The notes below the pieces were generated by a model. It was given only the letters and a program-made list of their open reading frames with translations. It was not told where the DNA came from and did not search any database. 35,167 nucleotides of DNA. Origin: Opitutaceae bacterium (GTDB taxonomy: Bacteria; Verrucomicrobiota; Verrucomicrobiia; Opitutales; Opitutaceae). The stretch spans positions 1-35,167 of the forward strand of contig JACSRI010000190.1 of NCBI GenBank assembly GCA_014879845.1, written 5' to 3'. Positions 1 to 35,167 of this stretch are shown here, one piece after another (the first letter of the stretch is position 1; each line of letters starts with the position of its first letter). The translations under genes were made by a program, and so were the position numbers.

Positions 1-24
1 GCCCGGCCCACCTGGGCAAAATGA
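1..24 (+). CDS. possible 3' end of an upstream gene (partial)
   Basis: The first frame reads seven codons (ARPTWAK) and then TGA. The TGA overlaps the ATG of the next gene as ATGA, an arrangement typical of translationally coupled genes. Only the tail is inside the window, so no function can be given, and the overlap could be chance. Confidence 0.3.
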   Translation, partial: ARPTWAK

Positions 25-845
25 TCGGCATCGCGCTGCTGGTCTTTGTCGCGATCGTCGCGCTGACGGCCGGCACCTACGTGGTGCAGCCGGGCCATCG
101 CGGCGTGGCGGTGACGCTCGGCAAAGTGGCGGCCGATTTCCAGCCGGAGGGCTTCGGATTTCGCCAGCCGTTCCTCACGCACATCGAGCAGATCTCGATT
201 CGCCAGCAGACCCGCTCCCTGCCGGCGGAGTGTTATTCCTCCGACCTGCAGCAGGTGAAAGTGCAGCTGCGGGTGCTCTACCGCGTGCCCGAGCAGTCGG
301 TCGTGAAGATTTTTCAGGAATACGCCGGCGAGCCGTTCGACAACCTGATCGCGCCGCGCGTGCTGGAGGCCCTCAAGGAGGCGGCGGCCGTGCAGAGCGC
401 GGAGATGTTCGTGAAAAAACGCGAGGAAGTGAAGGCCAAGGCCCTCGAGCTCGCGCGCCGCAAGATCGGCGACGGGTTTCTCGATATCGTCGACCTGGTG
501 CTCTACGACATCACGCTGTCTCCAGAACTTGAATCCGCGATCGAGCAGAAGATGGTGCAGGAGCAGGAGGCCGAGCGGGCGAAGTTCACCCAGATCCAGA
601 CGCAGATCGAGGCCGAAACTGCGGTGATCATCGCCAAGGGAGAGGCGGAGGCCATCGCGATCCGCGGCCAGGCGCTGCGGGAGAATCCCAGCTTCTTCAA
701 ACTCCAGGTCGTGCAGACGTGGAACGGCCGCTCGCCGCTCGTGGTCGGGGCCGATGGGGGTGCGAACCTGTTGTTGCAGCTCGATCAACTCCAGCGCGCC
801 ACACCCGCGCCGGCGGGCAAACCCGCGCCCGGGCCCCGGCGCTAG
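21..845 (+). CDS. SPFH/band 7 (prohibitin-like) membrane protein
   Basis: This 274-residue protein has one N-terminal membrane helix (about residues 3-20), then an SPFH/prohibitin domain (about 22-190) that begins with the usual 'V.PGHRGV...G' strand. A charged helical region rich in Glu, Ala and Gln follows (about 175-225, with EQEAERA and AKGEAEA). The order matches prohibitin-type proteins, which form ring-like membrane scaffolds and often modulate membrane proteases. The tail from about residue 258 is Pro/Ala-rich and probably disordered. The ATG overlaps an upstream TGA (ATGA), suggesting coupling to a gene outside the window. A small membrane protein follows 24 bases downstream. The family call is solid; the partner and cellular role are not known from the sequence. 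Confidence 0.85.
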   Translation: MIGIALLVFVAIVALTAGTYVVQPGHRGVAVTLGKVAADFQPEGFGFRQPFLTHIEQISIRQQTRSLPAECYSSDLQQVKVQLRVLYRVPEQSVVKIFQEYAGEPFDNLIAPRVLEALKEAAAVQSAEMFVKKREEVKAKALELARRKIGDGFLDIVDLVLYDITLSPELESAIEQKMVQEQEAERAKFTQIQTQIEAETAVIIAKGEAEAIAIRGQALRENPSFFKLQVVQTWNGRSPLVVGADGGANLLLQLDQLQRATPAPAGKPAPGPRR

Positions 846-869
846 CGCATCTCTTCAACAAGGTCCGCC

Positions 870-1064
870 ATGACTCCCCGTCAGCGCGCCGGTATCCAAC
901 TCGCCGTGCTCGTCGCGGTGATCGTGACACTCTGCCTGCTTTTCCCGTCCGTCCTGCGCTTCGTCGAACTCGGGGCCCGCGAGATTCGCTACCTGTGGTG
1001 GCTGATCCTCATCGTCGCGCTCGCCGTGTGGCTGATCTGGGGCGCCAGTCGCAAACCCAGGTAA
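870..1064 (+). CDS. small two-helix membrane protein
   Basis: This 64-residue protein is nearly all membrane: a hydrophobic helix at about residues 9-27 (LAVLVAVIVTLCLLFP), a short charged link (ELGAREIR) and a second helix at about 41-58 ending in GASRKPR. It starts 24 bases after the SPFH gene stop on the same strand, so it is probably co-transcribed and may be a partner subunit, though that is inference. I do not recognise a named family. The regular hydrophobic/charged pattern supports a real gene despite the small size. Confidence 0.65.
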   Translation: MTPRQRAGIQLAVLVAVIVTLCLLFPSVLRFVELGAREIRYLWWLILIVALAVWLIWGASRKPR

Positions 1065-1430
1065 ACCTCCGCTCAGCGCGATCGCTCGACGTGTCGGTCG
1101 ACAATCGAGATCTGATGTCGTCGGTTCGGAGCGCGACAAGGACTGTGCGGTGCCGGCATCATCCGTCGTAGGCTGCCCGCGAGCGCGCGGCCTCCAGCGA
1201 GCTGGCACAGGGCTCATCACACCCGTCGGTTCGGTCTAGCGTTTTCGGGGCCGCGGCGCGCGAAGAAGGCGCCGGCTACATCTTGCGTCGCCCGGTTGAC
1301 AACCCACCCGCTCCATCTTCCGTCTCCGGCGCAAAAGCTCGCCTTCAGCAGGTCGCAACGGGCGAGTGCCCGCGTCGCCTGAAACGCGGTCTCTTCCCAA
1401 GCAACACAACTCCCCACCCGAACGCACGAC
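1065..1430 (+). other. gene-free stretch upstream of the barrel gene
   Basis: No convincing coding frame was found. The only structure seen is an 11-base perfect palindrome GGTTGACAACC at 1294-1304, which contains a TTGACA hexamer. It lies about 126 bases before the next start and could be an operator or -35 element, but no matching -10 was found. Confidence 0.3.
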
Positions 1431-2108
1431 ATGAAAACGACCACACCGATTGCCGTTCTCCTCCTGACTTTGGCGGGCGCAACCGCCGCGTACGCCGAGC
1501 ATCCCTGGCGGTCCGACCACCTGGGGTTTTCCCTGCACACGGGTTCGTTCGAACTGGACGGACCGCCCGGGAGTGAAGGGCCGGACGGCGGTGAGGAGGA
1601 TTTGGATATGTTCGGCCTGCGCGCCGAGGGGCACGTGCTCTTGGGCGACGTCTGGTACGCGCGCGGCGTGGCCGACCTCTCGCGCCTGGATGACGATGCC
1701 GGTTTGATGCAGGCGAGTGTCAGCATCGGGACGATCCGCGCGCTCGCGACCTGGGACACGTGGAACCTCGACGGCTACGCACAGGCCGGCGTGGAGTATG
1801 TGCGCAGTTCCGACCTGGACAGTATTGTCACCGACCCGGTCTTCGGCGGATCGGGCAGCGACGACGAAGTCGGCGCATCGGTCGAGGTCGGCCTGAGCCT
1901 CGGCTTCCGGCCCGAAACCCGCGTGGACCTCTTCGCCAAGTATCTCGCCCTGGGCGACGGGGGAGTCTCCTTCGGCCTCCGCCTCAGCCATGACCTCAAC
2001 GAGACATGGACCCTGATCGGCGGCTTGGACGCCGTCTGGGTGGAGGACGTCACTCAAATCGACCTGGACTCCCAACGCTTCAGCATCGGCGTGTTGCGGA
2101 AGTTCTGA
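1431..2108 (+). CDS. small outer-membrane beta-barrel-like protein
   Basis: The 225-residue product starts with a clear signal peptide (MKTTTPIAVLLLTLAGATAA, cleavage near AYA-EH). The mature part shows alternating polar/hydrophobic strands such as LRAEGHVLLGDVWYARGVA, VEVGLSLGFRPETRVDLFA and VSFGLRLSHDLN. It ends in Phe (FSIGVLRKF), the usual C-terminal residue recognised by the BAM machinery. An Asp/Glu/Gly-rich loop lies near residues 45-60. It resembles small 8- to 10-strand outer-membrane barrels, but I recognise no specific family. It seems to be transcribed alone. Confidence 0.75.
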   Translation: MKTTTPIAVLLLTLAGATAAYAEHPWRSDHLGFSLHTGSFELDGPPGSEGPDGGEEDLDMFGLRAEGHVLLGDVWYARGVADLSRLDDDAGLMQASVSIGTIRALATWDTWNLDGYAQAGVEYVRSSDLDSIVTDPVFGGSGSDDEVGASVEVGLSLGFRPETRVDLFAKYLALGDGGVSFGLRLSHDLNETWTLIGGLDAVWVEDVTQIDLDSQRFSIGVLRKF

Positions 2109-2408
2109 CCCCAAGCCAGTCGCCACCACCATCGGCTCCCGCTGGTCGAGGAGCAGCCCGCACTCGCCCGCGACGTGGTAGAACTCTTGGAGCCGGCGGT
2201 GGTCGCGATGACGACGGCGGAACGGGGTCGGGGTGCTGATCCCCTGCCGCCGACCGCGGCCTCAGCTGCTCATCGCCGACAGCTGAAAACTCATCGCTTC
2301 TGTCCGCGGGCGCAGCTTCACGCAAGTCGGCGAGGATATCGCCGCTGGCGCGCGCAGTGATGGACGACGCGAAGCGAATCGATCCTCAGGAGCGATCGAC
2401 CCCGTCGA

Positions 2409-2615
2409 TCATTGGACCGGGAAATTCTCCACCTCGATCGTCCACTTCGGGTCGCGACTCAGCTCGCAGTCGGCGCCGAGAAACATCGACGAGGCCTGCT
2501 GCTCGCCAAGGGGCTGCCAGTTCAACCAAGCCAGCGCGACGCGCGTGAACTCGCCACCGTGCGGCAGGTGGTCGGTGCCGCCGTGACCGACATCGAGCGG
2601 TGACTCGATGCGATC
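2409..2615 (-). pseudogene. C-terminal remnant of a chlorophyllase/dienelactone-type alpha/beta hydrolase
   Basis: On the minus strand a 68-codon reading frame ends at a TGA (2409-2411). It reads as a real protein tail: DVGHGGTDHLPHGGEF, then VALAWLNW, then MFLGADCELSRDPKWTIE. This matches the C-terminus of secreted alpha/beta hydrolases of the chlorophyllase/dienelactone-hydrolase group. There the His of the 'GHGGT' segment is the catalytic histidine, and 'MF.G..C.L..DP.W' follows near the end. The frame is closed by an in-frame TGA just upstream (2616-2618). Neither the nucleophile Ser elbow nor the core fold is found before it, so only the last part of the gene survives. The family call is recalled, not searched. 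Confidence 0.55.
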
Positions 2616-2860
2616 TCACCCTGTTCCTTGCGCCTTCTGCCGCATTGTGACAATCCGTCCGAACAACTGCACCGACGAGGACGAAGCTAACGAAGACAAC
2701 CGCCACTCGTCGTCCCGGTTCCGGGACGGGCGCGACGCGTTTCTGGAATCCGCGGGTGAACAGGCCTGGGAGCCGCTTGTTCGCTCTCTGTTGCGCCGCA
2801 GAGCCTTGCGTCCACATCGCGCGACTTGGCACGCCGCCTGCCAGGAGTGGACGCATCACC

Positions 2861-3574
2861 ATGGACAACCCGCATCGAATCGTCTTCCGGGCTCTCGCCT
2901 TCACGACACTCGCGAGCCTCGTCCTCTACGGACTGGGTGCGATCAGCCAGGTCCCGCCCACCGGGCTGGACGGGTTCATCCCGGGCTCGCTCGAGGCCGC
3001 GCCGCCGCCCGCGTCGCTGCTGGCGCGACTCTCGCCGGTGCTGGTTCTTGTCTACGCCTTCTCGTTCCTTCCCGTGGTCGTGCTGTTCACGGTCGCAAAA
3101 TTCCGGACGCAACCGTTCGGGATCATCCTGGGGTCCTGCCTCGTGGTGACCTCGCTGCTGATCGAGATCATCAACGCACTGCCGCTCACCGCGCACCTGG
3201 TCGCGCATCCCCGGCCCACGGGTGTCGCGCCGGAGGTCGTGCTCTTCATGATGCAGACGGATGCCGTCCGTTTCCTCGCCCTCGATGTCGCCGGATTCAC
3301 CCTGGCCTATGTCGGTCTCGCCGTGTTTGCCGTCGTCCTCTTCCGCGAGCACCGCCGGCTGGCGCGGCTCATCGTCGCGAGCACGCTGCTCTTCGCGGCC
3401 AACGTCCCATTCCTCTGGGTACAGCCGTGGATGGCCGTGCTCCTGATGGTCGCCTCGATCTTCGCCTTCGCGGCGATCCCTGTCCTCCTCGCCGGGATCG
3501 CGATCCGCGAGCTATCGGAACGCATGGACTCGACGCCCGGTCGCCAGCCCGCGAGCGGCGGCGTTCCGGCCTGA
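2861..3574 (+). CDS. six-helix integral membrane protein of unknown function
   Basis: The product has 238 residues. The frame is open further upstream, but the ATG at 2861 is preferred because the first membrane helix follows it directly and AGGAG (2843-2847) lies upstream, although at a long spacing. About six hydrophobic helices are visible: IVFRALAFTTLASLVLYGL, SPVLVLVYAFSFLPVVVLF, IILGSCLVVTSLLIEII, LDVAGFTLAYVGLAVFAVV, LIVASTLLFAANVPFL and VLLMVASIFAFAAIPVLL. Short periplasmic or cytoplasmic loops and a charged C-terminus complete it. There is no catalytic motif and I do not recognise a named family. Confidence 0.7.
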   Translation: MDNPHRIVFRALAFTTLASLVLYGLGAISQVPPTGLDGFIPGSLEAAPPPASLLARLSPVLVLVYAFSFLPVVVLFTVAKFRTQPFGIILGSCLVVTSLLIEIINALPLTAHLVAHPRPTGVAPEVVLFMMQTDAVRFLALDVAGFTLAYVGLAVFAVVLFREHRRLARLIVASTLLFAANVPFLWVQPWMAVLLMVASIFAFAAIPVLLAGIAIRELSERMDSTPGRQPASGGVPA

Positions 3575-4028
3575 TTCCCGGGTCTGCCTGTCCACCGCGA
3601 AGTGAGCGGGCGCGGTGGAGCGCCGATGCAGAAATTCGCGCGCAACTCCGATGCGCCGGCTCGGACAGCTCCATGGGTTAAGGCTTCGGCTCTCGACACA
3701 GCGTGTGGGGTTCCACGCACAAATCTTCGGTTCGCCGCACTTGCCCATTCCGGTCCAGAGAAGAGTTCACCGTCGGCGCGATAGGTGTCCGCCCCGGTCG
3801 AGCACCTGTCGAGAATGGCAAGCCGGCCCTCCGTATCGGCTGAATGAGCACGCCTCGATCCGCAGCCTGGTCGTGAACCTCCGACAGAAGGTTCGTCCCT
3901 CACGCAATCATGTGCGAGCTGACGGGATTCAGCCGGTCGAGGCGGAATGAGGGTGCGGGCAGGGCATCGCCACGACGAACCGCCACGGGATCGCCCCACC
4001 CGCGCCTCCGGCACATGCTCCATCTCGT
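3575..4028 (+). other. gene-free stretch with a hairpin
   Basis: No supported gene was found. An 8-bp inverted repeat (CCACCGCG at 3592-3599, CGCGGTGG at 3611-3618) starts 18 bases after the membrane-protein stop. It may act as a transcription end but lacks a T-run. The rest has short frames on both strands without protein-like composition. Confidence 0.3.
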
Positions 4029-5135
4029 CTATTGCGCGCCGCGAGCACCGCCCCAGCCCTGCGCAAAGCCGATGCCAAACGAGCCGCCTGACTCGTCGAA
4101 TGTCTTGGTGTATTTGAATAGGACCGCCGTTGACTTGTTGAATCGATAGGTGGCGATGGCGGAGTAGCGTTCGCGGTCGTCGCCGTCGGTAAATCGCTTG
4201 AGATACTCAGCGGACAAGCTGATGGAACCCTTGAGAGGCGTCAGTACCAGGCGGATGCCGCAATCCGTACTCCGAATCTCGGTCTCCGTGGTGTCATCCC
4301 AAACGCTGCGCACGATTGCCAAGCACTCGGTGTCCGAGTTGAAGACGGTCGTATCCGGGCTATACGCTGCTGTCAGCCAGACGGCGGTCTTTGATCGAGT
4401 GTCCGGCCGCGAAGCGTCCTCGAAGTCGTCGAGGACCACACCGGCCGACAGGCTGACATCCACCCCTGGCCGATGGTGCAAGGCATCCTCGACGCCCTGC
4501 CTCAGGCCATCGGGAGCGTTGGCGACGTAATTGGCATTCAAGGCCTCGATCAACGCAGCCTTCTCCTCGTCGGTGAGCTTCTCATTGTTCTCGATCGAGT
4601 CGATCTTTACGCCGCGGTCGAGATTCAGCGCACCCATCGGAGCACGATACGACTCGATCCTTTCCTTGAGGGTTTTCCCCATGGGACGTTTCTTGAGGAG
4701 CATCGTAATCCCCACGGCATAGCTGTCGCCCTTCACCTCGGTCTCACCCAAGGTGCGCGTGAATTCCTGCCGCGCGATCGAGACGCGGGTCGAATACTGG
4801 ATCGTGTTCCAGAGTCCGTCCGGCTCGACGTAAGACTCGAAGGAGACGTCCTTCCCGCCTCCAAGTGCCCAATACGGCGCAACCTCAAAACCAATCATCG
4901 GACTCGCAGAATCCCCGCCACCATTGAGCACGCCATCGAGCTGGAGCCCGAGGTCGGCGAGACTCTCGATCCTTGGGATCTCGGTCGACGCCTGGCCGAG
5001 AAGTGCTGTGGCGACGACCTCCGGCGGTGCGAGGTCGCTAATTTTTGCCTCGTCCGCGGCCGAAACCTCATGCGCCAGGCACAGCGCGCATGTCGCGGCG
5101 AGAGCGTGGCATGCTTTTCCGGATATGGTCTTCAT
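4029..5135 (-). CDS. exported, probably outer-membrane barrel protein of unknown function
   Basis: The product has 368 residues from the ATG at 5135. That start is chosen because it begins a signal peptide (MKTISGKACHALAATCALCL, cleavage near VSA-AD) and sits one base after the stop of the preceding gene. After an Asp/Glu-rich linker, the body shows amphipathic beta strands (MIGFEVAPYWALGG, TRVSIARQEFTRTL, VDVSLSAGVVLDDF, GIRLVLTPLKGSISLS) separated by a charged helical stretch at about residues 175-235. This looks like an outer-membrane barrel with a large insertion. By eye the gene is less G+C-rich than its neighbours. It forms a unit with the 144-residue gene upstream. I recognise no family. 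Confidence 0.7.
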   Translation of the reverse strand: MKTISGKACHALAATCALCLAHEVSAADEAKISDLAPPEVVATALLGQASTEIPRIESLADLGLQLDGVLNGGGDSASPMIGFEVAPYWALGGGKDVSFESYVEPDGLWNTIQYSTRVSIARQEFTRTLGETEVKGDSYAVGITMLLKKRPMGKTLKERIESYRAPMGALNLDRGVKIDSIENNEKLTDEEKAALIEALNANYVANAPDGLRQGVEDALHHRPGVDVSLSAGVVLDDFEDASRPDTRSKTAVWLTAAYSPDTTVFNSDTECLAIVRSVWDDTTETEIRSTDCGIRLVLTPLKGSISLSAEYLKRFTDGDDRERYSAIATYRFNKSTAVLFKYTKTFDESGGSFGIGFAQGWGGARGAQ

Positions 5136-5136
5136 G

Positions 5137-5571
5137 TCAGGAAAAGCGCAGGAAGATGTCGAAGACCACACGGTCGCCGTGTTTGAACGATTTCTGCGCG
5201 TGGCTGAACTCCACGATGCCGTCGTCTGCCACATTCCCGCCCGATTGGGCTATCGGCAGCGCAGCACCACCCACCGTCCTGAGCTGCATTGTGAGCGGCG
5301 TGAGGTTGGACTCGGTATTGAAGTCATCCACCGAGCAGACCATGGTAGCCCGACTCCCGGGTTCCACAGCCGGAAGGTCGTAGAAGAAGCGGGCACCTTT
5401 GTCCGCCTTGGTGTTGCTGATGCGCGTCGGCTTCACCTCGATGCCGTTGAAGAGGAGGGCCGGCACGCCGAACTGCCCGCCACCAATGAGAAACTGAAAG
5501 TCGACGCCGACGGGTGGTGGCTGCCCCTTGGTCGACACGGTGAAACGCTTCTGCTCGAAGTAGGTTTTCAT
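5137..5571 (-). CDS. hypothetical 144-residue protein coupled to the barrel gene
   Basis: The ATG at 5571 is chosen because the upstream extension of the frame has poor protein character, whereas the sequence from MKTYFEQKRF on is protein-like. There is no signal peptide or membrane helix. The chain is mostly beta: VGVDFQFLIGGGQFGVP, LLFNGIEVKPTRIS, RATMVCSVDDF and DRVVFDIFLRF. The TGA ends two bases before the next gene's ATG, so the two are almost certainly co-translated. No known family is recognised. A cytoplasmic or periplasm-associated partner of the barrel is possible but unproven. Confidence 0.6.
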   Translation of the reverse strand: MKTYFEQKRFTVSTKGQPPPVGVDFQFLIGGGQFGVPALLFNGIEVKPTRISNTKADKGARFFYDLPAVEPGSRATMVCSVDDFNTESNLTPLTMQLRTVGGAALPIAQSGGNVADDGIVEFSHAQKSFKHGDRVVFDIFLRFS

Positions 5572-6028
5572 AGGCTGTAGGACGGTTGCAGACAACTTGA
5601 CTGGCAAAGCACGGACGCAGGATGGACAGGGGGCGCCCGAGCCCTGGGACAACGAACGAATCCGAATCGACCTTACGCACCCAGCCACCGTCCTGGCCCG
5701 ACCGACCTCAGAAAGGCAGGACACGACGGCACGTGATCAGACAGCCCGAAAGCTCGCGGAGGCGTGCGACGACTGTCCACCTGTGCTGATTCCACGCGCC
5801 GCCGAATATGGTCGAGCACCTCGGGATTGGCTGCACGGCAGAGCTTCAGGAGCTCGCGCGACTCGCATTTCGGCAGGTCGAGATGGGGCTGCGTGGAGAG
5901 CCCGCGTGCGACCACAACCATGACCTCCACTCGATATTGCGCCCGAGGTCCCGACGTGCCGGGCAGGAAGCCAGGAGTGATGACCGAGCCCGTCGGAGCG
6001 GCGGGCTGAAACCACTACCGCGGACGGG
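5572..6028. other. accessory spacer with gene debris
   Basis: This stretch separates the minus-strand pair from the truncated VPDSG gene. Apart from the possible ankyrin-family scrap listed separately on the minus strand, no intact gene, repeat or clear promoter was seen. Confidence 0.3.
5673..5930 (-). pseudogene. possible N-terminal scrap of an ankyrin-repeat-type protein
   Basis: An 85-codon minus-strand frame contains PHLDLPKCESRELLKLCRAA followed by NPEVLDHIRRRV (about 5790-5897). This resembles the degenerate N-terminal motif 'RP.LD.LR.QA.ELL.A.R.GDPEAL.R.R', often found at the start of ankyrin-repeat and related proteins. The following codons lose protein character and no ankyrin repeats appear. 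It is either decayed or a chance resemblance. Confidence 0.25.
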
Positions 6029-6409
6029 ATGTTTCGGGCGAACGCGCGAATCCAGATCGCGATGGATTACGACTGGGACGGCGTGACCTACGACTTCTAC
6101 GCAGACGACTACGGCGCGACCTGGCTCACGCCCACGACGTGGGAGCAGGTGGACGGCGGCGTCATCGGCACGGCCGGATTTGCGTGGTGGGGCGCGTATG
6201 GCGTGAACACGCAGGCGGCCCTGGAGGCGGACCTCGCGGCGTGGGATCCATTCCAGGGAGACATCACCCTGCACACGCGGGTCGGCAACGGGCCGGTCGT
6301 TTCGCTCACAGCCCGGCACAGCGTGCCGGATACTGCATCGACAGTGCTCCTCTTCGATCTCGGTCTGGCCGCCCTGGCATCGTCCAAGCGCGGTCTTCTC
6401 CGGGCCTAG
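6029..6409 (+). CDS. VPDSG-CTERM-like sorting-signal protein, probably 5'-truncated
   Basis: The 126 residues end in VPDTASTVLLFDLGLAALAS followed by SKRGLLRA (residues 99-126). This is a VPD motif, a hydrophobic helix and a basic tail, the layout of VPDSG-CTERM exosortase signals known from Verrucomicrobiota. The canonical Ser-Gly after VPD is changed to Thr-Ala. Upstream is an acidic, Trp/Tyr-rich beta-type segment (DYDWDGVTYDFYADDYGATW). There is no N-terminal signal peptide, which such proteins need for export, and an in-frame TGA lies at 5981-5983. The 5' part is probably lost. A strong terminator follows 23 bases after the stop. Confidence 0.55.
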   Translation: MFRANARIQIAMDYDWDGVTYDFYADDYGATWLTPTTWEQVDGGVIGTAGFAWWGAYGVNTQAALEADLAAWDPFQGDITLHTRVGNGPVVSLTARHSVPDTASTVLLFDLGLAALASSKRGLLRA

Positions 6410-6432
6410 TCTCGATTCCGAATCCCTCAAGG

Positions 6433-6463
6433 AGCGCCGTTCGGGAGAACCCCGAACGGCGCT
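6433..6463 (+). terminator. rho-independent terminator
   Basis: A perfect 13-bp stem (AGCGCCGTTCGGG / CCCGAACGGCGCT) closes a 5-base loop (agaac) and is followed by TTGCCTTGT. It lies 23 bases after the stop of the VPDSG-signal gene and separates it from the AraC gene. Confidence 0.75.
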
Positions 6464-6611
6464 TTGCCTTGTACCGTCGTTCACGTCGTGCGCCCCCACG
6501 TGCCAGGCACGCCGCTGGTCGAGAAGAGCACCCCGCCCCACGCGTCCGCGATTTCCACGGCGCCTGCCGGGGCAAATCGCACAATCGATCAAGCGCCGCA
6601 GGCGGCCGATG

Positions 6612-6620
6612 TGCTAGGAT
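6612..6620 (+). promoter_or_regulatory. possible extended -10 element
   Basis: TGCTAGGAT matches the extended -10 form TGnTATAAT at most positions and lies 21 bases before the GTG start of the AraC gene. No good -35 is visible. Confidence 0.3.
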
Positions 6621-6641
6621 GCGCGCCGTCAACCGATCCCC

Positions 6642-7556
6642 GTGCACCAAATCCGCGCCATCCAGCACGTTCTCGCCTTGATCGAGCAGGAACTCACCGG
6701 TCCGCTGCGCCTTGAGGCGCTGGCGCGGCACGCGGGGATGTCGCTGTGGCACTTTCAGCGCACCTTCACGGCCATGGTCGGCGAGCCGGCGGGCAGCTAC
6801 CTGCGGCGCCGACGCCTGACCGAGGCCGCACGGGCGTTGCGCCAGACCGACCGCACGATCCTCGATGTGGCGCTCGACTACCAGTTCGAGTCGCACGAGG
6901 CGTTTACCCGCGCGTTCAAGTCGGAGATGGGCGTGACGCCGAGCGCGTGGCGCTCCGGCCGCGCCGCCGTCCGCGGCGGTCGCCCCCGGCACAGCCTCAC
7001 GCGCACCAGCCTCAATCACCATTTCCAACACATGAAACTCACCCCCGAAATCGTCACCCTTCCCGCCCGGCGCTTTGCCGGCCTGCAATCGCGGTTCATC
7101 TCCGCCGTCGCGGCCGACTCGGACAATCTCCAGGTCATCCCGCGGCTGTGGCAAAGCTTCTTCGCCCGCGTCCACGAGATCGAGCCCGCGGAGCCGGGAG
7201 TCTTCTACGGCCTGTGCGAATGCGGCGATGCCCTCGGCGAAGCGACCACACGGCCGGACGAGATCTTCTATCTGGCCTCGGCGCCGCTGGCCGCACGCGC
7301 GGGCGTGCCCAGGGGCATGACGACCTGGACGTCACCAGCCGGCACCTACGCCAGGTTTGTCCACCGCGGGCGCGTGGCGCGGATCGGCGAAACTGTCGCC
7401 TACATCTACGGCCAATGGCTGCCGACGAGTTCCTACGAAAGCGGCCCGGGCCCCGATCTCGAGCGCTATGACAGCAGCTTCGATCCGCACAGCGATGCCA
7501 GCATCCTCGAGATCTACGTACCCTTGCGCCGGGCGCAGAAGCACTCCAGCGGCTGA
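6642..7556 (+). CDS. AraC-family regulator with GyrI-like effector-binding domain
   Basis: The product has 304 residues and starts at a GTG. Residues 8-107 are an AraC/XylS double helix-turn-helix (LRLEALARHAGMSLWHFQRT, then ILDVALDYQFESHEAFTRAF and MGVTPSAWR). After a short linker, residues 130-297 form a GyrI-like (SOUL/Rob-type) ligand-binding domain beginning with IVTLPARRFAGLQSRF and ending SILEIYVPL. This N-terminal HTH plus C-terminal GyrI order is that of Rob-like regulators, which respond to small hydrophobic or cationic compounds. No adjacent efflux gene is present, so the target is unknown. The GH9 gene downstream is 477 bases away and probably separate. Confidence 0.9.
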   Translation: MHQIRAIQHVLALIEQELTGPLRLEALARHAGMSLWHFQRTFTAMVGEPAGSYLRRRRLTEAARALRQTDRTILDVALDYQFESHEAFTRAFKSEMGVTPSAWRSGRAAVRGGRPRHSLTRTSLNHHFQHMKLTPEIVTLPARRFAGLQSRFISAVAADSDNLQVIPRLWQSFFARVHEIEPAEPGVFYGLCECGDALGEATTRPDEIFYLASAPLAARAGVPRGMTTWTSPAGTYARFVHRGRVARIGETVAYIYGQWLPTSSYESGPGPDLERYDSSFDPHSDASILEIYVPLRRAQKHSSG

Positions 7557-8033
7557 CCGCCAACGTCCAGCGGCCGCCAGCCAGCCCTTCATCACCGGCG
7601 GCTCCGCCTCCGGCCGCATTCCGCCCTGAGCCACAAGTATGCGCCGGGCGTGCGGGGCGCGATTCGCGGCCCGCACCTCGACGACGCAGTCGTCGCGCCC
7701 GTGGATGCCATCAGGTCCGCAGCGTTGATTTTCCACTACAGAGACTCTCGATGCGGAACGGTCTCAGGGGTGCCCTGACCTCACTCGGCAGCACGCCTTC
7801 GAACACCCGGCGAACCGATTGCCCGGAAAGCGACGCGGCCCTTCAGCCGCTGGCCACCACGGAGCGCGATGCCGTTCGACTTCGTCCACGGTCGTTCGCG
7901 GCCAGGCCCCGGCTGCGGACTCCCGATCGCAGACCTCCGTCCTCCGCGCCCGGAAGACGGCGTTCAAATGAGAGCGCAGCAAAGTTGGCAACGCGGGTTG
8001 TGCTGCGGCGCACGAGCGACTTTATACGCACGC
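7557..8033 (+). other. long spacer before the GH9 gene
   Basis: No intact gene was found. Around 7640-7740 a plus frame reads GPHLDDAVVAPVDAIRS, which resembles an internal segment of the GH9 protein downstream (SHLDDAILAPV). It is too short to call. TTGTGC (7998-8003) and TTTATA (8021-8026), 17 bases apart, could be a weak promoter placed so close to the GH9 ATG that the transcript would be almost leaderless. Confidence 0.3.
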
Positions 8034-10736
8034 ATGCCCACTCTACCCCGTGTGTGTCTCGTCGCGGCCCTGTCCTCCGGCCTCAACCTGTTCGGCGCCG
8101 AAGTCGCCATGCGCGTCAACGACAAGGACTACCTCGATGCCCGCGGCTTCAGCGTGTTCCTCTACGACAGCACCTATCACCCGGTGTTCGTCGACCAGAA
8201 GAACACGGCGATGGAGATGATCCTGCACGGCCAGCGCATCACCACCAACGGCGACGTGCGCCTGATGCCGACGCCCGAGCAGTGGGATCTGGTGGCCACC
8301 CTCAAGGGCCGCACGGCCGACAAGGAGAATCACCGGCTCGCCGCCGAGCTCGCGTTCCCGACATTCGATCTCAACTACACGCTCGAGGTCGCGGCCGAAC
8401 CGGGCGGCGTGCGGATCAGCGTCAACCTCGACCAGCCGCTCCCGGAAAAACTCGCCGGGCGGGCCGGCTTCAACCTCGAGTTCCTGCCCTCGATCTACAT
8501 GGGCAAGGCCTATCTCGTGGACGGCACCCAGGCCGGCATCTTCCCGCGCACGCCCGGGGATCCGATGACCACGGTGCTGCCGCTGGCCGATGAACCGAAG
8601 AAGGCCTACTACCTCGAGGACTGGGACAAGGCCAAGGGCTACACGCAGCCCCAGCCGTTTGCCACGGGCCGGACGATCACGCTGGGAGTGGACGACGCGC
8701 TGGCCCGCGTGACGGTGACGTCGGACACGGCGGATCTCATGCTCTTCGACGGGCGCGCCCGCGCGCAGAACGGCTGGTTCGTACTGCGTTCGCTGATACC
8801 GACGGGCAAGACCAAGGGCGCGATCGTCTGGCACCTGCGGCCGGATGTGATCCCGAACTGGACCCGACCGCCCATGATCGCCCACAGCCAGGTCGGCTAC
8901 GCCCCGGAATTCGCCAAGGTGGCGGTGCTCGAACTCGACCCAAACTACCGCGGCCCCAGCACCGCCCGCGTGCTCCGCCTTATGGAGGACGGCTCCTACA
9001 AGCAGGCATTCGAGGGCCCGATCACGCCGGCCACACCGTGGCTGCGCTATGTGTATTCGAAGTTTGATTTTACTCCGGTGAAGGAGTCCGGCCTCTACGT
9101 CATCGAATATGACGGCCGGCGCACCGCAGCATTCCCCATCGCCCGCGACGCCTATGCCAACGTCTGGAAATCCAGCCTGGGGCATCACATCGCGATCCAG
9201 ATGGACCACGTCTCCGTGCGAGAAGGCTACCGGGTGTGGCACGGTGCCTCGCACCTCGATGATGCCATCCTCGCACCGGTGGTGGGCGAGCAGTTCGACG
9301 GCTGGAACCAGGCCACGGCCACGGACGGCAAATACAAGGGTGGCGACCGCATTCCCGGGATGAACGTCGGTGGCTGGTACGATGCCGGCGACTTCGACCT
9401 CGAGACGCCGGCGCAGCTCAGCGTGATCCAGAGCCTGGCGCTGGCCTACCGCGAGTTCGCCCTCGACTACGACCAGCTCACCGTGAACGAAGCGGCGCGC
9501 GAGGTGGAACTGCACCGGCCCGATGGCATTCCTGACACTGTCCAGCAGGTCAAGCACGGCGCCGCCTACGTCCTCGCACAGTTCCGCGCCTTCGGGCACT
9601 CGATCCGCGGCACGCACGAGCCGGATCTGCGCCAGTACACCCACCTGGGCGACGGCGCGACGAAGACCGACGGCCGCATCTACGACCCGAACCTCGGGCC
9701 GAACGAAGTGAAGGACGGGTATTCGGGAAGGCCCGACGATCGCTGGATCTTCTCCACGACGAACCCGTTCTTCCAGTGGCAGTCCATCGCCGCGCTGGCG
9801 GCGGCCGCCGACACACTGAAAGGCTGGGACGACGTCACGGCAAAGGAGTGCCTCGAGACAGCGATCAAGGCCTGGAACGACGAGAAGGCCAACCCGACGC
9901 CCTTCCCTGCGAATTCGCACTTCGGCGGAAGTCCGGAAGGCGCCCCGGCGGCCGGCGTGCTCGCCGCCTCCCAGGGCGTGGTCGCTGGTGCTCCAGGCGC
10001 GCAGGCCGCACCGGCGAGCGCGGGCACACCGCCGACCACGACTGCAACACCGGCAGCACCTCCGGCCGGTGCCGGTCGTGGACGCTGGGGCCAGGGCATG
10101 GACTGGCCCGCGGCCGTCGAGCTGACGATCGCGACGAAGGGTGCCGAGCCCTACAAGGCGCGGCTGAAGGAGTTGTTTCCCCGGATGATCACGGTGGATC
10201 TCATGGAATTCCGCGGCTGGATGGCGGTCCGCGCCCTGCCCTATCTGGATGAGAGCGAGAAGGCGCAACTGCGCGAGGCGGTGAAGGCCTACATGGTGCA
10301 GCTGGACCAGGAGATGAGTGCCACGCCGTTTGGCGTTCCCCCGAGCCTGCGCACCTGGGGCGGATCGGGCGCCGTGGTGGACATGGCGACCCGGATGTAT
10401 TTCCTGCACAAGGCGTATCCGGACCTCGTAAGCCCCGAGTACACCCTGCGCGCGGTGAACTACATCCTCGGCACGCATCCGGTGAACAGCACCTCCTACG
10501 TCGCCGGCGTCGGCACGGTCTCGAAGACGAAGACCTACAGCTTCAACCGCGGAGACAACGCGTACATCCCCGGCGCCGTGGTTCCTGGATACATCATCAT
10601 CAAGCCCGACTTCCCGGAGTGCCTGGACGACTTCGGCTACCTCTGGTTCGAGCACGAGGCCGTCGTGGCCGGCTCGGCCAGCTGGGTCGTCGCGGGCAAC
10701 GCCGCGGCCGCACTCACGAAGCAGGCGCAGCCGTAG
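8034..10736 (+). CDS. secreted glycoside hydrolase family 9 protein (cellulase-like)
   Basis: The product has 900 residues from the ATG at 8034, which begins a signal-like segment (MPTLPRVCLVAALSSGLNLF, then GA-E). Residues about 22-275 are a beta-rich N-terminal region I cannot name. Residues 278-375 look like the immunoglobulin-like CelD N-terminal domain (AHSQVGYAPEFAKVAVLELD). Residues 380-900 are the (alpha/alpha)6 GH9 domain. It has the GWYDAGDFD motif with D450 and D453 (water-activating base) and the late acid motif near E873/E875 in WFEHEAVVAGSASW. GH9 enzymes cleave beta-1,4-glucans such as cellulose or xyloglucan. An Ala/Pro/Gly/Thr-rich insertion at about residues 634-690 interrupts the catalytic domain. 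It seems to be transcribed alone. Confidence 0.85.
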   Translation: MPTLPRVCLVAALSSGLNLFGAEVAMRVNDKDYLDARGFSVFLYDSTYHPVFVDQKNTAMEMILHGQRITTNGDVRLMPTPEQWDLVATLKGRTADKENHRLAAELAFPTFDLNYTLEVAAEPGGVRISVNLDQPLPEKLAGRAGFNLEFLPSIYMGKAYLVDGTQAGIFPRTPGDPMTTVLPLADEPKKAYYLEDWDKAKGYTQPQPFATGRTITLGVDDALARVTVTSDTADLMLFDGRARAQNGWFVLRSLIPTGKTKGAIVWHLRPDVIPNWTRPPMIAHSQVGYAPEFAKVAVLELDPNYRGPSTARVLRLMEDGSYKQAFEGPITPATPWLRYVYSKFDFTPVKESGLYVIEYDGRRTAAFPIARDAYANVWKSSLGHHIAIQMDHVSVREGYRVWHGASHLDDAILAPVVGEQFDGWNQATATDGKYKGGDRIPGMNVGGWYDAGDFDLETPAQLSVIQSLALAYREFALDYDQLTVNEAAREVELHRPDGIPDTVQQVKHGAAYVLAQFRAFGHSIRGTHEPDLRQYTHLGDGATKTDGRIYDPNLGPNEVKDGYSGRPDDRWIFSTTNPFFQWQSIAALAAAADTLKGWDDVTAKECLETAIKAWNDEKANPTPFPANSHFGGSPEGAPAAGVLAASQGVVAGAPGAQAAPASAGTPPTTTATPAAPPAGAGRGRWGQGMDWPAAVELTIATKGAEPYKARLKELFPRMITVDLMEFRGWMAVRALPYLDESEKAQLREAVKAYMVQLDQEMSATPFGVPPSLRTWGGSGAVVDMATRMYFLHKAYPDLVSPEYTLRAVNYILGTHPVNSTSYVAGVGTVSKTKTYSFNRGDNAYIPGAVVPGYIIIKPDFPECLDDFGYLWFEHEAVVAGSASWVVAGNAAAALTKQAQP

Positions 10737-10766
10737 TCTCGCGCCAGGGCCGCGGAAGACGGCGAG

Positions 10767-10793
10767 ACCACCGAAGGCACAGAGGACGGAGGG
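10767..10793. repeat. 'cacagagg'-type intergenic repeat
   Basis: The segment accaccgaaggcacagagga plus cggaggg resembles the low-complexity 'accacagag..cacagagg' repeats that I recall between genes in many Verrucomicrobiota and Planctomycetota genomes. It is a recognition by eye; copy number in this genome is unknown. Confidence 0.4.
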
Positions 10794-10884
10794 CACCCCC
10801 GGAGCACCTTCCGGCGACCGGGTGTTGCCTGCACCAAACCGCCGCCGGGGCGTCAGCGAGAATGCCGAAGGCAACCGCGGGGCA

Positions 10885-10923
10885 ATCCGTGGAGTCACGG
10901 ATGCACGCGGATGAACGCGGATC
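10885..10923. repeat. 'cacggatg' short tandem intergenic repeat
   Basis: Three near-identical 8- to 10-base units (cacggatg, cacgcggatg, aacgcggatc) follow each other after atccgtggagt. This is the same type of 'acacggatgaacacggat' repeat often seen next to 'cacagagg' repeats in Verrucomicrobiota. Confidence 0.45.
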
Positions 10924-10924
10924 T

Positions 10925-11002
10925 GGAACAAATCACACCGAGCCGTGGCGTCCGACCAGCCGCGGAGGCTCGGTGCGCTTGGTGTGATCCTTTGTCTGTT
11001 CC
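10925..11002. repeat. long imperfect inverted repeat between convergent genes
   Basis: Three arm pairs are visible: GGAACA (10925-10930) with TGTTCC (10997-11002), ATCACACC (10932-10939) with GGTGTGAT (10981-10988), and CACCGAGCC (10936-10944) with GGCTCGGTG (10967-10975). The last two are alternative pairings because they share bases. It may be a bidirectional transcription end or part of a mobile repeat unit. Confidence 0.5.
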
Positions 11003-11083
11003 GTGACCCGACAGCTTTTCTCGGGTGCAGCCAGCCCGGTTGGGACCAACGCTCGCCCGGGCGCCCGTCGCGCGACGACAAGG

Positions 11084-11740
11084 CTAGGCCGCCGCGATGG
11101 CGGCAGTGTCGACGCCCAGGTTCGAGAGAAAGGCCCGGCACACCTCCCACAGCCCCCTTTCGCTTCGGTTGACCCGGGCGAGCAAGGTGAGCCCGCTTAG
11201 GAATGCCACCAGGGATTGGGCACACGCCCCGGTGTCGGGCGGCGCGCGCAGGCTTCCCTCCGAAACCATCCCGCGGATCACACGGGCAGCAAGGGCTACG
11301 CGCTGCCGCAGCGCCTCGGTCATGACCTCACCCAGCGCGTGATCGCTTCCGCTCAACTCCGCGAGGGAGTTGACGAAGAGGCATCCGTGCACGCCCGCGT
11401 CGGTGGCGAGAAAGCGGCACTTCTCTCGAAACAGCCCGACCAAGACGGTGACCATGGGGGTCCCGGCTGGCAGGTTGCTCAGGCCGGCTTCATACTGGCG
11501 GCTGGTGTAGAGCGCGAAGGCCTCGCGGAACAATGCCTCGCGCGACTGGAAGGCGTTGTAGAAACTTGAGCGTTGGATGCCCAGGGCGTCGACCAGGTCG
11601 CCGGATGAGTTCGCGTGAAACCCGCGTTCCCAAAACAGATGCATCGCGGCCTCGACCACGGCCGCGCGATCAAAGCTCGACGGGCGTCCGCGCTTGCCCG
11701 ACGCCTCCCGCCGCCGCGATCTCGCCTTTGAAGCCGGCAT
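11084..11740 (-). CDS. TetR/AcrR-family transcriptional regulator
   Basis: The product has 218 residues from the ATG at 11740; a GTG at 11758 would add six residues. A basic N-terminus (KARSRRREASGKRGRPSSFD) leads into the TetR helix-turn-helix at about residues 20-65 (VVEAAMHLFWERGFHANSSG, then LVDALGIQRSSFYNAF). The C-terminal ligand domain (about 80-215) resembles TetR proteins with a GCLFVNS segment, in which low-molecular-weight inducers or electrophiles release the repressor. The gene is divergent from a secreted-protein gene. A perfect palindrome in the shared intergenic region is the likely operator. Confidence 0.88.
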   Translation of the reverse strand: MPASKARSRRREASGKRGRPSSFDRAAVVEAAMHLFWERGFHANSSGDLVDALGIQRSSFYNAFQSREALFREAFALYTSRQYEAGLSNLPAGTPMVTVLVGLFREKCRFLATDAGVHGCLFVNSLAELSGSDHALGEVMTEALRQRVALAARVIRGMVSEGSLRAPPDTGACAQSLVAFLSGLTLLARVNRSERGLWEVCRAFLSNLGVDTAAIAAA

Positions 11741-11765
11741 GATCGAAGCACGCTGCACTCTTTTA

Positions 11766-11821
11766 TGGACAGTGCGAACAGAAATGCTCGACAGGAGCAG
11801 CCTTTCTGGACATGTTGTCCA
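11766..11821. promoter_or_regulatory. candidate TetR operator (palindrome plus half-site)
   Basis: TGGACATGTTGTCCA at 11807-11821 is a perfect 6+3+6 palindrome. An extra half-site TGGACA at 11766-11771 lies 41 bases away in the same orientation, about four helical turns. Both sit between the divergent tetR gene and the secreted-protein gene starting at 11878, the usual place for TetR autoregulation. The assignment to this TetR is inference. Confidence 0.55.
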
Positions 11822-11877
11822 TATTTAACGCGAGTGCGCGCGGTCTCACCTCCGGCACTCGCACTCCGTCTCTCGCC

Positions 11878-12525
11878 ATGCGCACCCCGCTTCTCCACCT
11901 CGCTGCCCATCTCCTGCTCTATTGCGGCTCGATGACCGCCGCCTCGGCCCAGGTCGACGTGTTCACCTACATCGAACCGAAGGCGCCGTTCCACGAGGCG
12001 GCCGCGAAGGCCCAGCTCGAACCCGGCACCGGCACCATCCGCGGCACGATCTACGCTCGCGAAAACAGAGCGCTCGTCGCCTCGCTCAACATGAGCCAGC
12101 GCCACCCGGCCCGGCTCGGCACGGTGGTCACGCTCATGCCACACAGCGCCTACCTCGAGGAGTGGATCGCGATGAACAAGAAGATGCGCCGCAAGGGTGG
12201 ACTCGAGAAGCCCGCGATCTCGCGCACGGCCAATGCCTATCGTATCCTCACGAAGGTTACCGATGATCGCGGCTCGTTCAAGTTCACCGGGCTCAAGCCC
12301 GGGCGCTACCTCATCCTCGCCGAAGTCGAGTTCGTGAAGGACGGCTCCACGTTCGTGCAGACCGGTGCGGTCACGACGTCGAACGCGGCCACCGGGCAGA
12401 TCCTCGACTCGCGGCCGGTCGGCTACCACGAAACCTACTACGTCGACGTGACCAAGCTCGCAATCGGCACAGTGACGCTCACCTCCGAAGGCCAGGTGGT
12501 CGAGACCACGATCAGCGGGCAATAG
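11878..12525 (+). CDS. secreted protein with a carboxypeptidase-regulatory-like beta-sandwich
   Basis: The product has 215 residues. The ATG at 11878 is preferred over one at 11812 because it starts a signal peptide (MRTPLLHLAAHLLLYCGSMT, cleavage near ASA-Q) and because 11812 lies inside the candidate operator. The mature protein has strands typical of carboxypeptidase-regulatory-like/CNA-B folds: GTIRGTIYARENRALVASLN, then VTDDRGSFKFTGLKPGRYLI followed by LAEVEFV. These domains usually act as structural modules of cell-surface proteins. A KKMRRKGGLEK segment is strongly basic. It is divergent from tetR and lies 33 bases upstream of the LRR gene, so it is probably co-transcribed with it. Confidence 0.75.
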   Translation: MRTPLLHLAAHLLLYCGSMTAASAQVDVFTYIEPKAPFHEAAAKAQLEPGTGTIRGTIYARENRALVASLNMSQRHPARLGTVVTLMPHSAYLEEWIAMNKKMRRKGGLEKPAISRTANAYRILTKVTDDRGSFKFTGLKPGRYLILAEVEFVKDGSTFVQTGAVTTSNAATGQILDSRPVGYHETYYVDVTKLAIGTVTLTSEGQVVETTISGQ

Positions 12526-12558
12526 GCCGCCCAGCCCCATTCTGTTCTCCCGCCCGCC

Positions 12559-13449
12559 ATGCGCCTCCACTCGGTCCTCCCTGCCCTCGCCCTCGGACTG
12601 CTCGTCCCCATCGTGACGGCCTCCGAGGACTACATCCGCATTCCCGATCCAAACCTGCTCGCCCGCATCATCGCGCTCGGCACAGACCTGAACGACGACG
12701 GGCGCATACAGCCCGCCGAGGCCGCGGCCGTCACCGAGCTCAAGCTCGACGGTCTCGGCATCATCAATGCCCAGGGACTGAACCGCTTTGCCAACCTCGA
12801 GACCCTCTGGCTCCGTCGCAACCAGCTCACCTCCATCGATCTTTCCGGGCTCGGCCATCTTCGTGAAGTCCTGCTTGCCGGCAATCGACTCAGCCTCGTC
12901 CGCCTGCAGGGGCTCGATCGCCTCGAGGAATTGCAGGTCGCCCAGAACCCGCTCGGTGGCACGCTCGATCTGCGCCACCTCAAGAACCTGAAGGGTCTCT
13001 ACGCCTACCAGTGCGGGCTCACGGCGATCGACGTGTCCGGTCTCACCCGGATGGTGAATCTCTACGTCTACGACAACGCCCTCGCTTCGCTCGCGCTCTC
13101 CGGCATGACGCAGCTTGTGGACCTCCGCATCGACAACAACCGGTTCACCCGCCTCGACCTCAGCGGCCTGAGTGGCCTGCGCGACGTGTGGGCCGAAAAC
13201 AACAGTATCGGCGAACTCGTGACGACCGGCGCGGACGCCCTGGTCTACGTCAAGCTCGCCGGCAACCAGGTCCCCGGCCACGACTTCACCCACGCCACCA
13301 CCCTCGAGACGATCATCCTGAACAACAATCCGCTCGCTTGGATCGATGTCCGCGGTCTCCACAAACTCACGACGCTTCTTTGCGCCAACAGCCACATGAC
13401 AACCTTGAACCTCAGTGGCACGGCCAGTCTTCAGACGCTCGACTGGTGA
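12559..13449 (+). CDS. secreted leucine-rich-repeat protein with EF-hand-like loop
   Basis: The product has 296 residues. A signal peptide (MRLHSVLPALALGLLVPIVT) is followed by an 'IPDPNLLARI' entry segment and a calcium-loop-like DLNDDGRIQPAE (about residues 37-48). About eleven leucine-rich repeats of roughly 21 residues run to the C-terminus (LETLWLRRNQLTSIDLSGLG, LREVLLAGNRLSLVRLQGLD and so on), with internalin-like 'L..L....N.L..ldlsgl' spacing. The protein stops abruptly in a repeat (LQTLDW) without a capping or sorting domain, which may mean a lost C-terminus. It probably forms an operon with the gene before it. LRR surfaces usually bind proteins or glycans; the ligand is unknown. Confidence 0.8.
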   Translation: MRLHSVLPALALGLLVPIVTASEDYIRIPDPNLLARIIALGTDLNDDGRIQPAEAAAVTELKLDGLGIINAQGLNRFANLETLWLRRNQLTSIDLSGLGHLREVLLAGNRLSLVRLQGLDRLEELQVAQNPLGGTLDLRHLKNLKGLYAYQCGLTAIDVSGLTRMVNLYVYDNALASLALSGMTQLVDLRIDNNRFTRLDLSGLSGLRDVWAENNSIGELVTTGADALVYVKLAGNQVPGHDFTHATTLETIILNNNPLAWIDVRGLHKLTTLLCANSHMTTLNLSGTASLQTLDW

Positions 13450-13469
13450 GCCCGACGTGGGTCGGACTC
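13448..13469 (+). terminator. weak hairpin at the LRR gene end
   Basis: GAG-C-CCGAC / GTCGG-A-CTC forms a short stem with one mismatch, overlapping the stop codon. There is no T-run, so a terminator role is uncertain. Confidence 0.25.
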
Positions 13470-13995
13470 GAAGCGCGACGATGCGGCAGGAGACGCCGCT
13501 CGCGGTCCTGGGGCCATGGCGCCGGTCGATCGGGTCAGTCCGTGCCGAAGTCTTTTTGCACGGGCGAACGCGATTCTCGTCACGCACCGTTGGCTGTCCT
13601 GCGGTGCGCGATACGAGGGCGCCCGGGGCAGGTCCAAGCGGCGACGGAAACGATGAGGTGAGGTCGTTAATATCTCGTGCCTGCCACGGACTGTGCTCGA
13701 TCGGTTCGTGCGTGGGGATCCCGCGGCAGCGGAAAGGTGTCCACACCAGCCTCCCGTGGGCACAGGCATCTCACGCGGAGCCTCGGCGGCGAAGCCGCCC
13801 GACCTCAAGCCACCAAACCCGGAACACATGACAGGTTCCCCAGGCGGATCGCGACCATCCATTCAACAAGCGAACGGACTGCCTTCGGCTTCTCTGTGCA
13901 CTCCAGACCGTCCGAGCCGCTCTCGGCGGCCCTCGTCCACGATCTCGCCGCGCGGCAGGTCTTGCGACCGCTCGGACTCGCCGTAGGCTCGCGGC
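13450..13995 (+). other. long spacer before the BLUF gene
   Basis: No supported gene was found. The only structure seen is a GGCGGC-gaa-GCCGCC hairpin at 13785-13799. Several short frames exist on both strands but none has protein-like composition or a recognisable motif. Confidence 0.3.
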
Positions 13996-14433
13996 ATGGT
14001 GGACTCGCTCATCTACGCCAGTTCGGCCACCCGGCGTTTTGGAACAGCCGATCTGCTCGAGCTCCTGCAAACCAGCCGGCGCAACAACGAGCGGCTCGGC
14101 GTCACCGGCATGCTTTTGTTCCACGAAGGCAACTTCCTCCAGGTCCTCGAGGGACCGCGCGAGGCCGTGCAGGTGTTGTTCGACAAGATCGGCCGCGATC
14201 CGCGGCACACCAACGTGCTCGTCCTGCGCCATGTGACACAGGAGCACCGTGACTTTCCCGAGTGGTCGATGGCGTTCTGCGACTTGAGCAGCGAGCAGGC
14301 CCGAACGGTAGAGGGATACAGCTCGTTCCTCAATACGCCGTTCCACGACCCGGCCCTCACCGGCAATCCCGCGCTCGTGCACAAGTTGCTCCTGAACTTC
14401 AAACGCATCGTCGCCCCGCATCGCGTCGTGTGA
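13996..14433 (+). CDS. stand-alone BLUF blue-light photoreceptor
   Basis: The product has 145 residues, almost all one BLUF domain (sensor of blue light using FAD). The residues known from AppA (Tyr21, Asn45, Gln63, Trp104, Met106) are all present at the same spacing: Y7 in SLIYAS, N31 in SRRNNERLGVTG, Q49 in GNFLQVLEG, W90 and M92 in EWSMAF. The flavin switch should therefore be functional. The C-terminal 45 residues form the usual short cap helices (FLNTPFHDP, LVHKLLLNFKRIV), with no GGDEF, EAL or cyclase output domain attached. Short BLUF proteins act through partner proteins. No obvious partner lies adjacent. Confidence 0.93.
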   Translation: MVDSLIYASSATRRFGTADLLELLQTSRRNNERLGVTGMLLFHEGNFLQVLEGPREAVQVLFDKIGRDPRHTNVLVLRHVTQEHRDFPEWSMAFCDLSSEQARTVEGYSSFLNTPFHDPALTGNPALVHKLLLNFKRIVAPHRVV

Positions 14434-14626
14434 ACGACCCAGGAGCCGGTCATCGCCGGTCCGCGTCCTCATGAGGTCCATCAGCCACGCTGCATTTACT
14501 GGCTGACCGCTGCACAGATCGTTGTCACCCTCTGCCAGTCTGAAACCCTCGACTGTGTCCCGCTGAGCCGTCCTCGCCGGTCTCTGATCGGTCGCCGGCC
14601 GGCCCACTCGAACCCCTGCGCACCTC

Positions 14627-17600
14627 ATGATCCGCCTGCTTCTCGGCCTCGCCGCGGCTGTCCTCACCTCGGCGCAGATTTTCGCCGAACCTGATTCCCG
14701 ACCTGCCCTGCTCCGGAGAGTCGACGTCCAGATCGGCTCCCGCCTGGACTCCAGCCCTGGCGCCCCCGGCATGGCGATTCCGCCCGCCCCGGGTGTCGTG
14801 ACCACCGCCATGCCGGCTGCGGATGCGCCATCCCGCGTGATCGTGAAGCTCCGCCGTCCGGATGCGCGTGTTTGGTCCGCGGTCTCGACCGCATCGATCG
14901 CGCCGACGGCCGCCGGGGTCGATCCCGAGTTCGCGGCACTCCTGGCCCGACACGGCGTGCGATCCGCTTCGCCGCTGGTCATCGCCCACCTGCGGGATGA
15001 CGCGGCGCGGAGTCTCTCCCCTGTCGATCGGGCGGCCCGGATACACCAACGGTTTCCCGCACGCGCGGCTCGCGCGCCTGCCGGCGCGACCGTGCCGGAA
15101 CTTTCCGGTATCTATATTTTGGATCTCGGCAGCCGCTCGCCATCCGGGATGCGAACCACGCTCGAGGCCCTCCGGGCGGATCCCCGCGTGCTCTACGCCG
15201 AGGAAGACAGTGTCGTGCGGACCTGCTACGTACCAAACGACCCGCACTACTCGCAGCACGGTTCGTGGGGGCAGCCCTATGATGATCTTCACGGATTGAA
15301 AGCGATCAGCGCCGAGGCGGCGTGGGACACGACCCAGGGCCAGGGCATCGTCGTCGCCGTGGTCGACACCGGCGTCGACCACGAGCACCCGGACATGCGG
15401 GACAACATCTGGCACAACGCGCGCGAGATCGCGAGCAACGGCCTCGACGACGACACCAATGGCTTCGTCGACGATGTGATCGGGTGGGACTTCGTCGGGC
15501 AGTTCGCCGGACAGCCGACGGAGGATGCCGATCCGATGGACTCCTTTGGCCATGGCACCCACGTGGCCGGCACGATCGCCGCGACCGGAGACAACCAGCT
15601 GGGCATCGTCGGCGTCGCCTGGAAGGCCAAGGTCATGGCGATCAAGGGCCTCGATGACTCAGGATCCGGACCGGCTTCGCAACTCGCCCGCTGCATCGTC
15701 TACGCGGTGGACAACGGCGCCGACATCATCAACGCGAGTTGGGGAGCGGAGAGCCCGTCCGAGACGATCGCCGACGCCGTCAACTACGCCCGCGCACACG
15801 GTGTGGTGTTCGTCGCAGCGGCGGGCAACGCCCGCGCCGACGCCTCGGGCTTCTATCCAGCCAACCTGCCTGCATCGATCACGGTCGCCGCGGTCGATGT
15901 CCACGGCAACGCAGCCAGTTTCTCAAACTTCGGATCGCGGATCGACGTCGCTGCTCCGGGCGTGGACATCCTGTCGCTCGAACCCAGCACGGGCGGTTAC
16001 GTACCCAAGAGCGGCACGAGTATGGCCGCGCCCCATGTGAGCGGACTTGCCGCCCTGATCCTTCAGACGCATCCGACCTTCACCGCCGAGCAGGTGCGCC
16101 AGGCGCTGCGCGTCTCGGCGACCGACCTCGGAGTGCCGGGACGGGACTCGGACTTCGGCTATGGCCGGATCCACGCGGCGGAGGCGGTGCTCCTGCCGGG
16201 CGATGTCCTCGGAGTCCGGATACTCACTCCGGTCGGCGACAGCGCCATCTCCGAGCCGACGGCCGTGACCGGCACCGCCGCCGGCCCCGGCTTCGCCCGC
16301 TACACGCTCGAGTTCGGCGCCGGAAGCTCGCCGACAAACTGGACGACCCTGCGCGACAGCACGGCCGCCGTCGAAGCAGGCGAACTCGGCACCTTCGATC
16401 CGTCCACCCTGGCGGATGGCCGCTACACGATCCGACTGCGGGCGACCAACACCGCGGGCACCACCTTCGTCGATCAGGTCGAGATCACGGTCCGCTACCT
16501 CGAGATCACCTCGCCGCGTCCACCCGCGGTGCCGTCGCTGACGATGCCGATGAAACCCGGCGCCACCTACGCCATCACCGGATCCGCCCGGGGGCCGAGC
16601 TTCCAGGACTACGTCATCGAGTGGGCCCCGGGGGTGGACGCAACCTCGGGCTGGTCGACCGAAGGCGTCACTCTGACCGGCGGCGGTCGCTCGCCCGTCG
16701 TGGACGGCACGCTTGGCACGTGGACGCTCCCCGCGAACCTCACCGGATTCCACTCGATCCGGCTCAGGGTGAACAACAACGGCTTCACCAGCGAGACGCG
16801 ATCGTCGGTCTACGCGGAACCCGCGCTCACCTCCGGCAACTGGCCGGTCCTGCTCCCCGGAGCGCCCTACAATGAGGCACCGACCGTAGTCACGCGGGCC
16901 GACGGAACCGCGCGGTTCCTCTCCGCCGACATGTGGCTCAACCGGACGATGTATTCCATTTCCTACGACGGCGCGGCGGAGACACACGCGCTCGGCGTGG
17001 GCAGCCGGTTCGCGGCGCCGAGCGCAGATCTCGACGGCGTGCCGGGCGACGAGATCGTCATTCCCACCGGTTTCCTGCTCGAGATCGTGTCCTCTGAGTT
17101 GGACAAGATCCGGACGATCATCGCGCCCCGGGGGCGCTACCTGCGCGAAGATCCGGCGACACTCGCCGATCTCGACCATGACGGCACGCTTGAGATTCTC
17201 GTCCCCTCCCGCCACAGCAACGGGGCCTGGAACGAATCAGGCGCCCTGCATGTCTATGGCGCGGATGGTGTGCTCCGCTTCGAGATCGACGCCCCGTTCA
17301 GCCCGAGCGGCCCGCTCACTTTCGCGAAGGCGCTGGCGGCTGACCTCGATGGCGACGGCCGCGCGGAGATCATCGTCGCCTTCGGCGGGACGACCCAATC
17401 CAGCTACACCGTCACCTGCTACACGAAGGACGGCACGCCGTTTCCCGGGTGGACGACTCGCGAGATCTCCGGGGCTTTTCTCGCTTCGGTCTCCGCGGCC
17501 GATCTGGATCGGGATGGCGCCAGCGAGATCATCCTGGTCGAAGCAGTGATGGCGGAAAGCGTCGATCAGGTCGTCGTGCTGGACTCCACCGGTGCCGTGC

Positions 17601-19288
17601 GCGACGGCTGGCCGGTTCGCACCGGCGATTCGTCGGGTGCGCAGATGACCCTCTCGATCGGCGACCTCGATCAAGACGGGCTCAAGGAGCTGGTCGTCGT
17701 GACCCAGAAAAAGATCTCGATCTTCAATCACGACGGGACCGCCTGGACACCCCCCTGGTCCCCCGGAGGCAATCCGCCGTTCAACTCGAACACGACCCCG
17801 CTCATCGCCGATGTCGATGGAGACGGCCGGCAGGAGATCCTGGTCGTGACCACCTCCGTCGATTTCACCGACTCGTCGGCTCCGTATCACTACTCGGTCC
17901 TGACGATCTACGACCGGACGGGCGCGGTCCTGCGAAGCTGGCCGCTCTTCGGCACCGACGGGCAGCAGCCCGTGTGGGGCGTGCCGACCGTGGGCGACTT
18001 CAATGGCGACGGCCTGACCGATATCGCCGTGACGATGTCGTTGATCGAGGGCGGCGGCATCAGCGGTTGGCTGACGGATTCGTCCATGGTTTGCCTCACG
18101 ACCGACTACCGATTCAACGCCGCCGGATCCGACTGGGTCGGCAACCACGGCGATCCCCAGAACTCGCGCATGCCGCGCACAGCTGCGGCGTTCATCGCCC
18201 GTCCTGCTGATCAGAGTGTATCCGCTGGGGCCCCGGTCAGACTCACCGCGACGGTCGGTGGCCACCCCTACCCCCGCATCCAGTGGCAGAAGGACGGAGT
18301 CGACATCCCCGGCGCGACTCATCCGACCCTGACCTTCGGCAGCGTGCAGGCGTGGGACGCCGGACACTACACCGTCGTCCTGACGACCGCCTCGGGCTCG
18401 ATCACCAGCGAGGCGACCCTGACGGTCGACGACGTGACCGCTGCGGATTCCCGCGTGCTCAACCTCTCCACCCGCGCATTCGTGCGCGGGATGGACCAGC
18501 CGCTGATCCCCGGGTTCGTCGTCGCAGGTTCGGGCACGAAGCAGTTGCTCATCCGCGCGATCGGCCCACGCCTGCGCGACCTTGGCGTCGCCGGTCCGAT
18601 CGACGACCCTCGCATCATACTGAAGCGCTTCGATCCCGGAACCCAGGCCTACCACGATATCGCGGCAAACGACGACTGGCCCGACGACGCCATCCTCAAG
18701 GCGACCAGCCGGACCGTCGGCGCCTTTTCCCTGGTGCCCGGAAGTCGTGACGCCGCGATGCTCGTGAACATCGCGCCCGGCCAGTACACGGTCTTCGCCG
18801 AGGCGGCGTCGGGCGCCGCGGCCGGCATTGCCCTGGTGGAAATCTATGATGCCGATCCGGCCGTTGTGCCGGCCAGCCTGACCAACGTATCCAATCGAGG
18901 ATACGTTGGCGTGGGCGCCGAGATCATGATCCCGGGATTCGTCGTCGCGAACGATGGACCGAAAAAATTCCTCTTCCGGGCGGTCGGTCCGGGCCTCGCC
19001 AGGTTCGGGGTGAACGCCCCCCTTGCCGACCCGCATCTCACGCTCTACCGCGCCATCCCGGGCACGGCTGACTCGGAGGCGATCCTGACCAACGACAACT
19101 GGTCGGAGCATCCCAACGCAGCGACGACAGCGGCGACCGCAGCGGCGGTCAGCGCCTTCCGGCTCGAGGCGGGGAGCAACGATGCCGCCTTCGTCGCCAC
19201 GCTCACTCCCGGCATCTACACCATCCACGCCCGCGGTGTCGCCGATGCCACCGGCGAGGCCCTGGTGGAACTCTACGTCGTGCCATGA
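14627..19288 (+). CDS. giant secreted subtilase (S8) with VCBS region, Ig-like domain and two C-terminal repeats
   Basis: The product has 1553 residues. It has a signal peptide (MIRLLLGLAAAVLTSAQIFA) and a propeptide region to about residue 210. The S8 catalytic domain (about 215-530) has all three catalytic residues: D247 in VVAVVDTGVDH, H309 in FGHGTHVAGT and S465 in SGTSMAAPHVSG. Two beta-sandwich segments follow (about 525-735). Residues 800-1185 carry six VCBS/FG-GAP motifs (DLDGDGRAEIIVAF, DVDGDGRQEILVV, DFNGDGLTDIAV), suggesting a calcium-binding propeller. An Ig-like domain (1188-1268) precedes two related repeats (1272-1406 and 1415-1553) of a type I associate with Opitutaceae secreted proteins. 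The enzyme is probably an extracellular protease. No terminator is obvious. Confidence 0.92.
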   Translation: MIRLLLGLAAAVLTSAQIFAEPDSRPALLRRVDVQIGSRLDSSPGAPGMAIPPAPGVVTTAMPAADAPSRVIVKLRRPDARVWSAVSTASIAPTAAGVDPEFAALLARHGVRSASPLVIAHLRDDAARSLSPVDRAARIHQRFPARAARAPAGATVPELSGIYILDLGSRSPSGMRTTLEALRADPRVLYAEEDSVVRTCYVPNDPHYSQHGSWGQPYDDLHGLKAISAEAAWDTTQGQGIVVAVVDTGVDHEHPDMRDNIWHNAREIASNGLDDDTNGFVDDVIGWDFVGQFAGQPTEDADPMDSFGHGTHVAGTIAATGDNQLGIVGVAWKAKVMAIKGLDDSGSGPASQLARCIVYAVDNGADIINASWGAESPSETIADAVNYARAHGVVFVAAAGNARADASGFYPANLPASITVAAVDVHGNAASFSNFGSRIDVAAPGVDILSLEPSTGGYVPKSGTSMAAPHVSGLAALILQTHPTFTAEQVRQALRVSATDLGVPGRDSDFGYGRIHAAEAVLLPGDVLGVRILTPVGDSAISEPTAVTGTAAGPGFARYTLEFGAGSSPTNWTTLRDSTAAVEAGELGTFDPSTLADGRYTIRLRATNTAGTTFVDQVEITVRYLEITSPRPPAVPSLTMPMKPGATYAITGSARGPSFQDYVIEWAPGVDATSGWSTEGVTLTGGGRSPVVDGTLGTWTLPANLTGFHSIRLRVNNNGFTSETRSSVYAEPALTSGNWPVLLPGAPYNEAPTVVTRADGTARFLSADMWLNRTMYSISYDGAAETHALGVGSRFAAPSADLDGVPGDEIVIPTGFLLEIVSSELDKIRTIIAPRGRYLREDPATLADLDHDGTLEILVPSRHSNGAWNESGALHVYGADGVLRFEIDAPFSPSGPLTFAKALAADLDGDGRAEIIVAFGGTTQSSYTVTCYTKDGTPFPGWTTREISGAFLASVSAADLDRDGASEIILVEAVMAESVDQVVVLDSTGAVRDGWPVRTGDSSGAQMTLSIGDLDQDGLKELVVVTQKKISIFNHDGTAWTPPWSPGGNPPFNSNTTPLIADVDGDGRQEILVVTTSVDFTDSSAPYHYSVLTIYDRTGAVLRSWPLFGTDGQQPVWGVPTVGDFNGDGLTDIAVTMSLIEGGGISGWLTDSSMVCLTTDYRFNAAGSDWVGNHGDPQNSRMPRTAAAFIARPADQSVSAGAPVRLTATVGGHPYPRIQWQKDGVDIPGATHPTLTFGSVQAWDAGHYTVVLTTASGSITSEATLTVDDVTAADSRVLNLSTRAFVRGMDQPLIPGFVVAGSGTKQLLIRAIGPRLRDLGVAGPIDDPRIILKRFDPGTQAYHDIAANDDWPDDAILKATSRTVGAFSLVPGSRDAAMLVNIAPGQYTVFAEAASGAAAGIALVEIYDADPAVVPASLTNVSNRGYVGVGAEIMIPGFVVANDGPKKFLFRAVGPGLARFGVNAPLADPHLTLYRAIPGTADSEAILTNDNWSEHPNAATTAATAAAVSAFRLEAGSNDAAFVATLTPGIYTIHARGVADATGEALVELYVVP

Positions 19289-19349
19289 CTTGTTGCGCCG
19301 ACGGGCGGTCCGCCCAGACCACCGTCGCCGCGACCGGGCCCCAAGGTCT

Positions 19350-19970
19350 TCACTCCGGGTGCGCCGCTCCCGCCGTCGACCGACTGACGTACGACCTCAC
19401 ATAGTCCTGGTCGTCCTTGGAAAGACGCGTGAGAGGGATGGTGAACTCGGTCCGGTCGGGATGCCGCCGGATCGTCACCGTCTCGCCGGTCGCGCGCACC
19501 AGCTCCGCCTGGATTGTCGCTCCTTCGGCGCTCGTCCAGGTCCTGACTCCGGTGCCGAGCGCAGCTCTCAGGTCGGCCTGCATGCTCTCCCAGGCTTCCC
19601 GATCCACGAGATACACGGTGCTTGTCTCGTGATCGACATGCACGATTCCGTCGAACCGGCGCGTCCGCACGGAGTCCCCGTTCCGCTTCAGCAACGAGCC
19701 AAACCGCCTCTGGGTCTCCTTGGCCCTGGTCTCGGGAACCACCAACCGCACCCAGCCGCCCCACTCGCCGTCGTCATAGGTGGGCGCGTCGAACTCCACA
19801 CGATCGCCGACGCGATGCGCGAACGTCACGCCGGCGACTCGCACGGCATGCTCGCGTCCCTGGACGCTGGGGGCATTCAGCAGAATCCACTCGCCGGTGT
19901 AGGACGACAGCGGCTTCGCGGCACACACCACCGACGAGGACAGAACCAAGGCCAAGAGTAAGGTTCGCAT
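19350..19970 (-). CDS. secreted SHD1-domain protein
   Basis: The product has 206 residues with a signal peptide (MRTLLLALVLSSSVVCA, cleavage before AKP). The C-terminal part (about 143-197) matches the SLA1-homology domain 1 as found in Planctomycetota and Verrucomicrobiota: RTWTSAEGATIQAELVRATG followed by TVTIRRHPDRTEFTIPLTRL and SKDDQDYVRSY. The N-terminal half is beta-rich (GVTFAHRVGDRVEFDAP, GGWVRLVVPE) and unrecognised. The role of bacterial SHD1 proteins is not established. It converges on the subtilase gene with a 61-base gap. Confidence 0.8.
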   Translation of the reverse strand: MRTLLLALVLSSSVVCAAKPLSSYTGEWILLNAPSVQGREHAVRVAGVTFAHRVGDRVEFDAPTYDDGEWGGWVRLVVPETRAKETQRRFGSLLKRNGDSVRTRRFDGIVHVDHETSTVYLVDREAWESMQADLRAALGTGVRTWTSAEGATIQAELVRATGETVTIRRHPDRTEFTIPLTRLSKDDQDYVRSYVSRSTAGAAHPE

Positions 19971-20162
19971 GGGAACGCCGGCCGCGATCGACCGACGATA
20001 TCCAGATAGACGCGCCGATCGGCCCGCGTATTCACGCGCCGCGCAGCCGGAGCGTTCAGGCGCCGGTGCGCCTCGGGTCGGCCACTCGCCGCCCGAAGCC
20101 GACTGCGGACGTCGGGCCTTGTCGGCCTCCTCGCATTGCGTGCAGGCGACGCGGGGCCGGCG

Positions 20163-20990
20163 CTATCCGGATCCCGACGGGGTCCGGGTGACGGCCGCGT
20201 CGACAACCTTAGGATACCTCCACGGCTGGCCAGGCGTGAGCAACTCCATCCGCGAGCCGACTCCAAGATTCTGGAAGACCTGCCGGGCCTCCTCGGCCGA
20301 CAAGGTGAAATGCGCCCAGCCCTCGCTGTGCACCGGCAGGATGAGCGCCTGCGGAAACGCGTGCGCGGTATCGAGCAGGTCGTTGGCCGACATCGTCAGG
20401 TCGAAGGGACCGCGCGGCCGCGCCGCGCCGGCGAAGGCGAGGATGACACGCGGGGCGAAGCGGCGCGCGACCTCGGCCACGCCCTCGAAGTAAACTGTAT
20501 CGCCCGTCACATACACCGCCGGATCGCCGTCGGCCTCGAGGACAAAACCGATGACCTCTCCCGCGAGCGGCTCGATGCCCGCCGGGCCATGACGCGCCGG
20601 GGTCGCGGTGATTCGGACCAGCACGCCGTCCGGCGCCGGCAGAGTCACCGACGCCCACGGCTCGAGCCCGCGCGCGGTTCCGCCGAGCCGCCCGGCGCCC
20701 ACGATCGTCGTGAGCGTCAGCGGGACACGCTCCAGGAGCGCCCGCCCGGCGTTGTCGAGATTGTCCGCGTGTTGGTCATGGCTGAGCAATACCACGTCGA
20801 CGGCACCGATGTCCGCGGGCAGGCAGGCGGGCGCGCTCGTCTTGCGCAACGTCACGTGGCCGCGCGGATACTCGGTGCCCGAGGCATCGAAGGTCGGGTC
20901 AGTGAGCAGTCGGAGCCCGTGATAGTCGACGAGCACCGTGGGGCCGCCGATCAGCGTGAGGGTGAGGGCCGGAATCGATAACGCGTGCAT
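20163..20990 (-). CDS. MBL-fold metallo-hydrolase, UlaG-like
   Basis: The product has 275 residues. The ATG at 20990 is chosen because the fold starts right after it (LTLTLIGGPTVLVDYHGLRL followed by LTDPTF). The metal motif reads LLSHDQHADNLD, the H-x-x-H-x-D pattern of beta-lactamase-superfamily hydrolases of the UlaG/COG2220 type, with Asn where HxHxDH has its third His. Further ligands are expected at H134-like ARHGP, D in VYVTGDTVYF and a late His in LPVHSEGWAHF. These are cytoplasmic hydrolases of lactones or phosphoesters; the substrate is unknown. The gene is divergent from a DJ-1/AraC regulator across 67 bases, which probably controls it. Confidence 0.85.
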   Translation of the reverse strand: MHALSIPALTLTLIGGPTVLVDYHGLRLLTDPTFDASGTEYPRGHVTLRKTSAPACLPADIGAVDVVLLSHDQHADNLDNAGRALLERVPLTLTTIVGAGRLGGTARGLEPWASVTLPAPDGVLVRITATPARHGPAGIEPLAGEVIGFVLEADGDPAVYVTGDTVYFEGVAEVARRFAPRVILAFAGAARPRGPFDLTMSANDLLDTAHAFPQALILPVHSEGWAHFTLSAEEARQVFQNLGVGSRMELLTPGQPWRYPKVVDAAVTRTPSGSG

Positions 20991-21007
20991 GAGGTCATTT
21001 CTTCGGC

Positions 21008-21035
21008 GTGACACTTTCATGTTCAAAGCTATTAT
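21008..21035 (+). promoter_or_regulatory. sigma-70-like promoter of the DJ-1/AraC gene
   Basis: GTGACA (21008-21013) and TATTAT (21030-21035) are 16 bases apart, each matching five of six consensus bases. A start of transcription near 21042 would leave a 16-base leader containing GGAG (21048-21051) and then the ATG at 21058. Confidence 0.5.
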
Positions 21036-21057
21036 TCTGCCATTCCCGGAGCCGAAC

Positions 21058-22005
21058 ATGCCAAAGCCCATACCGATCTCGATCTACCTGCACCGGCGCG
21101 CCTCCCTCGGATTTGCCCTGCTCCTGGAACTGGTCTTCAACGTGGCCAACCGCCTGGCCGGCCAGCCGGTGTTCGTCCCGGGCTTCGTCGCCGACGACAG
21201 CGGGCCACATCGCTTCCGCCACGGGCTCACGCTGGCGCGCGCGCCGCGCACCCTGCCGCCCACCGGCTGGTTGATCGTTCCGCCGCTGGATGGCTTCGCG
21301 GGAGAGTTCGTCGTTTCGGCCCGCGAGTCGCGCTTCCTCGGCGGGGCGCGCGAGCGCGGATTGATGATCGCGACGTCCTGCCTGGGTTCGTTCCTCCCGG
21401 CAGGCGCCGGCCTGCTCGACGGACTTGAAGCCACGACCCACTGGCGCTGGGCGGAATTCGCCGCGGCGCGCTTCCCCAACGTGCGCTGGAACCCGCGCTC
21501 GCTGCTGTGTGAGCAACCTGGATTCGTCACGGCCGGCGGACTGCTTTCGACGGTCGACCTCGCGCTCCACCTCGTCGCCCGGCACTGCGACCGGGAACTG
21601 TGCCGCGATCTCGGGCGCCATCTGCTGGCCGACAGCGTGCGACAGAAGCAGTCGGCCTACGCGGCCTCGCTGCTCCTGCAGCCGCGCAATCGCGCGAACT
21701 TCGAGGCACTGGAGAAAGTCATCGAGGCGCGGCTCGCCCGGCCACCGTCGATCCCGGAGATGGCGGAGCAGTGCCGCATGAGCGTGCGCACCTTTCATCG
21801 CGCCTTCGACGAGGCCTACGGCGTATCGCCCGGAAAATATCTGCAGCTGAAACGCATCGAGCGGGCCAAGGAACTCCTGGCCGACGAACGACTGACGATC
21901 GAGGCGGTCGCGGACCGCTGCGGCTTTTCACAGCCGGCGTTCTTCCGCACCATATTTGCCCGCGAGACCGGCCTCACGCCCGCCCAGTTTCGCAAGCGAC
22001 TTTAG
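21058..22005 (+). CDS. GlxA-type regulator: DJ-1/PfpI-like domain plus AraC HTH
   Basis: The product has 315 residues. The ATG at 21058 has GGAG six bases upstream and starts directly at the first strand (PIPISIYLHRRASLGFALLL). Residues 5-180 are a DJ-1/PfpI class-I-amidotransferase-like domain, with the elbow Cys (C108) in IATSCLGSFLPAGAGLLDG and the LSTVDLALHLVARH helix that ends it. Residues 215-313 are an AraC double HTH (SIPEMAEQCRMSVRTFHRAF, VSPGKYLQLKRIERAKELL, IEAVADRCGFSQPAFFRTIF). In GlxA/FtrA regulators the first domain senses a metabolite. Divergent transcription from the MBL hydrolase suggests that gene is the target. Confidence 0.88.
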   Translation: MPKPIPISIYLHRRASLGFALLLELVFNVANRLAGQPVFVPGFVADDSGPHRFRHGLTLARAPRTLPPTGWLIVPPLDGFAGEFVVSARESRFLGGARERGLMIATSCLGSFLPAGAGLLDGLEATTHWRWAEFAAARFPNVRWNPRSLLCEQPGFVTAGGLLSTVDLALHLVARHCDRELCRDLGRHLLADSVRQKQSAYAASLLLQPRNRANFEALEKVIEARLARPPSIPEMAEQCRMSVRTFHRAFDEAYGVSPGKYLQLKRIERAKELLADERLTIEAVADRCGFSQPAFFRTIFARETGLTPAQFRKRL

Positions 22006-22185
22006 GAGGTGCCCTCAAACACCGCGCGTTGGTTTGGGAATGGCCCGCATGCTCGGTGGATTGCCGTCCTCGCACATCCATGGTCGAGAGCGGATGCTCG
22101 GGGCACCGGTGCGGGCCTTGGATCTGGACCCGTCGGAGTGCCGTGGCATCCTCAGGCCCCGCGTCCTCCCGTCCGCGCATCCACG

Positions 22186-23034
22186 ATGTCCTCACCGCGC
22201 CGCACCTTTCTCCAACAGGCCGCTGCAGCCTCAGCCGCCCTCGCGCTGGCCCCGCGCCTCGCCGCCGAACCGAGCGGAACCTCCTCGGATCGCGACCTCC
22301 ACGAACTGCGCTGCTATCGGCTCAAGGCCGAAACTCGGCTGAGGGCCGACGCCGATCCCGCGGCGCTCGACAGTTTCCTCGAGCACGCGCTCCTTCCCGC
22401 GCTGGACCGGCTCGGCCTGCGCGACGTCGGCGTGTTCTCCGAGCTCGACGTGCAGAAGGACACGGCGACCTGGACGCCGAAGCAGGGGTCGCCGGTGTGG
22501 GTGCTGATCACGCACCGCACGCTCGACTCGTTCCTGCACGTGAGCGCCGAGCTCCTCTCCGACCCCGCCGTGCAGGCGGCAGGCGCCACACACCTGCAGG
22601 CGCCGGCCAGCAGCCCGGGATTTGAGCGGATCGACTGTTGGCTCTATCGGGCATTCCGCGGCCTGCCGCGACTCGAAGTGCCGGCGTTCTCCCGGTCGCG
22701 CGCGCCGGGCCGGATCTTCGAGATGCGCGACTACGAGAGCCACAGCGAGGTGAAGGCGCTGAACAAGATGGCGATGTTCGACGACGGCGAGATCGCCCTG
22801 ATGAAGGACCTGGGCATGCACCCCGTGTTCTTCGGCCAGGCCCTCGCCGGGCCCGATCTGCCGCATCTGCGCTACATCACCTGCGGACCCGACCTCGCCA
22901 GCCACCTCGCCGCGTGGGGCAAGTTCGGCCCCGATCCACGCTGGGCCGCGATGCGGGACGATCCGCGCTACGCCGGCAATGTCTCGCGCAACACGCCGCG
23001 GTTCCTTGCGCCCAAGGCGTATTCAGCGATCTGA
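22186..23034 (+). CDS. Tat-exported NIPSNAP-family protein
   Basis: The product has 282 residues. The ATG at 22186 gives a twin-arginine signal (MSSPRRTFLQQAAAASAALA, then LAPRLAAEP). The mature part contains two ferredoxin-like NIPSNAP units: residues about 40-145 beginning DLHELRCYRLKAE, and about 180-282 beginning GRIFEMRDYESHSEVKALNK. NIPSNAP proteins are common Tat substrates in Planctomycetota and Verrucomicrobiota, but no reaction is established for them. The gene follows the DJ-1/AraC gene after 180 bases and could be separately transcribed. Confidence 0.88.
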   Translation: MSSPRRTFLQQAAAASAALALAPRLAAEPSGTSSDRDLHELRCYRLKAETRLRADADPAALDSFLEHALLPALDRLGLRDVGVFSELDVQKDTATWTPKQGSPVWVLITHRTLDSFLHVSAELLSDPAVQAAGATHLQAPASSPGFERIDCWLYRAFRGLPRLEVPAFSRSRAPGRIFEMRDYESHSEVKALNKMAMFDDGEIALMKDLGMHPVFFGQALAGPDLPHLRYITCGPDLASHLAAWGKFGPDPRWAAMRDDPRYAGNVSRNTPRFLAPKAYSAI

Positions 23035-23083
23035 TTCGACGCGGGCCAGCGACCGGTGCAGGCCCGCGTCGTCCGGGCCGCGG

Positions 23084-23542
23084 TCAGTTCCAGTTGTCGA
23101 TTTTCAGGTCGTCGGGCGACGGTCGGCCTTTCCCCGTCTCGACCAGACTGCGCAGGCTCAGCAGGAACGTCGCCCACTTCATGCTGCAATGGGCCATAAA
23201 CTCCTCGGCCCGGGCCCAGCCGCGGTGGCCGAACAGGACGACCGTGGTATCGCCTTCGCGCGCCAGCCCGAAGGTGATGTTCGTGCCGAGCCACTCCTCC
23301 GGGCCGGAGGCGACCTGCCACCGGACTTCGCGCTCGGGATCCAGTTTCTCGAGCGTGAATGCCATGTTTCCGATCTCGACGCCGGCCGGGTCGTGGAAGC
23401 GGACACGAAGGGTGCCGCCGGGCCGGGACTCCCCTGTCGTCTCCCGCGTCCACCAACCCGCCACGCCCTCCACGGTCGAGACCGCGGCGAAGACCCTCGC
23501 CAGCGGTGCCTTGATTCCAATGCGGTGTATGATGTCTGCCAT
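23084..23542 (-). CDS. SRPBCC/AHSA1-domain protein
   Basis: The product is 152 residues forming one START-like (SRPBCC, AHSA1-type) domain: IIHRIGIKAPLARVFAAVST, then VEGVAGWWTRETTG, then FHDPAGVEIGNMAFTLEKLD, and a C-terminal helix MKWATFLLSLRSLVETG. Such domains bind small hydrophobic ligands in a helix-grip fold; the name comes from the Hsp90 activator Aha1, but bacterial single-domain members have varied or unknown roles. The gene is divergent from the HTH regulator at 23689, with 146 bases between them. Confidence 0.85.
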   Translation of the reverse strand: MADIIHRIGIKAPLARVFAAVSTVEGVAGWWTRETTGESRPGGTLRVRFHDPAGVEIGNMAFTLEKLDPEREVRWQVASGPEEWLGTNITFGLAREGDTTVVLFGHRGWARAEEFMAHCSMKWATFLLSLRSLVETGKGRPSPDDLKIDNWN

Positions 23543-23688
23543 GATAGGTGTGCCTCGTTTTGATTTGATGGTTGGTTGCCGTCCTCGAGAGTCGTGCGGA
23601 TCCTCCGCGGAGCCGGTGACTGCCGATGACGTGGCGATACTAGCGCAGGCTTCGAAACCGAGAGAGTGACAACCATGACGCGATTTCG

Positions 23689-24909
23689 ATGGATTCGCTG
23701 ATCACCGCGGCGGCGCAGGCCCTTGCCGCGGGCGACCCGCTGGGCGCGCTCAACCGCGTCGCCCTGCGCGACGACGCACCGGCGCTCGCCCTGCGCGGCA
23801 TCGCGCTGGCGCAGATCGGCGACTTTGCGCGTGCCCGCGCGCTCGTGCGACGGGCGGCCCGCGCCTTCGGCGGTCGCGAGCCGGTGTCCCGAGCCCGCTG
23901 CATCGTGGCGGAAAGCGAGATCGCCCTCGCCTCGCGCGACATCGCGCGGCCGGCGGCGACGCTCGAAGCCGCGCATAAGACGCTCGCCGAGCACGGCGAC
24001 CGGCTGAACGCGGCGCACGCGCGACACCTGGAGATCCGGCGCCTGGTGCTGATCGGGCGCCTGGACGATGCCGAGCGCGCGCTCGCCCAGCTCGATGCGA
24101 CGCCGTTCCCGCCGGCCTGGCGGGCGACCCATGAGATGGTCGTGGCGGGCATCGCGCTTCGCCGGCTTCGCGCCCGGACCGCACGCGCCGCACTCGGTCG
24201 CGCCCGCGGCGCCGCGCATTACGCGGGGATCCCCGCGCTCATCGCCGAGATCGAGCGTACGACCGCGGCGCTCGACGAACCCGCAGCCCGCCTGCTGACC
24301 CGCGACGGTGAACGGCTGCTCCGGATCGATGAAGTCGAGGCGCTGCAGCAAGCTCCAGCACTCGTCGTCGATGCCTGCCGTCATGGTGTGCGTGATACAA
24401 CGAAGGTCATCCGCATGGACCGGCGGCCGGTGCTCTTCGCTCTCGCCCGGGCGCTGGGCGAGGCATGGCCCGGTGACGTGACGCGGGAGGAACTCATCGC
24501 ACGCGCCTTCGCCGGGAGGCGCGCGGACGAGTCGCACCGGGCGCGGCTGCGCGTCGAGATCGCGCGGCTGCGTTCCGCCTTGCGCCCGCTCGCCGGCGTC
24601 GCGGCGACCCCGCGGGGGTTCCAGTTGCTGCCGCTCCGCGGGCGCGACGTCGTCGTGCTCGCGCCGCCCATCGAGGGGCAACACGGGGCGGTGCTCGCCT
24701 TGCTCGCCGATGGCGAAGCGTGGTCGAGTTCGGCCCTCGCCCTCGCGCTGGGAACCAGTCAACGCACGATGCAACGCTCCCTCGATAGCCTCGCCGCAGT
24801 CGGCAAGGTGCACGGGTTCGGCCGCGCCCGGGCGCGACGCTGGATGGCACCACCCCCGCCGGGATTCACGACAAGCTTGTTGCTCCCGTCGATCCTCCCG
24901 ACGGGTTAG
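23689..24909 (+). CDS. regulator with TPR-like N-terminus and winged helix
   Basis: The product has 406 residues with no signal peptide. Residues 1-200 are Ala/Arg-rich helical pairs resembling TPR units (ALALRGIALAQIGDFARARA, LVLIGRLDDAERALAQLDA). Residues about 245-325 fit an OmpR/SARP-like winged helix (RRPVLFALARALGEAWPGDV, ESHRARLRVEIARLRSALRP followed by GFQLLP). A second helix-turn-helix is likely at about 345-385 (SSALALALGTSQRTMQRSLD). The gene ends nine bases before the propeller-protein gene, so the two form an operon. The ligand and targets are unknown. Confidence 0.7.
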   Translation: MDSLITAAAQALAAGDPLGALNRVALRDDAPALALRGIALAQIGDFARARALVRRAARAFGGREPVSRARCIVAESEIALASRDIARPAATLEAAHKTLAEHGDRLNAAHARHLEIRRLVLIGRLDDAERALAQLDATPFPPAWRATHEMVVAGIALRRLRARTARAALGRARGAAHYAGIPALIAEIERTTAALDEPAARLLTRDGERLLRIDEVEALQQAPALVVDACRHGVRDTTKVIRMDRRPVLFALARALGEAWPGDVTREELIARAFAGRRADESHRARLRVEIARLRSALRPLAGVAATPRGFQLLPLRGRDVVVLAPPIEGQHGAVLALLADGEAWSSSALALALGTSQRTMQRSLDSLAAVGKVHGFGRARARRWMAPPPPGFTTSLLLPSILPTG

Positions 24910-24918
24910 GATGACTCC

Positions 24919-25590
24919 ATGAAGACACGACCGGCAGAGATCCTCGGCGAACTCGGTCCCTTTCCGGACGCCGGACACGTGCACGGCGTGACCTACGATG
25001 GCCGGCACGTCTGGTTTGCCTCGGGTCGAGCGCTGCATGCCGTCGATCCGGAGACCGGCACGATGGTGCGCTCGCTCGCCGTACCGGCGCACGCGGGGAC
25101 GGCGTTCGACGGCCGGCACATTTTCCAGATCGCCGAAGACCGCATCCAGAAGATCGACCCGAAGACCGGTCGCGTGCTGGCCACGATCCCCGCGCCCGGC
25201 GGCGGAGGTGACTCGGGGCTCGCGTGGGCCGAGGGCACGCTCTGGGTCGGCGAGTATCGGGCGCGCAAGATCCACCAGGTCGACCCCGAGACCGGTGCGA
25301 AACTCCGGACCATCGACTCAAACCGCTTTGTCACCGGCGTCACCTGGGTCGATGGCGAGCTCTGGCATGGCTCCTGGGAGGGCGACTCGAGCGAGTTGCG
25401 TCGCCTCGACCCGGCGACGGGCGAGGTGCAGGAGCGCATCGAACTGCCGGGCGGGCTGGGCGTGTCCGGCCTGGAGTCCGATGGCGCCGACCGGTTCTTC
25501 TGCGGCCGCGGCCCGGGCGGGAAGATCACGATCGTCCGCCGCCCACGGCGCACCTCCAGCGTCGCCACCGGCAAGCCTGCGACCGCGTGA
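24919..25590 (+). CDS. beta-propeller protein, glutamine-cyclotransferase/YncE-like
   Basis: The product has 223 residues without a signal peptide. Five propeller-type repeats of about 40 residues are visible: VHGVTYDGRHVWFASGRALH, GTAFDGRHIFQIAEDRIQKI, GLAWAEGTLWVGEYRARKIH, GVTWVDGELWHGSWEGDSSE and GLESDGADRFFCG. Each carries a 'D..TG' turn (DPETGTMVRSL, DPKTGRVLATI, DPETGAKLRTI, DPATGEVQERI). The layout recalls plant-type glutaminyl-peptide cyclotransferase or YncE/SMP-30 propellers; an enzyme activity is not shown. It starts nine bases after the HTH regulator stop, so the two are probably co-expressed. Confidence 0.75.
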   Translation: MKTRPAEILGELGPFPDAGHVHGVTYDGRHVWFASGRALHAVDPETGTMVRSLAVPAHAGTAFDGRHIFQIAEDRIQKIDPKTGRVLATIPAPGGGGDSGLAWAEGTLWVGEYRARKIHQVDPETGAKLRTIDSNRFVTGVTWVDGELWHGSWEGDSSELRRLDPATGEVQERIELPGGLGVSGLESDGADRFFCGRGPGGKITIVRRPRRTSSVATGKPATA

Positions 25591-25606
25591 CCGGAAGGTT
25601 GCGCTT

Positions 25607-26413
25607 CTACTGGGAGGGCAGGAGGCTGTTGTCGGGCAGCACGTACACCTCGACGAGGCCGACGCCGGGCCCGCCGCTCTCGATGCCCATGTGCACGGTG
25701 TAGGCGCCGGGCGACAGTTCGATGAGCAGCGCCGCGTCCTTGGATCCGTCCTGGAGTTGGAAGGCGCTGACCAGCCGTGCGGCGGCGATCTTCTCGGCTT
25801 TGTCCCATTGCCCCCAGTCCGTGCTCTCGTAGAGCGGCATCCCGCGAAGAAACACGGTGATGAACGGGTCGGCCACGGGGTTGGCGACACCGAGCGCCCC
25901 CAGGGTCGGGCCGACGCCACGGATCAACACTGTGCGCGGCCGATCGACGATGGTGAATCCGCCGATCGCCACGCTCTCGCCGCTCGCGACCCACGCTCGC
26001 GTCGAGATGTTCACGAGCGCACCCGTGGAGACGTTGGCCTCCGGGTTCACCGTCACGGCGCGGTGCGGACGTCCGTCGATCACATACTCGGTCGGCGCGG
26101 CGAACTGAAAGCACGCCAGCGCCGCGGGCGACAACCGCCCGTACGCCTCCCAGTCCGCGACCGCGATAAGCGGCTTGTCATACGCGCCGTCCGGAAACCC
26201 CGGCGGCGTGGGCACGGTCTCGCCGAGTTCGAGACGCAGTCCGTCGAACGAGTCCAACAAACCCTGCTGCTTCCACGCCATGCCGACGCCGGTGAACTGG
26301 TAGTAGACGACGGGGAGTTGATCGAGCTGCAGCGGCGCGGCCTCCAGCGGGTGGATCGCAGCACCGGGGATCGCCAGCATGCCGAGGATCGTTGCGAGAA
26401 TCCGTGATGTCAT
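25607..26413 (-). CDS. secreted protein with the Opitutaceae-type C-terminal repeat
   Basis: The product has 268 residues with a signal peptide (MTSRILATILGMLAIPGAAI). The N-terminal region (about 30-125) is unrecognised (LPVVYYQFTGVGMAWKQQGL, PLIAVADWEAYGRLSP). Residues about 132-264 match the two repeats at the end of the subtilase in this window: LVNISTRAWVASGESVAIGG, then FTIVDRPRTVLIRGVGPTLG, GSKDAALLIELSPGAYTVHM and GLVEVYVLP. This shared module probably serves secretion or surface attachment, which is inference. The gene converges on the propeller gene with a 16-base gap. Confidence 0.75.
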   Translation of the reverse strand: MTSRILATILGMLAIPGAAIHPLEAAPLQLDQLPVVYYQFTGVGMAWKQQGLLDSFDGLRLELGETVPTPPGFPDGAYDKPLIAVADWEAYGRLSPAALACFQFAAPTEYVIDGRPHRAVTVNPEANVSTGALVNISTRAWVASGESVAIGGFTIVDRPRTVLIRGVGPTLGALGVANPVADPFITVFLRGMPLYESTDWGQWDKAEKIAAARLVSAFQLQDGSKDAALLIELSPGAYTVHMGIESGGPGVGLVEVYVLPDNSLLPSQ

Positions 26414-26608
26414 GATGGCGCCGGGTTATCGACCTGGCGCACCCGGTCAACTGGCGTCGTCCCCGCGGTGGCCGAAAGTGGTACGGACGGGACGACCGCG
26501 CCGAGGGCGAGCACCGACGTGGCGCCGCCCCGCCGCCGGGCCCGCACGCCATGCACCCGGGGCCGGCTCCCGATGGCGGGACGCCTCCGAGTGATCCGAA
26601 AAGAAAAG

Positions 26609-26632
26609 GGCGCCACCGTTCCCGGTGGCGCC
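26609..26632 (-). terminator. rho-independent terminator of rpsB-tsf
   Basis: A perfect 10-bp stem (GGCGCCACCG / CGGTGGCGCC) has a 4-base loop and, in the minus-strand direction, is followed by CTTTTCTTTTC. It begins 27 bases after the tsf stop. This is a textbook intrinsic terminator. Confidence 0.9.
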
Positions 26633-26659
26633 TTCGAAAGCGTATTCAGGATGTCCTGA

Positions 26660-27253
<594 letters not shown>

Positions 27254-27292
27254 GGGATGCGTGGTGCGACAGACGCGCGGAGGCGGTCGCGA

Positions 27293-28114
27293 TTACTTGG
27301 TCTCCTCGGTCGGGGCGACAACCTCGTCCTCGGGGATGAGCGCGGCCGCGGCGGCGGTCACCTCGACGTGGGCCTTCACGGCGCGATTTGTCTCGGCGAG
27401 CTGCTCGCGGCCGCGGTTGATGCGGCGCGAGTCGCGCTGCGCGAGGCCGGCCTGGATGGCGGCGACGAGCGTCTCGACGATGATGCGCACGGACTTGACC
27501 GCGTCGTCGTTGCCCGGGATCGGGTAGTCGACAAGCGCCGGATCGGAATTGGTGTCAACGAGGGCGACCACCTTCATGCCGCAACGACGGCCCTCGGCCA
27601 CGGCGATGTCCTCGTAGTTGATGTCGATCACGACCATGGCGGTCGGCAACTGCGTGAGGTTGGCGATGCCCTCGAAGTTGCGGTGCATGCGCTCCATCTC
27701 GCGCTTGATCGCGGCGGCTTCCTTCTTGTGGGTCTTGGCGAGTTCGCCGGAGGACTCCATCTCCTGGTAGCGCTTGTACTTCGCGAGCGAGCGCTTGATC
27801 GTCTCGAAGTTGGTGAGCGTGCCACCCATCCAGCGGTTGACGCAGAACGGCATGCCGGTCGCGGCCGCGGCCTCGCGGACGAGCTCCTGGGCCTGGCGCT
27901 TGGTGCCGACGAGAAGGATGTCGCCGCCCTCAGCCACCGTGTTCTCGAGGAACTGGCAGGCCTTTTCCAGGCAGGCGTGGGTCTTGATCAGGTCGATGAC
28001 CGAGATGCCCTGGCGGTGGTCGAAGAGGTAGCCCTTGAAGCGGGGATTCCAGCGCTTGGTCTGGTGACCAAAGTGAACGCCTGCATCGAGGAGGTCTTTC
28101 GGAGTGATATCCAT
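27293..28114 (-). CDS. rpsB: 30S ribosomal protein S2
   Basis: The product has 273 residues. The ATG at 28114 begins MDITPKDLLDAGVHFGHQTK, the standard S2 start, and RWNPRFKGYLFDHRQGISVI and VNRWMGGTLTNFETIKRSL follow. LPTAMVVIDINYEDIAVAEG and the C-terminal PIPGNDDAVKSVRII are also typical. It binds the 30S subunit near S1. The tail is about 30 residues longer than in E. coli (241) and is Ala/Glu-rich. It heads the rpsB-tsf operon. No Shine-Dalgarno is evident before the ATG. Confidence 0.97.
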   Translation of the reverse strand: MDITPKDLLDAGVHFGHQTKRWNPRFKGYLFDHRQGISVIDLIKTHACLEKACQFLENTVAEGGDILLVGTKRQAQELVREAAAATGMPFCVNRWMGGTLTNFETIKRSLAKYKRYQEMESSGELAKTHKKEAAAIKREMERMHRNFEGIANLTQLPTAMVVIDINYEDIAVAEGRRCGMKVVALVDTNSDPALVDYPIPGNDDAVKSVRIIVETLVAAIQAGLAQRDSRRINRGREQLAETNRAVKAHVEVTAAAAALIPEDEVVAPTEETK

Positions 28115-28607
28115 ATCTGGGATGTCCCGGATGGGACACAGGTCTGCGCAAGGCAGCCTTACTTGCTGATGTTTCTGTGCTGAATCACCGGGTTTGGTTG
28201 ACCACGGGAGCCGTCCGGCAGCTGGCCCACGTGGGGAAAAGCGACGAAAGCATCGATCCATGCGGGCGAAGGCAAGACCAGACTTGGAGAGCTCGCCCAG
28301 ACCCGATCGCCCTGCCCGATCTTCGCCGCCCAGCGTCAGACGAGGACCAAGTCACACAACGCCCCCACATCCCCTTCCCCGGAATGCGCCGACCCGCAAC
28401 GAAGACGTGCAAGTCCCTGAACGAAAAGCATCCAGAGCCGCGAGAGGCTTTGTTGACGGGGTGCCGGCTCGCAATCCGACTCCGCCACACTACGGCCGCG
28501 GGACCGCGAGCCTGGCGCAGACCATCTCCCGGCATCTTGGAAAGAGCGCCAGGTCCTGCACCTCCGATTTGCCAAGTCCACCCCGATTATTACGATGGCC
28601 GTAAACG
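28115..28607. other. divergent intergenic region between rpsB and padR
   Basis: This 493-base region must hold the rpsB leader and promoter on the minus strand and the padR promoter on the plus strand, but no convincing promoter pair was found by eye. A TTGACG hexamer on the plus strand near 28454 has no matching -10. There is no gene here. Confidence 0.4.
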
Positions 28608-28940
28608 ATGAGCGAAAGCAGTGACGCGATCGAACGGGAAATTCTGCGCCCACTCTGGAAGGTCCACATCCTGCATCATGCCGGTGAGGAGCCGATTCTG
28701 GGAAACTGGATGCTCGAAGAACTCCGCGAGCACGGGTACCGCGTAAGTCCAGGCACGCTCTATCCGATGCTGGCGCGGTTGACCCGGCTGGGATGGCTGG
28801 CAGCCGAGAAGACGGGCGAGGGCAACACCGTGCGCTACCGCTTAACGAAGGCCGGTCGCGTGGTCCTCGAGGAGGTCCAGGCGCGTCTGACCGAGCTTCA
28901 GCAGGAAGTGTTTTCTCCACGACGGGGCGAAAAGGGATGA
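28608..28940 (+). CDS. PadR-family transcriptional regulator
   Basis: The product has 110 residues, a single PadR winged helix: LRPLWKVHILHHAGEEPILG, LEELREHGYRVSPGTLYPML and ARLTRLGWLAAEKTGEG, followed by VRYRLTKAGRVVLEEVQ and a short dimerisation helix. PadR regulators repress stress or efflux genes until a ligand binds. The stop overlaps the start of chrA (ATGA at 28937-28940), so the two are translationally coupled, and chrA is the likely target. Confidence 0.92.
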   Translation: MSESSDAIEREILRPLWKVHILHHAGEEPILGNWMLEELREHGYRVSPGTLYPMLARLTRLGWLAAEKTGEGNTVRYRLTKAGRVVLEEVQARLTELQQEVFSPRRGEKG

Positions 28941-30151
28941 ACACTGGACCTTCCACCGCCGTGAAGGCACGCCCGCACCGTGTCCGCGAAATCGCCGCAG
29001 TATTCCTCAAGCTCGGCTGCATTTCCTTCGGCGGGCCGGTGGCTCACCTGGGCTATTTGCGCGAGGAACTCGTCGCGCGCCGACGCTGGCTCGACGACGC
29101 GGCCTACAGCGATCTCGTCGCGCTCTGCCAATTTCTTCCCGGACCCGCGAGCAGCCAGGTGGTCTTCGGCTTGGGGATGAGTCGGGGCGGCTTGCTTGGC
29201 GCGGCCGTGGCTTCGGCGTGTTTCACGCTGCCCTCGGCGCTGTTGATGATCCTCTTCGCCTACGGCGTGACGTTCATGGGCGACCTCCGGGAAGCGGGCT
29301 GGTTGCACGGATTGAAACTCGCCGCCGTGGCCGTCGTCGCGCAGGCGGTCTGGGGCATGGGGGTGAAGCTCTGCCCTGACCGCGCACGCGCGTCGTTGGC
29401 GCTCGCCGCCGCCGCGGTGCTGCTCGTCGTGCCCACCGCGATCGTGCAAGTCGGCGTGATTGCCGCAGGCGCTCTGATCGGATGGGCGATCTATCGCCGC
29501 GAGGTCCCAATCAACGGTCCCGCAGCGACGGGGCTGGTCCGTGGACATCTGGTCGCAGCAGCCGCGCTGGTCGCGTGCTTTGCCCTACTCATCATCCTGC
29601 CTGCGGTGGCAACCGCCACCGGTTCGCGTGGCGTTCAGGTCTTCGACAGCTTCTATCGATCCGGCTCGTTGGTGTTTGGTGGCGGCCATGTGATCCTGCC
29701 GCTCCTGCGAGCTGAGGTCGTGCCTCCGGGTTGGGTGGCCGACGATGCTTTCCTCGCCGGTTACGGTGCGGCGCAAGCGGTGCCCGGGCCGCTGTTCACG
29801 CTGGCGGCGTATCTTGGAACAGTCATTCACGGCGGACCGGACGCGTGGCTTGGTGGTGTCGCCTGTCTCGCTGCGATCTTTCTTCCCGCGTGGCTGCTCG
29901 TGGGTGGTGCGCTGCCCTTCTGGCACCTGCTGCGGGGCAAAGCGTGGACGCAGGCGGCACTGCGTGGCGCAAACGCGGCGGTGGTCGGTGTGCTGCTGGC
30001 GGCACTCTACAATCCGGTCTGGAAAGAAGGCGTCAGGAGCGCCGCCGATGTCGCCGTCGCGCTGGCGGTCTTTGCCCTGCTCGAGACTTGGCGGCTACCC
30101 GCGTGGCTCGTGGTGGTCGTCGCTGCCGCGGCCGGCCAATGGCTGCTGTGA
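28937..30151 (+). CDS. chrA: chromate transporter, CHR family
   Basis: The product has 404 residues from an ATG overlapping the padR stop. It shows two homologous CHR halves with about ten to twelve membrane helices. The first half has FGGPVAHLGYLREELV and CQFLPGPASSQVVFGLGMSR; the second has FGGGHVILPLLRAEVV and GYGAAQAVPGPLFTLAAYLG. The length matches two-domain ChrA proteins (about 400), which export chromate from the cytoplasm. PadR-linked chrA genes are a known arrangement, suggesting inducible control. Confidence 0.95.
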   Translation: MNTGPSTAVKARPHRVREIAAVFLKLGCISFGGPVAHLGYLREELVARRRWLDDAAYSDLVALCQFLPGPASSQVVFGLGMSRGGLLGAAVASACFTLPSALLMILFAYGVTFMGDLREAGWLHGLKLAAVAVVAQAVWGMGVKLCPDRARASLALAAAAVLLVVPTAIVQVGVIAAGALIGWAIYRREVPINGPAATGLVRGHLVAAAALVACFALLIILPAVATATGSRGVQVFDSFYRSGSLVFGGGHVILPLLRAEVVPPGWVADDAFLAGYGAAQAVPGPLFTLAAYLGTVIHGGPDAWLGGVACLAAIFLPAWLLVGGALPFWHLLRGKAWTQAALRGANAAVVGVLLAALYNPVWKEGVRSAADVAVALAVFALLETWRLPAWLVVVVAAAAGQWLL

Positions 30152-30244
30152 ACGACGCCTTCACCCGATGTCGTCCTCGGAAATGCCGATGTATCCCCGC
30201 CCCTGCGGACTCTCGATCACCCAGGCGCGAGGCATGGAAACGAG

Positions 30245-30273
30245 AAAGCCCTCCCGAGCAGAGGGAGGGCTTT
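30245..30273 (-). terminator. terminator downstream of the initiator tRNA
   Basis: A perfect 11-bp stem (AAAGCCCTCCC / GGGAGGGCTTT) with a 7-base loop starts 6 bases past the tRNA 3' end. In the minus direction the stem ends in TTT followed by CTCGTTT. It is symmetric enough to work on either strand. Confidence 0.7.
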
Positions 30274-30279
30274 GGAAAT

Positions 30280-30356
<77 letters not shown>

Positions 30357-30458
30357 ACAAATGAAGGGGCGAGAAGGTGGGAGCGCGCCGGGGTGTGTCA
30401 ACGGCTTTTTTCGCCAAATCTCCCGCAAGGTCGGGCGGCTCGCGTTCAGCCCGGAGTA

Positions 30459-31436
30459 TCAGCCGCTGCCACAGGCCGCGCACCCGACCTCGGGCTCGAC
30501 CTGCTGGGTGCGATTCTGACGCTCGAGGCGGTCGCGCCGTGCGGAAAAGCAGAGGGGACACGCGGCGAACCCTTCCAGGCCCCATGTATCCGAAAAAACA
30601 CGTCCGCGGCCCAGCGCGAGCGCACCAGTCTGTGCCGCCTCGAGGGCCGCCAGGGTCGGCGGGGTCCACTCGCCCGCGGCACGCAGGCGCTCCATCGCAC
30701 CGTTACCCGCGCGCGTCGGGATGAGCACGACCGCGCTGGCTCCGCAGTCGAAGGCGAACGCCGCCGACTTGATCGCCCACGCGACGCCGAGTGCCGGGTC
30801 GAGAAACGGCGGGTTGACGAGCAGGAACGCGCGCAGGGCGATCCGCGCGGCGGCGAGCCGCTCGGCCGCACGCGCGAACTGCGCGAGGTCGAACTTCTTG
30901 TTCAGCTTTTCCAGCACCTCCGGGTGTGCCGTCTCCAGGCCGAGTGCGACCTCGAGCGTGCCGGCGAGCCGATCGCGCAGTCGCACCGCGCGCTCACCCA
31001 CGAGGAGCGGATGCGACTCGACCACGACATGGCGCGCAAAGCCGAGATGTCGCGCGATGGCCGCATCGTCGCCGGGCGGAATCGCCGCGGGGTCGAAGAA
31101 ACTCCCGCTGTTGTAGAGCTTCACCTGCACCGGGAGTTTCCCGGCCTCCGCCCATCCGCGCACGGCCGACTCCACCTGGCGCGCCACCGCGCCCTCCGGC
31201 GCCGACTCGGCAAGCATGTCCTTCCAGAGATCGCACATGACGCAGCGCCACGGGCATTCGCGGTTGGTCAACAGCATGACACCCGACGAGACGACGTCGC
31301 CGGACGCGAGACGCTCCTCCTCGAGAAACACGGCGTGCGCGCTGTCAACGTCGGCGACACGCACGCGCGGCGGACGTTGCGCGAGGATCCACGCGGTGCG
31401 GCCGCGCCCCGGATAGACGGACGCGCCGCCGCTCAC
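30459..31436 (-). CDS. radical SAM enzyme of the TIGR01210/RaSEA-like type
   Basis: The product has 325 residues. C61, C65 and C68 in ECPWRCVMCDLW form the CxxxCxxC [4Fe-4S] site. LYNSGSFFDPAAIP and the later VALGLETAHPEVLEKLNKKF resemble radical SAM proteins related to archaeosine synthase subunit RaSEA (TIGR01210). C-terminal pairs C293/C296 and C319/C322 look like a zinc ribbon or a second cluster site. The start overlaps the end of the AsnB-like gene by 4 bases (31433-31436), so the two are translationally coupled. The substrate is unknown; tRNA-base or small-molecule modification are both possible. Confidence 0.8.
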   Translation of the reverse strand: MSGGASVYPGRGRTAWILAQRPPRVRVADVDSAHAVFLEEERLASGDVVSSGVMLLTNRECPWRCVMCDLWKDMLAESAPEGAVARQVESAVRGWAEAGKLPVQVKLYNSGSFFDPAAIPPGDDAAIARHLGFARHVVVESHPLLVGERAVRLRDRLAGTLEVALGLETAHPEVLEKLNKKFDLAQFARAAERLAAARIALRAFLLVNPPFLDPALGVAWAIKSAAFAFDCGASAVVLIPTRAGNGAMERLRAAGEWTPPTLAALEAAQTGALALGRGRVFSDTWGLEGFAACPLCFSARRDRLERQNRTQQVEPEVGCAACGSG

Positions 31437-32755
31437 TGGTAGAGCGCGTGGTACTGCCGGCGGTAATCAGTCTCGAGCGTACCCAGCCGCTGGCGCAGCC
31501 CGTCGACGGGAATCGCCCCGTGCTGGAAGCGGCGTTTCTCGAAGACCGGCATCTCGAGGCCGAAGTGCGCCTGCACGCCGCGCCGCACGACCTCGCCCTT
31601 GAGTGAGTAGAGCTTTTCCACCGACATCCCGCTCAAGGCCGTGAACGGGATGCCCTCCGCCACCGCGACGACCGCAGGGCGCGTGAACGGGCTGAATCCC
31701 TCGAACCCGAGGTGCCGCGCCGGCGCGTAGGTGCGCGCGTAGCTCCGGCTCAACCCGCCGCTGTAGGTGAGCGAGTGCTTGATACGCCCCACCCCCCAGC
31801 CCTCATGGTAGAGCATGAGATTGTTGACCACGCTACGGATCGTCAGCTCGGGGTTCTCCTCGATCGGGTAGTCCTTGAGATTCTCGTCGCCGCCATCGCC
31901 GTCGATCATGAATCGCCACTGTGGATACCGCGCGCGGACGCCGCGATGCAGTGCGAGCACCATCGAGGCGCATTCGACGTCGAGCGGCTTGTAGTCCTCG
32001 AGCACGCGCAGCGTCTCGGCCACGTCGAGCGACGCCGGGTCCGCCTCAACCGTCTCGAGATACATCCCCCACCCGAGACGCGCCAGGAACTCCCGCGCCT
32101 GCCGCACGTCCGGGCCATCGCCAAAATCGAGGGTGAAGGCCTTGAGCCGGGCCGGATTCATGCCGAGCCGGCGCATGACCTCATGGACGGTCACCAAGAC
32201 CGCGCCGCTGTCGATGCCTCCCGAGAAACACACGCCAATCGGCTCGCGCTCCGGGATGCCCGTGAGCCACTTCGCCACCTCGTCGGCCAGCGCGCCGATG
32301 TAGGCGCGACCGATCGCGTCGACGTCGGCCGGCAGGGCGTTGCGCTGGGGTGTGAAATACCGCGTGTAGGTCGGATCCGGGTCCGGGCACCCGACGAGCT
32401 GCAGTTCGACCACATAGTGTGCGGGCACCATGCGCGTGTAGCTCGGATGAAACTGGCGCTGCAGCCCCTCGCGCCGGAGGCAGGCGTGGATCGCGTCGAT
32501 GCGGTCGGCGACGATGAGCGCCGGGCCCTCCATGCGCTTGGCCAGGAAGTAGCGCAGCGGCCGGTCGAGCGAGCGAGCCAGGCGGACGCGCTTGCCCTCG
32601 CGCGCGACGAGCGCAAACGAGCCGTCGATCTCGAGGACCGATTCGGGCGTGCCGTGGAGGATGCGCTCGCGCGCCTCCTCGACGGACATGTTGCGGATGC
32701 GCTGGGTGGCCGGGTCGATGAGATCAACCAGCCGTTCGACATACTCGGCGTGCAT
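31433..32755 (-). CDS. asparagine-synthetase-like ATP-dependent ligase without glutaminase cysteine
   Basis: The product has 440 residues. Residues 170-440 are the AsnB-type synthetase fold, with the ATP pyrophosphatase loop SGGIDS (178-183), GDGGDE (286-291), SPFTRPAVVAVAEGIP and the LKGEVVRR lysine segment (K386). Residues 38-120 keep traces of the class II glutaminase domain (IDGSFALVAREGKRVRLARS, ALIVADRIDAIHA), but the first 40-50 residues, with the catalytic N-terminal Cys, are missing (it begins MHAEYVERL). It should therefore use ammonia or another amine, as beta-lactam synthetase does, to form an amide via an acyl-adenylate. It is coupled to the radical SAM gene. Confidence 0.85.
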   Translation of the reverse strand: MHAEYVERLVDLIDPATQRIRNMSVEEARERILHGTPESVLEIDGSFALVAREGKRVRLARSLDRPLRYFLAKRMEGPALIVADRIDAIHACLRREGLQRQFHPSYTRMVPAHYVVELQLVGCPDPDPTYTRYFTPQRNALPADVDAIGRAYIGALADEVAKWLTGIPEREPIGVCFSGGIDSGAVLVTVHEVMRRLGMNPARLKAFTLDFGDGPDVRQAREFLARLGWGMYLETVEADPASLDVAETLRVLEDYKPLDVECASMVLALHRGVRARYPQWRFMIDGDGGDENLKDYPIEENPELTIRSVVNNLMLYHEGWGVGRIKHSLTYSGGLSRSYARTYAPARHLGFEGFSPFTRPAVVAVAEGIPFTALSGMSVEKLYSLKGEVVRRGVQAHFGLEMPVFEKRRFQHGAIPVDGLRQRLGTLETDYRRQYHALYQ

Positions 32756-33143
32756 GGCGTTTGGGACAGGGGAGAAGATCAGGGAAAGGGCCGCGGCGCG
32801 ACCGGCGGCAAACCATCCGGGCCGGCGGGGCGACGCAACGCGAAACGGCCCCGTGCGCGCGCGATGAAGCAGGCGCTGGCAATTGACCCCACGCCGCTGG
32901 CGACTCGCCCCTTTTCCATGTGCCGGCGCGAACGAGGTCGCTTGTTTTTTCCCGTTCCGCCCCCCCGCCGGATCGCTTCCGCCTCACCGACTGCTCGCGC
33001 CTATCCGGCCCGTGTACCCACGCACGCATCACATCTCTGATCGCCTCCTGGCCGCCGCCGGCACCCGGGCAGGCGAGTTCGCCCACGGAGAGCCGTCGGC
33101 GAAGGGATTGGACGCGGCGTCGGCGATCGGCTGACTTCACGTC
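32756..33143. other. divergent spacer
   Basis: The region separates the AsnB-like gene from the TPR/ASPIC gene, transcribed away from each other. No gene, clear promoter or repeat was seen; composition is G+C-rich apart from a short T-run (ttgttttttcc) near 32942. Confidence 0.35.
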
Positions 33144-35167
33144 ATGGCCAAACGCGCTCTCTGGATCGGCGTCCTCGCCCTCGGTCTCGGTCTCGCGCTC
33201 GCCGTCGCCCTGATGCGGCATCGGCAGCCGTCATCGGCCACGCCCCCGGACCAGGCGACCCCGTCGGCGGCGTTTGTCGTCGCGATGAACCGCGGCAACG
33301 GCCTCCTCGATCAGGGCGACTCCACCGGCGCGCTCGCCGCCTACGCCGAGGCGCTGCGCCTCTCGCCTCAGGCCACCGACGCGAGGCTCAACCTCGCCAA
33401 CGCCCATCTCCGCGCCTCGCAGCCGGCCGAGGCCGCGGTCTATTGCCGCCAGGTGCTCGAACTCGAGCCGAACAACGCCGCCGCGCACTATCTGCTGGGC
33501 TGCGCGCTGCTGCGCCAGAATCAGCCCGTCCCGGCGGCGGAGGCGTTTCAGCACTCCTGGCGGCTCGACCCGGGCGAGCCCGCCCTCGACTTCCAGATGG
33601 GCCTCGCCCACATGCAGCTCGGGCACGCCGAGGATGCCATCCGACTCTTCGAGAACGTCGTGCGCGCTACACCCGATCACCCGTCCGCGCACTACCAACT
33701 GAGTCAGCTCTACCGGCGCGCCGGCCGGTCCGAAGACGCCGCCCGCGCCCTGGCTGCGCACCAACGCGTCCTGGCCGCCGCCGGCCAGGCCCTCATCGCC
33801 GTCACCGATCTCGAGCGCTGCAAACACACGCGCCCGCTCGCGCCGTTCGTCCTCGCCCAGCCCGACATGCGCGGCATCTCGATCCGCTTCGCCGACGCGA
33901 CGGAGCAGGCCTTTGGCGCGGTCGCACCGGCGCACCGCGGACCGCTGGCGGTGATCGACACCGAGCGCGATGGTCGCGCGAGTCTCCTGGCCCAGGCCAC
34001 CGCCGGTGGATTCGCCCTCTTGGAAAACCGCGGCGGCAGCTTCACCGCCCCCGCTCGCCCGATGCGCGTGCCCGCCTCGGACGGATACCGCGCTGTCCTG
34101 GTCGGCGATCTCGACAACGACGGTCTTGATGACGTGGTCGTGCTCGGCGAGCAGGATACGCGCGTCTTCAAGCTCTACGAAGGCCGCCGCCTGCGCGACG
34201 CGACCCGCACCGTCGGCCTCGAGGGGCTCAAGGCCAGTGGCGGCCTCCTCGCCGACCTCGACTTCACGGGCAATCTCGACCTCGTCACCATCCAGCCCGA
34301 CGGCACCGGCCTCGGGCTGCATCGCAATCTCGGCAATTTCTTCTTCGACTCCGCCTGGGCCGACTCCGGCCTGCCGCGCGACCTGCCGCAGGCCGCTCAT
34401 GTCCTGACGGTCGACTGGAACAACGAAGGCCTGCCCGGCGTCTTCGTGGCCCGCGCCGGCGCGGCGCCCGCGCATTTCACCAAGAAGCGCGCCGCCGCCT
34501 ACGTGCCGGGCGACGCGACCACGGGCTGGCCGGCCGGCGCCGTCATCGAACTCGGCGATCTCGACAATGACCTCCGCCCCGAGGCCGTCGTCGCCACAGC
34601 CGACGCGCTCGAGATCATCGACCGCGAGCAGGACGCCCGGGCGCAGCTGCCGCTCGCGGACTTCACCAGCGCCGGCCTGCTCCTCACGGATTTCGACAAC
34701 GACGGCTGGCTCGACCTCCTCGCCTGGGGTCCGAGCGGCCTGCGCGCCTGGCGCAACACCGGACACGCGGGTTTTGTCGATCGCACCCGCGACCTCGGGC
34801 TCGGCGACGCGGGCGCGATCGATGCGCTCGTCGCGGCCGATCTCGATGCCGACGGCGATACCGACCTCGTATCCAGCAGCCCCGGGCGCGGGCTTCGCTT
34901 CTGGCGCAACGACGGCGGCAACCAAAACCACCAGCTCAAGCTCCGCCTCGCCGGCAACCGCTCCAACACGAGTTCGCTCGGCGTGCGGGTCGAGGCGATC
35001 GCCGGCGACTGGCGGACGAGCCGGACCATCCGCAGCCTCCCGACCGAAATCGGCGTCGGGGCGCATGCAAAACTCGACGCGCTGCGCGTCCACTGGTTCG
35101 ACCTCTCCACTGCGCAGATCGATGTCGCCGTCGGCCCCGACGTCGATTTCGGTCGGGAGGCTGCGGA
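33144..35167 (+). CDS. TPR/VCBS/ASPIC-UnbV (CRTAC1-like) protein, 3' end outside the window
   Basis: The frame is open from the ATG at 33144 to the window end (674 codons). An N-terminal membrane anchor (ALWIGVLALGLGLALAVALM) is followed by four or five TPR units at about residues 50-215 (ALAAYAEALRLSPQATDARL, AVYCRQVLELEPNNAAAHYL, AIRLFENVVRATPDHPSAHY). VCBS/FG-GAP motifs run from about 315 to 590 (VGDLDNDGLDDVVVLGE, LTDFDNDGWLDLLAWG, AADLDADGDTDLVSS). An ASPIC/UnbV domain starts at about residue 595 (NHQLKLRLAGNRSNTSSLGV). This architecture is common in Verrucomicrobiota, Planctomycetota and Acidobacteriota surface proteins. The function is unknown. Confidence 0.9.
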   Translation, partial: MAKRALWIGVLALGLGLALAVALMRHRQPSSATPPDQATPSAAFVVAMNRGNGLLDQGDSTGALAAYAEALRLSPQATDARLNLANAHLRASQPAEAAVYCRQVLELEPNNAAAHYLLGCALLRQNQPVPAAEAFQHSWRLDPGEPALDFQMGLAHMQLGHAEDAIRLFENVVRATPDHPSAHYQLSQLYRRAGRSEDAARALAAHQRVLAAAGQALIAVTDLERCKHTRPLAPFVLAQPDMRGISIRFADATEQAFGAVAPAHRGPLAVIDTERDGRASLLAQATAGGFALLENRGGSFTAPARPMRVPASDGYRAVLVGDLDNDGLDDVVVLGEQDTRVFKLYEGRRLRDATRTVGLEGLKASGGLLADLDFTGNLDLVTIQPDGTGLGLHRNLGNFFFDSAWADSGLPRDLPQAAHVLTVDWNNEGLPGVFVARAGAAPAHFTKKRAAAYVPGDATTGWPAGAVIELGDLDNDLRPEAVVATADALEIIDREQDARAQLPLADFTSAGLLLTDFDNDGWLDLLAWGPSGLRAWRNTGHAGFVDRTRDLGLGDAGAIDALVAADLDADGDTDLVSSSPGRGLRFWRNDGGNQNHQLKLRLAGNRSNTSSLGVRVEAIAGDWRTSRTIRSLPTEIGVGAHAKLDALRVHWFDLSTAQIDVAVGPDVDFGREAA

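Follow-up and report, generated by a model that had tools for sequence, protein, structure and literature searches.

Two overlapping genes of an Opitutaceae bacterium encode an amide ligase of the asparagine-synthetase fold (AsnL) and a radical SAM enzyme of the RaSEA/QueL type (rSAM), which almost certainly belong to one pathway, because genomes from two bacterial phyla nearly always have either both genes or neither. Every component comes from a known superfamily, yet the databases and papers that could be searched contain no account of either family or of the pair: no family in the databases that we searched claims AsnL or rSAM, and we found no description of the pair in the open-licence literature. 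An earlier note, written from the sequence of the window (the whole 35,167-nucleotide stretch that was analysed), had proposed a coupled and undescribed ligase/radical SAM system here, and these searches, together with the near-strict co-occurrence reported below, bear that proposal out. With a probability of roughly 0.4, we read the pair as a small-molecule amide pathway, in which AsnL would form an amide and rSAM would cleave or rearrange a C-N bond on a metabolite or cofactor-like substrate.

The placement of both genes on the minus strand with a 4-base overlap was confirmed in the sequence, and the following features of the pair were assigned:

31433..32755, minus strand: AsnL, asparagine-synthetase-fold amide ligase of 440 aa without the glutaminase Cys (profiles and AF2 model)
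30459..31436, minus strand: rSAM, RaSEA/QueL-type radical SAM enzyme of 325 aa (TIGR01210, 6p78 profile match and AF2 model)
31433..31436, minus strand: GTGA overlap of the AsnL stop TGA (31435-31433) and the rSAM start GTG (31436-31434), from the sequence
32204..32224, minus strand: ATP-pyrophosphatase loop SGGIDSG of AsnL, residues 178-184 (invariant residues, 58 orthologues)
31883..31903, minus strand: DGDGGDE motif of AsnL, residues 285-291 (58 orthologues; matches AsnB SGEGSDE)
31721..31903, minus strand: hyper-conserved segment of AsnL, residues 285-345 (69% of positions invariant; larger domains 20-31%)
31233..31256, minus strand: CxxxCxxC (CPWRCVMC) of rSAM, SAM-binding [4Fe-4S] motif, residues 61-68 (51/51 orthologues)
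30471..30560, minus strand: C-terminal CxxC...CxxC of rSAM, zinc-ribbon-like, residues 293-296 and 319-322 (lost in lineages with scattered genes)

AsnL and rSAM are kept or lost together

In a class-wide, unbiased sample of 384 genomes, AsnL was found in 28 and rSAM in 30, and all 28 genomes with AsnL also carried rSAM (Fisher p = 1.6e-40, or 4.6e-29 by genus, both made optimistic by the relatedness of the genomes). The two genomes with rSAM only belong to genera that otherwise carry both genes, and one of the two matches reaches a contig edge, such that assembly gaps are the likely cause. The coordinates place the two genes side by side in 11 of the 28 class genomes, and among 50 genomes picked for AsnL, rSAM was present in 46, mostly not beside it. 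In Acidobacteriota, where AsnL occurs in 26/237 genomes, rSAM lay beside AsnL in every locus with flanking sequence (24/24), with a flavoprotein gene next in 22 of them. Contrary to the possibility, considered in the earlier note, that homologues are never adjacent, they are thus often adjacent and almost never single. The overlap, whose conservation in Verrucomicrobiota had been put forward as a check, recurs in 7 of the 8 further Opitutaceae loci that were compared, and the sequences of several Acidobacteriota loci would also permit it. Moreover, the distances of AsnL and rSAM are correlated (Mantel r = 0.51), with none of 2000 permutations giving as high a value.

A scan of genome collections returned more than 540 AsnL relatives, of which the best 80, at 67-84% identity, belong for the most part to Verrucomicrobiota and Acidobacteriota; one is from an Abditibacteriaceae bin. 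Opitutaceae bacterium EW11 (locus L015), the only one of the Opitutaceae records not marked as a metagenome bin, carries the pair. Viral spread was considered and rejected, with one partial match to a viral contig and none to a phage. The pair is highly conserved, with AsnL orthologues 67-85% identical across the two phyla (mean column identity 74%), yet is kept or lost as a whole, and therefore indicates a definite pathway, for which we found no description in any database or paper.

AsnL has the asparagine-synthetase fold but lacks the glutaminase

AsnL matched PF00733 with 54.1 bits and TIGR01536, the AsnB equivalog profile, with 46.5 bits, missing the cut-off of 267.1. Its AF2 model (pLDDT 87.6) best matches the fold of human ASNS (Z 25.0, rmsd 3.9-4.0 Å), with residues 3-440 lying on ASNS 37-526; further matches were beta-lactam synthetase (Z 24.9), carbapenam synthetase (Z 21.9) and the hydroxyamidotransferase TsnB9 (Z 20.4). 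AsnL thus shares with AsnB and ASNS the whole fold from residue ~37 onwards and the ATP-PPi motifs of the SGGxDS and GDGGDE types, but is without about 36 N-terminal residues, the catalytic Cys among them. Of the earlier claim that the ligase has lost the glutaminase Cys and its first 40-50 residues, the loss of the Cys therefore stands, and the missing stretch is somewhat shorter by the ASNS alignment. A hidden N-terminal extension that restores the Cys, another possibility considered in that note, is ruled out, since the open frames of several orthologues comprise only 446-450 codons for a match of ~437 residues, leaving no room for an upstream start. The retained motifs, which had been correctly recognised, align to those of E. 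coli AsnB (SGGIDSG to SGGLDSS, and DGDGGDE to SGEGSDE).

Judging from its family, AsnL is expected to adenylate a carboxylate and form an amide. Beta-lactam synthetase, carbapenam synthetase and TsnB9 make amides other than asparagine on this fold (Z 20-25), and in the first two the glutaminase-like domain is inactive, comparable to AsnL, where the Cys region is absent altogether. Nevertheless, all three belong to antibiotic pathways, have no RaSEA-like partner and are only 12-20% identical to AsnL.

The most conserved part of AsnL is the segment of residues 285-345, followed by a short motif at residues 401-414 (64% invariant). In AsnB, the stretch corresponding to residues 285-345 holds aspartate, and in AsnL this aspartate-site sequence is replaced by the hyper-conserved segment, making it very unlikely that asparagine is the product. 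The stretches of lowest AF2 confidence in AsnL also fall within this segment, which may become ordered upon binding of a specific substrate or partner.

rSAM is related to RaSEA and queuine lyase

TIGR01210, the RaSEA profile, matched residues 37-284 of rSAM with 98.6 bits (E = 3.8e-28), under its curated equivalog cut-off of 212.15 bits, and the rSAMs of six genomes scored 88-112 bits; the match substantiates the "RaSEA-like segments" that had been noticed in the sequence. In the PDB, the rSAM profile matched a single sequence, the queuine lyase QueL (6p78; E = 6.9e-8), with which rSAM shares the NSGSFF, E-H and GxET...LNK motifs. QueL also ties for the best fold match of the AF2 model (pLDDT 96.3; Z 16.7, rmsd 3.4 over 218 residues). 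However, HydE and biotin synthase (BioB) tie with it (Z 16.2-16.7), and family membership is a poor guide to radical SAM chemistry. RaSEA and QueL both act by cleaving a C-N bond in the side chain of a 7-deazaguanine, making it plausible that the pair follows a logic of ligation and then radical cleavage.

The CxxxCxxC motif and the two C-terminal CxxC pairs reported in the earlier note are present. An essential auxiliary cluster formed by the C-terminal pairs is ruled out, because whole lineages, those with scattered genes, are without them.

Among the closest known systems is that of RaSEA, which acts with ArcS in C-N cleavage at a 7-deazaguanine side chain (PMC11298593). The pair resembles it in the CxxxCxxC motif, in having RaSEA as the nearest family profile, in the logic of adding a group before a radical step and in the obligate partner enzyme. 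It differs in that rSAM scores below the cut-off, the pair is bacterial, the partner is an ATP-dependent AsnB-fold ligase rather than ArcS, and the window's own genome, although 99.4% complete, contains no tRNA-guanine transglycosylase (TGT). QueL works in queuine salvage, and rSAM differs from it in the obligate partnership with a ligase and in the additional Cys region at its C-terminus. As TGT is present in 41/43 pair-bearing genomes but missing from this one, the pair cannot in general act on a 7-deazaguanine that TGT inserts, and archaeosine or a Q-type base made via TGT is unlikely. The comparison with archaeosine synthesis drawn in the earlier note holds for the kinship with RaSEA, but is unlikely, given the missing TGT and the score below the cut-off, to extend to archaeosine chemistry itself.

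Searches of plasmids returned no match to the ligase and one distant match to rSAM, on the Streptomyces sp. F8 plasmid pFRL5 (L205, 14665-15780; 36% identical). That relative sits in a natural-product-like cluster with genes for a cytochrome P450, a heptose adenylyltransferase, a carbamoyltransferase and a glycosyltransferase.

A halogenase-like flavoprotein accompanies the pair in other lineages

Outside Opitutaceae, a flavoprotein of 500-570 aa is often encoded directly after rSAM or elsewhere in the genome. It is found neither in the window's genome nor in two related pair-bearing genomes and, being missing in Opitutaceae, cannot be essential; the earlier note did not have it. Its profile matches the halogenase PltM and tetracycline 7-halogenase (E about 1e-70 to 1e-68) and, weakly, QhpG, LodB and GoxB, placing it in the family of the halogenases PltM and CtcP and the modifier QhpG. 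Unlike in PltM and CtcP, the halogenase motif WxWxIP reads WxWxLR (consensus WIWVLR in 18 orthologues), such that halogenation is not assured, and a nearly invariant lysine, K80, does not align with the lysine region of PltM. By sequence, a monooxygenase or a protein-modifying enzyme would be compatible with the QhpG, LodB and GoxB matches as well.

A candidate pathway for the pair

The most economical reading is that an amide is formed first and that a radical step then cleaves a C-N bond. The fold and motifs, the strict co-occurrence, the operon structure and the neighbouring flavoprotein and UnbV genes are observed, whereas the amide chemistry, the bond that is cleaved, the order of the steps and the kind of substrate are inferred. 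As an ATP-pyrophosphatase ligase, AsnL would activate a carboxylate as an acyl-adenylate and join it to ammonia or an external amine, yielding an amide; with no glutaminase, the amine would have to come from outside. The 5'-deoxyadenosyl radical of rSAM would then abstract a hydrogen next to a C-N bond of the AsnL product and cleave or rearrange that bond. In many lineages, the flavin-dependent halogenase-like enzyme may oxidise or halogenate the compound. The likeliest substrate would be a metabolite or cofactor-like molecule that is small and conserved widely; in several lineages it would be made next to secreted UnbV/ASPIC and UnbU-like proteins, which may make use of it or handle it.

Our preference for a small molecule over RNA or protein as the substrate rests on the flavoprotein, on the secreted neighbours and on the distribution of the pair: genes that are so well conserved and yet so patchily distributed look more like those for cofactors or specialised metabolites than like those for general tRNA modification. 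Against the small-molecule reading, the occurrence of rSAM in ribosomal operons and its nucleobase-acting relatives suit RNA better, and the clues to the substrate conflict, with the ribosomal operon on one side and the secreted-protein neighbours on the other.

The pair offers a direct test of whether radical C-N chemistry of the RaSEA/QueL type occurs outside 7-deazaguanine bases, and connects this chemistry to a partner enzyme, to a flavoprotein and, by genomic position, to UnbV/ASPIC and UnbU-like proteins. It is the combination of very strict pairing and testable chemistry that makes it of interest.

The ribosomal operon points to translation

In 13 genomes, most or all of one lineage, rSAM is the last gene of the operon rpsL-rpsG-fusA-rpsJ-rplC-rplD-rplW-rSAM (loci L097, L099, L100, L101, L103, L108, L109, L110, L113, L114, L116, L117 and L118). 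The str/S10 ribosomal operon there ends after rplW and rSAM, and the genes beyond differ between genomes, while the place of rSAM is kept despite a mean divergence of its sequence of ~50%. Mean distances across 11 of these ribosomal-operon genomes were 0.20 for AsnL, 0.19 for S7, 0.23 for L3 and 0.50 for rSAM, such that AsnL evolves as slowly as these two ribosomal proteins.

This position is a clue to translation and an argument for RNA modification, in which AsnL would acylate or amidate a tRNA or rRNA nucleoside and rSAM would cleave the added group, as a bacterial analogue of ArcS/RaSEA. Such a role would suit the kinship of rSAM with RaSEA and queuine lyase and the slow evolution of AsnL. 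It fits poorly, however, with presence in only 28/384 genomes, with the TGT distribution described above, with an AsnL in which no known RNA-binding domain was found, with a partner flavoprotein nearest to halogenases of free aromatics and with the secreted proteins that neighbour the pair elsewhere, and we consider it a possibility of about one in four. Somewhat more doubtful is a new two-step route of nitrogen transfer by a radical ligase-plus-lyase, in which the ATP-dependent AsnB-fold ligase would conjugate an amine donor to a carboxylate and the RaSEA-like enzyme would cleave the C-N bond of the donor, leaving the nitrogen behind; the target could possibly be an RNA base or some other component of the translation apparatus.

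Secreted UnbV/ASPIC neighbours point to a small molecule or a secreted protein

Upstream of AsnL, two further features of the window were assigned:

33144..35165, plus strand: divergent neighbour, secreted TPR and FG-GAP protein of the D14 type, running off the contig
32899..32917, minus strand: conserved non-coding element GGAAAAGGGGCGAGTCGCC / GAAAAGGGGYGAATCGCC between the divergent genes (same place in 7 Opitutaceae loci)

Full-length relatives of the protein encoded at 33144-35165 carry UnbV_ASPIC, and a large TPR/FG-GAP/UnbV_ASPIC gene lies divergent from AsnL in both Opitutaceae and Acidobacteriota, often accompanied by CRTAC1-type UnbV genes and an NQR2/RnfD-like (UnbU-like) gene; these neighbours, too, were absent from the earlier note. 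In L160 and L163, UnbV/UnbU-like genes lie up- or downstream on the same strand as AsnL, rSAM and the flavoprotein. One Acidobacteriota clade has the operon upstream of tmk-holB, without UnbV genes. An UnbV gene lies within 5 kb in 26/50 loci with the pair, 3/47 with AsnL alone and 0/25 with rSAM alone, a comparison confounded by lineage. UnbV domains occurred in 21/21 pair-bearing genomes tested and in 0/3 pair-negative Opitutaceae, suggesting an obligate partner. This idea is weakened by 1.2 Mb sampled from three further pair-negative genomes, one of which, G122, has an UnbV cluster, so that the link is one-sided. The window's own genome has 13 UnbV_ASPIC domains, and we found no described role of UnbV/ASPIC and UnbU-like proteins in these bacteria.

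The secreted neighbours in two phyla are a clue to a small molecule or a secreted protein. If a protein, the UnbV/ASPIC beta-propellers themselves might be modified, much as the radical SAM enzyme QhpD and the flavoprotein QhpG mature quinohemoprotein. The divergent gene beside AsnL in two phyla, the UnbV domains in every pair-bearing genome tested, the weak QhpG, LodB and GoxB matches and three genomes (G328, G327 and G826) that have few UnbV copies, several of them still on the contig of the pair and near it, would all be in keeping with such a role. Nevertheless, UnbV proteins are far more numerous than the pair and present without it in G122, many lineages have no UnbV linkage, and no conserved precursor peptide precedes AsnL, rendering protein modification unlikely, at about one chance in five. 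A RiPP whose precursor peptide is encoded ahead of AsnL was rejected on the same grounds, as 14 upstream regions held no conserved small ORF.

The idea that a degenerate asparagine synthetase gene simply lies next to a radical SAM gene to which it has no relation, as membership of two large, common superfamilies might suggest, is highly improbable in view of the near-perfect co-occurrence, the conserved overlap, the identity across two phyla, the absent AsnB N-terminus and the missed AsnB cut-off, and an accident of neighbourhood is already refuted.

The conserved element lies ~180-195 nt upstream of AsnL in the window and in L012, L013, L003, L015, L016 and L026, and was rejected as a known riboswitch, having no Rfam match. 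The names UnbU and UnbV go back to genes conserved in enediyne clusters, and the sets of TPR/FG-GAP/UnbV, CRTAC1-type UnbV and NQR2/RnfD-like genes in L160, L163, L156, L158 and L162 are reminiscent of these; no polyketide synthase was seen near these sets. In the window, a tRNA-Met(CAT) gene (30280-30356, minus strand) lies directly downstream of the pair, and a PadR-family regulator followed by a chromate transporter (28608-30151, plus strand) is convergent with it.
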